Below are positions 1 through 64,000 of a DNA stretch of 64,000 bases, one piece after another. Position numbers and translations under genes: made by a program. Position 1 is the first letter of the stretch. The number at the start of each line of letters is the position of its first letter. The notes below the pieces were generated by a model. It did no database searches. It saw only the letters and a list, made by a program, of their open reading frames with translations, and was not told where the DNA came from. This DNA is from Methanolobus vulcani (lineage in GTDB: Archaea > Halobacteriota > Methanosarcinia > Methanosarcinales > Methanosarcinaceae): the NCBI RefSeq assembly GCF_900100715.1, contig NZ_FNCA01000012.1:1-64000 (forward strand), written 5' to 3'.

Positions 1-54
1 CTTTGTCCAGGCGAAATCTGATATGTGTGTGTTGAGTATACACGGTTATTTCGA

Positions 55-69
55 TAAAGTTTATATACA
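55..69 (+). promoter_or_regulatory. TATA-type promoter of the tRNA-Cys/5S unit
   Basis: An AAGTTTATATACAA sequence lies about 27-40 bases before the first base of tRNA-Cys, the normal spacing between an archaeal TATA box and the transcription start. It suggests that the tRNA and 5S genes are transcribed from their own promoter. No end of a 23S gene is seen in the first 55 bases. Confidence 0.6.
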
Positions 70-95
70 ATGGTTCCATCCATGTATCGCTCATT

Positions 96-167
96 GCCAA
101 GATGGCGGAGCGGCTACGCAATCGCCTGCAGAGCGATTCCATTCCGGTTCGAATCCGGATCTTGGCT
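96..167 (+). tRNA. tRNA-Cys (anticodon GCA)
   Basis: A 72-nt cloverleaf is readable by eye. The acceptor arms are GCCAAGA and TCTTGGC with a U discriminator base, which is the cysteine identity base. The anticodon loop CTGCAGA contains GCA, and the T arm has GGTTCGAATCC. No intron is present and CCA is not encoded. It is followed about 20 bases later by 5S rRNA and is probably co-transcribed with it. Confidence 0.95.
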
Positions 168-187
168 TTAACTTTATCTTTCATCGT

Positions 188-321
188 GAGTGAGTTTGGC
201 GGCCATAGCGGCGGGGTAATTCCTGTACCCATCCCGAACACAGAAGATAAGCCCGCCAGCGTTCCTTACTGTACTGAAGTATGAGAGTCTTCGGGAAATA
301 CGGATCGCTGCCAACTCACTC
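188..321 (+). rRNA. rrf: 5S ribosomal RNA
   Basis: The segment holds the conserved 5S core (GGCGGCCATAGCGGCGGGG, CCCATCCCGAACACAGAAG and TAAGCCCGCCAGCG) and a closing helix in which GTGAGTGAGTT pairs with AACTCACTCAC. The exact mature ends are uncertain by a few bases because the outer helix is longer than usual and may be partly a processing stem. It sits just downstream of tRNA-Cys with no 16S or 23S in view, so it may be a detached 5S copy or the end of an operon that starts outside the window. Confidence 0.93.
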
Positions 322-633
322 ACAATTAATCCTGCTTTTCTATTAACAATATTTTTATTCTACAAACAGTAACAACTTTAAACTTTTGGTTTTTCTGATA
401 ATTTTATTAGAAATTTTAATCATTAAATCGATATACAATTGGTTTTGTATGTATACGATTCTTCTCTTAAATAATCTTTCAATGAGCCCAGCCGATTTTA
501 TTATGGGGTATTATATTATATGTATTATATACTCAAAAGCACCTTTATAACATAAAGTCAGTACAAGAATTGTTTCTCTCTTGTTCAAAAATGGGGCTCA
601 ACAGCCCTCATTTTCTTTTTTGAAAAACTGTGT
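322..633. other. Intergenic region, AT-rich
   Basis: No coding potential seen. It contains T-rich sequence just after 5S (probable end of that transcript), an imperfect inverted repeat near 427-459 (ATCGATATACAA against TTGTATGTATACGAT), TATA-like AT stretches around 505-540, and the hairpin terminator at 587-621. Confidence 0.5.
587..621. terminator. Bidirectional hairpin terminator
   Basis: AAAATGGGGCT pairs with AGCCCTCATTTT (one bulged base) around a short CAAC loop. T-rich sequence follows on the plus strand and a T run follows on the minus strand. It lies just past the end of the minus-strand NSS transporter gene. Confidence 0.55.
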
Positions 634-2013
634 TTATTTGAACAGATTTATCCATCCCTGTACGAGTATTACAAGGATCACCAATGGAAGCACATATCTT
701 GCGTAATACTTAGACCATTCTGGTATTTTCTTTCCAATTCCCGTGTTTGCTTCAGTAAGGAAATTATCCCATCCCCAGCCCCTTTTCAAGGCACAGAACA
801 ATACTATTGAAATCGCACCAATTGGCAGAATGTTATAGCTAAAAATAAAATCTTCAAGATCAAGAATTCCACTTCCCGGTCCAAATGGTTGAATACTGCT
901 CAACGGGCCAAAGCTCAGTGCACATGGGAGTGAAAGAACAAATATTCCGATCCCATCGACAAGTGCAGCCTTTTTACGGCTCCATCCCCATTCATCCATT
1001 GTAAATGCCATTATATTCTCAAAAATTGCAATAACAGTTGACATTGCAGCAGATGAAAGAAAAACAAAGAACAGAAATCCCCACATTATTCCCCATTTCA
1101 TATTATTGAAAATATTAGGGAGCGTGACGAAAAGAAGCTCAGGCCCCGATCCGGCATCCACTCCAAAAGCAAATGCTGCAGGGAAAATAACAAGACCTGC
1201 AAGCAGTGCAATCGAAGTATCAAGAACAACAACATTCATGGCTTCTCCAGACAAAGCTCTTTCTTTTCCAATATAGCTGCCAAAAATAGCCATTCCTCCG
1301 GCACCAGTGCTTAATGTAAAAAATGCCTGTCCCATTGCAGCATAAACTGCATCCCGGTTTATCAGGCTAAAATCAGGTTTCAGATAAAAGAGAATACCAG
1401 CAGATGCTCCTTCAAGACTTACAGATTTAAAGACTAGGATTATTAATATGACAAACATCCCTGCCATAAGTCTTTTACTGATCTTCTCCGCACCGTTCTG
1501 AAGTCCTCTGGAACAAACCCAGAATCCAGAGATTACAACAATTCCCATCCAGAATACTATTTCCTTTGGGTTGCTAAGGAAATTTCCAAAGAAATCACCA
1601 ACTTCCTGTGGGCTAAGTCCGTTAAAACTTCCAGTGATTGAATAATATATGTATGCAATTCCCCATCCTGCAACTGTTGTATAGAACATAACAAGAATTA
1701 TATTTCCAACAATTCCCATGTACCCAAAAAGATGCCATTTAGTTCCAGAAGGTTCAAGTTTTCTCATGGCTCCTGCAATATTAAGTTTTCCTGCTCTTCC
1801 AATGGAATACTCCATGAGAAGTATTGGAAATCCAAGCAGTAGAAGAAATGCAAGATAAATAACTACAAAGGCCGCTCCTCCATATTTACCTGTTATATAT
1901 GGAAAGCGCCAGATATTTCCAAGTCCAATGGCACATCCTGCTGATATCAGAAGGAATCCCAGTCTGCTGGCAAGTTGTTCTCTTTCATCATTTTTGTTTT
2001 TGTCATATTGCAT
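634..2013 (-). CDS. Sodium:neurotransmitter symporter (NSS/SNF) family transporter
   Basis: A 459-residue polytopic membrane protein with the NSS signature near its N terminus: SRLGFLLISAGCAIGLGN followed by IWRFPY and a GG motif. About 11-12 hydrophobic segments are visible, as expected for the LeuT fold. Family members couple Na+ influx to uptake of amino acids or other small organic solutes; the substrate cannot be told from sequence. I start it at the ATG at 2013 (MQYDKNKNDER), because upstream in-frame codons lack a ribosome site and the cytosolic head then has normal length. It diverges from the flavoprotein gene at 2142, the two sharing a short AT-rich promoter region. Confidence 0.9.
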   Translation of the reverse strand: MQYDKNKNDEREQLASRLGFLLISAGCAIGLGNIWRFPYITGKYGGAAFVVIYLAFLLLLGFPILLMEYSIGRAGKLNIAGAMRKLEPSGTKWHLFGYMGIVGNIILVMFYTTVAGWGIAYIYYSITGSFNGLSPQEVGDFFGNFLSNPKEIVFWMGIVVISGFWVCSRGLQNGAEKISKRLMAGMFVILIILVFKSVSLEGASAGILFYLKPDFSLINRDAVYAAMGQAFFTLSTGAGGMAIFGSYIGKERALSGEAMNVVVLDTSIALLAGLVIFPAAFAFGVDAGSGPELLFVTLPNIFNNMKWGIMWGFLFFVFLSSAAMSTVIAIFENIMAFTMDEWGWSRKKAALVDGIGIFVLSLPCALSFGPLSSIQPFGPGSGILDLEDFIFSYNILPIGAISIVLFCALKRGWGWDNFLTEANTGIGKKIPEWSKYYARYVLPLVILVILVQGWINLFK

Positions 2014-2141
2014 AGCTTCTCTGTCTATTATGTTTGCATATATAATATATTTATACAACGGTTTTGACAGACAAAAATCTATCAGAAATAATTATACGGG
2101 TAAAGGTCAATGTTTACAGGATATCGTATGTGGGGAATTTA

Positions 2142-3575
2142 ATGAAAGAATATGATCTGATTGTAATTGGCTCTGGTTCAGGTATGAATTATGTAAATGC
2201 AATGCTTGATGCAGATCCTGAAATGAAAGTTGCCTTGATAGACAAAGACGAACCAGGAGGAATATGTCTTACAAGAGGCTGCATCCCTTCAAAGATGCTT
2301 CTCTATCCTGCAGAACTTGTAAGAAACATTGAAAAAGCAGAGAATTTTGGTATCAAAGCTTCAATCGCGGATATTGATTTTAAAGCTGTAATGGATAGGA
2401 TGCGCTCTACAATATCTTCAGACATCGAAGACATAAAACATAGCTATACACATATTCCTCGTCTGGATTTCTATAACGAGGCTGCAGAGTTCGTTTCACC
2501 CTACACCATGAAAGTAGGTGATGAAACCATCAACTCCAAAATGATTTTCCTGTGTACAGGCTCAAAACCGGCAATTCCACCGGTAAAAGGACTTGATGAT
2601 GTGGAATATCTCACAAGTGACGATGTCTTGAGACTAACAGAGCTCCCGGAAAGCCTTGCCATAATCGGTGGAGGGTACATTGCAGCGGAATATGGTCATT
2701 TCTTCTCAGCCATGGGTTCAAAGGTTACTATAATTGGAAGAAATGCAAGGATAATACCTGAAGAAGAACCAGAAGTTTCCACCCTTGCAAAGAAAATGAT
2801 GTCAGAGTATATGGACATTCTTACCAATTGTGAGGTTGTGGAAGTAAAAAACTCACCTGAAGGTAAGCTTGTGATTGCAAAAGACCGCAAAACCGGTGAA
2901 GAAAAAGAAGTTGTTGCTTCTGTAATACTTGTGGCAACAGGCAGGGCTCCGAATACCGATATTCTCAAACCAGAACTTGGGGGCGTCGAAACTGATAAAC
3001 ATGGCTGGATAAAGGTAAATGAACATCTTGAAACATCACAACCCAACGTATGGGCTTTTGGTGACGCGAACGGAAAGTATCTTTTCAAGCATGTTGCAAA
3101 TCATGAATCAACTGTTGTCTACTACAATGCTGCTCTGAAAAAGAAAGCAAAGGTAGACTATCATGCCGTGCCTTACGCTGTCTTCTCTCATCCTGAGATC
3201 GCAGGGGTTGGCATGACCGAGAAGCAGGCCATCGAAGACTACGGAGAAGACAAGATAATTCTAGGTTACTATCGCTTTCAGGATACTGCAAAAGGAATAG
3301 CCATGTCGCTTACCGATGAGTTTGTTAAGATAATTCTAGATAATGATACTCAGAAGATTCTCGGTGCTCATATCATAGGTCCTGATGCGTCGGTTCTTAT
3401 TCACGAGATAATTCCTGTTATGTACACCGAAGAACAGGCTGCCGGTCCTATTATGTACTCAATGGATATTCATCCGTCACTTAGTGAAGTCATCAAAAGA
3501 GCATTCTATTCAAGAATCCCACTCAATGAATACCATATGATAATGCAGGCTTATGGATTGGAAGAAACAGAGTAA
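2142..3575 (+). CDS. Dihydrolipoamide dehydrogenase-like pyridine nucleotide-disulfide oxidoreductase
   Basis: A 477-residue flavoprotein disulfide reductase. Visible motifs are the FAD-binding start (DLIVIGSGSG), a redox-active disulfide with CLTRGCIPSK in place of the classic CLNVGCIPSK, an NAD(P)-binding site (AIIGGGYIAAEYG), the second FAD motif (VWAFGDANGKY) and the C-terminal dimer segment with HPSLSEV, where the catalytic base His sits. The start at 2142 follows a GGGG ribosome site. No 2-oxoacid dehydrogenase or lipoate gene is adjacent, so it is an orphan Lpd-like enzyme; the true disulfide substrate (lipoamide, a thiol or a mercuric-type substrate) is unknown. Confidence 0.85.
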   Translation: MKEYDLIVIGSGSGMNYVNAMLDADPEMKVALIDKDEPGGICLTRGCIPSKMLLYPAELVRNIEKAENFGIKASIADIDFKAVMDRMRSTISSDIEDIKHSYTHIPRLDFYNEAAEFVSPYTMKVGDETINSKMIFLCTGSKPAIPPVKGLDDVEYLTSDDVLRLTELPESLAIIGGGYIAAEYGHFFSAMGSKVTIIGRNARIIPEEEPEVSTLAKKMMSEYMDILTNCEVVEVKNSPEGKLVIAKDRKTGEEKEVVASVILVATGRAPNTDILKPELGGVETDKHGWIKVNEHLETSQPNVWAFGDANGKYLFKHVANHESTVVYYNAALKKKAKVDYHAVPYAVFSHPEIAGVGMTEKQAIEDYGEDKIILGYYRFQDTAKGIAMSLTDEFVKIILDNDTQKILGAHIIGPDASVLIHEIIPVMYTEEQAAGPIMYSMDIHPSLSEVIKRAFYSRIPLNEYHMIMQAYGLEETE

Positions 3576-3601
3576 TTAATAATATCTAAAAAAGGAAATA
3601 T

Positions 3602-3621
3602 GAGAGAACTTTAGTTCTCTC
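3602..3621. terminator. Hairpin overlapping the opuAC stop codon
   Basis: GAGAGAACT and AGTTCTCTC form a perfect 9-bp stem with a TT loop. The stop codon of the minus-strand opuAC gene (3611-3613) lies at the centre. It sits between two convergent genes and may serve as a transcription end signal for both. Confidence 0.5.
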
Positions 3622-4519
3622 CTAACCATTCGTTGACTTTATCCGGGTTTGCATCTACCCATTTCTGAGCAGCTTCTTCCTCAGGTACACCATCTGCAAG
3701 ATCAGACATTACAGACTGGATATCATCGTGAGTCCAGTGGAATCTGCTAATTATTCCGTAAAGTTCAGGGTCATCTTCTGCGAGTCCTTTTCTTGCGAGT
3801 GTTTCTACATGGTCAGCCTGTCCATAAACACCATTTGGATCATCAAGGTATTTCAGGTCAAAGCTGTTAAATGCCCAGTGAGGTGACCAGAGAGTTACAA
3901 CAACCCATTTCCCATCTTCTATTGAGTTCTTAAGTTCAGCTGTCATTCCTGCACTGCTGCTTGCAACAAGTTCGTAATCAAGGCTATAGTTCTCAATTGC
4001 AGTTTCGGTTGTTGACATGATGCCTGCTCCCGGATCAATACCAATGATCTCACCATTGAACTGATCCTTATGAGCATTTAGTTCATCAATAGAATCAATT
4101 GTCACATATGTTGGAACAACAAGACCGATGCGGCAGTCTTCAAGATTCACTGCAACACTATCGATTTCATTTCCATACTGTTCCCAGTAATTCTTCTGGG
4201 TCTGTGGAAGCCATGCGGAAGTTGTAAAATCGAACTGACTGTCTGCAAGTCCCTGATAGAGTGCACCTGCGTCAACAGCAATTATATCAACATTATAACC
4301 TGCTTTTTCAAGAACAAGTTTCATAACATTAGTACTGGCAATCTCCCCATCCCAGAGAACATAACCAATTGTTGCTTCTTTTGTAACCGGGGTTGTTTCT
4401 TGTACTGTTCCATTGTTCGTATTGTCTGCATTAGTAGTGTTCTGGCCAGCACATCCGCTTACAATGACAAGCATTGCAAGCATCAGTATGACTGTAATTA
4501 TTTTTGTTTGCTTTTTCAT
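3611..4519 (-). CDS. opuAC: Glycine betaine/proline betaine ABC transporter substrate-binding lipoprotein
   Basis: A 302-residue exported protein with a lipoprotein signal (MKKQTKII, hydrophobic stretch, then a VSGCAG lipobox with Cys at about residue 23) and an OpuAC/ProX-type fold. Aromatic residues suited to an aromatic cage for quaternary ammonium groups are present (AWLPQTQKNYW, LWSPHWAF, RFHWTHDD). It delivers the osmolyte to the OpuAB permease. It is the last gene of the three-gene operon AA-AB-AC, about 60 bases after opuAB. Osmotic control is typical of this family, but no operator can be recognised here. Confidence 0.92.
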   Translation of the reverse strand: MKKQTKIITVILMLAMLVIVSGCAGQNTTNADNTNNGTVQETTPVTKEATIGYVLWDGEIASTNVMKLVLEKAGYNVDIIAVDAGALYQGLADSQFDFTTSAWLPQTQKNYWEQYGNEIDSVAVNLEDCRIGLVVPTYVTIDSIDELNAHKDQFNGEIIGIDPGAGIMSTTETAIENYSLDYELVASSSAGMTAELKNSIEDGKWVVVTLWSPHWAFNSFDLKYLDDPNGVYGQADHVETLARKGLAEDDPELYGIISRFHWTHDDIQSVMSDLADGVPEEEAAQKWVDANPDKVNEWLGEN

Positions 4520-4582
4520 ATTATCACAACGTTAATTAAAGGTATAAAGGCCACTTGGGGCCCTTATTTCTGTTTTGTACTG

Positions 4583-5416
4583 TTACTTTTTAGGCGTGAG
4601 ACTTTGTGTCAGCCTGTCAAGTATAATGGCAATTATCACAATTCCAAGACCTGCTTCGAATCCCTGCCCAATGTTTACTCTCTGGATTCCTACAAGAACC
4701 TGGTAACCAAGTCCTCTTGCACCGATCATAGCTGCGATAACAACCATTGATAGTGAAAGCATGATACACTGGTTTACACCCGCCATAATTGTAGGTAGAG
4801 CAACGGGAAGTTCAACTTTGAAGAGCTTTTGTATTGAAGTTGTTCCAAAAGCAGTTGCAACTTCTTCTAGTTCTACAGGAACCTGGCGGATACCCAGATT
4901 TGTCAGGCGAATTGCAGGTGGCATTGCAAACACGATTGTTGCCACAAGACCGGGAACATTTCCAAGTCCAAAGAAGATAACTGCAGGTATCAGGTAAACA
5001 AAAGAAGGCATTGTCTGCATGAAATCCAGTATCGGTTTGACAATATGGAAAATCGTTTCATTCTTTGCAGCTATGATTCCTGTTGGAATAGCAATTAACA
5101 AAGCCACAAGGGCCGACGATAATACAAGGGCAATGGTTTCCATGGAAAGTGTCCACAATCCCATGCTATCAATTAGTAATAACCCGAATGCGCTTCCAAT
5201 TGCAAGTTTGATATTTTTCCTGGAAATGAGGTAAATAAGAATTGTAGCCACAATGATGAATGCAAAAGGTGGTAAAAATAACAAAGCATCCTTAAAACTG
5301 GATATTAAGATGTCGATGATATTACTGAAAATATCCATCAAAAAACCGAATTTGTCATTCAGCCAGTAAACTCCTGATTCTACAGTTTCCCCTATGGGAA
5401 GGTCAGGTAAGATCAT
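4583..5416 (-). CDS. opuAB: Glycine betaine ABC transporter permease
   Basis: A 277-residue membrane protein of the binding-protein-dependent permease family, with five to six membrane segments and the cytoplasmic EAA-type loop (around [20 protein letters not shown]), which docks to the ATPase. The start at 5416 is chosen because GGAGG lies nine bases upstream; the ATG at 5425 abuts GGAGG directly. The gene overlaps the end of opuAA by 14 bases, which implies translational coupling. It forms the membrane channel for betaine uptake together with the products at 3611 and 5403. Confidence 0.92.
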
Positions 5417-6611
5417 TCTGATCATCCTCCGTGATCGCCAGAGCACCAAGTATGCTGCCTCTGACAATTACTCCTATGAGTTTGTTGTTTTCATTAATTA
5501 CCGCAAGCGGACTGGAAGAGTCTGACATTACAGGAATGATTTCCTTGATAGGTACGTCAGGTTTCACAGACAGAATATCTGTAACTAAAACATCTTGTAT
5601 TGTTTTTTTGTCTTTCACTGCCGCAACGGCATCATCTATGAAGAGTATCCCCTTGACGGTCTTTTCAGGATCAACCACAAATATCGAGGATATTCCGTGT
5701 TTCTTCATAAGCTGAAGTGCAACTTTAAGTCCTGAGTTGATAGAAACAACAGGTTCAGGTCTTTTCATCACATTTTCAGCAGTAAGTATTTTAGTCCTGT
5801 CAACTCCGGCAACGAATTCTGAAACGTAATCATCTGCTGGGTCAGTAAGTATCTCCTCTGCAGTACCTATCTGGGCGATGATACCATCCTTCATGATGGC
5901 GATACGGTCACCGAGTTTCAGTGCTTCGTCAAGATCGTGTGAAACAAAGACAATGGTTTTTTTCATCTTATCCTGAAGTGCAAGTAGCTCATCCTGCATC
6001 TCTGATCTGATAAGAGGGTCAAGCGCACTGAATGCTTCATCCATAAGCAGGACATCAGGGTCAGTAGCAAGTGCCCTTGCAAGTCCTACTCTCTGTTGCA
6101 TTCCTCCGCTTAACTGTGATGTTTTACTTGATTCATAACCTTTAAGCCCGACTTTAGCGATTGCTTCTTCAGCTTTTGCATACCTTTCTTCTTTTGAAAC
6201 TCCCTGTATCTCAAGACCAAAAGCCACGTTGTCGATAACAGTTCGGTGAGGCAGGAGTGCGAATCCCTGGAATACCATACTTAGCTTTTTTCTCCTGGTT
6301 TCCCGGAGTTCCTTATCGTCCATGGTGGCAATATCGTCACCATCGATCAGAATGTGTCCGTCACTTGGCTCAATCAGACGGTTAAGGCAGCGTAAAAGAG
6401 TTGATTTTCCTGAGCCAGAAAGTCCCATAAGCACAAAAGTTTCTCCTTCATAAACATCAAAACTGACATTGTACAGACCAACCGTCTGTTTTGTCCTTTC
6501 GAATATTTCCTGTTTAGAGACGCCTTGCTCTACTAATGAGATTGCTTTTTGAGGGTGTTTGCCAAAGATCTTGACAAGATTACGAATTTCTATTTTCTTT
6601 TTTCTATGAAT
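5403..6611 (-). CDS. opuAA: Glycine betaine ABC transporter ATPase with CBS domains, apparent ATT start
   Basis: About 402 residues: an N-terminal OpuAA/ProV-specific region ([17 protein letters not shown]... [13 protein letters not shown]), Walker A (GLSGSGKST), ABC signature ([10 protein letters not shown]), Walker B ([12 protein letters not shown]), H-loop (FVSHDLDEA) and two CBS motifs near the C terminus, which sense ionic strength in this family. The reading frame stays open back to a TGA at about 6621-6623, with no ATG, GTG or TTG before Walker A. A GAGGT ribosome site at 6618-6622 is followed six bases later by ATT at 6609-6611, so ATT is the best start. Starting at the first GTG or ATG (6434 or 6428) would remove most of the N-terminal beta sheet. 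First gene of the opu operon. Confidence 0.85.
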
Positions 6612-6631
6612 TGTAATACCTCAATTTGAAT

Positions 6632-6690
6632 TACGATCATTTGAATTAGTTGCCTATATTTTTGACTTGACAACCCTATATTAATGTATC
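6632..6690 (-). promoter_or_regulatory. Probable promoter of the opu operon
   Basis: On the minus strand, AAAAATATAGG (6653-6663) lies about 22 bases upstream of a start region that leaves a leader of roughly 20 bases before the ATT codon, including the GAGGT site. A second TATA-like sequence (ATTAATATAGGG) is found at 6674-6685. The assignment rests on spacing and base composition only. Confidence 0.4.
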
Positions 6691-6847
6691 GTTTAATTTT
6701 TGTCTAAATAAGTTCTATTATGTTTGATTTTGCCAAAATAAGCTCAAAAACTAATTTTCTGTGTATTATTATAATAGTAGCGCAGAGGGACTATATTCAT
6801 TTATATATAATTCTTATTTGCTTGAATAAAAGACATTATCACAAAAG

Positions 6848-6869
6848 AAAAGGGATAATATCCCTTTTT
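6848..6869. terminator. Hairpin with T run downstream of alkaline phosphatase
   Basis: AAAAGGGAT and ATCCCTTTT pair around an AAT loop. T runs follow on both strands. It lies about 30 bases after the stop of the minus-strand alkaline phosphatase gene, so it is a likely transcription end. Confidence 0.6.
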
Positions 6870-6898
6870 GGTAAAGAAATCAGATAAATTCTGATATT

Positions 6899-8461
6899 TT
6901 ATCTTTTGAATTTGCCGTTAATTAACCACTTGTTGTTCTTACTCTTTAAGATATCGACAGCTTCCTGTGGAATGAATACTTTTCCGTTTCCATCGTCTGC
7001 TTTTGGAGCATATACTACAACACCATTGAGTTCGATCTCATCTCCACTGCCAATGGTCATAATATCCTTGTTTACAGGAAGTTCGGCCACCTTGTCCTCG
7101 TATGTGATTACAAGTACGGGGTTCTTTGCATCTGTTGTATCAAGTTCCCACATTCCCGGGAATGCTTCTTCTACATCTACAAAGAGCTTGTCACTTACGT
7201 CATCAAGGACAAACCCAAACTCATCAGCTACATATGTTGCAAGTTCTGTGTTGTCGAAAAGACCTATTGGCCTGTCAGGACCGTATGACCAGAGAGGTAC
7301 ATCTCCACCGGTGTGTCCGCCTGTTGTCCATCCAATCTCATTGTCGCTGTCTTCTGCTACAAGTGGGTCAATGAGTTCTTCAACTGTGAGGTCTGTGTAG
7401 GATGTTTCTCTGTTTCCGATTGTCATTCCACCTGTGTTGTGATCAGGGAAAACAATTACCAGAGTATGTCCGTCCTCTTCTGCGAAGTCAACAGCTGCTT
7501 TTACAGCTTCATCAAATGCAAGGAAATCAGTTACCATGTATACAGGATCATTTGCGTGTCCTGCCCAGTCAACCTGACTTCCTTCTACCATAAGGAAGAA
7601 ACCATCCTGGTCTTCTGAAAGAAGATCAATAGCTTTTGTGGTCATTTCTGCAATTGTTGGTTTTTCATCCACGCGGCTCATTTCTGGAGACATAGCTGCT
7701 CCTGCAAACATTCCCCATACTTTTCCGTATTCAAGTTTTTCAAGTTCGCTTGATGTTGTAATGAACTGGTAGTTTCTGCTTTGAAGGACATCAATTAAGT
7801 TTTCTCCGTCACCACGGGCTTCATAGAGGTAGTCTTCTCCACCGGCAAGTACTACGTCAACATCCTCGTAGACCATCTGCTCAATAATGTCATCATAAGA
7901 CTTTCTTGAATCGACGTGTGAAGCAAAAGCTGCAGGTGTAGCATGTGGAATCTCTGAGGTTGCAACAAGGCCTGTTGCCTTTCCTTCAAGTTTCGCACCT
8001 TCAAGAACAGTTGCAAGTGGTACATATTGTTCAGCCACTTCAGATTCATCGATTGTGCTGAGAAGTGTGTCATATTCTGGACCTACACTGAGGAATCCGT
8101 TAGATGTCTTATAACCAGTTGAAAAAGCAGTTGCAGCAGATGCAGAGTCAGTAATTATTGAATCTGCCATGTATGTCTTGACCATTCCAGAAACCATGCT
8201 GTCAAGCTGAAGGTCTTCGCCACTGTACCAGCGAGCAAGTGTCTGGACACTCTGGTCACATCCGTCAGGTACCATTACAATAATGTTTTTGATCTTCTTT
8301 TCTGAATTCTGGTTAGAATTGTACTGGCCTGAGTTTTTGTAATCATCATCATAGTTCCAGTTGTTGTCATTGTTCTTGCCAGCCACAGCAGAAGCTGCAC
8401 TTCCAAGAACGAGCATGCATATAACAAATAACGCAAATAGTATATTGTGTCTCTTATCCAT
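6899..8461 (-). CDS. phoA: Secreted alkaline phosphatase
   Basis: A 520-residue exported protein with a signal peptide (MDKRHNIL, hydrophobic core, then a SAASAVAG cleavage region). It belongs to the alkaline phosphatase superfamily: metal ligands in VPDGCD, the nucleophile serine in TDSASAAT, and conserved EGSQVDWAGHAND, FPDHNTGGM and GGHTGGDVPLW motifs that hold the two zinc sites. It hydrolyses phosphate monoesters outside the membrane, probably to scavenge phosphate. The ATG at 8461 is preferred because GGTGA lies four bases upstream. The C-terminal 80 residues after the catalytic domain look like a small beta-rich domain. It is monocistronic with hairpins at 6848 and about 6880. A TATA-like AGTATATAGC is present around 8574-8583 on the minus strand. 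Confidence 0.93.
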   Translation of the reverse strand: MDKRHNILFALFVICMLVLGSAASAVAGKNNDNNWNYDDDYKNSGQYNSNQNSEKKIKNIIVMVPDGCDQSVQTLARWYSGEDLQLDSMVSGMVKTYMADSIITDSASAATAFSTGYKTSNGFLSVGPEYDTLLSTIDESEVAEQYVPLATVLEGAKLEGKATGLVATSEIPHATPAAFASHVDSRKSYDDIIEQMVYEDVDVVLAGGEDYLYEARGDGENLIDVLQSRNYQFITTSSELEKLEYGKVWGMFAGAAMSPEMSRVDEKPTIAEMTTKAIDLLSEDQDGFFLMVEGSQVDWAGHANDPVYMVTDFLAFDEAVKAAVDFAEEDGHTLVIVFPDHNTGGMTIGNRETSYTDLTVEELIDPLVAEDSDNEIGWTTGGHTGGDVPLWSYGPDRPIGLFDNTELATYVADEFGFVLDDVSDKLFVDVEEAFPGMWELDTTDAKNPVLVITYEDKVAELPVNKDIMTIGSGDEIELNGVVVYAPKADDGNGKVFIPQEAVDILKSKNNKWLINGKFKR

Positions 8462-8688
8462 CAAATCACCAACCTCTTTTGAGGTTCACTGGCTTGTTTT
8501 TGGTGTAGGGACATTTGAACTTTCTACCAATAGATTATGTAGCTGAATTTTTTATTTTCTTTATTAGTAGTGCTATATACTACGTTGATAATAAAATAGT
8601 TCCGTTAGAACTCAAAAATCTATATAGTTCTATAACTGCGTAGCATGTTTTTTTAAGATCAAAGAAATAATAACATGAAAAAGAAACT

Positions 8689-8705
8689 GAAAAGCTAGGC
8701 TTTTC
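8689..8705. terminator. Small hairpin overlapping the cofE stop codon
   Basis: GAAAAGC and GCTTTTC flank a TAG loop. The cofE stop codon (8695-8697) is inside the hairpin. It is weak, but the same arrangement recurs at several gene ends in this window. Confidence 0.35.
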
Positions 8706-9477
8706 TTATATTACTGTAATACATGCATTCTTCCCTGCTGAAAAGTGGCATGTCAATATCATCATCAACTACCTGGGCAGGTGACCCTCTTACAAGTACA
8801 GCAGGTACACTTTCCCCGGCTTCTCCCATAAGAAGCTGAGCAGCAGAAACAAGATTATCAGCAACTGCTTTGCGGGTGATTGTCATCTCTTTTCCAAAGA
8901 GGTCAAAAGTTCCCCTTGCATCCTCAACAGGAACCATTCCGGAAGTTCCAAGTGCAATTCCAACACACCCAAGTCTCAGAGGCTGTGTACGGCTGTCACC
9001 GACGATAACTCCAATGTTGCGTTTGCAACGTTCTTTGATCTCTCTTCTGATCCTGCCAGCACTTTTCTGTGCATTTTCAGGAAGAAGAACTACATATCCT
9101 TCAGGTGCATTGGAAGCATCAATACCGGCATTAGGAGCAAGTGTTCCTTTGGTAATGGTAAGTGCAGCTCCCGGAACGCCTCCGAATATCTCATCGCATT
9201 CCTGAAGTATCAGTTCCATTTCCCTGACATCAAGCTGGTATTTTTCAGCAAGCTCTTCTGCTTTTTCTCCGGGAATAATATCATCAAGGCGCACAAGCCG
9301 TCCTTCGGCTGTTGCAACTGGTGATTCGGCAATGATGAGAATGTCATTATCCTTAAAAATCAATCCTTGCTTTTCAAGTGAATCAATGATCTTCTCTGCA
9401 ATGTTGTCTCCGGGTTTAATTAGCGGAGTTTTTATCCCAAACATTTGCAGGGATGGGAAAGATGGCTCATCTGGCAT
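8695..9477 (-). CDS. cofE: Coenzyme F420-0:L-glutamate ligase
   Basis: A 260-residue CofE family enzyme that adds glutamate residues to F420-0 using GTP, the last step of F420 tail assembly. Recognisable blocks include FGIKTPLIKPGDN at the N terminus, DILIIAESPVATAEGR, RNIGVIVGDSRTQPLRLG, with the metal-binding acidic/serine region, and GTSGMVPVEDARGTFDLFG. The start at 9477 (MPDEPSF) overlaps the thiC stop by one base (TAATG), which indicates translational coupling. F420 is the main hydride carrier of methanogens, consistent with the host. It is the last gene of metF-thiC-cofE. Confidence 0.93.
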   Translation of the reverse strand: MPDEPSFPSLQMFGIKTPLIKPGDNIAEKIIDSLEKQGLIFKDNDILIIAESPVATAEGRLVRLDDIIPGEKAEELAEKYQLDVREMELILQECDEIFGGVPGAALTITKGTLAPNAGIDASNAPEGYVVLLPENAQKSAGRIRREIKERCKRNIGVIVGDSRTQPLRLGCVGIALGTSGMVPVEDARGTFDLFGKEMTITRKAVADNLVSAAQLLMGEAGESVPAVLVRGSPAQVVDDDIDMPLFSREECMYYSNIRKA

Positions 9478-10724
9478 TAGTTCTCTCCTGTAAGATAGTT
9501 TTTCATAATTTTGATGGCACAGTAATCTCCACACATGGAACATGGCCCTTCATCAGGACACATCTGTGCAGGTCTGGTAGGGTCTATAGCAAGTTCTGCC
9601 TGTCCTCTCCAGTCAAAGTTTGCTCTCTTTTCAGCTAGCATCAGGTCAGCATCAGTTAATCCATATTTCATGGAATCTCCGATGTGAGCTGCAATCCTGA
9701 ATGCAATAAGTCCTTCTTTAACCTGTTGCGGGTTTGGAAGTGAAAGATGTTCTGCAGGTGTAATGTAACAGAGATAATCTGCTCCGGCACCACTGGCCAT
9801 ACTTGCGCCAACTGCTCCTGCAATATGGTCGTATCCAACAGCAATATCAGTAGGAAGTGGTCCTGCAACAAACAATGGAAAATCAGCTTTTTCCTTGTAT
9901 AATTTCACAGAATCCCGAATGTCAGATGCCTGAATGTGTCCCCCCATTCCGTTGATTATAACTTGCACGCCCATTTCATTTGCTCTTTTAGCAAGTGCTG
10001 CATTAGTTTCAATTTCCATTAACTGGGCACTATCTTTCAGGTCATGTACGCATCCGCTTCGCATTGTATTTCCAAGTGACAGGACGACATCATTCTCCCT
10101 AAGTATCTCCATTATCTCGTCAAAATGCTCAATGAAAGGATTCTCACATTCATTAAGAAGCATGAAACTGCTGGTAAAGGAGCCACCTTTTGAAACCATT
10201 CCCATAACCCTGCCTGTGTCTTTGAGTTGTTCAAGCATCTCCTTTTCCACGCAATGAAGCAGCACTGAACTTACTCCTTCATCAACATGTTTTTTCAGGT
10301 AGGAAAGAATGTCATCGGTAGTTACATTCTCCATTCCACATTCAACTATTGTCTGGTAAATAGGAACAGTTGTTACAGGAAGTTCTGTGTTCTCAAACAC
10401 CATTTTCCTGATGGCAGAGATATCTCCTCCCATTGACAGATCAGTAATTGTAGCCGCTCCGTATTGCTGTGCGATCTTCACCTTTTCGATCTCTGCTTCA
10501 GGGTCAATTGCAGCTGATGATGTTCCCAGGTTAACATTGATCTTGGTGCTGGCACCTTTGCCGATCGCAACAGGCGGGCACCCTTTGCGAGTCATTATAA
10601 CAAGGCTGCCGTTTGCAACTCTTTCCAGAACAAGTTCTTTATCAATATTCTCTTTTTTTCCAATTTCCAGCATCTCAGGTGTGAGGGTGCCCTCTTTTGC
10701 ATGGTCGATCTGCGTTTTTGTCAT
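9477..10724 (-). CDS. thiC: Phosphomethylpyrimidine synthase (ThiC)
   Basis: A 415-residue radical-SAM enzyme that converts aminoimidazole ribotide to hydroxymethylpyrimidine phosphate for thiamine synthesis. Family motifs are visible: TRKGCPPVAIGKG, NVNLGTSSA, TITDLSMGGDI, ETELPVTTVPIYQ and GAGADYLCYITPAEHL. The C-terminal iron-sulfur motif reads CSMCGDYC, i.e. CX2CX3C by my count; the usual bacterial form is CX2CX4C. The length matches the short archaeal form. It starts two bases after metF and overlaps cofE. No thiamine (THI-box) riboswitch is recognisable upstream. Confidence 0.94.
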   Translation of the reverse strand: MTKTQIDHAKEGTLTPEMLEIGKKENIDKELVLERVANGSLVIMTRKGCPPVAIGKGASTKINVNLGTSSAAIDPEAEIEKVKIAQQYGAATITDLSMGGDISAIRKMVFENTELPVTTVPIYQTIVECGMENVTTDDILSYLKKHVDEGVSSVLLHCVEKEMLEQLKDTGRVMGMVSKGGSFTSSFMLLNECENPFIEHFDEIMEILRENDVVLSLGNTMRSGCVHDLKDSAQLMEIETNAALAKRANEMGVQVIINGMGGHIQASDIRDSVKLYKEKADFPLFVAGPLPTDIAVGYDHIAGAVGASMASGAGADYLCYITPAEHLSLPNPQQVKEGLIAFRIAAHIGDSMKYGLTDADLMLAEKRANFDWRGQAELAIDPTRPAQMCPDEGPCSMCGDYCAIKIMKNYLTGEN

Positions 10725-10726
10725 TA

Positions 10727-11605
10727 TTATTTCTTCCTGATATCGGCCAGTTCAAGTATGGTTGGTGTATTGTTATGTTTGCCAATTGGCATAAGGTGAA
10801 TTCCACGACAGAGCTTTTGCAGCTCTTTTATTGCCTCTGCACAAATGGCCACTCCTTCTTCCATTGGTCTTTCAGCTGAGTCCATTCTCTCTATAATCTC
10901 ATCAGGCACGCTTATTCCAGGAATGTTCCCGTTCATAAACCGTGCCATGTTTGCAGACCTGAGTGGAATAACTCCGGCAATAATCGGGACTTCAATGTCT
11001 CCGATGGATTCCATGAAGTCTTCGAACATAGAAATATCATAAACAGCCTGCGTCTGCATGAAATCAATGCCTGTTTTGACCTTCTTTCGCAGTTTCATCA
11101 TCTGTGCTTTTTTGGAAGGATCAGTATTTGTCACAGCTCCCACAACAAACTGCGGCGGATTATCAATGACATTGCCTGCAAGATCGAGACCTTCCTGCAT
11201 CTTCCTTATGATATTCAGAAGCTGCACGGAGTCCAGGTCATAGACCGGTCTTGCTTTAGGATGATCTCCTTTTGTTGTGTGATCACCTGTCATAATGCAG
11301 ATGTTCCTGATGCCCATGGAGTATGCCCCAAGCAGATCGGATTGCAGTGCAAGCCTGTTCCTGTCCCTGCATGTAAGTTGCATGATAACCTCATGACCGC
11401 TGTCAAGGAGAGCTTTACTCACTGCCAGTGGACTCATACGCATAATAGCTTTCTGGTTGTCAGTTACATTGAGAGCGTCTACCCACCCTCTTGTGAGTTC
11501 CGCATCAGAAAGCATCTCTGCAAGGTCTGTTCCCTTTGGAGGGCTGACCTCTGCTGTTATCAGAAAATCGTTTGATGTGAGTTTATCTTTGAAGGTCCGG
11601 GACAT
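10727..11605 (-). CDS. metF: 5,10-Methylenetetrahydrofolate reductase catalytic subunit
   Basis: A 292-residue MetF TIM-barrel protein. It reduces methylene-tetrahydrofolate to 5-methyl-tetrahydrofolate on FAD. Motifs include LITAEVSPPKGTD near the N terminus, NVTDN, QLTCRDRNR, NICIMTGDHT and the FMQTQAVYD segment that carries the substrate-binding glutamine. It lacks the eukaryotic regulatory domain. The partner zinc-binding subunit MetV is encoded separately at 19003. A minus-strand ACATATAA box lies just upstream, so the transcript may have a very short leader. First gene of metF-thiC-cofE. Confidence 0.92.
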   Translation of the reverse strand: MSRTFKDKLTSNDFLITAEVSPPKGTDLAEMLSDAELTRGWVDALNVTDNQKAIMRMSPLAVSKALLDSGHEVIMQLTCRDRNRLALQSDLLGAYSMGIRNICIMTGDHTTKGDHPKARPVYDLDSVQLLNIIRKMQEGLDLAGNVIDNPPQFVVGAVTNTDPSKKAQMMKLRKKVKTGIDFMQTQAVYDISMFEDFMESIGDIEVPIIAGVIPLRSANMARFMNGNIPGISVPDEIIERMDSAERPMEEGVAICAEAIKELQKLCRGIHLMPIGKHNNTPTILELADIRKK

Positions 11606-11637
11606 CGGGGAATTATATGTATGTCAGGGTTTTAAAA

Positions 11638-12291
11638 TCATCGCAGGAGGGAATCTAGTTTCTTTTTCAAGAGTAAGTATTTCTCTTCGTTTTCAGGATA
11701 AAGGTTGATTTCTCCAGGCTTGATATTTATTTTGATGGCTTTTGGATAATGGGACATTCTATATGCATTTATGAAAATTATTATGCACATCAGAGGGACA
11801 AAGATTGATCTTATAATTATTTGTAAATCTATATTTCCAATTCTACGCGTGTTATCCAAGGAAAAATATGTTGTCGCCAGTATCGCTGAACCTAAAAATA
11901 AAAAATATGGTATCTTATATTTGTACAAGAAATTGTTAAAATCAGAGATATCTATGATTTTTTCCACAGGTATTGTCGTTTCTCTGAAAAATGGTTTTTT
12001 TATTCTCACTTCATCAGAGTAGATTGATATTTTATAAAGTGCTAGCAAATAGATTGTTGCTAAAATGCACGCACTTATAATCGTAATTCCCCATTCTGTG
12101 AAGATATGTATATAGAATAACTCCATAAAAAATAACATCACTAATGCTGTAGACACGGTGACTACTACGAATATCACTTGAAAGTCTACCATGCTCAAAG
12201 GTACTTTCATTTTGACGACATCGTTTGCTTTGTTCTGATCAACAATTTGTTGAGATGATTTAAAATTTGAATTGCTTTGTTTTGTCTCCAT
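11638..12291 (-). CDS. Membrane protein with possible PH-like domain, paired with the gene at 12293
   Basis: About 217 residues, no family recognised with certainty. Four hydrophobic segments are arranged as two pairs (around FQVIFVVVTVSTALVM and WGITIISACILATIYLLA, then YFLFLGSAILATTYF and SIFVPLMCIIIFIN). Between and after them are short beta-rich stretches (ISIYSDEVRIKKPFFRETTIPVEKI) of the sort seen in bacterial PH domains. The start is uncertain: ATG at 12291 follows the previous stop as TGACATG, ATG at 12306 is an alternative. It is the second gene of a two-gene operon with 12293-12895. Confidence 0.6.
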   Translation of the reverse strand: METKQSNSNFKSSQQIVDQNKANDVVKMKVPLSMVDFQVIFVVVTVSTALVMLFFMELFYIHIFTEWGITIISACILATIYLLALYKISIYSDEVRIKKPFFRETTIPVEKIIDISDFNNFLYKYKIPYFLFLGSAILATTYFSLDNTRRIGNIDLQIIIRSIFVPLMCIIIFINAYRMSHYPKAIKINIKPGEINLYPENEEKYLLLKKKLDSLLR

Positions 12292-12292
12292 G

Positions 12293-12895
12293 TCATGCAG
12301 TTTCATGTGTTTCAATTATCCTTTTCAGTTCTTCAGGTTCCTTTGAGTAAAATATGAAGTTGGATTTGTCGGTATCTACTCTCAGCAAATTTGAGTATGG
12401 AAGTCTTTTCAGTAGATTTATAATAACTACTGCTTCCAGGAATATAAGCCAGAAATCATAAAGGAATAGATTTATTCCTTCCATTAATGAAACTCCTGCT
12501 ATCCCATAAAAGAAGTCTTGCCCGGATTTGTAACTTATATATATTGTAAGAAAAAGTAATATGGTTACTATTGCCAAACGATATGCGTAGTTTCTATTCT
12601 TCTTTATTTGCACATCTTTTATGTCTTTCTTGTTAATCACCAGAGGACTCATAAGAGGTCTGTGAATTATTATCATGTGGGGATCTATCTCAACCTGTGT
12701 CCGTTCTTTAATAAGAAGGATGATGAATCCCATGTACCAGATTACATAAATCAGTATTTTGCATTCTGAAGTTCGCAGGCACAGAGCATAGAGTATTAAA
12801 GTTGCTACTATCATGGGGACAAGAACTTTTAACATGCTTTTGTCAAAGGTCATGTCCAGTTGCATCTTTTGTTTAAACTGGTTGTCTGTGTTCAT
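12293..12895 (-). CDS. Membrane protein with possible PH-like domain
   Basis: A 200-residue protein with hydrophobic segments at about residues 28-60 (in two parts) and 105-160 and a soluble tail (RLPYSNLLRVDTDKSNFIFYSKEPEELKRIIE). The stretch QVEIDPHMIIIHRPLMSPLVINKKDIKDV resembles a PH-domain strand pattern, and the final part looks like the same motif family as the gene at 11638. Function unknown. Transcribed from the E1 promoter element about 200 bases upstream, which leaves a long structured leader (see 12950-13060). Confidence 0.6.
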   Translation of the reverse strand: MNTDNQFKQKMQLDMTFDKSMLKVLVPMIVATLILYALCLRTSECKILIYVIWYMGFIILLIKERTQVEIDPHMIIIHRPLMSPLVINKKDIKDVQIKKNRNYAYRLAIVTILLFLTIYISYKSGQDFFYGIAGVSLMEGINLFLYDFWLIFLEAVVIINLLKRLPYSNLLRVDTDKSNFIFYSKEPEELKRIIETHETA

Positions 12896-12949
12896 TTTAG
12901 CAATCTCTTCTCAAATTAGAACCTGGCATTTCAATAGATCATTTGTATC

Positions 12950-13060
12950 ATCAGGAAGTTGGGGGAGCAAGGCCACATGTATGTGAGTCTAATCGGATTA
13001 CATTGCGACCTTGCAGTTGGTACATTGGGTTCCCACGGACTTTCTATATTTGTGGGGGAC
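12950..13060 (-). ncRNA. Structured leader or small RNA candidate
   Basis: Read on the minus strand from an expected start near 13056, the sequence can fold into a 5' hairpin (GTCCCCCAC with GTGGGAAC) and a second long imperfect hairpin (GCAAGGTCGCAATGTA with TACATGTGGCCTTGC), with TAATCCGATTA pairing inside. It is either the 5' leader of the 12293/11638 operon or a separate small RNA made from the E1 promoter. The plus strand has no convincing gene here. Based on inverted repeats seen by eye only. Confidence 0.35.
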
Positions 13061-13073
13061 AATACTAAAAAAA

Positions 13074-13113
13074 CATTAATTTATTTATGTATTATGGCCA
13101 AAGATTCAAACTG
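13074..13113 (-). promoter_or_regulatory. Promoter element E1 (TGGCCA family)
   Basis: Minus-strand sequence: CAGTTTGAATCTT, then TGGCCATAAT, then a TATA-like ATAAATAAA. TGGCCA is at 13095-13100. The same order is found in E2 (16452), E3 (17968) and, on the other strand, E4 (18149). It reads toward the gene at 12293. Confidence 0.65.
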
Positions 13114-13162
13114 TTTGGTATGGATCAATTATAAAAAAGTACAGGGATGATCAGAAATCTCT

Positions 13163-14095
13163 TTATTCTTTCATTTCTGTTGCACTGAGGTATGCATCTT
13201 CCAGTGAAAGGGAGTTCTCGATAAGTTTGAATACCTGTCCTCCGTTGTTCACAATTAATTTGTTAAGTTCCGGTTTAACATCTGTTTTAGAGTTAACATA
13301 GATCTCCAGAATATTCTTCTCTTTTAATTCGGTCTTTACAACGTATTCCACACCTTCTACTAAAGATACTATTTCAGGTGACATGTTGTAAATTCCAACT
13401 GTAATTACTCCATTTGACTCAAGCCGTCGGATATCTCCGATTGTTCCTTCGGTGATAAGCCTGCCATTCTTCAGGATTCCTATATGGGTGCAGATCTCCT
13501 GAATTTCCAGAAGGTTGTGGGATGAGGCGAATATTGTAATTCCATTATCATTGCAGTCACGGATTATCTGTTTGACCTGTCGCACTCCAACAGGGTCGAG
13601 ACCATTTGTGGGTTCGTCGAGAATGAGTATTTTCGGGTCATTTAAAAGGGCCTGTGCAATGCTTAATCGCTTTTTCATTCCATGGGAAAAAGAGCCTACT
13701 TTTTTTGTCATCTCGTTTTCAAGGCCGACACGTTCCAGTAAAAGCATTGATTGTTCCTGTCCTTCATCTTTGCTAAGACCTTTCAGTCTGGCAAAATAAT
13801 TCATCTGGCTGAGGGCAGTTCGTTCATCATAAAACTCAGAGTCCTGCGGAACCAGACCCAATATATTTTTGATTTTGTCAGCTTCCAGGGACAGATCCAT
13901 ATTATCAATAAGTATCTGACCACCATTTGGAATTGAAAGTCCTGATAGTATTTTGATGGTGGTGGTTTTTCCTGCGCCATTCTGTCCCAGAAATCCGTAT
14001 ATACTTCCCTTTTCCACGTCAAAGGACAGATCTTCCAGTACGTATCTTGGGCCATATTTTTTGTACAGGTTCTTAATGGAGATTGCTGTTGCCAT
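13163..14095 (-). CDS. ABC transporter ATP-binding protein (ABC-2 exporter type)
   Basis: A 310-residue ATPase. Walker A is GQNGAGKTTT, the signature GSFSHGMKKR, Walker B LILDEPTNGLDPVG and the switch ASSHNL. The C-terminal 80 residues form the extension typical of CcmA/NosF-like exporters. It overlaps the permease gene at 14095 by one base, so the two proteins are made together and form one exporter. The substrate is unknown; the neighbourhood of membrane and exported proteins suggests an envelope function. Confidence 0.93.
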   Translation of the reverse strand: MATAISIKNLYKKYGPRYVLEDLSFDVEKGSIYGFLGQNGAGKTTTIKILSGLSIPNGGQILIDNMDLSLEADKIKNILGLVPQDSEFYDERTALSQMNYFARLKGLSKDEGQEQSMLLLERVGLENEMTKKVGSFSHGMKKRLSIAQALLNDPKILILDEPTNGLDPVGVRQVKQIIRDCNDNGITIFASSHNLLEIQEICTHIGILKNGRLITEGTIGDIRRLESNGVITVGIYNMSPEIVSLVEGVEYVVKTELKEKNILEIYVNSKTDVKPELNKLIVNNGGQVFKLIENSLSLEDAYLSATEMKE

Positions 14096-14844
14096 TATAG
14101 ATCTCTCCTTTTAAATACTAATACATCAATGGATAAAGTGGCAATTATAAAGACCAACATTGAAAAGAGGTTCTTGATTATATTGAAATAGTCATTTTCT
14201 CCGGGGAGATTTTTCATCGTTTCTGAAACAGCAAAAGCATAATAGGGGGGAGTTAAGTATCTCAAATACTCGATGCCACCCTGCATAAAGAAGTATATGG
14301 TAATTCCCAGTAGTACTGCTGACATCGTAAATGCTATTTTGTTATTTCCTGACAGAATTGACACAAAAGTAAAGATACTGATAAAGCATCCCAGATACAG
14401 ACTTGAAAATAGCCAGAAAAATATCATTTTCTGCAGGTCAAAGACGTTGCCTGATGTGAAATTATCTACCTGTCCTACAATTGCAACAATAAAAGTAAGG
14501 AATGCAAATATTATGAATAAAAAACAAAACTTGCCAAGCACAAAAGATGCTCTGTCAATTTTTGAAATTATATATCTGACCGTTCCATTTTCAACTTCAT
14601 TGCTTATGCTGTCAAATGCTGTAACAAGTATGAAAAAAGGTCCGATGATCAGTATTATCATGAAAGAAATATAGGTGAACGGAATATTACCCGGATCTGA
14701 AAACAGGAATGCTAAAGATGTGCTGTAGTGCATTGCCAGAATACAAATGAATGCCAATGCACTGCTGAAAAACCATACATGCCTGCTTTTTACCCCTCTT
14801 AATATCTCGTCCTGGGCAACAATTCTTATTTTAGATATATTCAT
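14095..14844 (-). CDS. ABC-2 type transporter permease
   Basis: About 249 residues with six hydrophobic segments (for example VWFFSSALAFICILAM, FMIILIIGPFFILVTAF, FCFLFIIFAFLTFIVAI and NLFSMLVFIIATLSIDVLVF), as in NosY-type ABC-2 permeases. The segment FDSISNEVENGTVRYIISK between helices 2 and 3 is the typical coupling region. I start at the ATG at 14844 (MNISKIRIVAQDE), which fits family N termini; the open frame runs on to 14970, adding 42 partly hydrophobic residues, and an earlier start cannot be excluded. Partner of the ATPase at 13163. Confidence 0.85.
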   Translation of the reverse strand: MNISKIRIVAQDEILRGVKSRHVWFFSSALAFICILAMHYSTSLAFLFSDPGNIPFTYISFMIILIIGPFFILVTAFDSISNEVENGTVRYIISKIDRASFVLGKFCFLFIIFAFLTFIVAIVGQVDNFTSGNVFDLQKMIFFWLFSSLYLGCFISIFTFVSILSGNNKIAFTMSAVLLGITIYFFMQGGIEYLRYLTPPYYAFAVSETMKNLPGENDYFNIIKNLFSMLVFIIATLSIDVLVFKRRDL

Positions 14845-15086
14845 GTTATCAGTCCGTTCTATTATCACTGATGTTGCATGCGACAAATGCTGCAAATGAT
14901 CCAATATCGAATGAATTAAAATATTAATAACTACAAACCCACTTAATAATGCTGTGGCTGCAATCTTCAATTAATATGTTCTATATCCTCGCTGCATTAT
15001 GATTATATGTTTTTCTTCTAATAGTTGAAGTGATTGAATAGGTGGTTATAGCAATTACCAAAATACCAAAAATGAAAGACAAATTC

Positions 15087-15691
15087 TCAAAATCTGTTAT
15101 CTTTTATCGTATGTATTTGTTCATATGTCCAAAAAAAGACTATAGACACAATTCCAAGAATTGTTATTCCTTTTAGTATAGGTAAAACTGGATACTTAAG
15201 AACAGAGTAACGAGCAAGAATGAAAATTGAGCATGTAATATAGAAAAAAATCCAATTTTTTAGATTAATTATATATGTATCATTTTTTATGAAGAAAATC
15301 TTTGATACTTTATCGGCAACAATTATCAGAACTAGTATCCAAAATATCTGATTTATGTTATACATTATGGAACTGTAAATATATACCAGGTATATTAATG
15401 TTAGAAATGCAATTATTTTTATCTGAATTTCTGAGTTTCTCTTATTTGTTTCATCTTTTATATTAAGTGCATGTTTTAGTATCAAATTTATAGAAGAATT
15501 TTCCAAATTCTCTTTCCTCCTATACCAAACCATAATAGTGAAGTGAATTATAGTAATTAATAGCGGCAGAGTAAATTGAACGGATGTTTCTATTGAAATG
15601 TAGCCTTCCAGTTTAACTAAACCAACAATCAGGAAAGAAAAAAATAAACTGGAATAGAACGCCAGATTTCTTCCTTTACAATTGCATTCAT
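15087..15691 (-). pseudogene. Membrane protein gene with a frameshift in its 5' part
   Basis: A multi-pass membrane protein of unknown family. The clear ORF begins only at an ATG at 15533, but the same frame continues upstream with protein-like hydrophobic sequence (SFLIVGLVKLEGY, FTLPLLITIIHFTIM) that has no start codon. In another frame a good start exists: GAGGGGAAGG followed by ATG at 15691, giving MNAIVKEEIWRSIPVYFF before it meets a stop. The two frames meet at a run of seven A (15638-15644). One extra base there would give an intact protein of about 201 residues with five or so membrane helices. It could be a real mutation, phase-variable tract or sequencing error. Confidence 0.65.
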
Positions 15692-15795
15692 TTAATCCTT
15701 CCCCTCAAAATCTACAAAATAAAATATCGCTGATTATGTTTTCATCGATGTTGCTGTTACATAACCCTAATTTTCAAAATTGATGTAGTGCTTTT

Positions 15796-16353
15796 TTAAT
15801 CATAAACTTGATCATCTGAACTAGGAGGAGTCCCACTGGAATCCACATCTACATTACGGTATACAACATCAACTTCCATTTTTTCCCCATTTCGTCTTAT
15901 CTCCCCTGCTTGTTCAATTATGTATTTTATGTTTAGTATGCCCCCGAAATCTACCCAGCCAATTACTCCCGCTTCTGATGCTGTAAAACGAGCTTTGCTT
16001 TTAGAATAGCCAACGACATTTCCATTGTAGATATATATCTCTGGCTTACTTCCTTCATTCATAAGTATGCCGGGTTCTAATTCTAATTTGTATTCTTTCC
16101 CGGATAACTGAATAGTAATTTTGCCAGAATCTGCATCTTTCATGAAAGCTACAGGGTCAACAGTGACAATATCATATTTCGTTATTGAATCGAACCTCTG
16201 TAAATTGACTCCATCATCTCCATTAATTTCTATTTTTTCAAAATGCACATTTTGTGAAGTTTCGTTTGATGATTCTACTGCTTTCTCATTTATAACTATC
16301 AGAGAAACGAATACCAGTACAAAACAAATTATTATAATTTGTTTATTATTCAT
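15796..16353 (-). CDS. Exported protein resembling a protease propeptide domain
   Basis: A 185-residue protein with an N-terminal signal or anchor (MNNKQIIIICFVLVFVSLIV) followed by a soluble beta-rich domain. The segment YIYNGNVVGYSKSKARFTAS ... GVIGWVDFGGILNIKYIIE resembles the propeptide of archaeal zinc metallopeptidases, where a beta-sheet domain precedes the catalytic part; no HEXXH motif or catalytic domain follows. It may be a stand-alone inhibitor-like domain, or a remnant. The resemblance is from memory and uncertain. Preceded by promoter element E2. Confidence 0.55.
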   Translation of the reverse strand: MNNKQIIIICFVLVFVSLIVINEKAVESSNETSQNVHFEKIEINGDDGVNLQRFDSITKYDIVTVDPVAFMKDADSGKITIQLSGKEYKLELEPGILMNEGSKPEIYIYNGNVVGYSKSKARFTASEAGVIGWVDFGGILNIKYIIEQAGEIRRNGEKMEVDVVYRNVDVDSSGTPPSSDDQVYD

Positions 16354-16451
16354 TTATCTCTCGCCTTGCCTTTATACGCTTTTGAGCCGAAATAACTCTA
16401 TAATCTTATGTTGATATATGGTGCATATTATTGCAATGTAGTCGTTTCATT

Positions 16452-16486
16452 TTTTATTTAACTATTATGGCCAGAGCTCAAACTGA
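16452..16486 (-). promoter_or_regulatory. Promoter element E2 (TGGCCA family)
   Basis: Minus strand: CAGTTTGAGCTC, TGGCCATAATA, then GTTAAATAAA. TGGCCA is at 16468-16473, about 115 bases before the start of the exported protein gene at 16353. Nearly identical to E1 and E3. Confidence 0.65.
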
Positions 16487-16663
16487 AAATACTATAGTTC
16501 AATTTTTTGATGCAAAAAGACACCAGTAATAAACAACTTCAAAAAAAGAAAATAGAAGGCTATGGATAACCTCAGCCGATTTCATAAGATGCTACAAGCA
16601 CTTCTCATGTATTTACATCAATAACAAGATTCATGTTCTACCGGATATTGCATACAAAATGAA

Positions 16664-16951
16664 TTAGCGATTTTCCATTGCGATCGTGATCCTGTAAAGA
16701 AGTGATGACAAAACTATCACTGCAACCACCCACAAGATGCCGGTTTCAACCAACATTCTGGAAAAATCCGCACCTGATATGTCCATCAGGTACAAGGAGC
16801 CCGTTACATATCCAACCTTAAAAATATCATTTTGAAATCGGGAGCGTTTCATGTCCGGATCATTATCAAAATACTTGTCCTGCAACAAATAATATAATTT
16901 ATACAGTATCACGGATTCTATTAAAAAAACAAGACTTGATAGCATATCCAT
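16664..16951 (-). CDS. Small membrane protein, unknown function
   Basis: A 95-residue protein with three hydrophobic stretches: near the N terminus (LSSLVFLIESVILYKLYYLL), residues 47-57 (VGYVTGSLYLM) and a C-terminal helix (ILWVVAVIVLSSLLYRI). A GGAG ribosome site lies eight bases before the ATG at 16951. No recognised family. It lies between two genes carrying the TGGCCA promoter elements, but has no such element itself. Confidence 0.65.
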   Translation of the reverse strand: MDMLSSLVFLIESVILYKLYYLLQDKYFDNDPDMKRSRFQNDIFKVGYVTGSLYLMDISGADFSRMLVETGILWVVAVIVLSSLLYRITIAMENR

Positions 16952-17091
16952 ATTAAGATCTCCGATTTTGATTATTGTGAGTGTGATCTCATTTTATATT
17001 AGTTAGAAACTATGCCTGTATTAGATCAATTTGAAATGATCGTATCGGTCTAACACAGTGCAAGTTTCAATCAAGTTTGTTTAATTTGCCT

Positions 17092-17799
17092 TTAATATTC
17101 GTTAGCACTAGCATACCACGTGAAACTGGGATATGTTCCTGCTGGAGATTTTACCTGTACCCCAGCAGCATTAAATCCTACATCAAAAGTGCCTGTTCCA
17201 CTAGCAGACCACTTTGATTCAAACTGAGTTGTAGTGAAAACATTAGGATATAACTTGCCATCGGGATCAGTGAATGTTTGAGATATTGAAGCAACTACTG
17301 GCACGGATAATCCAAGTGTAAGTGTCTTAGTCTCACCACTTTCTGTATACACCGTTCCACTTGGTGACCAATCAACAATTTCTCCATTATTAATATTTTT
17401 GATACCCGTTTTAATCCATTTCAATGGTAATGGCACATTAAGCTTATCAGTAGATTGTACCCAAATAACGAAATAATCATAATCAGGGTCATTTTCATTA
17501 TCGACAGAATACATTCTGTAGGACATCAATTGCTGGCCATAGATGTTACTTGTATCTGATGCATCAGACCCTATTAATGTTAATCCACTTGTAGAAGGAT
17601 TGGGGTTACTTAATGAACGTATGCCAATATCTGATTCATTTAGTAGTATTTCAGGTTTAGAAACATGCTTACTCACCGAAATTCCACCACCATCAAAATT
17701 ATTTACTTCTTTAGCACTCACAGCCGGTACAAACGCCATGCTAACCAGCAACGTTGCCGCAAGCATCATGCTTAATCCAAATATAATATATGTTTTCAT
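17092..17799 (-). CDS. Secreted protein, unknown function
   Basis: A 235-residue exported protein with a classic signal peptide (MKTYIIFGLSMMLAATLLV, then a PAVSAKE cleavage site). The mature part is rich in Ser, Thr, Tyr and Trp and probably all-beta (SYRMYSVDNENDPDYDYFVIWVQST, WSASGTGTFDVGF); it carries no anchor, so it is likely released or surface-associated. The start at 17799 is preferred because GGTGA lies five bases upstream; the adjoining ATG at 17802 is too close. Preceded by a hairpin in the leader (17890-17927) and promoter element E3. Confidence 0.7.
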   Translation of the reverse strand: MKTYIIFGLSMMLAATLLVSMAFVPAVSAKEVNNFDGGGISVSKHVSKPEILLNESDIGIRSLSNPNPSTSGLTLIGSDASDTSNIYGQQLMSYRMYSVDNENDPDYDYFVIWVQSTDKLNVPLPLKWIKTGIKNINNGEIVDWSPSGTVYTESGETKTLTLGLSVPVVASISQTFTDPDGKLYPNVFTTTQFESKWSASGTGTFDVGFNAAGVQVKSPAGTYPSFTWYASANEY

Positions 17800-17889
17800 C
17801 ATTTCACCTTTTGTTTTGTCCCAAAAAGCAAAATTTGACAAGCTTTAAGTATCCTCAAAGCCAACCATAACCTTGCCTTAGGGCGTTCC

Positions 17890-17927
17890 GGGGTTCAAGT
17901 AGACTCTGCAAGTTTAGTTTGAACCCC
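17890..17927. repeat. Inverted repeat in the leader of the secreted protein gene
   Basis: GGGGTTCAA (17890-17898) pairs with TTGAACCCC (17919-17927) around a 20-base loop. It sits in the untranslated leader of the gene at 17092, between E3 and the start codon, so it may affect RNA stability or translation. Confidence 0.55.
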
Positions 17928-17967
17928 ACCCCACATTATTATAATGTGACATCGTAAAATTATTTGT

Positions 17968-18003
17968 TGTTTTATTTATCTATTGTGGCCATCGTTTAAA
18001 CTG
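17968..18003 (-). promoter_or_regulatory. Promoter element E3 (TGGCCA family)
   Basis: Minus strand: CAGTTTAAACGA, TGGCCACAATA, GATAAATAAA. TGGCCA is at 17986-17991, about 187 bases before the start of the secreted protein gene. Confidence 0.65.
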
Positions 18004-18148
18004 AGTATGCAGAACATATAATTTATAATTATAAATTTAATACTTGTCTCGGTTATTTTTTTATAATTCTGCCGGTATGTTACGTTTTCTACGTGGGGTA
18101 CTTTATGTAAAATAATGTGGTATATTTGATGACGTAGTATTTTGAAAT

Positions 18149-18182
18149 TAGTTGGAATGATTGGCCATAATCTATATATCTT
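18149..18182 (+). promoter_or_regulatory. Promoter element E4 (TGGCCA family), upstream of the regulator gene
   Basis: Plus strand: AGTTGGAATGAT, TGGCCATAAT, CTATATATC. TGGCCA is at 18162-18167, about 95 bases before the TTG start of the winged-helix regulator. E4 has the same spacing as E1 but a better TATA box. If the regulator binds the TGGCCA element, this would be autoregulation. Confidence 0.6.
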
Positions 18183-18261
18183 ATATTTGTTATCTTCAAC
18201 CAGTTGTTTGTTTAAACGTAGAACGCATCGACAAATGATGTGATGGTGGGGGATCCATTAT

Positions 18262-19011
18262 TTGAAAATAAGGTTAAGCAACATTTTGAAAATCTTGGTT
18301 TTTTTGTTATTAATTGTATGCGGCTGCCTTATTGCAAGTGCCGAACCTTACGTTACTTTTGAGCCAGTAAAAGACATTCCTCGGGAGAATGTACATGATA
18401 CTGGATGTGATGTTAATCTTACTTTCCGGGATCTTCCCCTTAAACTCAAATTTATATGGGTAGGTTGTACGATCTGGTTTCTCATAGTCTCACTGGGAAA
18501 ATTCATTCCACTGATTCTGGGGAAAATGGCTTGTAAAAAAGGTGAAAAGAACAGGAAAAAGATACTTTCGTATGTGTCTGAAAATCCCGGATGCTCGGAG
18601 AGCGATATTCTTTCTGATTTGGAGATGAAAAGAGGAACGTTCAGGTATCATGTAGATAAGCTCCAACTTTCAAATCTCCTTGTTGCTATCAGGCAGGGGC
18701 GCTTCATCAATTATTTTAGTAAGGGTAATTCTAATGAAAAATCTCTGCAAGCCTCTGTTTCTAATACACAAAGTGATACCAGAAAATGCGTTCTGGAAAC
18801 AATATGTGAAGAACCCGGTGTGACTGGTAAAGAATTATCAGAAAAAATAGGTGTTGACAAGAGTACCATTCACTGGCACATAACCAAACTGAAAGATGAA
18901 AATGCAATTCGTGATGAAAAAGATGGCAGGTACAGGAAATATTATCCAGCAAGCAACTTTTCAGCTATTCAGGACAACAACAATAACAAATTCGCAGTTA
19001 TGTCAGACTGA
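18262..19011 (+). CDS. Membrane-anchored transcriptional regulator with two winged-helix domains
   Basis: A 249-residue protein: N-terminal hydrophobic signal or anchor (residues 8-28), a short outside loop of about 40 residues with two Cys, a second membrane helix (FIWVGCTIWFLIVSLGKFI), then two cytoplasmic helix-turn-helix domains (KKILSYVSENPGCSESDIL ... MKRGTFRYHVDKL, and VLETICEEPGVTGKELS ... VDKSTIHWHITKL). This is the one-component membrane regulator design common in Methanosarcinales, likely coupling an envelope signal to promoters nearby. TTG start with GGTGG upstream. The 3' end overlaps metV by nine bases, convergent. Preceded by E4. Confidence 0.82.
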   Translation: MKIRLSNILKILVFLLLIVCGCLIASAEPYVTFEPVKDIPRENVHDTGCDVNLTFRDLPLKLKFIWVGCTIWFLIVSLGKFIPLILGKMACKKGEKNRKKILSYVSENPGCSESDILSDLEMKRGTFRYHVDKLQLSNLLVAIRQGRFINYFSKGNSNEKSLQASVSNTQSDTRKCVLETICEEPGVTGKELSEKIGVDKSTIHWHITKLKDENAIRDEKDGRYRKYYPASNFSAIQDNNNNKFAVMSD

Positions 19012-19623
19012 CTTTTCAGTGCCTTCTTCAGCATCCCATGTGATATCAAGCAGGTCAAGTCTTCCTATTTTCTCAAGCCTGTTGCAGATGAGTTCCCATG
19101 CACAGTCCTTTTCTGGATCAACTTCGCATTTTCCTTTTACTGAACCTCCACAGGGTCCGTTCAGCAAATGCTTGGGACACAAACTCTTCGGACACACACT
19201 GCCAAAATAATATATCTTGCATTTACCACACATGGCACAGAGTTCAGGAACAACTTCTCCCTGAGTTTTTCCTCCAAGGGATACAGTGTCATTTGATGGA
19301 TAAACCGGTACATCTACAACACCTGCTACAATAGAAACTCCGCTTCCACAGGCCATTACAAGAATAGTCTTAGCATCCTTTATGGCGGGATTCTTTTCAA
19401 CAAGTGAATCATATGAAGCTACACTGCAGGCAGCGCTAGGGATTACCCAGCCAACTACATGCTTTCCTGCATCTTCAAGGCGCTGGCACATCTCAAGAAC
19501 TTCAGGCTCACCGCCAACGTGTATCTTTGCTGCACATGCATTGCAGCCGACAACGAAGATATCATCCTCGTCCTTCAGTATTTCAAGTATCTCTTCAAAG
19601 GGCTTTGCAGATGAGATTATCAT
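19003..19623 (-). CDS. metV: Methylenetetrahydrofolate reductase partner protein MetV (zinc-binding)
   Basis: A 206-residue protein of the MTHFR C-terminal-domain family, as found next to MetF in acetogens. The N-terminal half has VVGCNACAAKIHVGGEPEV; the C-terminal half has many Cys (ELCAMCGKCKIYYFGSVC, KSLCPKHLLNGPCGG) for metal binding. It should form the MetFV complex with the MetF made at 10727, donating or stabilising electrons for methylene-THF reduction. It overlaps folP by four bases and is the last gene of the purN-glyA-folD-folP-metV group. Confidence 0.85.
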   Translation of the reverse strand: MIISSAKPFEEILEILKDEDDIFVVGCNACAAKIHVGGEPEVLEMCQRLEDAGKHVVGWVIPSAACSVASYDSLVEKNPAIKDAKTILVMACGSGVSIVAGVVDVPVYPSNDTVSLGGKTQGEVVPELCAMCGKCKIYYFGSVCPKSLCPKHLLNGPCGGSVKGKCEVDPEKDCAWELICNRLEKIGRLDLLDITWDAEEGTEKSV

Positions 19624-20855
19624 AGTTCCCTCAGGTAACCATGCTCTACATCCATGTCATTTTCAAGCACTTCCGCAATCATCTCTGCAATCAAAGGAAG
19701 GTTGCGTGCCTGGAATGAGAGCTTATGGACCAGTTTCTCAAATTGTAATATAGTTCCAATTATGAGCACATCTGTTTTGTCGGTTTCGTGTGACACTGCA
19801 TCACGCTCAAGGGCAGCATCTCCACCTCTTGCAAGAATCTCCTGCTTGATGATCAGTGCCTCAGTGGTTGTAATATTGTTTACACGAACAACCTTGCTTA
19901 CGGTCTTGTTCTTCATGACCTTTGCACCGGAACCTGTAACTTTCATGCTTCTCATGAGATATTCCGCATCATCAGGATGGGTTATATCTGAAATGCTAAC
20001 TTCAAAATCGCCTTCCTTAACAACGGGTTGTCTTCTTCTCATTGCAGCTGCTACCTCAACAACATCCTTTGTTTCAGCGACATCGTGTGTTCTTACAATA
20101 TGGGCGCCCTTGTGAATCACAATTGCAGTTGCAGCAAGGCTTCCGTACAGCCTTTCTTTTGCAGGTTTGTGTAACACAGCATCGATACAGGATTTTCTTG
20201 ATACTGCTGCAAGCAGTGGCCTGCCAAACACTCTTAGACTCTCGAACTGGTCTATGGTCTCAAAATCAAATATCGGGTCTTTTTCAGGTATCCATTTACC
20301 TACTGCAGGGTCAAGAATAAGTTTACTGGTGTCGATGCCTTTTGAATCTGCTTTGCTTATTATGTTAGCAAGTGACTGCATGATTTCATCCATTCCAATG
20401 GGGTCACCAGGAACTTCTTCCGATGCCATAACAACAGCAGGACAATCGTATTCAGCAACAACATCCATCATCTCAGGATTTGTTGTAAACCCGGATACGT
20501 CATTGACAATATCTGCACCATGTTTCAGGGATTCTTTTGCAACACTGGCATAAACAGTATCTACAGAAATGAGCGCATCCACGTTTTCATTCAGCAGTTC
20601 CAGCGCAGGGATCATGCGATTAAGTTCTTCTTCCTCGCTGATTATCGGATTTGCCATGGGCCATGTTGAACGGGCACCAATATCAAGTATAGTTGCACCG
20701 TCATCTATCATCTTTTGTGCAACATCAAGAAGAGAGTCATTACTAACAACAGAACCTTTGTAAAAGGATTCCTTGCTAAGGTTGATGATACCCATAAGTC
20801 TTACAGGATGCTCGTCACCAACTTTCAAGCCACATATGTCTACATCAACAACCAT
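19620..20855 (-). CDS. folP: Dihydropteroate synthase-like protein with C-terminal extension
   Basis: A 411-residue protein. The first 270 residues match the DHPS TIM barrel: MGIINLSKESFYKGS, DIGARST (usual DIGGEST), ISVDT, VNDVSG, LDPAVGKW, SRKS and IVRTHDV. It then has about 120 extra residues with a small alpha-beta fold (TTTEALIIKQEILARGGDAALERDAV), an extension also known from some Firmicutes DHPS. DHPS condenses pterin pyrophosphate with p-aminobenzoate. In this context it may make folate from supplied pABA. Overlaps metV; 88 bases after folD. Confidence 0.85.
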   Translation of the reverse strand: MVVDVDICGLKVGDEHPVRLMGIINLSKESFYKGSVVSNDSLLDVAQKMIDDGATILDIGARSTWPMANPIISEEEELNRMIPALELLNENVDALISVDTVYASVAKESLKHGADIVNDVSGFTTNPEMMDVVAEYDCPAVVMASEEVPGDPIGMDEIMQSLANIISKADSKGIDTSKLILDPAVGKWIPEKDPIFDFETIDQFESLRVFGRPLLAAVSRKSCIDAVLHKPAKERLYGSLAATAIVIHKGAHIVRTHDVAETKDVVEVAAAMRRRQPVVKEGDFEVSISDITHPDDAEYLMRSMKVTGSGAKVMKNKTVSKVVRVNNITTTEALIIKQEILARGGDAALERDAVSHETDKTDVLIIGTILQFEKLVHKLSFQARNLPLIAEMIAEVLENDMDVEHGYLREL

Positions 20856-20943
20856 TATTCAACCTGGTAGTTTTGATTAAAGATAAATGGGCAAAACAGT
20901 TTTGCCAAAATAGTATTCAATTAATAAAATATAAGTGTGCTTA

Positions 20944-21804
20944 TCAGATGTTTGAAGCTGCCATAAGCACGTGTTCCATAAGAATTGCAATGGTCATCGG
21001 ACCAACGCCTCCAGGAACTGGAGTTATCAGTGAAGCTTTCTTCACGACATTATCGAAATCAACATCACCGTAAACCTTACCTTCTTTTTCGCTGATCCCT
21101 ACGTCAAAGATCACTGCACCTTCTTTTACCATATCGGCTTTAATGAGGTGCATCACGCCGGTTCCAACTACAAGGATATCTGCATCAAGGGTGAACTTTT
21201 TCAGGTCATCGGTGAAAACGTGGCATACAGAAACCGTTGCATTCCTGTTAATGAGCATTGCAGCCATTGGTTTTCCAACAACGTTGCTGTGTCCTACAAT
21301 TACTGCGTGTTTTCCCTGGATTTCTACATCATACTCTTCAAGTGCTCTGATAACACCTTTCGGGGTACATGGTACAAGTCCTTCATCACCAATGAGAAGT
21401 TTACCCATATTGTATGGGTGGAAACCATCTGCATCTTTCGCAGGATCGATTGCAAGCATTGCTGATTTATCATCAAGGTGTTGTGGAAGAGGCAACTGGA
21501 GGAGAATTCCGTGGATATCCTTCCTGACATTCAATTCCTGAATACGCAGTATAAGTTCTTCCTGTGTTATGGACTCAGGCATATTGTGATCTTCTGCGTG
21601 TATGCCGACCCGGTCACATGCCTTGTGTTTAAGGCGGACATACATCTTGGAAGCAGGGTCTTCGCCAACAAGTATTGTTGCAAGTCCGGGTGTAATTCCC
21701 TTTTCTGCCTTTAGCCTGTCAACTCCCTGTTTTACCTGATCTTCCACTTTCTTTGACAGGCTCCTGCCGTCTATCTTCCTGGAATCGTAGTTCTCTTCTG
21801 CCAT
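20944..21804 (-). CDS. folD: Bifunctional methylenetetrahydrofolate dehydrogenase/cyclohydrolase
   Basis: A 286-residue FolD. The conserved lysine region ([14 protein letters not shown]), the PLPQHLD motif of the active site and the NADP-binding [14 protein letters not shown] are all present, and the C terminus has [13 protein letters not shown]. It interconverts methylene-, methenyl- and 10-formyl-tetrahydrofolate in the cytosol, linking GlyA to PurN. Gap of 45 bases to glyA and 88 to folP, same strand. Confidence 0.96.
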
Positions 21805-21849
21805 TATGCAAACACCTGATGTAGTTTCTATACAGCCTGCGTTTTTAAA

Positions 21850-23085
21850 TTACTTGTAAACAGGGAATCCGCTGCACATCTGCTCAACATCGGAGTTGAC
21901 ACCGTGGAGGACTGAATCATTGTCAAGGTTGTTAACTACCTCTGCAATGTATCCTGCAATTTCCTTCATCTGGTCTTCCTTCATTCCTCTTGTTGTTGCT
22001 GCAGGTGTACCAATTCTGATTCCGCTTGTGATGAATGGGCTTCTGGTCTCAAATGGAATGGTGTTCTTGTTAAGGACAATTCCTGCCTTGCTCATTCCTG
22101 CTTCAGCTTCTTTCCCTGTGATGTCGAACTTGTTAAGGTTTAGGAGCATTACGTGATTGTCAGTTCCACCGGACACGATATCGAAATCTCTTGCCTGAAG
22201 TTCCTTTGCAAGGACATCTGCGTTCTTAACTGTCTGAAACTGGTCTTCCTTGAACTTTTCACCAAGTGCTTCCTTGAATGCAACAGCCTTAGCGGCAATG
22301 ATATGCATGAGTGGTCCACCCTGGATTCCAGGGAATACTGACCTGTTCAGGTCCTTTGCATACTCTTCCTTACACATTACCATTCCACCCCTTGGACCTC
22401 TGAGGGTTTTGTGGGTTGTGGTTGTGACAAAATCAGCGTATGGTACTGGACTTGGGTGTGCACCTGCTGCTACAAGACCTGCGATGTGTGCGATATCTGC
22501 AAGGAGGTATGCTCCCACTTCATCAGCGATGTCCCTGAATGCTTTGAAGTCAAGGGTTCTTGAGTATGCTGAGGCACCGCAGACGATCATCTGTGGCTTG
22601 TGCTCTTTTGCCATTGCCATGAGAGCATCGTAGTCAAGAGCTTCAGTCTCCTTGTCAACACCGTATGGTACTATATTATAGAGCTGTCCTGCAAAGTTAA
22701 CAGGGCTTCCGTGTGAAAGGTGACCACCATGTGTGAGGTCCATTGACATGATGGTGTCACCTGGCTTGATAACTGAGAAATAACATGCCATGTTAGCACC
22801 GGAACCTGAGTGTGGCTGCACGTTAACATGCTCAGCACCGAAGATCTTCTTTGCTCTTTCAATAGCAAGGTCTTCTGCAATATCTACAAATTCGCAGCCG
22901 CCGTAGTAGCGCTTTCCTGAGTATCCTTCTGCGTATTTGTTTGTCATGACAGAGCCCTGTGCTTCCATTACAGCACGGCTTGCATAGTTCTCTGATGCTA
23001 TCAGGTTCAGCTTGTAATCCTGACGGTTTGCTTCAAGCCTTAAGGCTTCTGCAATATCCGGGTCAATTTCTGAGATGTAAGACAT
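21850..23085 (-). CDS. glyA: Serine hydroxymethyltransferase
   Basis: A 411-residue PLP enzyme converting serine and tetrahydropterin to glycine and the methylene form. Visible: [41 protein letters not shown], the PLP lysine in [13 protein letters not shown], and [21 protein letters not shown] near the end. The start at 23085 (MSYISEI) is chosen over codons just upstream. The adjoining THF genes suggest tetrahydrofolate rather than tetrahydromethanopterin as C1 acceptor, as shown for Methanosarcina barkeri GlyA. Confidence 0.96.
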
Positions 23086-23099
23086 TGTTACCACGTTAA

Positions 23100-23150
23100 A
23101 GATTGTATATGTTTTTGGAATCCTGACTTGCCAGGACAGTATTTGGTTAA
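23100..23150. promoter_or_regulatory. Inverted repeat and possible promoter between purN and glyA
   Basis: CCTGACTTGCCAGG around 23122-23135 is a short inverted repeat in the 76-base gap upstream of glyA. The gap is AT-rich and may hold a second promoter for glyA or an attenuating hairpin. Low support. Confidence 0.25.
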
Positions 23151-23161
23151 TATGAGTTAAT

Positions 23162-23770
23162 TTATGTGTGTACTACAATTCGACCTTCCACTTTAAGTTT
23201 ACCCTCAACAAAGAGTTTCACAGCTTCCGGGAAAATCTTGTGCTCCTGTTCAAGTATGCGGGCTGCAAGGTCATCTGCAGTATCAGTGTCAAGTACAGGA
23301 ACACATTTCTGTATAATTATCGGTCCAGTGTCCATTCCTTCATCGACAAAGTGAACTGTACAGCCACTGACCTTCACACCATATTCAAAAGCCTGCTGCT
23401 GTGCATGAAGTCCTTTAAAAGAAGGGAGCAGTGCAGGATGTATATTTATTATGCTGTTACGGTATGCTGCTATCAGGTCTTTACCAACAAGACGCATGTA
23501 TCCTGCAAGGAGCACCAGTCCGACATCATTGTCTTTCAGTACTTCCATTAGCTCTTTTTCGTATTCCTGTTTTCCTGAATAGTCCGAAGGGTCAATGAAC
23601 ACATCAGTAATTCCGTGATTGCGTGCACGCTCAAGTGCATACGCGTCACCAACATCGCTGATAACAACGGATATCTTTGCATCCTTTATGTATCCGTTTT
23701 CGATATTATCTATGATAGACTGTAGATTCGATCCTCTTCCTGAAACAAGTACTGCAATGTTGGTAGTCAT
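23162..23770 (-). CDS. purN: Phosphoribosylglycinamide formyltransferase (PurN)
   Basis: A 202-residue enzyme transferring the formyl group of 10-formyl-tetrahydrofolate to GAR in purine synthesis. Motifs: GRGSNLQSI at the N terminus, the active-site [29 protein letters not shown] and a [14 protein letters not shown] tail. PurN requires THF rather than formate (PurT), which supports a folate-using purine route in this archaeon. First gene of the cluster on the minus strand. Confidence 0.95.
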
Positions 23771-23882
23771 TGTTAGTTCTAAAAGGGATTTCTGTATATT
23801 AGGGTTTTGGAATTGTCAAAAAAGCGAAAATATACTGGGAAAGTTTCTCCTGATTTGTTACCATTGAAAGAGACTTTAGCGT

Positions 23883-24851
23883 TCAAATATTGATGTTGTG
23901 TTTCTTTGTTCTTTCATCAATAAGTTCAGCAAGCTCCTCTGAACCAGACAATTTATCCAGCTCGGTCTTCTCAATAAGTACGGTATTTTCCACAGTCTCA
24001 GATTTGATCTGTCCATTGATGATAAAAACCGATTTTGTCATTGTAACACAGGAAATACTGCTCATCAGGTCTGCACGCTTTATCATTGCACTGCTGTAAG
24101 TGCTGACTCCTGTAAGCAGTGTATCGGAAGTATCCTTTGAGATAGCTTTAAATGGTGCCTGGCTTGTGGACATTACCTGATATCCCAGAGCATTGAGCAT
24201 ACTGAGAATACCGTCATCCGGTTGAGCCTCAGCGGGCTTTTCCTGTTTTGCTTCCAGATTTATACGCTTCTCAAAACACTGGAGTATATCTATGGACTTT
24301 GCAAGTGCCACGTCCAGCAATTCCTCAAGCTGAAGGACAATATCAATTGATGCATCCATTCCGCCTTCTTCATATTTACTTATGGTCCTTCTTGAAACCC
24401 CAAGTTCTGTGGCAAGTGCTCCAAGTGACATTGCAGTTCTTTTACGTGCTTCCTTAAGCACATCCCCGTCAATAGATACATAAAGTCCTCCGGGAGCTGC
24501 GGATACAAGCGGCGGGACATCCTCTACAAAATAGTCATAAAGTGTCTGAACATTCACAGCAGGAATATCGTAACGCATGTATACCACGCTGTCTTCCAGC
24601 ATCTGATCTCTGGTTTTGGCACCAATAAGAACAGCAGTTCCTCCAAGATAACGTGCAAGGCTTTTCATTTCTCTTGCAGTTTCTTCATTCAGACCATCTA
24701 TATTATACAAGACCTTGTAAAAGATGAGAACATCCCCTTTTCTGGCTGCAAGGTCAAAGCTCCGTGGACGAATGTTGCATCGTTTTGAGACCATAAAGCC
24801 GGCTTGTTGTAATACATCAATAATCTGATGTATGAGGATGTCTTTTGTCAT
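23883..24851 (-). CDS. HTH-type transcriptional regulator of the conserved archaeal Cro/CI-like family
   Basis: About 322 residues. The first 110 residues form an alpha-beta domain (GFMVSKRCNIRPRSFDLAAR) somewhat like a nuclease-fold core; a Cro/CI helix-turn-helix follows (ARKRTAMSLGALATELGVSRRTISKYEEGG); the last 150 residues contain another alpha-beta region. This is a well-conserved euryarchaeal protein of unknown target. The start at 24851 (MTKDILIHQ) is chosen because upstream in-frame codons lack a ribosome site. Stands alone, divergent from the kinase at 25101. Confidence 0.85.
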   Translation of the reverse strand: MTKDILIHQIIDVLQQAGFMVSKRCNIRPRSFDLAARKGDVLIFYKVLYNIDGLNEETAREMKSLARYLGGTAVLIGAKTRDQMLEDSVVYMRYDIPAVNVQTLYDYFVEDVPPLVSAAPGGLYVSIDGDVLKEARKRTAMSLGALATELGVSRRTISKYEEGGMDASIDIVLQLEELLDVALAKSIDILQCFEKRINLEAKQEKPAEAQPDDGILSMLNALGYQVMSTSQAPFKAISKDTSDTLLTGVSTYSSAMIKRADLMSSISCVTMTKSVFIINGQIKSETVENTVLIEKTELDKLSGSEELAELIDERTKKHNINI

Positions 24852-25100
24852 AGGTAAATAGCCATTGTTTGCACATCTATATATAGTTATCTTGACGGTA
24901 TCATTTAAATACAAACTTGCAATCCTTATGAATGCAACATTATAATATTTTATGAGTAAATTATTTATCTAATGTGCAGAAATAATGTTGTATATACAAT
25001 AACGTGTTATTTTTTATGATAGTTGGTGCATTGCTTGTTGAATGAAAAATACGGAACCAGAAATATAAAATATCTATATTTTATTTGAGGGGTATTTCTG
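24852..25100. promoter_or_regulatory. Divergent promoter region
   Basis: A 249-base AT-rich gap between the divergent regulator and histidine kinase genes. It contains TATA-like boxes on each strand (CTATATATAG near 24875-24885 for the regulator, AATATAAAATATCTATATTT near 25060-25080 for the kinase) and the partially repeated words GCAACATTATAATATT and AATGTTGTATATAC. No gene seen. Confidence 0.4.
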
Positions 25101-26999
25101 ATGTCTGCACTTGAGAAAGCTTTTCTCAATACTAAAAATGTTATCGTATTCTCTTTCCTCTTTGGAATTCTATCCTGGTTAATTGATGCATTATTGGACT
25201 ACGTTTTTTTCTCGGAGAGATCATTTGCAGATAGCTTGATCTTCGGTCTTTCAACTCATGAAATGTACATGCGCCTTTCAATGTTCTTCATTATTCTGTT
25301 GTTCGGATCAATTATTTCCTTCTTTGTCCATCAAATGCAGGAAATGAACAGTGCTATTGTAAATGAAAAGAACAAATCTCATAAGATCATGAACATTCTG
25401 CCAACAATTATCCTTTTTCTTGATACTGAAATGAATGTTTCATGTGTCAACAGGAAGATTCTTGAACTTACAGGGTACGAAGAAGTCCGGATATCAGGTA
25501 ATAAATGGATAAACCTTCTTTTTCCAGAGGAATTCAGAGCAGAAGTATTATCCTACTGGGACAAATTCGTATCAGGAGAGATTGGTTCTGTCGCTGGTCT
25601 TGAATCACCTATTATATGTTCAGACGGTTCTATAAGGTATGTTCTTTGGAATGCTGTTTCTTTTATTGATGACAACGAGAGGTTTGCTGGTGTCACAATA
25701 TCAGGTGAAGATATCACTGATAGAAAAATTGCTGAAAAAGCACTTCTAATGGACGAATCCAGGCTTGAAGCCCTGGTTGAACTAAATCAATATTCAGATT
25801 CTACAATAGAAGAAATACTTGACTTCTCACTTGAAAAAGCAGTAAACCTTACAGAAAGCAGTGTAGGTTATGTTGGTTTTGTGAATGAAACTGAAGAAAC
25901 TTTCTCCATGTATTCCTGGTCTGAAAAATCAGAAAACGGTTATGGTATAAAAGCGCTAAATAAGAATTTCAGTATAAAAAGGGACAATCTATGGGGCATG
26001 ATCGTAACGCAGCGTAAGCCTATAATATCAAACACGTATCCTGATGATTCTCCTATCAAAAAAGGTTTACCTTCAGGACATGTGAACATTCGCAATTATC
26101 TGTGTATACCAATATCAGATTCCGATAATGTTGTCATGATAGCAGGTGTCGGTAATAAGAATGGTGAGTACGACAGTTCCGATATAAGACAGATAACACT
26201 CCTGATGGAAGGTACCTGGAAGATCATACAAAGGAAAGAGAGTGAAGAACAGATAAGATCCTATGCAAGGGAAGTTGCTGAGAACAACAAGGAATTGGAA
26301 TCCCTTGACCGCATGAAAGACGAGTTCATGGCAAACATAACACACGAACTGAAAACCCCACTTATTCCTATTAAAGGATACAGTGAGCTTCTTTTTGAAG
26401 GGCACCTGGGTTCACTGGACGATGATCAGAAAAAAGGTATAGGTGTGATCCTTCAGAATGCTGACAGATTGCATAAACTGATCGACTCTCTATTATATAT
26501 GCAGAATATCCGTACCGGAAATATACAGTATCATCTTGATTCCGTAGATATTGTAAATCTACTTGACAATGTGATCGATGAGATGCTAATTTTTAAAGAC
26601 AGAGATGTCCCTGAACTGAAAAAGGAATACTCTCCCTCCCTGCCTTTTGTTTGTGGTAATATTACCTATCTGGAGCAGGTTTTTTCACACATACTTGAAA
26701 ATGCCTTAAAATTCACTTCATCTGATGGTTTGATAACAGTTGTGGCTTCCCATGAGAATAAGAATATACGCATTATTGTAAGGGATACAGGCATAGGGAT
26801 ATCCCCGGATGAAATGCCTCACATCTTCAAACGATTCTATCAGGTAGATGGATCACTGACACGCCGTTACGGTGGAAATGGTCTTGGCCTGTACCTTTGT
26901 AAAAGTGTGGTGGAGGCTCATGGCGGTTCTATCCGTGCATTTAGTGAGGTTGGAAAAGGAACTGAGATGCATGTCCTTTTGCCGATCATAGAAGAGTAA
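25101..26999 (+). CDS. Membrane sensor histidine kinase with PAS and GAF domains
   Basis: A 632-residue kinase. Two N-terminal membrane helices (about residues 14-34 and 56-78), a PAS domain (about 92-205, ILPTIILFLDTEMNVSCVNRK ... AEKAL), a GAF domain (about 235-375), the HisKA dimer with FMANITHELKTPLIPIKGY, and an HATPase with N (ENALKF), G1 (DTGIGIS) and G2 (GNGLGLYL) boxes. The phospho-acceptor is the His in THELKTP. It starts after a good GAGGGG site. No response regulator is adjacent, typical for methanogen orphan kinases. Confidence 0.93.
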   Translation: MSALEKAFLNTKNVIVFSFLFGILSWLIDALLDYVFFSERSFADSLIFGLSTHEMYMRLSMFFIILLFGSIISFFVHQMQEMNSAIVNEKNKSHKIMNILPTIILFLDTEMNVSCVNRKILELTGYEEVRISGNKWINLLFPEEFRAEVLSYWDKFVSGEIGSVAGLESPIICSDGSIRYVLWNAVSFIDDNERFAGVTISGEDITDRKIAEKALLMDESRLEALVELNQYSDSTIEEILDFSLEKAVNLTESSVGYVGFVNETEETFSMYSWSEKSENGYGIKALNKNFSIKRDNLWGMIVTQRKPIISNTYPDDSPIKKGLPSGHVNIRNYLCIPISDSDNVVMIAGVGNKNGEYDSSDIRQITLLMEGTWKIIQRKESEEQIRSYAREVAENNKELESLDRMKDEFMANITHELKTPLIPIKGYSELLFEGHLGSLDDDQKKGIGVILQNADRLHKLIDSLLYMQNIRTGNIQYHLDSVDIVNLLDNVIDEMLIFKDRDVPELKKEYSPSLPFVCGNITYLEQVFSHILENALKFTSSDGLITVVASHENKNIRIIVRDTGIGISPDEMPHIFKRFYQVDGSLTRRYGGNGLGLYLCKSVVEAHGGSIRAFSEVGKGTEMHVLLPIIEE

Positions 27000-27066
27000 A
27001 ATGTCAGATAATTTACGTTCCATAGGAATCATTTAACACTAATCAATTATATCTGCAATTGGTCAA

Positions 27067-28371
27067 ATGAGCAGTGAAATCACTAAAATGGTCATTGGGA
27101 TCGATGACACTGATTCCAGGGAAGGAATGTGCACCACATATCTATGTGCTCTTTTAAGGGATGAGCTCTCTTCCTTTACAAAACTTATATCAGATCCAAT
27201 ACTTGTGCGCCTTAATCCCACAATTCCTTACAAGACCCGTGGAAATGCATCAGTGGCACTGTTCATTGAATGTGGTGATAGGGAGAGAGTTATCGGGCAC
27301 GTTAAAGAAAAAATAGCTTCAATGGCATGTCTGGACAATGAGAATACTAATCCGGGTGTTGTCTTTGTTGATGAGGAAAAGTTCAATGCTGTCAGGGATA
27401 AGCTACGTTCTTTTTTTAAACGTGCAGTCAAAGATGTGATCACAATAGATGAAGCAAAGGAACTTGTTTCTGAACTAGATCTTGAGTTTCAGGCTTTCAA
27501 GAATGGTAGAGGTCTTATTGGCGCTCTTTCTGCATGCGGAGCCATGCTTGATCCTGAATGGGACCATACTTATGAGTATCTTGCTTACAGGAAAAAAGAT
27601 GTATGGGGTACCAAACGTTCTGTTGATGAAAGCTCTCTTTTTAATGCTGACAGGCAAACATATCCTGACACATGGGATACAGTTGATCTTGTAAACAACA
27701 TTGTAGTCTGCGTACCACATTCAGGTGACCCCGTTCTTTATGGAATAAGAGGGAAGGATGTTTCATCTGTGGAAAAAGCTGCTTCTTTTGTAGTTTCAGA
27801 GCCAGTAGAACGCTTCTGCATCTATCGTACAAATCAGGGAACTGATATGCATTTGATATCAGTTTCATCAATTAGTGAAATTGAGGAAATGCGTTCCTAT
27901 ATTCTGGAAGGTGAGGTTTGTTCAGAACCTGTGACTATCAGGGGTGGACATACAATATTCATTCTTAAAGATACAGCAGGTGATATCATTGACTGTGCTG
28001 CCTTTGAACCAACAAAGAACTTCAGGGAATTAATACGTAAACTAATATCTGGTGACAAGGTGCTTGTTTATGGCAGTGTTACTGAAAATACCATTAACAT
28101 CGAAAAGATAAAGATCACTGACTTGTCACCAGCCTATGAAATTAGAAATCCCCAATGTCCTTCCTGTGGAAAAAGAATGAAATCAGCAGGTTCTGGTCAG
28201 GGTTACAGATGTAAGAAATGTGGAACCAATTCCGAGATTCCTGAAAGAACAGAAATCAAAAGGGATATTGTTCCGGGATTCTATGAAGTTCCACCATGTG
28301 CAAGACGTCATCTTGCAAAACTACTTCTGCGGTTTGAAAATGAGGATCTGCCAGTGTTTCCTGGCAGGTGA
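27067..28371 (+). CDS. tiaS: tRNA(Ile2) 2-agmatinylcytidine synthetase
   Basis: A 434-residue TiaS, the archaeal enzyme that attaches agmatine to C34 of tRNA-Ile(CAU) so that it reads AUA. The family start MVIGIDDTDSREGMCTTYL is seen, followed by the kinase-like and FLD domains (RLNPTIPYKTRGNASVAL), an OB fold (around residues 280-350) and a C-terminal zinc ribbon (CPSCGKRMKSAG and CKKCG). The 3' end has a stem (CTGCCAG/CTGGCAG, 28348-28367) abutting the stop, between convergent genes. Confidence 0.95.
   Translation: MSSEITKMVIGIDDTDSREGMCTTYLCALLRDELSSFTKLISDPILVRLNPTIPYKTRGNASVALFIECGDRERVIGHVKEKIASMACLDNENTNPGVVFVDEEKFNAVRDKLRSFFKRAVKDVITIDEAKELVSELDLEFQAFKNGRGLIGALSACGAMLDPEWDHTYEYLAYRKKDVWGTKRSVDESSLFNADRQTYPDTWDTVDLVNNIVVCVPHSGDPVLYGIRGKDVSSVEKAASFVVSEPVERFCIYRTNQGTDMHLISVSSISEIEEMRSYILEGEVCSEPVTIRGGHTIFILKDTAGDIIDCAAFEPTKNFRELIRKLISGDKVLVYGSVTENTINIEKIKITDLSPAYEIRNPQCPSCGKRMKSAGSGQGYRCKKCGTNSEIPERTEIKRDIVPGFYEVPPCARRHLAKLLLRFENEDLPVFPGR
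28348..28367. terminator. Hairpin at the end of tiaS
   Basis: CTGCCAG and CTGGCAG form a 7-bp stem with a 6-base loop (TGTTTC), ending two bases before the stop codon. No T run follows; end-signal function is uncertain. Confidence 0.3.
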
Positions 28372-28388
28372 ATGAATTTAACTTCAAT

Positions 28389-29168
28389 TTATCTTAGTGA
28401 TTTTAGCTCTGCTATTGGAGCAGATTTCTGTTTGTGCAGGTTTGCATTAATTCTTTTGAGAACTGAATCTCTTTGAGTTACACTCATTCCAAGAGTATTC
28501 TGGGCTACCTGAGGCGTTTCACCTTCAAGTAAAAGCGCAAGGAACCTGTCTACAAGTTCATATGTTATTCCAAGCTCGTCCTCATCTGTCTGGTCAGCCC
28601 AGAGCCTTGCAGACGGAGCTTTGGTGATTATGTCTTCCGGAACTCCCATAAGCTTTGACATTTCCCTTACCTCTGTTTTGTAAAGGTCACCTATGGGTTC
28701 AAGGTCAACTCCTCCGTCACCGTATTTAGTGAAGTATCCTAGAAGAATTTCAGTTTTATTACCGGTTCCCATAACCATTCTGGACATAATATTTGCATAA
28801 TAATAGAGAACTGACATTCTTATTCTGGCTTTGAGATTACCGTTGGCTTGGGAGTTTGCCTCTGAACCTTCAGGAATTGAGTTAAGATATCCTGCAAGTA
28901 TTTCCGATATGTCAACAGTCTTGAATTCAATTCCAAGTCTTTCTGCAACTTCAGTGGCATCCAGTACATCCTCGGCAGGTGTCAGAGTGAGTTCAGGCAT
29001 GTGTATTCCTAGAACATTTTCCTTTCCAAGGGCTTCAACTGTCAGATAGGCTGTAAGTGCTGAATCGATTCCTCCACTAAGACCTACAACAGCACCTTTT
29101 ACGCCTGCTTCTGTTGTTTTATCTCTTATGAACTCAACTATGATGTCTTTAGCTTTTGAAATATCCAT
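28389..29168 (-). CDS. nadE: NH3-dependent NAD+ synthetase
   Basis: A 259-residue NadE that amidates nicotinate adenine dinucleotide to NAD+. ATP-binding P-loop LSGGIDSALTAYL, the KARIRMSVLYYYAN and GTGNKTEILLGYFTKYGDGG blocks and the SARLWADQTDEDELG motif are all present. It lacks a glutaminase domain, so it uses ammonia. Convergent with tiaS, 48 bases after the KaiC-like gene at 29216. Confidence 0.96.
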   Translation of the reverse strand: MDISKAKDIIVEFIRDKTTEAGVKGAVVGLSGGIDSALTAYLTVEALGKENVLGIHMPELTLTPAEDVLDATEVAERLGIEFKTVDISEILAGYLNSIPEGSEANSQANGNLKARIRMSVLYYYANIMSRMVMGTGNKTEILLGYFTKYGDGGVDLEPIGDLYKTEVREMSKLMGVPEDIITKAPSARLWADQTDEDELGITYELVDRFLALLLEGETPQVAQNTLGMSVTQRDSVLKRINANLHKQKSAPIAELKSLR

Positions 29169-29215
29169 TTTTATCAGCCCTGGCAGTGTTTAATTGAGAA
29201 TGTTCCCAATAATAT

Positions 29216-29923
29216 TTATTTATTGGTCTTTGCGTGTGACAGTTTAATCCCCTGTCCTGTTATGTTATAGTTTAGTATCTCAAGTGAGATCTCTGTATCT
29301 CGCATTTTAGGAATGTAAATGAATCTTTCCATTTTGCCGGTATAGGGATTTTCCTTAATCATCAAACGGATGGTTCCGCTAGTAGAATATTCAGATATCC
29401 TGTGAGTGAGTTCATGTGCAGTTTCATCCATTATTATCAGAGAAGTCCATTTTGATTCAGAGAACAGATAAATGAGGGTATCCAGTTTATCCCTGAATAC
29501 ATTCAGTTCTTCTCCTATTGAAAAAGTACCAATGTTATCAATGACAACTACCTCGATGTCTTCAGGAATGATATATTTGATATTGCGTGGATCACTGGTA
29601 TTTGTGATAATATTTGCGTACTTATCTTCCATACCCTCTATTCTTTTTTCAAGCACACGTATCATTGTAAGCTGGTTGCTTTCTACAAAAGGTTCAATGT
29701 CAAGTCCAACAGTTTTCCCATGCCGCACTATCTTTTCAGGAGTTTCTTCAGTTGCCAGCATTGCACATTTTTTCCCTTCCATGCATGCATTGTAAAGAAA
29801 GTGCAACCCAAATATTGTTTTACCTGTGCCGGACTCTCCTGTTAATAAATAAGACTCCCCTGCAGGAAATCCTCCCTGTATTCTCTTATCTATCTCAGGA
29901 ATTCCTGTAGATATCCTTTCCAT
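29216..29923 (-). CDS. KaiC/RadA-like ATPase (second of a tandem pair)
   Basis: A 235-residue single-domain RecA-fold ATPase. Walker A is GESGTGKTIFGLHFLYNA; Walker B-like VVIDNIGTFSIG follows; the ending ENPYTGKMERFIYIPKMRDTEISLEI is a conserved family tail. Such proteins in archaea resemble FlaH and GvpD, and act in signalling or as assembly motors; the role here is unknown. Start at 29923 with GTGGTG seven bases upstream. Roughly 60 percent identical by eye to its neighbour at 30002, so a local duplication. Confidence 0.88.
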   Translation of the reverse strand: MERISTGIPEIDKRIQGGFPAGESYLLTGESGTGKTIFGLHFLYNACMEGKKCAMLATEETPEKIVRHGKTVGLDIEPFVESNQLTMIRVLEKRIEGMEDKYANIITNTSDPRNIKYIIPEDIEVVVIDNIGTFSIGEELNVFRDKLDTLIYLFSESKWTSLIIMDETAHELTHRISEYSTSGTIRLMIKENPYTGKMERFIYIPKMRDTEISLEILNYNITGQGIKLSHAKTNK

Positions 29924-30001
29924 AATTAACACCACGTTTTTCTTAGTAAAATCTGATACATGTCACATAAATAGTAGCTTCAATAACCACAGAACTTTCT
30001 C

Positions 30002-30712
30002 TTATCTATTGATCTTTGGTGAAAATAACGTGATCCCTTCTTCAGTAATATCGTAATTGATCAGTTCCAGAGTGATCTTTGTTCCTCTCATCTTAGGAAT
30101 GAACATGAACCTTTCCATCTTACCTGTGTAAGGGTTTTCTTTGAACATCAGTTTGATGGTCCCATAAGTGGAATATTCAGCGATATTATGCGTAAACTCA
30201 TGTGCTGCAGCATCCATTATCATGAGTGAGGTTCTCTTTTGTGTGGAAAGCAGGAATGAAAGTACTTCAAGTTCTTCTTTGAATGTTTTAAGATTCACTC
30301 CGATGGAAAATGTTCCCAGGTTGTCAACAACAATTACGTTCACATCATCATCAATTATATGGGCAAGGTTATTCAGTGTGTCAATATTCATAAATGTGTA
30401 GCTGTCCGGATCTTCTTCCATATTCATTACTCTCATCTCAAAGAAACGTATCATTGTAAGTTGTTTGTTCTCAATGAATGGTTCCAGATCAAACCCGATA
30501 GCTTTTCCATGCTCTACTATCTTTTCCGGAGTTTCCTCTGTTGCCAACATGATACATTTTTTCCCTTCAAGACAGGCATTGTACAGGAATTGCATTCCAA
30601 ATATTGTTTTTCCTGTACCGGGTTTACCTGTGATGAGAATGCATTCCCCTTCAGGGAACCCTCCCTGTAATCTTTTGTCAAGGTTCCTGATGCCGCTAGA
30701 TATTCTTGCCAT
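30002..30712 (-). CDS. KaiC/RadA-like ATPase (first of a tandem pair)
   Basis: A 236-residue paralogue of the gene at 29216. Walker A GKPGTGKTIFGMQFLYNA, Walker B-like VVVDNLGTFSIG and the same tail (ENPYTGKMERFMFIPKMRGTKITLEL). The start follows GAGGAAC. Separated from its paralogue by 78 bases with TATA-like sequence, so each may have its own promoter. Divergent from Nob1. Confidence 0.88.
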   Translation of the reverse strand: MARISSGIRNLDKRLQGGFPEGECILITGKPGTGKTIFGMQFLYNACLEGKKCIMLATEETPEKIVEHGKAIGFDLEPFIENKQLTMIRFFEMRVMNMEEDPDSYTFMNIDTLNNLAHIIDDDVNVIVVDNLGTFSIGVNLKTFKEELEVLSFLLSTQKRTSLMIMDAAAHEFTHNIAEYSTYGTIKLMFKENPYTGKMERFMFIPKMRGTKITLELINYDITEEGITLFSPKINR

Positions 30713-30824
30713 GAAATGTTCCTCTTGAGTTTATATGTATTTACAAGTATATATTCAATTGTGTAACAATTGCAACAACGCTGGACAAAGAATTAATCTA
30801 TATTCAGAAAGTATCTGGCATTAT

Positions 30825-31304
30825 ATGGAGTACTACATCGCAGATTCTGCAGTCTTTATCATGGGTAGCGGAATAGAACCTTATCGTATCATAACCATAC
30901 CTTCAGTTGTAAATGAGCTGAAAAGCAGCGAGGCTGCAATGCGTTTTGATCTTGCCCGGGAAAGTGGTGCAAGGGTTGAAATGCCAGAGGATTCTTTCCG
31001 CGAAAAGATCCTGCAGGTTGCCAACGAGACAAAAGACTGTGAAGAATTGTCCTCAACTGACATTGATATATTAGCCAAAGCTCTTGAATACAAAGGAAAT
31101 TCAGTTCTTCTGACCGATGACTATGCAGTCCAGAATGTCGCAAAGGTCCTGGGACTTGAAGTAAAACCCGTGGCACAGAAAAGGATCAAGGATGTTCTGG
31201 TGTGGCAAAAGCAGTGTACAGGCTGCCGGAGGAAATTTGACAGCGGTGATGTATGTCCTGTTTGTGGTTCTCCCTTGAAGAAAAGACGCAAAAGAAAAAT
31301 ATAA
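30825..31304 (+). CDS. nob1: Archaeal Nob1-type PIN endonuclease with zinc ribbon
   Basis: A 159-residue protein: an N-terminal PIN domain (MEYYIADSAVFI, with acidic active-site residues in ADS, STDIDILAKAL and LTDDYAVQN) and a C-terminal zinc ribbon (CTGCRRKFDSGDVCPVCG), ending in a basic tail. Nob1 trims the 3' end of 16S rRNA precursor. The ATG at 30825 is chosen since the PIN fold begins there; the frame upstream is not protein-like. Next to gfcR on the same strand. Confidence 0.9.
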   Translation: MEYYIADSAVFIMGSGIEPYRIITIPSVVNELKSSEAAMRFDLARESGARVEMPEDSFREKILQVANETKDCEELSSTDIDILAKALEYKGNSVLLTDDYAVQNVAKVLGLEVKPVAQKRIKDVLVWQKQCTGCRRKFDSGDVCPVCGSPLKKRRKRKI

Positions 31305-31357
31305 CATCTCTGTTGATATATTACATATAAGGTTAAAGATGAATATACGGGATACAT

Positions 31358-31969
31358 ATGAAGAATATTGATAAATTGATCCAAAAAGCCCTTGAATTGC
31401 AGGCAAATGGTCTTGTTACAAGGCAAATTGCAGATGAGCTTAACGTTTCCCGGGAAACCGTCACATGGCTTCTGACCCGCGCAAAAAAGGAAGAAGTTTC
31501 CTCTGCACCAAAAGACATTTCTGTCAACTGGAGCAGCATAGGAAAGAGTGCATTCAGGATGCGTCATGTAGGAATTGCCATGTGTGACATGGTCCTTGAT
31601 ACAGTAGAAGCAACGGGCAATGAAATTGATCTGGTGGTAGGAATTGGCCTTAGCGGAGTACCTCTTGCAAGCCTGATTGCAGAAGAGCTCAACACCGAAC
31701 TTTCAGTTTACCATGCTTACAATGAGCAGGGCGATGATTCCAAGCTTAATGGTGCCTTCAGCAGGAACTTTGCCGGTATCAAAGGAAAGAAATGCATCAT
31801 AGTGGACGATGTAATTACAACCGGTAACACAATGGCTGATGTTGTAACACATCTGCGTAGTTCAGGTGCCAAACCTCTGGCAATTGCCGTACTTGTGGAC
31901 AAGAGTGGCTCAGAGACCCTCTCCGAAGTGCCTGTGCACTCTCTTGTACGCATCACACGTGTAGACTGA
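31358..31969 (+). CDS. gfcR: PRTase-like transcriptional regulator GfcR (orotate phosphoribosyltransferase-like)
   Basis: A 203-residue protein with an N-terminal helix-turn-helix ([20 protein letters not shown]) and a type I phosphoribosyltransferase fold with the PRPP loop [12 protein letters not shown]. In haloarchaea the homologue GfcR controls central carbon and sugar metabolism genes; in methanogens the target is unknown. It lies 53 bases after nob1. The annotation pyrE-like is common, but the HTH shows a regulatory role. Confidence 0.88.
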
Positions 31970-31999
31970 TTAAAAAAGAAATTATTTTTTTGTATTTCA

Positions 32000-32021
32000 G
32001 TAGGAGTTATTCAACTCCTAC
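32000..32021. terminator. Hairpin overlapping the stop codon of the DHH gene
   Basis: GTAGGAGTT and AACTCCTAC form a perfect 9-bp stem with an ATTC loop; the stop of the minus-strand DHH gene (32007-32009) is inside. A stretch of T lies on the plus side at 31984-31991, so it may end transcription of both convergent genes. Confidence 0.5.
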
Positions 32022-34130
32022 GGAACCTATTTTTTCAACAAGTTTAGAAAGCACTTCTGTGCGCATACCCTGCACGAATTTGATACTTCCGACTACCAGG
32101 TGTCCTCCACCGTTGACACCGCCACCTTGCACTTCCTCATAGAGTTCCCTTACCATCTGTGGTATGTTCATCAGAACCCCTTTTGAGCGGATTACAGCAA
32201 AGTCCGGTCCGTACCCTATGGTTACGACAGGTTTGCCATCGTATTTCTTACAAAGTTTGTCGTGGACTTCACCTGATGTCTTTCCTGGTGGTGGGAATGT
32301 GAATGTATGTGCATAGTTCTCCACATCAAGGACATTAAGGATTGCTCCATTTGGAAGGTCCTGGGATTTCACATGTGCCATACAGACATCCATCTGTTCG
32401 GCTATCATCTCGTTTGCCTGTTCGCAAAGCACATTGACAAGGTTCTTGTGTACCGTGTGGTCACCAAAATCCAAGATATCATCAACAATACCTTTTCCAG
32501 TGTTGAACTTAAGCCAATATGCTGCAAAATCAAGGGCAAGTGCCATGTCTCTCAGGTTCTGCTCGGTATACTTATCAGATACAAGTTCTATGTATCTCTT
32601 TGCCTCTTCCGCTTCTGAGCGGTCACCAAGAGCAGCTACTGCAGGAAGGTGTCTTATCTCGTTCTCAACGTTAACGTTAATCATGCGTGCCACTTCGGTA
32701 CAGAGCATACCTGCTGTCATACCAAAGTCTCCTCCGACGTGTGCAGGGTTAACATGGGTTAACAGGTATTCATCAACCACATCGTCAGGGTGATGGTGGT
32801 CCATGACTATCATCTGGATGCCGTATACCTTTGCCTGCTTCATTGCAGCCACGTTCTCGTTGGATGATCCATTATCCACACTTATGACAAGGGGCATCTT
32901 CTGTCCATGTCTTGCCACATCTTCAAGGGCAAAGCCTATATCACGAACTACATCGGTCACTTCATAGAACGGTGCTTTTGAAGGCGCACGTTTGTAGAAG
33001 TAATATTCCCCGTCAGCTCCATTTACTTCTTTAATCAGAGGGATGATGGCTTTCTCAATTGACATTGCAGCAGTCATACCATCAGCATCTGCATGGTGGC
33101 GCAAAAGTATAGGCGTGGATTTAATGATCGCCTTTCTGATTTCCTTTGCAGCCTTTTTCATGATTGGCCTGAGATTTTCAAGAACCTCACTCTCTACCAT
33201 GAATTCAATCTCATAAGGCTCTGCTCTTTTGTCGATAGCATCTTCTATACGCTGGAGGATCTCAGCTTCCTGTGGTCCGCTCAGCTTTTTAAGACTCTGG
33301 ATCTCAAGCTGGAAACTGTCACCACGGGCTGTTATTTCCCCAGTGGCTGCAACGATCATATCAGCTTCTATTTCAGGATAAGCTCTCTCTCCTGCGCTCT
33401 CAAAGGCAGCACCGGAAACCTGTCCTGTTTCATCTGCAATTGTGAATATGGTAGGTCCTGCAGTCTGCTTGATCTGTATTACCTCTCCCTGCACCTTTAC
33501 TTTCTTACCCACCATCTTTGACATTTCGCTGGCAAGTATAATAGGAAGCTTCTTCTCAAGTTCAATGGTCTGGTATTCTTTCAGTTTACGTGGAACCAGA
33601 TCCATTTTTCCTCTTGGTTTTATCTCCTTTAAGCTAACAATGACATCCTCGCCAACTTCCAGGGTTCCATTCATGTTACTGGAATGAATAAGGCCCCTAA
33701 GATTGGAATTAAGGTCAACGAAAACACCGAAATCGGCAATGTTTCTCACTGTTGCATGGTACATTTTCCCGACTTCAAGCTCATCAAGGGTGCATGTGTT
33801 GTCAAGTTTGTAAACGATCTGCTTCTTTGCGCATGACTGGCATACCTCATCTCCATCATAAAGTCGGTCCATTTCTGTTCCACATACCTTGCATTTGTAA
33901 AATACGCCTTTACCAGAGCATGCAGCACATTTTTCTCTCTCTTCTATTTCTCCTGTCCCGCCACAGTTGTTGCAGGAAGAACCATTTTTCAAGAAATTAG
34001 CCATGTCCTTCTCAGAAAGCTTCATTAGATCTACGGACTTTGATTTTCCTGTCCCTTTGCACTCGGGGCATTTGGTAGTGCCTGTTACACTATAGCCTTT
34101 CCCGTTGCATTCATTACATTTCTCGCTCAT
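32007..34130 (-). CDS. DHH phosphoesterase with DnaJ-type zinc fingers, S1 and OB domains
   Basis: A 707-residue archaeal RecJ-like protein. In order: CXXCXGXG zinc motifs (CNECNGKGY, CPECKGTGK, CNNCGGTGE, CAACSGKGV), a zinc pair, an S1 domain (FGVFVDLNSNLRGLIHSS, about residues 125-190), an OB nucleic-acid domain (around 200-280), then the DHH core with HADADG, VSVDNGSS and MDHHHPDD, and a DHHA1 end (GGGVNGGGH). It likely acts as a single-strand exonuclease in DNA repair or RNA turnover. The start at 34130 (MSEKCNE) is used because upstream residues are not protein-like. Confidence 0.9.
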   Translation of the reverse strand: MSEKCNECNGKGYSVTGTTKCPECKGTGKSKSVDLMKLSEKDMANFLKNGSSCNNCGGTGEIEEREKCAACSGKGVFYKCKVCGTEMDRLYDGDEVCQSCAKKQIVYKLDNTCTLDELEVGKMYHATVRNIADFGVFVDLNSNLRGLIHSSNMNGTLEVGEDVIVSLKEIKPRGKMDLVPRKLKEYQTIELEKKLPIILASEMSKMVGKKVKVQGEVIQIKQTAGPTIFTIADETGQVSGAAFESAGERAYPEIEADMIVAATGEITARGDSFQLEIQSLKKLSGPQEAEILQRIEDAIDKRAEPYEIEFMVESEVLENLRPIMKKAAKEIRKAIIKSTPILLRHHADADGMTAAMSIEKAIIPLIKEVNGADGEYYFYKRAPSKAPFYEVTDVVRDIGFALEDVARHGQKMPLVISVDNGSSNENVAAMKQAKVYGIQMIVMDHHHPDDVVDEYLLTHVNPAHVGGDFGMTAGMLCTEVARMINVNVENEIRHLPAVAALGDRSEAEEAKRYIELVSDKYTEQNLRDMALALDFAAYWLKFNTGKGIVDDILDFGDHTVHKNLVNVLCEQANEMIAEQMDVCMAHVKSQDLPNGAILNVLDVENYAHTFTFPPPGKTSGEVHDKLCKKYDGKPVVTIGYGPDFAVIRSKGVLMNIPQMVRELYEEVQGGGVNGGGHLVVGSIKFVQGMRTEVLSKLVEKIGSVGVE

Positions 34131-34536
34131 TGTATCTAGTCTTAGATAGTATATATTGGATTTATGTGTTTGCTTGTTATCTTGATTGGTGAAAAACAAA
34201 ATATTTATATTGTCTATTTATATATTCTTCTCAGCATATCGTTTTTCTACAGTTTGTTTGAAATTATTAACGTCAAAATCAATCACATTAATAAACGATA
34301 AATGAGTTCTATTATCTGTTGGGTCTGAAATGTTATTTCAATAATAACAATGCTTTCATGCTTTCGTGTACATCCCCTCAAACAAGTACTCAGACCCAGC
34401 CTTCTATATCTTTTCTATTGTTTTAATTTCCTGAAGCGATGATTTTGTACTCTCTCCACCGGCATATTTTTAAGAAGTAGGCTCTTTATATCTATTTAAT
34501 AAGTTCTCTGTTTCTTCTTCAGGAGAGTGGCAAAAT
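34131..34536. other. Long intergenic region with an RNA hairpin candidate
   Basis: A 406-base AT-rich gap between divergent genes. On the minus side are TATA-like boxes around 34200-34226 for the DHH gene. On the plus side the slipin gene has a TATA box (TTTATATCTATTTAAT, near 34486-34501) and AGGAG ribosome site (34522). In the middle is a long hairpin (34319-34399). No protein gene seen. Confidence 0.5.
34319..34399. ncRNA. Long hairpin, possible small RNA or regulatory element
   Basis: TTGGGTCTGA (34319-34328) pairs with TCAGACCCAG (34390-34399). Inside is a second small hairpin (GTTATTTCAATAATAAC, 34332-34348) and a C/T-rich loop. T-rich sequence follows at 34400-34430 on the plus strand. 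No known family recognised; the strand is not certain. Confidence 0.35.
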
Positions 34537-35301
34537 ATGGCTTTAATCGACATTATTTTTCCGTTAGCTATAGTGGCAGTTCTCATATTGTCCAAAGCTA
34601 TCAAGATCGTTAATGAATATGAACGTGTAGTAATCTTCCGTCTGGGAAGGTTAAGTGGAGTTAAAGGCCCTGGTCTGTTCCTTATTATCCCAATAATTGA
34701 TACGGTTGTAAAGATAGACCTACGTGTAATAGCAATTGATGTACCAAAACAGGCTGTGATCACCAGGGATAATGTAACAGTGGCAGTTGATGCTGTTGTC
34801 TACTATCAGGTAGTTGACCCTTCCAGGGCAGTCAATGAAGTTGAGAACTTCAGGTACGCAACTGCAATGCTCTCACAGACGACCCTCAGGGACGTTATAG
34901 GTCAGCTTGAACTTGATGACGTACTTTCCAACAGGGAAGATGTCAACAGGAACATTCAGGAGCAGCTTGACATTTCCACTGATCCGTGGGGTATCAAGGT
35001 TACCGGTGTGACCCTGCGAGATGTAAGTATTGATGAGACAATGCTTCGTGCCATTGCAAAGCAGGCAGAGGCAGAGCGTGAGAAGCGTTCACGTATCATT
35101 CTTGCAGACGGTGAATTCATTGCTGCTACAAAGATGAAAGATGCGGCACGTCTTTATGAGGAAGTACCTGTTGCAATCAAACTCAGGGAATTGCAGACAT
35201 ATGCTGAAATAGCAAGGGAAAAGAACATGATTGTTGTGGCCAACTCCGCGAATGTTGGAGAAGTTGCAGCTCTTTCAAAGGCATTTGCCAAGAAAGAGTG
35301 A
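34537..35301 (+). CDS. SPFH/stomatin-like membrane protein (slipin)
   Basis: A 254-residue protein: one N-terminal membrane helix (IIFPLAIVAVLILSKAI), then the SPFH domain (EYERVVIFRLGRLSGVKGPGLFLIIP ... VDLRVIAID), and a coiled alanine-rich tail. It likely scaffolds membrane microdomains and forms a pair with the NfeD protease at 35313, a gene pair conserved across prokaryotes. AGGAG ribosome site precedes the start. Confidence 0.95.
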   Translation: MALIDIIFPLAIVAVLILSKAIKIVNEYERVVIFRLGRLSGVKGPGLFLIIPIIDTVVKIDLRVIAIDVPKQAVITRDNVTVAVDAVVYYQVVDPSRAVNEVENFRYATAMLSQTTLRDVIGQLELDDVLSNREDVNRNIQEQLDISTDPWGIKVTGVTLRDVSIDETMLRAIAKQAEAEREKRSRIILADGEFIAATKMKDAARLYEEVPVAIKLRELQTYAEIAREKNMIVVANSANVGEVAALSKAFAKKE

Positions 35302-35312
35302 TTGGAGGAATC

Positions 35313-36662
35313 ATGTTACATAAGTGCCGGTCATACCTGAGCACTTTTCTTTTTTTAACATTGCTCTTATCTCTGTTCTCAGGTAATGCATGTGCTGCAG
35401 GACAACAGAAGGTTCTGGTTGTTGATATCTCGGATTCCATCACTCCTGTAACTGATAATATTGTAGCGGATGCTATTGCTTTTGCAGAAAATGGTGACTA
35501 TGAAGCTCTTGTTATTACTCTCAATACTCCCGGTGGTAACCTCGATGAAACCCTGAAAATAATCGAGCAAATTGCTGCAACTGATGTGCCGGTAATAGGA
35601 TATGTCTATCCCGAAGGGACTAAAGCATGGTCTGCCGGTACTTTGATACTCATCAGCACTGACGTTGCTGCAATGGCACCTTATACTATTATAGGTTCTG
35701 CGCAGCCGGTTGCAGTGACTGCAACTGGTAGTGAGCCTATAGAAGATGATAAGATCATCAATGCCATTGTCAAAAGGGCTACGGAGAATGCAAAAATGCA
35801 TGGTCGTAACGAGACGGCGGCAGAGGAATTCATAACAAAGAACCTGAACCTTGATCCTGAAACAGCTCTTGATTACGGGGTCATCGAATATGTTGCATCG
35901 GATATTCCGGATCTTCTGACACAGGTTAATGGAATAGAAGTAAAAGGAAAGGTTCTTGACACGGATGGTGCGTCTATTACTTATTATGAACCATCTCTGA
36001 GACTGGCTTTCATGGGAATAATCTCCAATCCACTTGTTTCCTCGATGCTTCTGCTTCTCGGTGTTTATGCAATTATACTTGGAATTTCACACCCAGGCTT
36101 TGGTGCTGAATTATTCGGTTTGATTGCTATTGCTCTGGGACTTATCGGAACCGGGTTTGATGTGAATGTAGGTGCACTGTTCCTTGTTGTCGCCGGTGTG
36201 ATCCTGTTGGTACTTGAATTCCAGGCTCCCGGATTCGGGGTCTTTGGGATTGCAGGTTTTGTATGTATAATAGCAGGCAGCATTTTGCTGGTTCCTACTG
36301 ATTTTCCAAATAACTACACTCCGGCAGAATTCCAGCGTTCGCTGATAATATCCGTAGCAACGCCGACAATAGTAATCGGACTTTTCTTTGTGTTCATCAT
36401 TTACAAGGTATTTGAGGTCAGGAGGAAGAAACCACTGTTTGGTGAACTTATTGGCGACATGGCTCTAGCACTTGAACCAATTGGAAACGGTCAGACAGGA
36501 TACGTTCTGCACAGGGGACAACACTGGAAAGCACGTTCATCTGACATAATTGAAAAAGATGACAAGGTAACGATTCTTGAAAAAGACGGTGTTGTACTTG
36601 TGGTTGAGAAATTGAAAGATAAATCAAAGCCTGAAAATCAGGTTGATGATGAGGTAAATTAA
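35313..36662 (+). CDS. nfeD: NfeD family membrane serine protease (ClpP class)
   Basis: A 449-residue long-form NfeD: signal peptide, a ClpP-like serine protease domain with NTPGGNLDETL (oxyanion) and SAGT carrying the catalytic Ser, and a Lys in the NAKMHGR region; then four membrane segments (about residues 230-340) and a C-terminal soluble OB-fold NfeD domain. The start at 35313 follows GGAGG. It is thought to cleave the C terminus of the SPFH partner made just upstream. Confidence 0.93.
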   Translation: MLHKCRSYLSTFLFLTLLLSLFSGNACAAGQQKVLVVDISDSITPVTDNIVADAIAFAENGDYEALVITLNTPGGNLDETLKIIEQIAATDVPVIGYVYPEGTKAWSAGTLILISTDVAAMAPYTIIGSAQPVAVTATGSEPIEDDKIINAIVKRATENAKMHGRNETAAEEFITKNLNLDPETALDYGVIEYVASDIPDLLTQVNGIEVKGKVLDTDGASITYYEPSLRLAFMGIISNPLVSSMLLLLGVYAIILGISHPGFGAELFGLIAIALGLIGTGFDVNVGALFLVVAGVILLVLEFQAPGFGVFGIAGFVCIIAGSILLVPTDFPNNYTPAEFQRSLIISVATPTIVIGLFFVFIIYKVFEVRRKKPLFGELIGDMALALEPIGNGQTGYVLHRGQHWKARSSDIIEKDDKVTILEKDGVVLVVEKLKDKSKPENQVDDEVN

Positions 36663-36690
36663 AAATAGAATGTGGAGTTTCAAGTTTTAG

Positions 36691-36712
36691 GTAGAAAGGA
36701 AAATCTTTCTAC
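36691..36712. terminator. Hairpin between convergent nfeD and the AIR-synthase-like gene
   Basis: GTAGAAAG and CTTTCTAC form an 8-bp stem around GAAAAT. The stop of the minus-strand gene (36709-36711) is in the right arm. T-rich sequence continues on the plus strand. Confidence 0.5.
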
Positions 36713-38028
36713 TTTCTCTTTACCATTTCCACAACGCGGCGTTTCTTCTCAATAGCATTGAGAGCTGCTTTGTCAATGGCCTTTTTCATTTCTTCAAAAT
36801 CACGGGGATTTTCGTCACCTATCATCTTCTTGATAGGCGTGTATGCGGATTCCCTGAAACGTGGTGTGAAATCCCTTGCTTCTCCGTCAATTATAACCTC
36901 TGCACCGGTCCCTTCAACAACTTTTCCGATTATTGAAATATCGACATCTGCACTTCTGATGGTATTCATGATGTCTTCTGCATATTCTTCCGGTGCGATG
37001 ACAAGCAGAGCATCAAGGGAAACTCCAAGATAGTCTATTTCCAGTGACTCAAGCATCTCAAGCACCCTTGGGTTTACAAGCTTTCTCATATCCTTTTCTT
37101 CAAAAATGAGTTTGACACCTGCCGTTCTGGATATCTCCTTTGCATCTCCTCGAATTCCACCGTTTGTTACATCTGTCATTGCATGGATGTGCTTAACAAG
37201 ACCTGAATCCAGAAGTTTCTCGCATGCTTCAAGGAATTTGATGTTGATGGTCTCATCAACAATATCATGCATCTCATAGTAGAGTGCAGTTGTGGATATT
37301 GTTCCCCCTCCTGCTCCTTCAGTCATGAGGATGACATCTCCTACCTGTGTCTGTTCACGTGATGTGAGGTCGGTTGAAACACCAACAGCACCAACTCCTC
37401 CGGTCATGCGCTCACCGATGACCATGTCGCCACCGATTCTTAATGTGCTGCCTGTTATGAGTGGAATATTTGATAGATCAGCTACCGCAGTGATGCCTGC
37501 AATGTGATCAAAGACCTTGCCGACATCTCCGTCATCAGCAACATGAATGTCAGAGAGCATTGCCACGGGTCTTGCACCCATGACATAGACATCACGTAGT
37601 GCAGCCCTTGCAACATGGAATCCTGCAAGGAATGAATAATCGCTAAGTCTGGAGTGCATGCCGTCAACTGTGAGGATAACATATTCTCCTCCTTCTGATT
37701 TCACAACCCCTGAGTCATCAAGGTGTGTGGTGTCCACGACTGCTTTTGTCTTTCCGATGACCTCTGCAATCTTCTCATGGGTGTAGAAATCTCCAAGCCC
37801 TCTGGAACCGACACCAAATTCTCCCATTGTTACACCGGATACGGTAGGTTCGAGTACATCACCTTTCAGGACAAGGGTTGCTTTCGCTTCGGTGATGGTT
37901 GCCTGTGCAAGTTTGCGTGCATGTTCAGGATTTGTTTTCTTGACTTCCAGAATTCTGGCAGTCAGCTTATCTTCAAGATTAGGGTCGTTGCTATTGAGCC
38001 CTCGTTTTGCATAGCCTTCAATGTCCAT
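36709..38028 (-). CDS. AIR synthase-related protein (PurM/HypE/SelD superfamily), methanogen-type
   Basis: A 439-residue two-domain ATP-binding protein. PurM-superfamily features: GDFYTHEKIAEVIG, acidic VVDTTHLDDSG, TVDGMHSRL, ARAALRDVYVMGARPVAMLSDIHV, a Gly-rich TEGAGGGTIS and DVTNGGIRGDA. It has an extra N-terminal helical region of about 70 residues and a basic C-terminal tail. Its reaction is not known; such archaeal proteins are labelled AIR-synthase-related. 12 bases after hisH, so probably co-transcribed. Confidence 0.8.
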   Translation of the reverse strand: MDIEGYAKRGLNSNDPNLEDKLTARILEVKKTNPEHARKLAQATITEAKATLVLKGDVLEPTVSGVTMGEFGVGSRGLGDFYTHEKIAEVIGKTKAVVDTTHLDDSGVVKSEGGEYVILTVDGMHSRLSDYSFLAGFHVARAALRDVYVMGARPVAMLSDIHVADDGDVGKVFDHIAGITAVADLSNIPLITGSTLRIGGDMVIGERMTGGVGAVGVSTDLTSREQTQVGDVILMTEGAGGGTISTTALYYEMHDIVDETINIKFLEACEKLLDSGLVKHIHAMTDVTNGGIRGDAKEISRTAGVKLIFEEKDMRKLVNPRVLEMLESLEIDYLGVSLDALLVIAPEEYAEDIMNTIRSADVDISIIGKVVEGTGAEVIIDGEARDFTPRFRESAYTPIKKMIGDENPRDFEEMKKAIDKAALNAIEKKRRVVEMVKRK

Positions 38029-38040
38029 ATTTTCATCCCT

Positions 38041-38649
38041 TCAGCACATAGTAACAAAGTTTTTCAGTATTTTAAGGCCTGTATCACCGCTTTTCTCAGG
38101 GTGGAACTGGGTTCCGATAACGTTACCTGCGTCATTGACAATGGCGGCTGCAAATTCAGTTCCGTATTCACATGAAATAAGCGTGTTCTTATCTGTAGTG
38201 TCCACGTAGTATGAGTGGACAAAATATACGAATGAGCCATCAGGTATTCCATCAAAAATAGGATGTTGCTGGGTGATTTTAATTGAGTTCCATCCCATGT
38301 GAGGAACTTTAAGCTCAGAGTGTGGGAATCTGAGTACCTGTCCTTTTACAAGGTCAAGTCCTTCTGTAAGTCCTCCTTCCTCTGATGTGCTTAACATCAT
38401 CTGCTGCCCAAGGCAGATCCCGAGCATTGGCTTTCCTGATGCCACATACTCATCGATGGTGCTTCTGAGAACTTCCACGTTCTTCATTGCATCCCTGAAA
38501 GCACCAACTCCCGGAAGAATAACACCATCCGCACTTTTTATCTCTTCAGGGTCACTTGAAATGATTACGTCTGCACCTGCGTGTTCCAGCCCCTTGCGAA
38601 CACTCCTGAGGTTGCCAAGTCCGTAATCGATGATAACGATCTTCTTCAT
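38041..38649 (-). CDS. hisH: Imidazole glycerol phosphate synthase, glutaminase subunit
   Basis: A 202-residue class I glutamine amidotransferase. Catalytic triad: Cys in GICLGQQMM, His and Glu in FHPEKSG; the oxyanion motif is in GVILPGVGAFRDAM. It hands ammonia to HisF in histidine synthesis; HisF is not in the window. The other his gene here is hisI at 51211, so the pathway is scattered. Confidence 0.96.
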   Translation of the reverse strand: MKKIVIIDYGLGNLRSVRKGLEHAGADVIISSDPEEIKSADGVILPGVGAFRDAMKNVEVLRSTIDEYVASGKPMLGICLGQQMMLSTSEEGGLTEGLDLVKGQVLRFPHSELKVPHMGWNSIKITQQHPIFDGIPDGSFVYFVHSYYVDTTDKNTLISCEYGTEFAAAIVNDAGNVIGTQFHPEKSGDTGLKILKNFVTMC

Positions 38650-38830
38650 GTGAGAATTAAAGAATGGTTTTGGTACATGAATGTAACGATGTGGGATTTT
38701 GTGATTTTTATGAAATATGTTTCAGATAATTTCAACTTTCTTTTATATATTTGAATATCTGACACCTTTGTATGCAATTGATTCTATTATCATGCAATCA
38801 AGCTCTTGAAAAATGTAGGGATGTGATGTT

Positions 38831-39040
38831 TTGGCAAAAATGAAAGCAAACGTCAATTGGACTCTCTATAGTTCATGCGTCATTGTTTTTGGTGCGGTGT
38901 TCAGTATCTTTAAATCAATATATTCATTGGATATTGATGATAATCTTAAAATAGTCTGCTATCTTGTGATTGCATTTCTGCTTTATGCAATATGGGTAGA
39001 AGTGAGAATACATAATTTGGTAAAATCTTCTAAAAAATGA
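38831..39040 (+). CDS. Small two-helix membrane protein
   Basis: A 69-residue protein with two hydrophobic helices (VIVFGAVFSIFKSIY and IVCYLVIAFLLYAIWV), basic ends and no recognised family. Candidate starts are TTG at 38831 and ATG at 38840, with a TGTGATG sequence as ribosome site. A TATA-like CTTTTATATATTTG lies at 38738-38751. Confidence 0.6.
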   Translation: MAKMKANVNWTLYSSCVIVFGAVFSIFKSIYSLDIDDNLKIVCYLVIAFLLYAIWVEVRIHNLVKSSKK

Positions 39041-39057
39041 ACATCACACATCTCAGT

Positions 39058-39324
39058 TCAAAGCCATTTGTACCCATAGCCTCTTGGAATTATTTCCAGT
39101 ACGTAAACAACATCATCTTCAATTGCAAAAATAGCTCTGTAATCACCAATGCGAAGACGGTAAAGATCCTGTCTGCCTTTTGTACCTTTCAGTTTTTTCA
39201 CATCATGGCTTAAAGGATCATCCTGCAATTTCTTAAGTCCTTCAATTAGTCTGCTTTTCGTTTCATCATCCTGTGAGTTAAGGAACTTACTGGCATGCTG
39301 GTGCACGCTCACTTTGTATGGCAT
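39058..39324 (-). CDS. RelE/ParE-type toxin
   Basis: An 88-residue type II toxin. It has the RelE fold pattern (MPYKVSVHQHASKFLNS, LKKLQDDPLSH, LKGTKGRQDLYRLRIGDYRAIFAIEDDVVYVLEIIPRGY), with the RxGdYR basic motif that cuts ribosome-bound mRNA. Located 12 bases after its antitoxin gene, so translated together. Confidence 0.9.
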   Translation of the reverse strand: MPYKVSVHQHASKFLNSQDDETKSRLIEGLKKLQDDPLSHDVKKLKGTKGRQDLYRLRIGDYRAIFAIEDDVVYVLEIIPRGYGYKWL

Positions 39325-39336
39325 AGTTTCCCACTA

Positions 39337-39528
39337 TTAAAGATCGTCAAGGGAGACGAACTGGTCCTTTTCTTCAAGGCGCTGGTACATGCGGTCCATG
39401 AATTCATCTCTGTCAACAGCATCCATCAGGCGTGTGAGAATATCGCTGTATGTCTCTCCTTTTTGTCCATAGGTTTTCAGTCTGTCTCTTATCGTTTTTG
39501 TGGTTGGTATTGTTGTTGTGGTTGCCAT
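39337..39528 (-). CDS. Antitoxin of the RelE pair
   Basis: A 63-residue protein: ATTTTIPTTKTIRDRLKTYG (ribbon-helix-helix-like DNA-binding start), then SYSDIL and an acidic helical tail that would bind the toxin. AAGGAGG precedes the ATG at 39528. The upstream 39560-39620 contains repeated TTATAATTA words that could be the operator of the TA operon. Confidence 0.85.
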   Translation of the reverse strand: MATTTTIPTTKTIRDRLKTYGQKGETYSDILTRLMDAVDRDEFMDRMYQRLEEKDQFVSLDDL

Positions 39529-39549
39529 TTTTCTTCCTCCTTATATGTG

Positions 39550-39660
39550 CTTATATCTAATAATAGTTACTTATAATTAATTATGAGTTTTAATTACATC
39601 TTATAATTAGTGATTGTTTGATATTGACTTGCCTTTGCTGTTTTTAATTATTAACCGTAC
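39550..39660 (-). promoter_or_regulatory. Possible operator/promoter of the TA operon
   Basis: Two copies of CTTATAATTA (near 39567 and 39600) with intervening TTAATTATGAG-type sequence lie upstream of the antitoxin gene. Ribbon-helix-helix antitoxins usually bind repeats of this kind; the assignment is from pattern only. Confidence 0.35.
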
Positions 39661-39728
39661 AACATAAAAATCAGAAACAAATCAGTAAATTTATATATAA
39701 TGTTCTTTTGTTAGCATTCGGTGATTTT

Positions 39729-40220
39729 TTGACCAATATTAAAAAACTGTTTGGTGATGATAGGGCCATTGAACTTCCTATCAATATTGTTGTAATGTTG
39801 GTGGTTGGTATGGTTGCCCTTGCGGCGCTTGTGGCTATCATTCCTCCTCCAACTAAGAATATGTCAGTGAACATTGTTGAATCAGGTGAACAAAGTACAG
39901 GCCCTGCTGCTGGAAATACTGTAATTGTTGATTCCTCAACAGCAAACTCTCCTTTCACAGTAGATGTTTTGATTTCAGTGGCGGACCCGGATGGCTATCC
40001 TGTGAGGGCTGCCAATGTTGTGCTTAGAGGCCTTGGTGGTGTGGCAACAGGCACGACTGATGATTACGGAAATTGTACTTTGACCACAGCTTCACCTGTT
40101 GGTGCTCAGGTAAGCCTTGGTTCCAATCAGAACGAAGGAAGCATGGATCTTACTATCTCCGCAGATGGTTTCTATGATTTCGAGAAAGCAGACGCTGTAA
40201 TGATAGTCAGGACATCATGA
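39729..40220 (+). CDS. Type IV pilin-like membrane protein with Ig-like domain
   Basis: A 163-residue protein: charged N terminus (TNIKKLFGDDRAIE), one hydrophobic helix (LPINIVVMLVVGMVALAAL), then a Thr/Ser-rich spacer and a CarboxypepD-reg-like beta domain (PFTVDVLISVADPDGYPVRAANVVLRG). TTG at 39729 is preferred with GGTGAT just upstream; a strong TATA box (AAATTTATATATAA, 39687-39700) precedes it, so the leader is very short. Followed by the related gene at 40251. Confidence 0.7.
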   Translation: MTNIKKLFGDDRAIELPINIVVMLVVGMVALAALVAIIPPPTKNMSVNIVESGEQSTGPAAGNTVIVDSSTANSPFTVDVLISVADPDGYPVRAANVVLRGLGGVATGTTDDYGNCTLTTASPVGAQVSLGSNQNEGSMDLTISADGFYDFEKADAVMIVRTS

Positions 40221-40250
40221 TCCTGGCATCTTTTTATTTTTTTGATTTCT

Positions 40251-40682
40251 ATGTTAGATGATGAATCCGCATCCGTGGGCCTTCCAATACGGATCGTTGT
40301 CCTCACGATCATCGGTATGATAGGTATCTATACTATTCTATCTGCTGTTACAAGTACACCTTTTGTTCCTGATACTATGTTCGCATCATCCAATTGCAGT
40401 AGTTTCAACCTGACCGGCGGGACTGGAGATTCTCCGTACCTCACAGTCAATGTCTTTGACAATGACGGAAGGCCAATAGGCGATGCTAATGTCATTGTGT
40501 GGGGACCTTCAAGAGAAAAAGCGGCAGGAGGACTCACAAATGCTGACGGTGAGTTCCGGTACAGGTTGCTGAACATTTCACTCCCGCAGGGAAAATCCGA
40601 AGGTTACCTTTCTGTAAAAGTGATGCAGGAAGGATATCTGGATTATAGTAATGATTATTTCCTGAAAGTAAAAAAGGTGTGA
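40251..40682 (+). CDS. Type IV pilin-like membrane protein with Ig-like domain (paralogue)
   Basis: A 143-residue protein with the same design as the gene at 39729: acidic head (LDDESASVG), hydrophobic helix (LPIRIVVLTIIGMIGIY), then a CarboxypepD-reg-like domain (LTVNVFDNDGRPIGDANVIVWG). An LPI.IVV hydrophobic core is shared. Start ATG at 40251; an upstream TTG at 40242 is possible. Only 30 bases after its paralogue. No pilin peptidase or motor gene nearby. Confidence 0.7.
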   Translation: MLDDESASVGLPIRIVVLTIIGMIGIYTILSAVTSTPFVPDTMFASSNCSSFNLTGGTGDSPYLTVNVFDNDGRPIGDANVIVWGPSREKAAGGLTNADGEFRYRLLNISLPQGKSEGYLSVKVMQEGYLDYSNDYFLKVKKV

Positions 40683-41005
40683 GAAATTTAGTTTTTTTTT
40701 TCTCGCTCCTTTTATTTTATTTTTAGAATTTTGGGTTTTGTAGAAATTCTGTTTATGTGAGTGACATGAACTTCGCTTATTTTTCCGTTCCAAAAAACAT
40801 TTTGCAATCTATAAACAAAGTAACCACTCACCGAAGGCGGCACGTTCCGATGCTGCTATACAGAAGATTATTCAAGTGATCAGTTGATTTATGCAGAGAA
40901 TGCAGTAAAACTACTGCAAAAAATATTTCATGGCATTAAGCAGATCACTTTTTAGTCATATGGAAAAGAGCCGGCTTCGCCGGACCCTTCGGGATTATTC
41001 AAGTT
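40683..41005. other. Intergenic region with hairpins
   Basis: A 323-base gap between two convergent genes. It starts with a poly-T tract (probable end of the pilin-like operon), contains a hairpin (GCAGTA/TACTGC near 40904-40919), and ends with the tandem hairpins at 40967-40995. A 37-residue basic ORF (40766-40879) is not supported. Confidence 0.45.
40967..40995. terminator. Two tandem small hairpins
   Basis: CCGGC-TTC-GCCGG (40971-40983) and CCC-TTC-GGG (40985-40993) lie just past the stop of the minus-strand coiled-coil gene. The two stems are unusually GC-rich for the region and probably end transcription or stabilise mRNA. Confidence 0.5.
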
Positions 41006-41662
41006 TCATACTGCCTTTCTGTTGACCATATAGAACTTCATGAGCACCGCAACAGCAAATACAAGAGCAATGCCGAATGAGAAATAAGCTGACCTTATGA
41101 TATTCCATTGTCCGTTCATTATTAGGAATCCGGTAAGTGCAAGGATAGCAGCTCCCACAATTCCTGAGAGTTCAACCGGAACTTTCACAGAACCTATATT
41201 GATGCGGTTGTGATTCTCGGCTTTTTCCAGACGCATGTTCAGTTGTGAGATCTCATTCCTGATCTCTACTGAGAGATTCTGAATATCCTCCGTTTCGTTT
41301 GTGTTTTTAACTAATACCTGCTCTGAGAGTTTACTGTTCTCTTCCCGCAGTTCCATTATTTGTGAGTTTAGGCCGGTTATCTCAGAATTGAGTTCCTGTA
41401 ATCTGATGGCATAGTCATGGTTCTGAGTATTTTTTTGGATGAGATTATTCATCTCGGCACGTATTGAGATGATCTCGATCCTTGTGCTCTCAAGCGCTTC
41501 CTCAAAATTAGTCTCATACTCCGGGATGGAGTCTTCCACGGGCACGTCAACAGATAGCCTGCGTTCCACCGCACGCAGTCGTTTTTCCACACTTCTTACG
41601 GTCTGGTCAAGAGAGTGTAACCTGCCGTTGATATCGTCTTTTACCTGATTGTCGTTTTTCAT
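41006..41662 (-). CDS. Coiled-coil membrane protein
   Basis: A 218-residue protein. Residues 1-160 are mostly long coiled coil (QTVRSVEKRLRAVERRL, LQELNSEITGLNSQIMELREE), followed by two C-terminal membrane helices (LSGIVGAAILALTGFLIM and YFSFGIALVFAVAVLMKF). No recognised family. The start at 41662 (MKNDNQ) is one choice; ATG at 41686 is another. Confidence 0.65.
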   Translation of the reverse strand: MKNDNQVKDDINGRLHSLDQTVRSVEKRLRAVERRLSVDVPVEDSIPEYETNFEEALESTRIEIISIRAEMNNLIQKNTQNHDYAIRLQELNSEITGLNSQIMELREENSKLSEQVLVKNTNETEDIQNLSVEIRNEISQLNMRLEKAENHNRINIGSVKVPVELSGIVGAAILALTGFLIMNGQWNIIRSAYFSFGIALVFAVAVLMKFYMVNRKAV

Positions 41663-41716
41663 GGTCTGCACCAACAGACCTGTCATTTTTATTTAGAGTA
41701 TTAAAAATCTTCGATT

Positions 41717-41977
41717 TTACTCGGGTAATTGTAGGGTTATATATTCAGAATTTACATCAATGATGTAGTACTTTCGTTTGTTCAGGGTGATATATGACGA
41801 TCTTTTGGGAAAATAAAGGTTCAGGGCATGTCCCTGGTATCCTTTTGAAAAAAGAAGGCCGATGGAAAAGGTGTTCTCTGAGGACATTCCGCAGTACATT
41901 ATATCCTCAATGGTTCCCCAGAAGCTTTTAGTGATGTTCCTTCTTTCACCTATTCCAAGGGTGAATGTCTCGGTCAT
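41717..41977 (-). CDS. Hypothetical small protein
   Basis: An 86-residue basic, beta-rich protein (ETFTLGIGERRNITKSFWGTI, KGYQGHALNLYFPKR). No family recognised, no membrane helix. Lies between the coiled-coil gene and ugd on the same strand, 54 bases upstream of the coiled-coil start. Confidence 0.55.
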   Translation of the reverse strand: MTETFTLGIGERRNITKSFWGTIEDIMYCGMSSENTFSIGLLFSKGYQGHALNLYFPKRSSYITLNKRKYYIIDVNSEYITLQLPE

Positions 41978-42038
41978 GGTTATTGATCCGTTTTTCTGTT
42001 ACAGTTTTCTGCTACAATTGTTATTCCCGTATTCCAGC

Positions 42039-43334
42039 TTACCAACAGATGCCTTCGTAGTCTATTTCTGTGCTGAGCTTCTCAGGATTGATGAGATGTC
42101 TGCCATCGATAACCACACGGTTTGCCATGAGATCGAATTCTTTGTCAAGGTTCCTGAACTCGTTCCATTCTGTCATGATGAGGCAGCCTTCAGCTTCTGT
42201 CAGGGCTTCGGATGCGCTCTTGCAGTATGCAACATCATGGAAGAGTTTCTTCATGCCTTCCTCAGCCATCGGGTCATATGCGGCGATGTCAGCTCCAAGT
42301 TGCATAAGTTTGTCTATAACAGGAATGGATCTTGATTCTCTTATATCATCGGTATCGTTCTTGAAAGCCAGACCAAGTACGGCTATTCTCTTGTTCTTAA
42401 GATCACCTGTCTTTTCCTGAAGCAGTTCGATCATCTTCAGGGGCTGCCTGTTATTTACATCAACAACGGACTGGAGAAGATCCGGTGCATATCCGATCTG
42501 GTTTGCTTTGCCGATGAGTGCCTTTACGTCCTTTGGGAAACATGAGCCACCAAATCCTGCTCCGCAATTGAGGAATTGGCGCTCTATCCTGAAGTCTGTT
42601 CCCACGGCATCCATGACCTCGTATGTGTTGATGCCAAGCTGCTTGCAGATGTTGCCTACCTCATTGGCGAAGGATATCTTGGTTGCCAGGAAGGAGTTGT
42701 TGACGTATTTTATCATCTCTGCTGTTCTTGGATTGGTGCGTGTGATCTCACAGTCCAGCTTTCGATAGAGTTCTGATACGACAAAAGAGGACCTCTCATC
42801 TATTGCACCAACCACGATCTTGTCAGGGTGCATGAAGTCATAGACAGCCTTGCCTTCCCTGAGGAACTCGGGGTTCATTGCAATACCAAAGTCCTTTCCT
42901 GCCTTTTTACCGGAGTACTCTTCAACTATCGGAAGTACGACCTTCTCGGTTGTCTCAGGCACTACTGTGCTCTTTACAACCACTACATGATAGCGATCTT
43001 TCTTTGCAATGGCTTTCCCAAGGCTGGCACTTGCAGCTTTGACTATTGAGAGGTCAATGCTCCCATCCTCTCCTGATGGTGTCCCCACACATATGAATGA
43101 AGCATCGGTGTTCTCAACCGCATAATCATAATCCGAGGTAGCGATGAGTGTCTTCTGGCTGTACTTTCCCAGCAGTTCATCCAGTCCCTCTTCCCAGATA
43201 GGTGCTGTTCCCGCATTGATCTGTTTTACTTTCTCTTCATCAATGTCAATGCAGATGACTTCATGCCCGAGTTCCGCAAAACAAGCGGCTGAGACGGACC
43301 CTACATAGCCTGAACCAATAATGGATACTTTCAT
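42039..43334 (-). CDS. ugd: UDP-glucose 6-dehydrogenase
   Basis: A 431-residue enzyme making UDP-glucuronate for envelope polysaccharide. NAD-binding GSGYVGSVSAACFAELGHEV at the start; substrate binding FAKEVGNICKQLG-type segment; catalytic Cys in NCGAGFGGSCFPKDVKAL; FKNDTDDIRESRS near the end. The start at 43334 is used since the fold begins there. Adjacent to the likely acquired helicase gene. Confidence 0.95.
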   Translation of the reverse strand: MKVSIIGSGYVGSVSAACFAELGHEVICIDIDEEKVKQINAGTAPIWEEGLDELLGKYSQKTLIATSDYDYAVENTDASFICVGTPSGEDGSIDLSIVKAASASLGKAIAKKDRYHVVVVKSTVVPETTEKVVLPIVEEYSGKKAGKDFGIAMNPEFLREGKAVYDFMHPDKIVVGAIDERSSFVVSELYRKLDCEITRTNPRTAEMIKYVNNSFLATKISFANEVGNICKQLGINTYEVMDAVGTDFRIERQFLNCGAGFGGSCFPKDVKALIGKANQIGYAPDLLQSVVDVNNRQPLKMIELLQEKTGDLKNKRIAVLGLAFKNDTDDIRESRSIPVIDKLMQLGADIAAYDPMAEEGMKKLFHDVAYCKSASEALTEAEGCLIMTEWNEFRNLDKEFDLMANRVVIDGRHLINPEKLSTEIDYEGICW

Positions 43335-43481
43335 GATAAGATTCTCCTGAGCTGTAAATTGTTTGGGAGTGTATATTAGGATTTGGGATGTGATTTTTGT
43401 AGAACTATCTTCCAAAAGCAATTTATTAATGTATTCTTAATATCATTCTCTTAACAAATATTGATTGTGAATGTGGGTGCT

Positions 43482-46400
43482 ATGAAATCAGGATTGTATG
43501 AACATATTGTTAATGAGTTCCTTTCTAAAAACTTGTTCGACATTGATGAGAAGCACAAACATTTATCTCGGCTAAATGATGCTGATAGTAACGATTACTT
43601 ATCACAATATCTATATCGGGTTCTTTCTCACGCTTTATCCGAGATTAAAGGCGATAAGGAAGGAAAATCAAAGATCGATAAACAGATAGAACTATGCAAT
43701 GAAATAGTAGATACTTTAAACAGGTATGGTATCGAAACTCGAGGTTTAGATGTTTCTGAAACTGCTGAAAAACTCATGGCAGTTTTTGATGAAAATCTTA
43801 GTGTTGACTTTTCACGTCCCGATACTCCTCTTTCTTTAGGTGCATTACTCACAGGTACAAGACAGGATCCTTCGTTAGTTTCTCAACTTAAAAAAGAGAT
43901 TTTGTCATCTAACAGAGTAGACATTCTATGTTCATTCATAAAATGGAGTGGTATAAGAATTCTACAAGAAGAACTAAAAGAGTTCACTTCAAGAAAAGGA
44001 AGTGAATTAAGAGTTATAACAACCAGTTACATGGGTGCTACTGATTCAAAAGCAATTGAATTTCTAGAAAGTTTGCCAAATACAACTTTAAAAGTCAGTT
44101 ATGACACTAGAAGAACAAGGTTGCATGCAAAAGCCTATCTATTTGAAAGGCAAACTGGTTTTTCTTCTGCATATATTGGTTCTTCTAACATCTCTAATGC
44201 AGCACTTACAGATGGATTAGAATGGAACATCAAAATTAGTCAGTATGAACAACCGTTTCAATGGGCTAAAATTAAAGCTACTTTTGATACTTATTGGAAC
44301 GATAGAGAATTTGAGACTTATAAGAAAGATGACAAGTCTAGATTGATACAGGCGTTACAAACAGAAAAATACGATAATAATACTGAATTTGTGATGCCTA
44401 ATTTTGATTTAACGCCATATCCATTCCAAAAAGAAATACTCGAATCAATATGGACAGAACGTCAACTACATAGAAACAAACACTTAATTGTAGCTGCAAC
44501 AGGCACTGGAAAAACTATGATTGCAGCTTTTGATTTCAAGAAATTCAGACAGGAGTTTTTTGAAACTTACAGAAGAGAACCACGTTTGTTATTTATAGCA
44601 CATAGAGAAGAGATATTAAAGCAATCTCTGTACACTTTTAGAATGATTCTAAGAGATCACAATTTTGGGGATATGATGGTTGGTGGAAACGTTCCATCAA
44701 CTACGGAACAAATATTTGCATCAATTCAAACATACAATTCTAAGGAAATTCATGATCTTTTAGATTCTGAATATTTCGATTATATTATAATAGATGAGTT
44801 TCATCACGCAGCAGCGCAAAGTTATAAATCCCTTTTAGATCATGTAAATCCTAGTTGCTTGTTAGGTTTAACAGCAACTCCAGAACGTGCTGACGGTTTA
44901 GATGTCAAGATGTTTTTCGATAATCACATAACTGCAGAAATTCGTTTACCAGATGCAATAGACCGAAAGTTGTTGTGTCCATTTCAATATTTTGGTGTTA
45001 CTGATAGTGTTGATTATTCTACTTTAAAGTGGCAACGTGGCGGTTATGTTCAAGGTGAACTCAGCGATCTTTACACAACAGATGAAAACCGTGCAAAACT
45101 AATTTGTGAGAAAACCATTAACACGGTTTTGGATATCAGAGATGTTAAAGGTCTAGGTTTCTGTGTTTCAAAAGCACACGCTGAATACATGTCTGAGATA
45201 TTCAATAAAAATGGTATTCCAAGTGAGTATCTGACTTCAGGTTCTAGCAAAGATGTAAGAGGTTCTGTTCAGAAAAGGTTATTGAATAAAGAGATTAACT
45301 TCATTTTTGTTGTTGATTTGTATAATGAAGGAGTTGATATTCCTGAAATCGACACAGTTCTGTTTTTACGTCCAACTGAAAGTTTAACAATATTCTTACA
45401 ACAATTAGGGCGTGGACTTAGATTAAGTGATGACAAAGACTGCTTAACGGTATTGGATTTTGTAGGGCAAGCAAACAAAAACTATAGATTTGATTTGAAG
45501 TTTAAAGCATTGATCGAAAATATAGGTCAAGATATCGCTTTAGAAATAGAGCAAGGATTCCCGCATTTGCCTGCTGGTTGCAGCATAGAACTAGAACGAA
45601 AATCTAGGGAATACATATTAGATAACATTAGTCAGGTTCTCAATCTCAGGCGGCAAACTATTGTGAATAGAATTTCTAGCTTTGTTGCTGATACAGGAAT
45701 GGAATTGTCTTTTGAGAATTTCAAAAATTACTATGATTTAGACTTCGATGATATCTACAAAAAGATGTGCTGGTCAAGAGCACTAGCAGAAGCTGAAATA
45801 ATTGATGATTTCAATGAACCTGATGAAAAACAATTAACTAGCGGTCTAAGAAGAATTCAACATATAGATGACAGTAGTTACATTGATTGTGTTCTCAGGC
45901 ATTTAACTGGCAAAAATATAGATGAAGAAACTCTCTCTGAAAAAGAAAGATACTATTTGACAATGTTTGTTCTAACGGTCTGGAACAAGGAAAAGTTTGC
46001 TTCATTAAATGATGCTTTTTCTAAATTGCTAGATAATCCTGTAATTTATGATGAAATAATCATGCTTTTAGAATACAAAATAAGCATCATAAAAACTATT
46101 TCTTCTGAGGCAATATTGCCATACGTTTCATCTCTAAGTTTGCATTGCAAATACACGCAAGCAGAAGCACTTGCTGGATTTGGATATTTTGATTTGCAAA
46201 ATAACCATACTATACAGACTGGTGTATTATACATCAAAGACAAAAAGACAGATGTGTTTTTCATTACGTTAAATAAGAATGAAAAGGACTATTCTCCAAC
46301 TACGATGTACAATGACTACGCAATAAATGAAAATCTCTTCCATTGGCAAAGTCAAGCATCAACCAGGGTTGATTCAAAAACGGGACAGAGATATATCAAT

Positions 46401-46601
46401 CATAAAGATATTGGTCAAACAATTCTTCTTTTTGTGAGAGTAAATAAAAGTATCAATTCTTTAGCTCAACCTTATTACTTCTTGGGACCTGTGGAATATG
46501 TAAGTCATGAAGATGAAAAGCCAATCAACTTCGTATGGAATCTAAAATACCCTATGCCTGCTCATTTATTAAGAGAAACTGCAAGGCTCATAGTAGGATG
46601 A
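43482..46601 (+). CDS. PLD-like nuclease/SF2 helicase/DUF3427 multidomain protein
   Basis: A 1039-residue protein. Order: an N-terminal helical region; a PLD-like domain (about residues 140-270, with RTRLHAKAYLFERQT and GSSNIS, the HxK motif); SF2 helicase with ATGTGKTMIAAF (motif I), IIIDEFHHAA (II), LLGLTATPERADG (III), VVDLYNEGVDIPEID (V) and QQLGRGLR (VI); then a long helical linker and a C-terminal DUF3427 domain (RYINHKDIGQTILLFVRVN, FVWNLKYPMPAHLL). Such proteins occur in restriction and defence loci, but no methylase or specificity gene of a classical RM system is adjacent. AT-rich with many TTA and AAA codons, unlike neighbours. ATG at 43482 with GGTG upstream. Confidence 0.88.
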   Translation: MKSGLYEHIVNEFLSKNLFDIDEKHKHLSRLNDADSNDYLSQYLYRVLSHALSEIKGDKEGKSKIDKQIELCNEIVDTLNRYGIETRGLDVSETAEKLMAVFDENLSVDFSRPDTPLSLGALLTGTRQDPSLVSQLKKEILSSNRVDILCSFIKWSGIRILQEELKEFTSRKGSELRVITTSYMGATDSKAIEFLESLPNTTLKVSYDTRRTRLHAKAYLFERQTGFSSAYIGSSNISNAALTDGLEWNIKISQYEQPFQWAKIKATFDTYWNDREFETYKKDDKSRLIQALQTEKYDNNTEFVMPNFDLTPYPFQKEILESIWTERQLHRNKHLIVAATGTGKTMIAAFDFKKFRQEFFETYRREPRLLFIAHREEILKQSLYTFRMILRDHNFGDMMVGGNVPSTTEQIFASIQTYNSKEIHDLLDSEYFDYIIIDEFHHAAAQSYKSLLDHVNPSCLLGLTATPERADGLDVKMFFDNHITAEIRLPDAIDRKLLCPFQYFGVTDSVDYSTLKWQRGGYVQGELSDLYTTDENRAKLICEKTINTVLDIRDVKGLGFCVSKAHAEYMSEIFNKNGIPSEYLTSGSSKDVRGSVQKRLLNKEINFIFVVDLYNEGVDIPEIDTVLFLRPTESLTIFLQQLGRGLRLSDDKDCLTVLDFVGQANKNYRFDLKFKALIENIGQDIALEIEQGFPHLPAGCSIELERKSREYILDNISQVLNLRRQTIVNRISSFVADTGMELSFENFKNYYDLDFDDIYKKMCWSRALAEAEIIDDFNEPDEKQLTSGLRRIQHIDDSSYIDCVLRHLTGKNIDEETLSEKERYYLTMFVLTVWNKEKFASLNDAFSKLLDNPVIYDEIIMLLEYKISIIKTISSEAILPYVSSLSLHCKYTQAEALAGFGYFDLQNNHTIQTGVLYIKDKKTDVFFITLNKNEKDYSPTTMYNDYAINENLFHWQSQASTRVDSKTGQRYINHKDIGQTILLFVRVNKSINSLAQPYYFLGPVEYVSHEDEKPINFVWNLKYPMPAHLLRETARLIVG

Positions 46602-46680
46602 TATTCTTTATTTCTCTATAGAAAGCTTATTTATCCCCACAAAACCAACCTCTTATTAACCACTCCAAAAGAGCACAACC

Positions 46681-47238
46681 ATGTCTCACGACAAAACCCG
46701 CGTATGCCCTGTAGAACGCTCCGGCAGCCTCGATAACAGGATTCGCAGATGGCTGCAAAACCCGCAGAAGATACTTGGTCCCTATATCATGGAAGGGATG
46801 GAAGTACTGGAAATTGGCTGCGGTCCCGGATTCTTCACCATGGATATGGGTAGGATGGTCAGGAAAAGCGGGCGTGTGGTGGCAGTTGATCTTCAGGAAG
46901 GCATGCTTCAGAAGGTAAAAGAGAAGATCAGGCTGTCCGGGGAAGAGCTGAATATAGAGCTTCACAAATGTGAGAGTGACAGAATAGGAGTATCCGGGGA
47001 GTTTGACTTTGTTTTTCTTTTCTACGTTGTCCACGAACTGCCGGATCAGGAGAGTTTCTTCAGGGAACTCTCCTCGCTGCTTAAGAATGATGGCAGGATT
47101 CTCATAGTTGAGCCGCCGATGCACGTTTCAAAACAGGCGTTCAATGAGATGCTCGAAATAGCTGGTAAAGCCGGGTTTGTGGTTGTGGACAGGCCGAAGA
47201 TGTTTCCTAATAAAGTCGTGTTGTTGGGGAAGAATTAG
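46681..47238 (+). CDS. Class I SAM-dependent methyltransferase
   Basis: A 185-residue Rossmann methyltransferase. Motif I is VLEIGCGPGFFTMDMG, followed by AVDLQEGML, FDFVFLFYVVHEL and ILIVEPPMHVS. It lacks a recognised substrate domain; small-molecule or lipid methylation is as likely as a role in DNA. It is 80 bases after the helicase gene on the same strand, but its base composition fits the core genome. Confidence 0.85.
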   Translation: MSHDKTRVCPVERSGSLDNRIRRWLQNPQKILGPYIMEGMEVLEIGCGPGFFTMDMGRMVRKSGRVVAVDLQEGMLQKVKEKIRLSGEELNIELHKCESDRIGVSGEFDFVFLFYVVHELPDQESFFRELSSLLKNDGRILIVEPPMHVSKQAFNEMLEIAGKAGFVVVDRPKMFPNKVVLLGKN

Positions 47239-47259
47239 AACTGAGTTATTTATACAGGT

Positions 47260-47418
47260 TCATACGTCTGCGACCCCACACACTAGTTCAATAGCCTCTT
47301 TTATATTTTCAAGGGCTTCCTCTTTCGTATTGCCTTCACTAATTGCGGCAGGAAGTTCCAGACAACGAGCAGTGTATCCACCTTCTTCTGCTGTTTCAAG
47401 AACGATTGTGTATTCCAT
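47260..47418 (-). CDS. HicB-like antitoxin, solitary small gene
   Basis: A 52-residue ORF, short and easily missed. The translation starts MEYTIVLETAEEGGYTARC and continues with LPAAISEGNTKEEALENIK, the core HicB domain pattern. The C-terminal DNA-binding part of full HicB is absent, so it is the short form. No HicA toxin is found next to it: upstream is AT-rich non-coding sequence and downstream is the end of the methyltransferase gene. Confidence 0.75.
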   Translation of the reverse strand: MEYTIVLETAEEGGYTARCLELPAAISEGNTKEEALENIKEAIELVCGVADV

Positions 47419-47551
47419 ACCAATTCATCTATAATGCGTATATATTTGATTTTTCCGGGGATTAGTACAATTCATTATTTGATAGTAAACTTATACGCAG
47501 GTGACCACAATATCACATGTAAAATGTAGTCACCCACAGTTCTCACATCAT

Positions 47552-49132
47552 TCATCCCTGCTCGCCCGTCACAATATCGTTATCTGCAGTTCCGATCTCA
47601 TACGGCTGGTCGAATGATATCCCTATGATCACCCAGTATGCTTCGCTTTTTTGCAACTGGAAATATACCGGAATGACCTTCGGCTCATTCTCATTACCCA
47701 TGATGTTAAAGGTGACTGCAGTACAGTTGCTTTCAATTACCGCAATGTCATTCTCAACATCTGTTGATACGATGTTGAACTCTTTGATGCCGCCTGCTTC
47801 TATTCCATTGTTGTTAACCAACATCTGAATGCTTGCAGGTACAAGGAAGTCCTGTCCCTCGCATAGTTTGAAAGCGGTGGTGAAATCACTTTCATTCACT
47901 GCATTAAAGAAAATTATAACAACATTCTCAGCAGAGGCGGATGAAGAAGAAGCATATTCTCCACCTATCTTCTCCCTTATTAAGGGACTTTGTACCAGGT
48001 AGAGGGCACTTATCAAAAGAATAACAATAATCAGTGCCTGTTGCATCAATTTTTTCTTTGATCTTTCAGGCTTTTTCACAGTTTTCTTTTCTTTTATTGT
48101 AGGAGTAATACTGCGAAGGGATCTTATCTCTCTTTCTGAAGTAAAAAGTTCCCGGGGATACGAAACAGTTTCATCAGTATCCCGGCTTCTTTTCATTTTA
48201 GGCTTGCTTTTTACATCTTTTAAATAAGAGTCATACATTCTGGCAACATCAGCATCTTCAGGCTTCCGATAGTTTTGCTTCTCCCCGTGGTGAAGGTTTA
48301 CACTGGATTTCTGCATTACAGGATTCTGGATATTTACAGGAGAACCGCTGTTAACGGCTGCTAACTTATTTCTATTTCTCGGAACCACAGTATCTATTAT
48401 ACTGGTTACCAGTTCATTTTTGATGAAACCGATATCTTTTGCAGAATTGATTTTACTATCCAGGTGTCTGAGCTCTGATACTATCTCACTGAGAAAGCCT
48501 TCTATTCCTATTTTCTTATCAGAAGCTGCCCTGAACATCGCCTGAGTAAGTCCATCATTCTCTTTTAACAAAGCTGTCAGTAAATAATAGGTATTATCAT
48601 CAGATCTACCCGAGAGATGGATCACTTTAGCTTCTTCAATGATGTATCCGTCCACAGTATTGAGATTTCTTGCACAGACCCGCATCAAAAATGATAGTAG
48701 CTGCTGTGCGTTGATCCCTTCATAATTCATGCCGATGTCAGCAGAATAGTAGGTAGTCGATAGTTGAAAAAATTCATTTTTTGTGATTGCTTTTGGATGC
48801 AGGAAAGGACAGATACAATGAACCTTCTTTGCCTGCATGGCAGCCATGTGCTTTTCCCGATTTGCATCACGGTATATTATACTTGCTTCGACAATCTCAT
48901 TATGAACGCATGTTGCAGGCTTCAATGTGAATTTAGCAGTCCGGGCAATGGTTGGCTGAATTTCTCCCAGTTTCAGGACTCTGTCTTCCTGTAACTCGAA
49001 GATCGATTCATTACAATCAAGGATAACCTGCACGTCAGAAATAGCAGTATCTGTATTATTGGTGATTCTGATCCCGAATTCGATGTTGTTGTCGGAGAGG
49101 ATCTTATAACCACGTTTTATGTCAACATCCAT
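47552..49132 (-). CDS. Membrane-anchored protein with Ig-like and NTF2-like regions, unknown function
   Basis: A 526-residue protein. N-terminal 110 residues form an Ig-like beta domain (NNIEFGIRITNNTDTAISDVQVILD); a helical domain follows (about 120-270); a basic linker; a single membrane helix (ALIIVILLISALYLVQ, about 370-390); and an outside C-terminal domain like NTF2 or DUF4878 (NVVIIFFNAVNESDFTTAF ... SEAYWVIIGISF). Most of the protein is inside, with the small domain outside. I recognise no family. Alone between intergenic gaps. Confidence 0.65.
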   Translation of the reverse strand: MDVDIKRGYKILSDNNIEFGIRITNNTDTAISDVQVILDCNESIFELQEDRVLKLGEIQPTIARTAKFTLKPATCVHNEIVEASIIYRDANREKHMAAMQAKKVHCICPFLHPKAITKNEFFQLSTTYYSADIGMNYEGINAQQLLSFLMRVCARNLNTVDGYIIEEAKVIHLSGRSDDNTYYLLTALLKENDGLTQAMFRAASDKKIGIEGFLSEIVSELRHLDSKINSAKDIGFIKNELVTSIIDTVVPRNRNKLAAVNSGSPVNIQNPVMQKSSVNLHHGEKQNYRKPEDADVARMYDSYLKDVKSKPKMKRSRDTDETVSYPRELFTSEREIRSLRSITPTIKEKKTVKKPERSKKKLMQQALIIVILLISALYLVQSPLIREKIGGEYASSSSASAENVVIIFFNAVNESDFTTAFKLCEGQDFLVPASIQMLVNNNGIEAGGIKEFNIVSTDVENDIAVIESNCTAVTFNIMGNENEPKVIPVYFQLQKSEAYWVIIGISFDQPYEIGTADNDIVTGEQG

Positions 49133-49261
49133 TCTAGTTAAAAATTAATTATTTTTGCATATAAATAGCTTTTGAACTCAACAATGTTCATTTATTGTTT
49201 TCATTCCTGTAAAAATAAAAAATCAAGAAAAAAAAGAAAAAGATTGATGTTGACAGTGTCA

Positions 49262-51103
49262 TCAGATCTCTTTTACCCAGAGGACCTCTCCTTCCTGTAA
49301 AGCATACATAATATCATGTGCGACCTCCGAATCAGACCGGACCTTGATATCTCCATGCCTGCCAACGGTTGCCGAAAAAAGGAATCCTTCTCCTGCGTAG
49401 ACTTCAACATCTCTTGTTGCAGCCTCCGGGACATTGAGTATAACATGCTTTCTACTACGCTCGATGATAGGGTGATGTTCCTTCTTCTCTCGAGGTCTGC
49501 GTTCCTCTCCATCTTCGAATTTACGCACATCAATATGGATTCCCAGTGACCTTTCAATTTCATCTATGGTCTTTCCACCTTTACCAATAACTCTTGGCAG
49601 ATCCTTGTCTCTTACACGCACAAAGGCACGGTTGTCTGAGACCATTTCCACTTCGATTGGACCACTGGCGTAATTGCTGATGTAATCCTGGACTTCTCCT
49701 TCAGCCAGTTTCCATGAGGGACTTCTTTGCTTCTCGCTACCTAACGGCATAACTACAACCTGCTCGCCGTAGGTGTATATCTCAAACTCACTCTTTCCTG
49801 TCTCAAGGTCAGAAACAAGAATTACAGGTCTTGCAAGGTCTTGTTCCATCATTCCGGCAGGAACCTTCACAGTGAACTCAAGCACCTGTACTTTTGCGAT
49901 CTCTCCCTTGTCGATGAAAATAACCGTGTCGACAACCTGAGGGATAACACCAAGTTCCACCCTGCCGATAAGTCTCTGGATAGCGTCTACTGCGCGGTTT
50001 GCATGGACTACTCCCATCATACCTACGCCTGCAAGTCTCATGTCTGCAAATGTCTCGAAGTCTTTGGTCTTGCGTACCTCATCATATATGGTATAATCAG
50101 GACGCACAAGCAGCAGTACATCTGCGGTGTTCTCCAGACTTCCGTCAAGAGGTGCGTATTGAGTAATATCATCCGGAACCTGCAGGTCACGTGGTGATTC
50201 CATGGTCTTGACCACAAATCCCCTGTCTTTCAGGTAGATTGCAACTCCTGCTGCAAAAGTGGACTTACCTGCACCAGGTGGCCCGGCTATGAGTATTCCT
50301 CTCTGGGTTCTTATCCTTTCCTTGAGTACGTCGCTCAGGCGATATTCTTCAAGTGATACCGATGCAACCGGTCTTACAATTGTTATTTCAACATCATCAG
50401 AAAAAGGTGGTGTGGAAATAGCTATTCTCATGTTCCTTATCTGAAGTACCGTTGCACCGCTGAATGACATTTCTGTGAATGATTCAATGTCAGAGCGTGC
50501 CCTGTCAAGCAATTCCCTAGATATCATTTTCAGTTCCTGATATGTGCATGGATCATCCCTGATCTTCATGTACTGCACATTTCCTATGGAACCTCTTTTT
50601 GCCATGGGGGATACTTTGTGTTTCAGGTGTACCGACATTGTGTCAGGTGTGAAGAACTCATCAATAAGAAGTGGTCCGAATTCTCCCATCGGTGGTTTAA
50701 CAAATTCAACATCAAGTCCTTTTGCTTTTGCAACAAGTGATTGGACCTTGTCCCCTGTGACAAATTTAGCATTAAGTTCAACTGCTGTCTCTCTGATAAG
50801 GGCATCTATCTCTCCGCCCTTTGCAAGTTTAACCTGGTCAGAATTAGGTCTGATGCCTGTGAAAAATAATCTGATGTCGCCGCTTTCAGCGAATTTCTGG
50901 AGTTCCTGCACCTCTTCAAGGCCTTTGTATCCAATCTCAAGCCCACGGTTTGCCTGGGCTTCCAGCTCAGCCATAACGGCTTCAGGCACATAGATGTCTA
51001 CATCCCTGAGTCCATGATCACGTATCCTTCCGGAAAGGATACCGTCTATGACCGCACTGGTATCAGGAACTATTATTTGTCTGTTCTGTGAACTCTCTTC
51101 CAT
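49262..51103 (-). CDS. PIN-domain AAA-type ATPase with KH domain (PINA-type)
   Basis: A 613-residue protein: an N-terminal PIN domain (IIVPDTSAVIDGILSG, acidic residues in EIDALIRETA and FVTGDKV), a T2SSE/PilT-like ATPase (GPPGAGKSTFAAG, DEVRKTKDFE, GVVHANRAVDAIQRLIGR) and a KH domain (VIGKGGKTIDEIERSLG) near the C terminus. Homologues in Sulfolobus (PINA) form hexamers that act on branched DNA; ribonuclease action is also possible. Conserved in Euryarchaeota. Confidence 0.9.
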   Translation of the reverse strand: MEESSQNRQIIVPDTSAVIDGILSGRIRDHGLRDVDIYVPEAVMAELEAQANRGLEIGYKGLEEVQELQKFAESGDIRLFFTGIRPNSDQVKLAKGGEIDALIRETAVELNAKFVTGDKVQSLVAKAKGLDVEFVKPPMGEFGPLLIDEFFTPDTMSVHLKHKVSPMAKRGSIGNVQYMKIRDDPCTYQELKMISRELLDRARSDIESFTEMSFSGATVLQIRNMRIAISTPPFSDDVEITIVRPVASVSLEEYRLSDVLKERIRTQRGILIAGPPGAGKSTFAAGVAIYLKDRGFVVKTMESPRDLQVPDDITQYAPLDGSLENTADVLLLVRPDYTIYDEVRKTKDFETFADMRLAGVGMMGVVHANRAVDAIQRLIGRVELGVIPQVVDTVIFIDKGEIAKVQVLEFTVKVPAGMMEQDLARPVILVSDLETGKSEFEIYTYGEQVVVMPLGSEKQRSPSWKLAEGEVQDYISNYASGPIEVEMVSDNRAFVRVRDKDLPRVIGKGGKTIDEIERSLGIHIDVRKFEDGEERRPREKKEHHPIIERSRKHVILNVPEAATRDVEVYAGEGFLFSATVGRHGDIKVRSDSEVAHDIMYALQEGEVLWVKEI

Positions 51104-51170
51104 AATTACGAATAAGCTGCTGATTCTATAATATTATATTGCCATCCTGTCCCAGGCAACGCAAAAACAG

Positions 51171-51195
51171 TGACTGCTGTTTGTGTTAGCAGTCA
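51171..51195. terminator. Hairpin downstream of hisI
   Basis: TGACTGCT and AGCAGTCA form an 8-bp stem with a 9-base loop (GTTTGTGTT). It lies 16 bases after the hisI stop and before the start of the PINA gene, so it may end hisI transcription. Confidence 0.45.
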
Positions 51196-51210
51196 ATTAT
51201 GCATATGTTC

Positions 51211-51573
51211 TCAGTAAACATCTTCCGGGTCGAAAACTTTCTCGCCGACTTCGTTTCCATCGATTGTCCTGTAGAAACATGATCTGAATCCAGTGTGACA
51301 TGCTCCTCCTGTCTGCTCGACCAGCATAAGTACAGCGTCCAAGTCACAGTCGATACGAATCTCTATGATTTTCTGGGTATGACCTGAACTTTCTCCTTTT
51401 TTCCAGAGACTTTGCCTGCTGCGGCTCCAGTAATGGGCGATCCCAGTTTCAATTGTTCTCTCAAGTGCTTCCCTGTTCATGAAAGCGCACATGAGCACTT
51501 CTTTAGTATTACTGTCCTGTGCGATGGCCTGGATGAGACCATTGTCATATTTCAGATCATCGAGATTTATCAT
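51211..51573 (-). CDS. hisI: Phosphoribosyl-AMP cyclohydrolase
   Basis: A 120-residue HisI, the single-function archaeal form. Zinc and active-site motifs: [40 protein letters not shown] and RSCFYR. It opens the purine ring of phosphoribosyl-AMP in histidine synthesis. Start at 51573 ([10 protein letters not shown]). Confidence 0.96.
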
Positions 51574-51677
51574 GTGCACCACTAATTGCTATATACTATA
51601 AAATACTATTATCTATCTGTATTAATATAATTCCTGATAAATTAAATCTAAATATTTTTATTAGCAGGGGTCAAACA

Positions 51678-52442
51678 ATGGATTACAGTTTTGATGGTAC
51701 AGGTGGATTCAGAATCCCTACGGGTATAGGCGGACTTGATGTACAGCTTGGAGGAGGAGTTCCTCCGGGAACAACTATTCTAATTCTTGCAGAACCGGGG
51801 GCAAACTCCGACATGTTTGCCCAGCAGTTTGTTTATGGTGGTCTTCTGAACAATGAAGATGTCTTCTATTTCACCTCAGAGCACCCGGCCCAGGAAATAG
51901 TTCATGAGATGGAGGACATGAAATGGGATGTAGAAAAATTTGTGGAGGATGGTCAGCTCCAGTTTGTGGATGCGTATCTTCCAAGATTCTACAGCGTTCT
52001 TCCTAAAGAGTTCACCAACGATCTCTCAGCCAAGGATTTTCTCAAAAAAGGAATTGATTCAATGGGTTTGCTTAAGGCAACAGTGAAACAGCCAAGAACT
52101 CAAAAATACCGTGGTGTTATTGATTCAATATCATATTTTCTGCGTGCTTACAACCTTAACAGTGTGGTAGAAGCTATTGAAATGATCTCTTCTATTGGAA
52201 AGGCAACAGGGGCTATCCAACTTATACTAATGACAAGCGGGATGCATGATTCCATCACGGAGAACACGTTGCGTCATATTTGTGACGGTGTTATCGAATT
52301 CAGGATCAAGGAACGTGGAAGTGAGATCGAAAGGAATATCATGATACGCAAGATGCGTGGAATGCTTGTTCCTAACAGAACGATATCTTATATGGTTACT
52401 CATAAAGGAATTGAACTTGAAACGACTACCCGTGTCCTCTGA
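51678..52442 (+). CDS. KaiC/RAD55-like protein with a degenerate P-loop
   Basis: A 254-residue RecA-fold protein. The N terminus matches KaiC (IPTGIGGLDVQLGGGVPPGTTILILAEPGANSDMFAQQF), but the P-loop is EPGANSD and has lost the GKT lysine and threonine, so ATP binding by the usual means is unlikely. Walker B is also altered (GVIDSISYFLRAY). It retains the DNA-binding-like tail (NIMIRKMRGMLVPNRTISY). It may be a structural or partner subunit. Followed 88 bases later by the unknown gene at 52531. Confidence 0.8.
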   Translation: MDYSFDGTGGFRIPTGIGGLDVQLGGGVPPGTTILILAEPGANSDMFAQQFVYGGLLNNEDVFYFTSEHPAQEIVHEMEDMKWDVEKFVEDGQLQFVDAYLPRFYSVLPKEFTNDLSAKDFLKKGIDSMGLLKATVKQPRTQKYRGVIDSISYFLRAYNLNSVVEAIEMISSIGKATGAIQLILMTSGMHDSITENTLRHICDGVIEFRIKERGSEIERNIMIRKMRGMLVPNRTISYMVTHKGIELETTTRVL

Positions 52443-52530
52443 TACCCACCTTTTTCAGGGTGTTTTTACCTTTACTTTTTTATTCACAGAAAGCTATTTT
52501 AGTTAATCGGCAAAATGGATAATGATCATA

Positions 52531-53766
52531 ATGAAACAGGAACTAGTGCGAATTTTGAGGGATATCTTCATATCAACGGGCTATGATATGTCCGAATCAT
52601 TCAGGTTTGACCTGATAGCCGAAAAGGACGGCTCAAAGACACATATTAAACTTTCATACGATCCTGATCTTGAAGATATAAGGAACTTCAAAAGCCAGGT
52701 CACAGAAGGCCAGGGTCTTTACATACTGGCAGGCGAAGTCACTGACTCATTCTTAATCAATGCACGAGACATCGGCCTGACCGTGTGGACCCGTGACGAT
52801 ATGGCTGTAAGGATCGGCAGGGCGATACTTGCGGATATGGAAGGAACTACTAAGGATCTTCAACTTCTTGATGTACTATGTACAAAGAAGCCTGCTTCCA
52901 GCAGTGTTGATGAGGTTGCAAAAGAGGCTATCAATGCGATATTTGGTACAGGTTCCTCTCCTCATGTGGAAGAAAAAGCCCTGGAAGAATCTCTGGCATC
53001 GCGTCCTCCAAGACCTTCGCTTATTCAGAACGAAAAGCCCATGGAAGTTCAGTATTATCGCCCTCGTGCATCTACTCCATCTGTGGAGCTGGCTCCTGAA
53101 GGCTCTTATGTATCTGAAGCATTTGATGAACCGGAAGAAGAACATGAAGAGGAATTTATCCCGGAACCTATTCCAGTTGTGGAGAAACCAGTTTCCCAGG
53201 AACCAATAGTTATGAGCCTTCACTCTCCACCGGTGAATATCTCCCTTGATCAGGCTTACTCCTTAGCTGCTCCCCATATACGCGGTGCCAATGCAGCAAT
53301 ACTGAAATTCGTACCTTTCTGGATGTACAGTTACTCACTTAATGTGGAACAACGTTACCGTTCCAAGATCATAGATATCTCTGGAGATGGTTCAGGTTAT
53401 ATCAATGCTCTGAATGGAAATCAGGAGGAAATGAGCCTTCAGAATATCCAGAAGACCGTTGTTGTTCCAAATGTGGAATATGATGTCAAGATGCCAGCGA
53501 CCACTGAAGATGAGGCTACTAAGGAATTGCTAGATGGTATCATAGAGGAATATACACGCGACCTGCGTTTTGATGATACTAAGGGTGATGCAATAATTTC
53601 CGAACACAAAAGGTTTAAGCCAGCAGCATCAGATATTAATCTTAATGTAGAACTTGTCTACGTGCCTGTATGGGAAGTCAAAGGTCAGAGAAATTCTGTA
53701 GAGATCAACGCTTCAAGTGGTGAGGTTCTGCGAAATCCTGTTGACGATGATGTCGAATTCGTATAG
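52531..53766 (+). CDS. Conserved hypothetical two-domain protein
   Basis: A 411-residue protein with no recognised family. The N-terminal 110 residues are an alpha-beta domain (LVRILRDIFISTGYDMSES, VTEGQGLYILAGEVTDSF) like a nuclease or receiver core; then a Pro/Glu-rich linker (residues 150-230) and a C-terminal alpha-beta domain (SLDQAYSLAAPHIRGANAAIL, NLNVELVYVPVWEVKGQRNSVEINASSGEVL). Starts at 52522 or 52531 possible. Paired with the degenerate KaiC-like gene. Confidence 0.55.
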   Translation: MKQELVRILRDIFISTGYDMSESFRFDLIAEKDGSKTHIKLSYDPDLEDIRNFKSQVTEGQGLYILAGEVTDSFLINARDIGLTVWTRDDMAVRIGRAILADMEGTTKDLQLLDVLCTKKPASSSVDEVAKEAINAIFGTGSSPHVEEKALEESLASRPPRPSLIQNEKPMEVQYYRPRASTPSVELAPEGSYVSEAFDEPEEEHEEEFIPEPIPVVEKPVSQEPIVMSLHSPPVNISLDQAYSLAAPHIRGANAAILKFVPFWMYSYSLNVEQRYRSKIIDISGDGSGYINALNGNQEEMSLQNIQKTVVVPNVEYDVKMPATTEDEATKELLDGIIEEYTRDLRFDDTKGDAIISEHKRFKPAASDINLNVELVYVPVWEVKGQRNSVEINASSGEVLRNPVDDDVEFV

Positions 53767-53796
53767 TCTTTATATATTTGACAGGCGGGTAAAAAG

Positions 53797-53826
53797 TTCG
53801 TATCGATACGAATAAACTTATATATC
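53797..53826 (+). promoter_or_regulatory. Palindrome and TATA box upstream of the HesB-like gene
   Basis: TTCGTATCGATACGAA (53797-53812) is a perfect 16-base palindrome placed directly before the TATA box AAACTTATATA (53815-53825). A palindrome at this place is a likely binding site for a dimeric regulator; the regulator is not known. The transcript would start near 53850, about 45 bases before the start codon. Confidence 0.5.
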
Positions 53827-53896
53827 AAAAACACATATAAAGGATTACCCGGTAGTCACCTTGTATCAATTTCAAACAAATAATGAGGAATCAACA

Positions 53897-54226
53897 ATGG
53901 TAGAAGTAACTGACAAAGCAGCAGCTGAATTAAAATCACTGCTTGAGGAACAGGACAAACAGGATCACGCTCTCAGGATTTTCATTGCAGGCATGAGCTG
54001 CTGCGGTGTGCAGTATGGCATGTCACTTGAGAACGAGATCAGTGAAGAACATGACCTTGTAGTTGAGGACAAAGGACTCAAGATCGTCATGAACAAGGAC
54101 GATGCAGATGGTCTTTCAGAAGCAAAGATCGATTACGTAGATGGTCCTTCCGGCAAGGGCTTTATCATCGATAACAATAACGGCGGTGGCTGCAACAGCT
54201 CATCCTGTGGTGGCGGTTGCTGTTAA
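53897..54226 (+). CDS. HesB/IscA-like iron-sulfur assembly protein with Cys-rich tail
   Basis: A 109-residue A-type-like protein: VTDKAAAELKSLLEEQ at the start, then FIAGMSCCGVQYGMSLEN, where canonical IscA has a single Cys, DGLSEAKIDYVDGPSGKGFII, and a C-terminal tail with GGGCNSSSCGGGCC, instead of the CGCG motif. It resembles the HesB-related group in archaea, which may deal with iron-sulfur or redox chemistry. Start at 53897 (MVEVT) is used. Palindromic promoter upstream. Confidence 0.8.
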   Translation: MVEVTDKAAAELKSLLEEQDKQDHALRIFIAGMSCCGVQYGMSLENEISEEHDLVVEDKGLKIVMNKDDADGLSEAKIDYVDGPSGKGFIIDNNNGGGCNSSSCGGGCC

Positions 54227-54272
54227 GCAACATTTATCTGGCCTATTGAACAATATCATATAAGGTGATTAC

Positions 54273-54623
54273 ATGTTTCCGGGAATAGGTGGCAGGGGAA
54301 TGAACCCTGCAAAAGTTAAGCAGATGATGAAACAGATGGGTATAAACATCACTGAGATCGATGACGTTGAACAGGTTATCATCAGGACTCCTGCAAAGGA
54401 TATCGTTTTTAACGATGCCAATGTCTCTATTATGAATGCTCAGGGTGTGGATACTTATCAGATAGTCGGCACTCCGGAAGAGGTCGCCAGGGAAGTCCAG
54501 ATACCTGATGATGATGTGAGGCTCGTTGCAGAGCAGACGGGTGTTTCTGAGGATCAGGCACGTGAAGCATTGAAAAATGCCAACGGTGATCTGGCAGAAG
54601 CAATTCTGGCACTCTCATCATAA
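54273..54623 (+). CDS. nac: Nascent polypeptide-associated complex protein
   Basis: A 116-residue archaeal NAC: an N-terminal NAC domain (NPAKVKQMMKQMGINITEIDDVEQVIIRT and VSIMNAQGVDTYQIVG) and a C-terminal UBA domain (VRLVAEQTGVSEDQAREALK). It binds ribosomes and nascent chains near the exit tunnel as a homodimer. Start at ATG 54273 after a GGTGA site. T-rich terminator sequence follows. Confidence 0.95.
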   Translation: MFPGIGGRGMNPAKVKQMMKQMGINITEIDDVEQVIIRTPAKDIVFNDANVSIMNAQGVDTYQIVGTPEEVAREVQIPDDDVRLVAEQTGVSEDQAREALKNANGDLAEAILALSS

Positions 54624-55021
54624 TTCTTTTTTCTCTTTTTATCTCAGACTTAAATCCATCCATAGATTATTCTATGTGTATCCTATCCCTGCTATTTACT
54701 TGCTAATGTGACTAAGGTAATTATCTGTAAGTTTCTCATATTTTTTCATACTTATTTGTCTGATTTTATGATCTGTTATTTACGTAGGGACCAAAATAGG
54801 TATATATTATTATCATGATTATACATGATGATTGAGGAGTGACTAACTATAGATTGCTCTTTCAACGCGGTCCCTTTCATGTCCCGGGGTTTCATCTGGA
54901 ACCTTTGTTTGTTCTTCAAAATGACATGAGACGGTTGCTCTGCAGGTATTGGTTCAAGGCCTTGAGATAACTTGAGGTCATGAAAGAAACATAACGATTA
55001 TTGATTATAGATGGAGTAAAC
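54624..55021. other. Long leader region of acs
   Basis: A 398-base gap between nac and acs. After the T-rich end of nac there is AT-rich sequence with a TATA box (AGGTATATATTATT, near 54798-54811), leaving a leader of about 190 bases. In it are GAGGAG (54834) and two tiny ORFs (16 codons near 54877, 14 codons near 54926) before the GGAG site of acs at 55012. No known riboswitch recognised. Confidence 0.45.
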
Positions 55022-56911
55022 ATGTCTGAAAATTTTGATGTCAAATTGGATGGGAAAAGTTATCTTCCTGATCCTTCTGTAAAAGAAAACTCATGGATAG
55101 GCGATTACGAAACTGCCTATAATGAATTCCTTAAAGACCCTGAAAAACACTGGGAAAACGTTGCTGAAGAACTCGAGTGGTTTGAGAAATGGGATAAGGT
55201 CAGGGAATGGGACCATCCACACGCAAAATGGTTTACCAATGCTAAAATGAATATCACTCACAACTGTCTTGACAGGCATGTGATGAACGGCAAGAGGAAC
55301 AAGGTAGCTATCATCTGGGTAGGCGATGACGGTGAGGAAGTCGTTCTCACATATCGCCAGCTTTACCGTGAGGTTATGAGATTTGCCAATGGTCTCAAGT
55401 CCCTGGGAGTAGAGAAAGGTGACCGTGTTTGTATTTACATGCCATTTGTCCCTGAACAGATCATAGCAATGCTTGCATGTGCACGCATCGGTGCTGTACA
55501 TAGCGTTGTCTTTGGTGGTTTTGGTGCCAATGCCCTTCACTCAAGGATAAAGGATGCACAGGCAAAGATAGTCATTACTGCTGATGCAAGTCTGCGACGT
55601 GGAAAGAGAATTGACCTTAAGTCTCTTGTAGATGAGGCTGTTGTTAATGCTTCAAGTGTTGAGAAAATCGTTGTCCTCAGGAGAATGACACCTCAGATGG
55701 AGCTTTTCTCTGAGATCGAGGTCGATTTCTACGAGATAATGGAAGATGTCGAAAAGGAATGTGAACCAGAGGTAATGGATTCCGAGGATCCGCTGTTCAT
55801 TCTATATACCAGTGGTACAACAGGTCCTGCAAAGGGAATCGTGCATGCATGTGGCGGTTACATGGTCGGTACATATTATACAACAAAGAATATGTTCGAC
55901 CTCAAAGAAAGCGATGTCATGTGGTGTACGGCAGATCCGGGATGGATCACCGGTCACAGTTACATAGTCTATGGTCCGCTTTCCATGGGAGCTACTATCC
56001 TCATATCCGAGACTACTCCTGATTATCCGGACCCTGGAATCTGGTGGAGCATGATAGAGGAGTTCGATGTTACAATATTCTATACAGCACCTACTGCAAT
56101 CAGGATGTTTATGAGAATGGGTGAAGAGTGGCCTGAAAAGTACAACCTCAGCTCACTGAGGATACTGGGCTCTGTCGGTGAACCTCTCAACCCTGAGGCG
56201 TTTGAATGGTACTATCGTGTAATTGGTAAGGAAAAGTGTCCGATCCTTGATACATGGTGGCAGACCGAGACCGGAATGCACATGCTCACAACAGCTGTCG
56301 GTGAGCCTATGAAGCCAGGTTTTGCAGGCCGTCCGGTTCCGGGTATCGTTGCAGATGTTGTTGATGAGAATGGAGAACCGGTTCCTGCCGGAACAGGTGG
56401 TTTCCTTGTTATTAAGGAGCCATGGCCTTCCATGATGAGAACGGTTTACAACAACGATGAGAGATATCGCCAGTACTGGAGTACTGTTGGTAACTATTAC
56501 GCAGCAGGTGACCTTGCTGTAAAGGATGAGGATGGCTACATCATGATCCTCGGACGCTCCGATGATGTCCTGATCGTTGCAGGTCACAACATCGGCAGTG
56601 CAGAAGTTGAAAGTGCCCTTGTTTCCCATGAGGCTGTCGCAGAAGCAGCAGTAATCGGAAAACCAGACCCCCTCAAGGGAGATTCCATCAAGGCTTTCAT
56701 CATTCTGCGTATGGGCTACAATGCCAGCGATAAACTCAAACTGGAACTTGTCTATCACGTAAGAATGAACCTCGGCCCAATAGCCATTCCATCAGAGATC
56801 GAGTTCGTGGAATCCCTGCCAAAGACCCGAAGCGGAAAAATAATGAGGCGTCTCCTCAAAGCACAGGAACTTGGCCAGGATCCCGGAGACATTTCCACAC
56901 TGGAGGACTGA
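55022..56911 (+). CDS. acs: Acetyl-CoA synthetase (AMP-forming)
   Basis: A 629-residue Acs. Core motifs: [16 protein letters not shown] (AMP binding), [39 protein letters not shown] and SGKIMRRLL, which carries the regulatory acetylation lysine. It activates acetate to acetyl-CoA with ATP, giving AMP and PPi. Start ATG at 55022 with GGAG seven bases upstream. Its stop lies within a hairpin (56902-56918). Confidence 0.96.
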
Positions 56912-56918
56912 ATCCTCC
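56902..56918. terminator. Hairpin overlapping the acs stop codon
   Basis: GGAGGA pairs with TCCTCC around CTGAA, which holds the stop TGA (56909-56911). A T-rich sequence follows on the plus strand, so it is a good terminator. Confidence 0.6.
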
Positions 56919-56999
56919 TTTCTTATTTTTCTTTATTATTTCTTTTTAAAATAGTAATAGTTATGAATCATCCACGCCATTATTCTGTCAGGTGACAAA

Positions 57000-57791
57000 A
57001 TGATAGACTTTTTTGACCTTTACCTTGCAGAGGATTGCCCATACGGAGATGAGACTACCGAACTTCTTGAGATTCAAGGCAATGGAAGGCTTCGTATCAA
57101 ATCAAGAGAACATGGTGTTGCGGCCTGCATGGATGACCTTGCAGCTTTCTACAGGAAAAATGGTCTCGAAGTCGTAAGCATGGTTGCAGATGGTGCCGAG
57201 TTCAATCCGAATGATGTTATATTTGAAGCTCAGGGTGATCTCCCGACTATTTTCAAACTCTGGAGAATATCACAGACATTCCTTTCAATGGTCTGTTCCA
57301 TTGCATCAAAAACACGTTTTGCTGTTGAACTTGCAAGAAAATCAAACCCTGACATAATGGTGGCAACAAGCCGCAAGACTCATCCGGGATTCAGGAAATA
57401 TGAGCTTAAAGCGGTAAAGATAGGTGGAGGAGACCATCACCGCAACTCTCTCAGTGATTCAATTCTTATCACACAGAATCACCTCGATATCATGGAAAAG
57501 CGTGTAAAGCTCAGGGCCATGCGCAAGATAGAGATAGAACCAAGGACAAGAGAGGAAGCTTTCGAGTCAGCTCCGGTTGCAGATGTGCTCCTGCTTGACC
57601 ATTACAGTCCGGAAGAGCTGGAAAGCCTTGTTCCGGAGTTACGTGCCCTGAATCCAAAGCTTGAGGTTGGAGTAGGTGGAATTGATCTTGGAATGGTCTC
57701 TGATTATGCAAAGCATGTTGACTTTATTGTGACCACTGCTCCGTATTATGCCAAACCGCTTGATCTCACTTCAAAGATTCGTAGAATTTAG
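57000..57791 (+). CDS. ModD/NadC-like nicotinate-nucleotide pyrophosphorylase family protein
   Basis: A 263-residue protein of the quinolinate phosphoribosyltransferase fold. Motifs: GDETTELLEI, REHGVAA, QTFLSMVCSIASKTR, TSRKTHPGFRKYELKAVKIGGGDHHR (PRPP and substrate binding) and LLLDHYSPEEL. It fits the ModD branch better than true NadC, but the molybdate genes expected with ModD are not in view. Its substrate is uncertain. Starts after CAGGTG. Confidence 0.8.
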   Translation: MIDFFDLYLAEDCPYGDETTELLEIQGNGRLRIKSREHGVAACMDDLAAFYRKNGLEVVSMVADGAEFNPNDVIFEAQGDLPTIFKLWRISQTFLSMVCSIASKTRFAVELARKSNPDIMVATSRKTHPGFRKYELKAVKIGGGDHHRNSLSDSILITQNHLDIMEKRVKLRAMRKIEIEPRTREEAFESAPVADVLLLDHYSPEELESLVPELRALNPKLEVGVGGIDLGMVSDYAKHVDFIVTTAPYYAKPLDLTSKIRRI

Positions 57792-57831
57792 ATATATAAG
57801 TTAAGCGAAAACTTTATATTAAATAATCGCC

Positions 57832-57945
57832 ATGGTTGTGTGTACAGAGTGCATTACCGTCGAAAAGAGACGCATAATTTGCGGGGACAAATTAGTACTA
57901 GGAAAAGCTTTTCCTATAGTTGTGCATTCTTGTATCGATAAGTAA
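57832..57945 (+). CDS. Possible 37-residue Cys-containing peptide upstream of thioredoxin
   Basis: An ATG-to-TAA frame too short for routine gene calling. The start has CTEC, with further Cys at about residues 17 and 34. TATA-like sequences at 57792-57800 and 57811-57820 precede it; the second is so close that the ATG may lie before the transcript start. A perfect palindrome GGAAAAGCTTTTCC (57901-57914) falls inside. It may instead be only the thioredoxin leader. Confidence 0.25.
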   Translation: MVVCTECITVEKRRIICGDKLVLGKAFPIVVHSCIDK

Positions 57946-57989
57946 AAATAATTTATTCATCGACTATACAATAAAAGAGGTGTATTAAT

Positions 57990-58259
57990 ATGAGCAAAGT
58001 GGAACTTCTAGATTTCAGTGCAACCTGGTGCGGACCTTGTAAGATGCAGAAGCCTCATCTTGAAAAAGTTGAAGCCGAACTTGCAGGTCAGATCGAAGTG
58101 AAGGTCGTTGATGTAGACCAGAACCAGAGCCTTGCAGCACAATATGGTATTCAGGCAGTACCTACGCTTATCATCCTTAAAGACGGGGAAATGGTAAAGC
58201 GCTTCACAGGCCTTACTACCTCAGGAATCCTCCTTGAGGAACTCAAAAAGGTGCTTTAA
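57990..58259 (+). CDS. trxA: Thioredoxin
   Basis: An 89-residue thioredoxin fold with the active site WCGPCKM, cis-proline in AVPTLII and the usual KVVDVDQNQSLA strand pattern; somewhat shorter than bacterial Trx (about 105) and like archaeal small thioredoxins. It reduces protein disulfides. Preceded by AGAGGTG as ribosome site. Its stop codon is in a hairpin with a T tract after it. Confidence 0.93.
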   Translation: MSKVELLDFSATWCGPCKMQKPHLEKVEAELAGQIEVKVVDVDQNQSLAAQYGIQAVPTLIILKDGEMVKRFTGLTTSGILLEELKKVL

Positions 58260-58285
58260 GCACCTGCTTTTCGTTTTTTATTTTT
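58249..58285. terminator. Hairpin and T tract at the thioredoxin stop codon
   Basis: AGGTGC and GCACCT pair around TTTAA, which holds the TAA stop (58257-58259). CTTTTCGTTTTTTATTTTTG follows. The best terminator in the window. Confidence 0.7.
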
Positions 58286-58377
58286 GTTTTCAGGTCACTT
58301 ATGACCGGCTTATTTTTATCTTTTCTTGAAAAAGCGTAAATAGCTTAAGATCATTCCAGTCTCGAGGGATACAGGAA

Positions 58378-59391
58378 TTGAAAGAACTGGTTGATCTTGG
58401 TGTAATGGTTTTCAGGGAAAAGAATTCCCGCGGTTCATTCAAACCCCATCTTTCTATAAAATTCAGGTCAACCGAAGGAGAACTTGTAACTTTTTCTATT
58501 GACACAACCCGTACTCCTGCAAAATACCAGCAACCTGATGCTTATCTTATCACTCATGCGCATTCAGATCACAACGGCAAATCCGCAATGCTTTCTGACC
58601 GTGCAGTCTGTTCTGAAAAGACCGCTATTGCACTTGAGATTCGTCATGATCGCAAGTACGCAGGCAGGACATTCAAAGTCGGGGAAACTATTGAGGTAAG
58701 TGCTGTAAAAGTTCACACATTCCCTAATTTCCATACGGTTGGCTCAGTGGCATTTATGTGGGAAAATGAGCTTGGAACACGCATACTTGTCACAGGTGAT
58801 GTAAAAGACGCTTCCATGCTTCCGGAATGTGATCTTCTGATAACCGAAGCCAACTACGGAGATCCCGGTGACACAACATGTTATTTTGATGACGATCTGG
58901 AAGGTTTTGAGAACGCTTTCAGGGACAATTCCTCAATTGCCTTTGGAGCCTATGCATTCGGCAAAGCTCAAAGAGCTGTGGAACTGCTAAGAGGTTTTGG
59001 CTATGATGGTGTCATCGAAATGGATGACCAGTCTCTCTCCCTTACACGAACTCTTCTTGAAAATGCCGGGGAACTTGAATATCTTGGCAACTGCTGCGGT
59101 GACAGTATAAGTATAGTACCTCCCTGGGATCTGGACAAGCTGCCATCCCATATTTCTAAATTCGTAATGACAGGACGCAGCGATTATCGCTATCCTGCAA
59201 TCCAGATAAGTGACCATCTTGACGCGCGTGGGCTTGTAAATATGGTGAAAAACATTGATCCCGAGTTTACGGTTGTCTACCACCCTAACGGTCATCGTCC
59301 GGGAAGATTCGCAAAACACCTCGATTCAATCGGTTTTAATGCACTTTCAATTGATAAGATCGAAAATGTCCTGAGCAATGAATTTGTATGA
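58378..59391 (+). CDS. Metallo-beta-lactamase fold protein, exonuclease-like
   Basis: A 337-residue hydrolase with THAHSDHNGKS, the HxHxDH zinc-binding motif, further ligands in VTGDVKDASMLPECD and a C-terminal HPNGHRPGRFAKHL region. It resembles archaeal exonucleases of the beta-lactamase fold that act on RNA or DNA, but lacks a clear beta-CASP motif set. TTG start at 58378 with AGGA upstream. Confidence 0.75.
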   Translation: MKELVDLGVMVFREKNSRGSFKPHLSIKFRSTEGELVTFSIDTTRTPAKYQQPDAYLITHAHSDHNGKSAMLSDRAVCSEKTAIALEIRHDRKYAGRTFKVGETIEVSAVKVHTFPNFHTVGSVAFMWENELGTRILVTGDVKDASMLPECDLLITEANYGDPGDTTCYFDDDLEGFENAFRDNSSIAFGAYAFGKAQRAVELLRGFGYDGVIEMDDQSLSLTRTLLENAGELEYLGNCCGDSISIVPPWDLDKLPSHISKFVMTGRSDYRYPAIQISDHLDARGLVNMVKNIDPEFTVVYHPNGHRPGRFAKHLDSIGFNALSIDKIENVLSNEFV

Positions 59392-59479
59392 AGTTCTCTC
59401 TGGCAGGATAAACATTTATATAAGTACTTGATTTTATAGTACCCACACTATCCAAGTTGTACCAGGAGATCAGATCAAT

Positions 59480-59890
59480 TTGTCAAAATCATCCAACAAA
59501 AAGCCATCAGTGGCCAAAAAAGAAGTAAAACCCGCTGATGATGCGCAACCAGCTCCTACTTCATCCCACGGGAGATCACAGTTTAAAATGAGAACACCGG
59601 AGGAAAAGAAGCAGGCTCATAAGGAGGGAATCATCAAAACGGCAGTTGCTGCTATTATAGGTATGGTAGCGGGTATAATTGCCTATATGCAGCTTGGTGT
59701 AGGTGATGACCCAACCGTGAAATGGTATGTTATAATGATGTTCATAGTCGGTATCTCCTTCTATGTCATGAAACTCTCATTCCCTCTGTTCAAGATAAAG
59801 CCCAAAGAGTTTGGTTTTAAGGACTGGTTCTATGTTGAGTTCATTGTTATTGACTTCTGTCTTGTAACATGGACATTGCTTCTGAATTGA
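59480..59890 (+). CDS. EMC6-like archaeal membrane protein
   Basis: A 136-residue protein with a charged, Pro/Lys-rich N terminus (residues 1-50) and three membrane helices (IKTAVAAIIGMVAGIIAYM, WYVIMMFIVGISFYVM and FIVIDFCLVTWTLLLN). It looks like the archaeal EMC6 homologue family, which may help membrane protein insertion; the match is from pattern memory. TTG start at 59480 with AGGAG about 12 bases upstream. 50 bases before rli. Confidence 0.65.
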   Translation: MSKSSNKKPSVAKKEVKPADDAQPAPTSSHGRSQFKMRTPEEKKQAHKEGIIKTAVAAIIGMVAGIIAYMQLGVGDDPTVKWYVIMMFIVGISFYVMKLSFPLFKIKPKEFGFKDWFYVEFIVIDFCLVTWTLLLN

Positions 59891-59940
59891 TCTTCTATTT
59901 TTATCTTTTATTCATTTTATTTTATTGACAGGGATCTTAC

Positions 59941-61713
59941 ATGCGAATTGCCATATTGAACAAAGACAGGTGTCAGCCAAGACGCTGCAGTCATGAATGT
60001 GAAAAATATTGTCCCCGTGTGAGAACGGGCGATGAGACCATAATCTTTGGAGATGACGGAAAACCAATAATCTCAGAAGAGATGTGCGTAGGTTGTGGTA
60101 TATGTGTCCACAAGTGTCCGTTTGAAGCTATTATGATAATCGGTCTTCCGGAAGCACTTACCGAACCAACACACAGGTACGGCCCGAATGGTTTTGCGTT
60201 GTATGGTCTGCCGATCCCGCAGGTTGGAAAAGTAACTGGTATCCTTGGTCCCAACGGTATAGGTAAAAGTACCGCAGTACAGATCCTTTCCGGAACTCTT
60301 GTTCCTAACTTCTCAGAGGATAACAGCAACTGGGAAAGGGTGCTTGATCACTATGCAGGAACAGCTCTTTACGATTATTTCAGTGACGTAGTTGACGGCA
60401 ACATAAAAGTGTCACAGAAGCCTCAGTATGTGGATATGATCCCAAAGGCTTTCAAGGGCAAGACAAGTGAGCTTCTTGACAAGACCGACGAAAGAGGCAA
60501 GCTTCCTGAACTTATTGAACGCCTTAACCTTTCACATGTAATGGACCGCAAGATAACAGAACTCAGTGGCGGTGAACTACAGAGGGTTGCCATTGCAGCC
60601 TGTGCAGCCAAAGATGCTGATTTCTACTTCTTTGATGAAATAAGTCCCTATCTTGATATTTACCAGCGTATTAATACCGCGCAGCTTATTCAGGAAATAT
60701 CTGAGGAAAAAGCAGTTCTTGTTGTAGAACACGACCTTGCAATACTTGACATGCTTGCTGATGCAGTTCATGTGGCATATGGTGAGCCTGGTGGATATGG
60801 TGTGATCACACATCCAAAAGGCGTGCGTGTTGCTATTAACCAGTATCTTAAAGGTTTCCTTCCAGAAGAGAACGTGCGTGTAAGACCTGAAGCTATTAAG
60901 TTTGAGGTTCACCCTCCAAGAGTTGAGACCGATATCAACACACTTCTTGACTATGATGCTTTCTCCAAAAAATACGGCGAAGGTTTCTCACTTTCTACTG
61001 ATGGTGGTTCACTGAAGGAAGGCGAAGTTCTGGGAATTGTCGGTCCAAACGGTATTGGTAAGTCCACTTTTGTCAAGATACTTGCAGGCGAGATAGAGCC
61101 TGATGAAGGAAAGCTTGACCATGACATCAAGATCGCATACAAGCCACAGTACATCAAAGCTGACAGTCCGATGCAGGTTCGCTATTTCCTTGGTGGTCTT
61201 TCCAGTAAATTCAATAGCAGTTATTTCCAGACCGAGATCGCAAAACCACTGAACATTGAAAGACTCTACGACCGCATGCTCACAGAGCTCAGTGGCGGAG
61301 AACTCCAGAGAGTTGCTATTGCCGCATGTCTCTGTCAGGATGCTGATATGTATATTCTTGACGAGCCAAGTGCCCACCTTGACGTAGAACAGCGTTCTAT
61401 GGCAACAAAGGTCATCAAGAGATTCGCCGAGAACAATAGTAAGACCGCAATGGTCGTTGACCACGACATTTACATGATAGATATGCTGAGCGAGCGTCTC
61501 ATAGTATTTGAAGGTGAACCGGCGGTCTATGGTAAGGCACACCAGCCTTCCAGCATGCAGGACGGTATGAACAAGTTCCTGGCAAATCTGGATATCACAT
61601 TCAGGCGTGATGAAGATACTTCCCGTCCGAGGGTCAACAAAAAGGATTCAAGACTTGACAGGGAACAGAAATCCAAGGGCGAATATTACTACCACAATAT
61701 TGCTGATGAATGA
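59941..61713 (+). CDS. rli: ABCE1/RLI ribosome-recycling ATPase
   Basis: A 590-residue ABCE1. N-terminal two 4Fe-4S clusters (CQPRRCSHECEKYCPR and CVGCGICVHKCPFEAI), then two ABC domains with GPNGIGKST (twice), LSGGELQRVAIAACA and LSGGELQRVAIAACL, DEISPYLD and DEPSAHLD. It splits 70S ribosomes after termination. One of the most conserved genes in the window. Confidence 0.98.
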   Translation: MRIAILNKDRCQPRRCSHECEKYCPRVRTGDETIIFGDDGKPIISEEMCVGCGICVHKCPFEAIMIIGLPEALTEPTHRYGPNGFALYGLPIPQVGKVTGILGPNGIGKSTAVQILSGTLVPNFSEDNSNWERVLDHYAGTALYDYFSDVVDGNIKVSQKPQYVDMIPKAFKGKTSELLDKTDERGKLPELIERLNLSHVMDRKITELSGGELQRVAIAACAAKDADFYFFDEISPYLDIYQRINTAQLIQEISEEKAVLVVEHDLAILDMLADAVHVAYGEPGGYGVITHPKGVRVAINQYLKGFLPEENVRVRPEAIKFEVHPPRVETDINTLLDYDAFSKKYGEGFSLSTDGGSLKEGEVLGIVGPNGIGKSTFVKILAGEIEPDEGKLDHDIKIAYKPQYIKADSPMQVRYFLGGLSSKFNSSYFQTEIAKPLNIERLYDRMLTELSGGELQRVAIAACLCQDADMYILDEPSAHLDVEQRSMATKVIKRFAENNSKTAMVVDHDIYMIDMLSERLIVFEGEPAVYGKAHQPSSMQDGMNKFLANLDITFRRDEDTSRPRVNKKDSRLDREQKSKGEYYYHNIADE

Positions 61714-61740
61714 TCATTCATCTGCCTCTTTTTCCTTTTT
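61705..61740. terminator. Palindrome and T tract over the rli stop codon
   Basis: GATGAATGATCATTCATC (61705-61722) is a perfect palindrome that includes the stop TGA (61711-61713). CTCTTTTTCCTTTTTTT follows on the plus strand. Located between convergent genes. Confidence 0.6.
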
Positions 61741-61744
61741 TTCT

Positions 61745-62542
61745 TCAACTTTCAAGCTCTTTTTCCAGAACCCGATAGAACTCTGTGGATGCATGTCGTT
61801 CCAGCCACGGATAGTGACCGCAGTTCTCAAGCAGGACGAACCTGAAGTTTTCAAGTGTTCTTGAGAGAGGCTCCTTTACTCCTTCGTATGGATGCGGGTC
61901 ATAATCTCCATGTATGGCAACCACAGGACAATGGATATTTCTTCCCATGTTCAGTAGTTTTTTTGATCTTCTGAGATAATCGGCTTCTTCCCATACTCTT
62001 TTATTGAGATTATAACAGTCATGACAAAATGTCGGATTAATTTCCCACATTGATTCCAGATCAAAGGAATCAGCATCAGAAATGAGTTTTCCAAATCTTG
62101 CAAAGGCAACATTCTTATTGCTCACAGCAGTATTATTCATACTTGTACTCAGGTGCAGGTATTCCTGTCTTCCGCTTTCACCAAGTCTTTCCAGTCTGGT
62201 GGACATGATCAACCTTGCATAATGTTCCTCAAATGGTCCACTGGCCACAAGAATTAGCTTACTGACATATGTAGGGTAACGCGCAGTGAACATGAAAGCC
62301 AGCCATGCTCCCCATGAATGTCCTATCAGTGTCACTGGCAATTTAGCATGTTTTTTAAGCATCGACCTGAGTTCATTTATCTGCCCGTCAACACTCATGG
62401 CAGTCTGCAAAGGTTCCAGTACGCTGTATTTATCTGAAAGTTGTTCGGCCATGTTAGTCACAGTTCCGGGTGCTCCGGGACCGCCGTGTATAACTGCGAT
62501 CTTGTACGGTTGATGGCCGTGTTTTATTGGGTTTGAGTACAT
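61745..62542 (-). CDS. Alpha/beta hydrolase
   Basis: A 265-residue alpha/beta hydrolase. Oxyanion HGGPG, nucleophile Ser in LIGHSWGAW, Asp in HGDYDPHP and His in ENCGHYPWLE. The HGGPG block suggests a proline-iminopeptidase-like or small ester hydrolase. Substrate unknown. Divergent from the AIM24 gene. Confidence 0.88.
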   Translation of the reverse strand: MYSNPIKHGHQPYKIAVIHGGPGAPGTVTNMAEQLSDKYSVLEPLQTAMSVDGQINELRSMLKKHAKLPVTLIGHSWGAWLAFMFTARYPTYVSKLILVASGPFEEHYARLIMSTRLERLGESGRQEYLHLSTSMNNTAVSNKNVAFARFGKLISDADSFDLESMWEINPTFCHDCYNLNKRVWEEADYLRRSKKLLNMGRNIHCPVVAIHGDYDPHPYEGVKEPLSRTLENFRFVLLENCGHYPWLERHASTEFYRVLEKELES

Positions 62543-62652
62543 TTTCTCAGCAAACAGTTTAGATATATTTATATGTAGTGTATTAATATATTATTCGCTT
62601 ACAAAGCAAGGTTAATTTACCTTAATGTGATTTCTCACTTGGATGTGGTATT

Positions 62653-63486
62653 ATGGCGGAAAGTAAATTCTATAACAACATCAACGTTCTTGACAGTGTC
62701 GATAAAGGAAATTTTAAAGCAGAGATCATAGAGTATAAATCTCTCACAGGAAGCAAGGCCCCTTCACTTGCAAGGCACCTGTACTATATACAGCAGGCAG
62801 GCATGACCCTTAAGCAGGTAAAGGTCACATTGAACAACAGCGGCGTGATCGTTGAGCCTGGAGCTCTTTACTTCCAGAAAGGTAATATCACATGTGATGC
62901 AAACATAGGCGGTGTTAGTGGTCTTGCAAAGAAGGTGATCAAGAACAAGCTCACGAACGAATCTGCTTTCAATCCGCTTTACAAAGGTTCCGGCGAGGTA
63001 TTCCTTGAACCAAGTTTCAGTCATTTTATTATTGTAAGCCTTGACAATGGTTCTATAATAGTGGACAAAGGCATTTTCTACTGCGCAGAATCAAGCCTTG
63101 AAGTAGGCGTTGCAAGTCAGAAGAATATCACAGCAGGTCTTTTCGGCGGTGAAGGATGGTTCCAGACAAAGATTAGCGGAACTGGTACATGCATACTTGA
63201 AAGCCCTGTACCTATGTCTGAAATATTGAAATATAACCTTGACAACGAGCGTCTTCAGGTTGACGGTAACTTTGCTCTTCTCAGGTCTGATTCCGTAAAA
63301 TTCAGTGTTGAAAGATCAGGCAAAGGAATTGCAGGAAAGCTTACATCAGGAGAAGGTCTTCTTCAGACATTCGAGGGATCAGGTGCCGTATGGCTTGCAC
63401 CAACACAGCCTGTATACGGTTCAATTGGAGCAAGTGGTGTTTCATCACTGGCAGCAGCACCATATAACAGGAATAATCCGGCATAA
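62653..63486 (+). CDS. AIM24 family protein
   Basis: A 277-residue protein of the AIM24/TIGR00266-like family. Beta-rich with GSGEVFLEPSFSHFIIV, GSIIVDKGIFYCAE and LFGGEGWFQTKISGTG, as in family members. The function is unclear; membrane or mitochondrial-like organisation roles have been suggested for eukaryotic relatives. Ends with a poor-complexity tail (SSLAAAPYNRNNPA). Confidence 0.85.
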   Translation: MAESKFYNNINVLDSVDKGNFKAEIIEYKSLTGSKAPSLARHLYYIQQAGMTLKQVKVTLNNSGVIVEPGALYFQKGNITCDANIGGVSGLAKKVIKNKLTNESAFNPLYKGSGEVFLEPSFSHFIIVSLDNGSIIVDKGIFYCAESSLEVGVASQKNITAGLFGGEGWFQTKISGTGTCILESPVPMSEILKYNLDNERLQVDGNFALLRSDSVKFSVERSGKGIAGKLTSGEGLLQTFEGSGAVWLAPTQPVYGSIGASGVSSLAAAPYNRNNPA

Positions 63487-63487
63487 G

Positions 63488-63513
63488 GGAGTGATTTACT
63501 CCTTTCTTTTTTA
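63488..63513 (+). terminator. Hairpin and T tract after the AIM24 gene
   Basis: GGAGT (63488-63492) pairs with ACTCC (63498-63502) around GATTT, followed by TTTCTTTTTT. It begins two bases after the stop codon. Confidence 0.6.
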
Positions 63514-63550
63514 GGTTCTTTTAGTTATATTGCGTTCCTTTCTCACATTT

Positions 63551-63826
63551 CTATTCATCTTTGTTGATACCTTTTTTGAAACTTCTGGCATAGCTGTAAG
63601 CCTGATGTATGTTGTATAACCAGAATGCAATGAAAATGAATAATGGTAATATAAGGTGGGATGTGATTATCAGTATGAAAGCCAGGACAAAATAAAAAGA
63701 GCCTCTGCCAAAGTCTCCATTGTACATCTGGCCAAGTCCTGGAAACACTGCGGAATACAGTCCGGCTCTCCAGGGTTTTGGTTTAAAATCCTCAGCCGCA
63801 GTTTCTATCTCATCATTGTTTTCCAT
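63551..63826 (-). CDS. Small membrane protein (TM2/DUF5683-like)
   Basis: A 91-residue protein: charged start, then KPWRAGLYSAVFPGLGQMYNGDFGRGSFYFVLAFILIITSHLI and another hydrophobic stretch (ILPLFIFIAFWLYNIHQAYS). The PGLGQMYNG motif matches small TM2-type membrane proteins. Start at 63826 or GTG at 63850. A weak TGGCCA copy (63902-63907) lies about 75 bases upstream. Confidence 0.75.
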   Translation of the reverse strand: MENNDEIETAAEDFKPKPWRAGLYSAVFPGLGQMYNGDFGRGSFYFVLAFILIITSHLILPLFIFIAFWLYNIHQAYSYARSFKKGINKDE

Positions 63827-63907
63827 TAGTTCTTCGGTGTTCAGGAACACCCCCCCGCATAAGTCTATTTTAAAAGATGTGCTGTTTACATAACACTTTT
63901 GTGGCCA

Positions 63908-64000
63908 TCATTTTTTGCGGTTAAGGATATCTTTGAAGTTTTCAATAGCATCGTACACGCTCTTATCCAGTTTTGCAGAAACTCCGGTTTTAATTGTACC
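63908..64000 (-). CDS. Partial CDS at the right edge (3' end only)
   Basis: The last 30 codons of a minus-strand gene that continues beyond the window: the frame is open from 64000 and ends at a TGA at 63908-63910. The tail is short, basic and helical (SVYDAIENFKDILNRKK). No family can be named from so little. Confidence 0.45.
   Translation of the reverse strand, partial: GTIKTGVSAKLDKSVYDAIENFKDILNRKK

Follow-up and report, generated by a model that had tools for sequence, protein, structure and literature searches.

Four related repeats in a 64,000-nucleotide stretch of Methanolobus vulcani DNA (the window) raise the question of whether they are the operators of a dedicated regulon for exported proteins, governed by a sensor protein encoded next to one of them, as a first-pass annotation had proposed. 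We find this dedicated-regulon idea well supported: the set of sites is small, the products are exported, the element stands before the regulator gene itself and it is conserved across the family. Two attributes that the annotation had added, a dimer bound to a strict TGGCCA palindrome and a role in envelope stress, fare poorly (see below).

Four promoter repeats and the genes behind them

The repeats E1 to E4 lie within a few bases of where the annotation had placed them, and the genes it had named behind them are correct. E1 (13077..13113, minus strand) is an operator-like promoter element with the arrangement CAGTTTGA-N5-TGGCCATAAT followed by a TATA-like box; E2 (16450..16485, minus) resembles it with a 4-base spacer, and E3 (17968..18003, minus), also E1-like, stands upstream of a structured leader RNA that we call R2. 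E4 (18150..18185, plus) is a regulator-type variant, TAGTTGGA-N5-TGGCCATAAT with a TATA box, placed upstream of the regulator gene, and its AGTTGGA form is kept before regulator homologues. R1, a sequence-only promoter model of 38 positions built once from 37 elements, scores the four at E=1.2e-7, 4.4e-7, 5.3e-6 and 1.1e-5, respectively. In the window the bare hexamer TGGCCA shows no enrichment (14 found, 15.9 expected), and with at most one mismatch TGGCCAYAAT is in moderate excess (18 versus 10.2 expected, a count reached in 1 of 100 shuffles); the four exact TGGCCAYAAT matches are precisely E1 to E4, which are real repeats beyond chance.

Behind E1 lies the gene of a 200-aa membrane protein (12293..12895, minus), whose ORF is kept after an E1-type site at four related loci (L068, L069, L070 and L072), and which is overlapped by the ORF of a second membrane protein of the same unit (11638..12315, minus). 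The site itself is kept at orthologous loci in G046, G061, G062 and G063, and the E1 leader (12896..13073, minus), which is kept in five loci (fold z=-2.8) and differs from R2, contains a GCAAGGTC...GGCCTTGC hairpin. E2 precedes the gene of a 185-aa exported protein with a hydrophobic N-terminus (15796..16353, minus), which likely shares a transcription unit with the gene of a small membrane protein with hydrophobic segments (15087..15533, minus). The same strand encodes an ABC-2 type permease (14095..14970, minus; Pfam ABC2_membrane_2, 9e-13) and an ABC transporter ATPase (13163..14095, minus; Pfam ABC_tran, 1.7e-32); orthologues of E2 occur at L068, L069 and L073, and at the latter two an E2-like site stands 0.5-0.6 kb upstream of an ABC-2 permease. 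Behind E3 and its leader is the gene of a 236-aa secreted protein with a signal-peptide-like N-terminus (17092..17802, minus), for which no Pfam or NCBIfam family was matched.

Throughout the 2.95-Mb genome the exact pattern AGTTTRA-N3-6-TGGCCA occurs seven times and its reversed form not once. The four matches beyond the window, none of them known beforehand, each lie upstream of a secreted-protein gene, and two of them, on contigs C8 and C18, adjoin paralogues of the regulator. R1 finds 17 sites at E<0.004, followed after an abrupt gap by the next match at E=0.45; the locus described here has four, C8 two and C18 eight (spanning 82.7-98.6 kb, alongside two paralogues of the regulator), with single sites on C9, C20 and C17. 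For 14 of the 17 a regulator homologue is no more than about 6 kb away (binomial 3e-23, treating sites as independent), a clustering that is partly circular because sites flanking regulators had supplied some of the training set; the exact-pattern test is free of this circularity. Genes behind 16 of the 17 sites encode a hydrophobic N-terminus, as do 6 of the 39 remaining genes of the window (p=3e-8), the sole exception being the gene behind the C17 site; the count uses upstream start codons for the targets of E4, L112 and L120, and we chose the hydrophobicity threshold, as well as the number of substitutions allowed in motif scans, rather than arriving at it by systematic variation. The genome search that the annotation had suggested thus finds the consensus rare and nearly always before exported genes.

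Targets in this genome include a subtilase, a reprolysin-type metallopeptidase, a transglutaminase-like protein and beta-helix surface proteins, as well as a C39-like peptidase (score below the Pfam cut-off) and, on C9, a halocin-C8-like precursor (TIGR04449, 28.5 versus a cut-off of 24 bits). This cargo of peptidases, transglutaminase, beta-helix protein and halocin-like precursor does not obviously fit the label "envelope stress".

A membrane-anchored tandem winged-helix regulator and its candidate sites in relatives

The regulator gene (18262..19011, plus) begins with a TTG start codon and its product matches Pfam HTH_24 (PF13412; 59.6 versus a gathering cut-off of 21.9 bits) and HTH_HVO_0163_N (PF24266; 53.3 versus 31 bits). 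Family alignment and an AlphaFold model agree on a layout of an N-terminal hydrophobic helix, a short, presumably outer segment, a second membrane helix and two winged-helix domains; the model, of low pTM (0.36), has helices at residues 4-25 and 60-107, the long second one running into the first of two winged-helix units. This predicted topology, with membrane helices and DNA-binding domain in one chain, would be that of a membrane-bound one-component regulator. Foldseek hits were for the most part to single winged-helix units; alignments to multi-domain proteins were poor. Single winged-helix units of the protein resemble ArsR/SmtB folds; unlike the ArsR/SmtB and MarR regulators, it has two tandem units and a membrane anchor and scores below the NCBIfam cut-offs, both for the ArsR/SmtB metalloregulators (NF033788, 47.2 versus 55 bits) and for MsvR (NF053755, 22 versus 220 bits). 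The ArnR model (NF041016) does not match it and scores an MM2441-like protein (see below) at 16.9 versus 400 bits.

EarA, an archaeal activator that regulates the fla operon as a soluble protein, resembles the window regulator at the level of description. The likeness lies in activation at the BRE/TATA region, which we propose for the window regulator; in Methanococcus maripaludis the requirement for EarA can be bypassed by a BRE change in the target promoter (PMC5512572). ArnR and ArnR1 of Sulfolobus acidocaldarius are archaeal membrane-bound one-component regulators that activate surface structures, and the window regulator differs from them in its C-terminal tandem winged helices and in its putative secreted-protein targets in Methanosarcinales (PMC6396743).

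Across 27 genomes of the genus the AGTTTRA/TGGCCA pattern has 64 matches against 11 for the reversed control, and in another genus (g5) 18 against 2; in Methanosarcina (g13) this form is weakly specific (45 versus 28). Most of 30 regulator-homologue loci have the site upstream, usually as AGTTGGA or AGTTCGA (scans near regulators and leaders allowed 4, 5 or 2 substitutions), and at many loci a small secreted protein is encoded between the site and the regulator homologue. Among 112 family genomes, R1 sites are present in 62 of the 65 with a regulator (E<1e-25) and in 12 of the 47 without (p=2e-15, computed without allowing for genome relatedness); the 12 in which no regulator was detected include the near-complete G044 and G056. 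Since sites stand upstream of regulator homologues throughout the family, the element survives the refutation that the annotation had named, a lack of conservation near orthologues of the regulator.

The core of the site is less constant than its position. Other genera have TGGACA or TGGTCA (TGGWCA) before regulator homologues, and Methanosarcina has an apparent variant, GTTTGA-N5-TRCACA, in which the upstream GTTTGA part is unchanged; because the core departs from TGGCCA in relatives, a dimer bound to a strict palindrome is doubtful. The Methanosarcina form was read by eye at a locus of genome G082, where R1 finds no good site: GTTTGAGAGTTTACACATAA lies directly before the TATA-like box of a leader and GTTTGAGAATTTGCACAGAA before a partner-regulator operon. 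When one mismatch is allowed, a fixed-spacing pattern derived from these G082 sites matches 93 times within the family, mostly in Methanosarcina, versus 6 times for the reversed control; the total was summed by hand, and the defining sites, which are among the 93, have no value as tests. The regulator and leader R2 both reach other families of Methanosarcinales, and outside the order one weak regulator match stands among the matches listed.

A structured leader RNA

Between E3 and the secreted-protein gene lies R2 (17800..17960, minus), a leader of about 150 nt with two stem-loops, whose coordinates are the extent of the model, built once, and may take in a few bases from upstream of the transcription start. 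This copy, a training member, scores 158 bits (E=1.8e-36) and folds at z=-4.9; five R2 leaders fold better than shuffles, at z between -3.3 and -6.2. In 57 sequences, 92% of cells are paired versus 32-52% with slid partners (in an alignment fitted to the structure), and double changes occur at 12 of the 26 pairs. R2 is absent at E1, E2, E4 and the C8 elements, and the stretch from E3 to the gene is kept at C9, C18 and in relatives, though the cargo differs.

R2 matches occur in 69 of 112 family genomes and 98 of 186 Methanosarcinales genomes, with up to 26 copies per genome. Downstream ORFs, listed at 31 of the 32 loci read (in a scan with three versions of differing limits), start within about 20 nt of the model end and encode a hydrophobic N-terminus, except at L151 and L158. 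At 26 of 32 loci a scripted scan places an R1-like motif 22-47 nt ahead of R2 (24 by eye), versus 5 of 960 control windows, with 2 substitutions allowed in loci and controls alike, and the R1 site is absent before several R2 leaders.

At the gathering score no family of Rfam release 15 matches any R2 leader on its own strand, and Rfam matches near R2 at E<=1 are antisense, upstream or below that score; mir-365 and mir-7640 were among those under it and were taken as chance. R2 is a widespread structured leader RNA without an Rfam family, and we found no description of either the promoter family or the leader family in the open-licence literature.

A candidate regulon for exported proteins

We think it reasonably probable that E1 to E4 are activator sites through which the adjacent regulator, with its membrane anchor and tandem winged helices, and the paralogues of that protein control genes of exported proteins. 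We infer regulator binding at E1 to E4, activation over repression, the sensing step and the effect of the leader. On this view the regulator and its paralogues, as a predicted one-component system, would bind the element as an asymmetric site for activation, of the form CAGTTNRA-N4/5-TGGNCAYAA, that adjoins the BRE/TATA region on its upstream side. The short segment of the regulator outside the cell may sense a signal, perhaps in concert with the small secreted protein whose gene precedes that of many homologues, and the cytoplasmic double winged helix would then switch on the regulator's own gene together with a few genes of exported proteins. At some targets the transcript would start with R2, which ends a few bases before the start codon and probably provides a further layer of control, over translation or over the stability of the mRNA. 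The result would be a defined regulon for secreted proteins in Methanosarcinales with its likely sensor named.

The element might instead be bound by an unlinked factor, such as a general exoprotein or growth-phase regulator, with the double winged-helix proteins merely among its targets, an arrangement that we regard as fairly unlikely. It would accommodate the element upstream of regulator genes as of any other target, the sites in G044 and G056 and the C9, C20 and C17 sites with no regulator nearby, but it sits badly with the genome-level association of regulator and site, with the distinct AGTTGGA/AGTTCGA variant borne by regulator genes and with core bases that change between lineages along with regulator clades. 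We judge it quite unlikely that the double winged-helix protein is a repressor on these sites, freeing exoprotein genes once a signal alters its state, even though ArsR-type winged-helix proteins often are repressors and MM2441 of Methanosarcina mazei is proposed to repress mtmB2C2 (PMC3510493); because the site sits on the upstream side of the TATA box and overlaps neither it nor the start point, activation fits better.

That promoter and leader form a mobile or duplicated cassette without specific regulation appears very improbable: orthologous loci do have an E3-type promoter, leader and signal peptide before differing mature proteins, and tandem copies exist in Methanosarcina (L092, L093 and L095), but elements without R2 speak against it, and the compensatory base changes indicate a leader under selection. 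A general methanogen promoter motif, to which the position at the BRE/TATA region could point, is scarcely credible in the face of only 17 sites in this whole genome, a sharp score gap and exported genes behind nearly all of them.

Our preferred reading, in which the regulator activates exported-protein genes from these sites, bears on a published locus. The account of M. mazei describes MM2440-MM2441 as bicistronic and MM2441 as an ArsR-type regulator of a methanol/methylamine switch, and places the transcription start of MM2442 184 nt upstream of the annotated start, with sRNA162 overlapping by 65 nt (PMC3510493). This sole experimental study of a homologue weighs against our reading in that it ties MM2441 to methyltransferase genes and not to exoproteins, albeit indirectly, via overexpression of sRNA162. 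The locus resembles ours in its homologous double winged-helix regulator, its upstream secreted partner gene and the long 5' UTR of the neighbouring MM2442, which matches the R2 leader; the parts of the account that were read mention no transmembrane segment in MM2441, and no operator, exoprotein regulon or leader family occurs there (PMC3510493).

We matched the two through G082, and by this sequence comparison the M. mazei locus appears to be a system of the same type, with a TRCACA core, unlike the TGGCCA of the Methanolobus genome. Rfam sRNA162 (RF02792), an antisense transcript overlapping the 5' part of the leader, matches weakly antisense to some R2 leaders; G082 has two strong copies side by side, the better of which adjoins the gene of a secreted partner, a homologue of the regulator and an R2 leader in front of a secreted-protein gene, and no match occurs in the Methanolobus genome. 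A gap of 739 bp between regulator and MM2442 and the 65-nt overlap fit the G082 coordinates, and therefore the published MM2442 start would fall near R2 position 19-20, at the 5' end of the leader (PMC3510493). On this basis the MM2441/sRNA162 locus could be interpreted afresh. Like the C9 halocin-type precursor, the MM2442-like protein of G082 looks Cys-rich, yet no NCBIfam model matches it. The leader behind E3, the secreted partner before many regulator homologues and the M. mazei locus had all been missed by the first-pass annotation.

More tentatively, the whole could be an order-wide system, possible in our estimation, in which exoproteases and bacteriocin-like peptides are under the joint control of a small secreted protein and the membrane-anchored tandem winged-helix sensor encoded with it, by way of co-evolving operators and a shared structured leader RNA; if so, methanogens would possess a kind of exoprotein or competition sensing. 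HdrB-like fragments that lie downstream of some Methanosarcina sites were considered as targets and set aside: in the tandem cluster of G083 the variant site faces the other way, directly before the R2 leader of a C39-like gene, so that the fragments are probably remnants.

Tandem elements before the secreted-partner gene

At L077:8716-8907 and in the related loci L078-L087, the promoter elements occur in tandem, as a distal and a proximal copy. In loci of this type the distal element is followed downstream by a strong hairpin (z=-4.6) and then a T-run, and the proximal element, which has the TGGCTA form, lies 3' of both and ahead of the gene for the small secreted partner. The distal element may give rise to a small RNA.

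Leaders and the genes behind them

The leader downstream of E1 (window 12896-13073) is conserved and contains a hairpin, GCAAGGTC...GGCCTTGC, unlike the structured leader RNA R2; another copy of this hairpin is found at L072:4036-4180. Across the R2 loci read, the encoded cargo proteins have similar signal peptides and mature parts that differ. Downstream of the C17 site, a promoter-element match in the window's own genome (L121), lies a gene not for an exported protein but for an HTH regulator without a hydrophobic N-terminus.

Gene arrangements in other loci

From L096:3937 onward, a halocin-C8-like gene precedes a thioredoxin-like gene, an arrangement similar to the gene order around the small RNA sRNA162 in L192. 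In Methanosarcina (L092, L093, L095), secreted C39-like genes are repeated in tandem, with HdrB C-terminal fragments opposite them across a divergent promoter pair.
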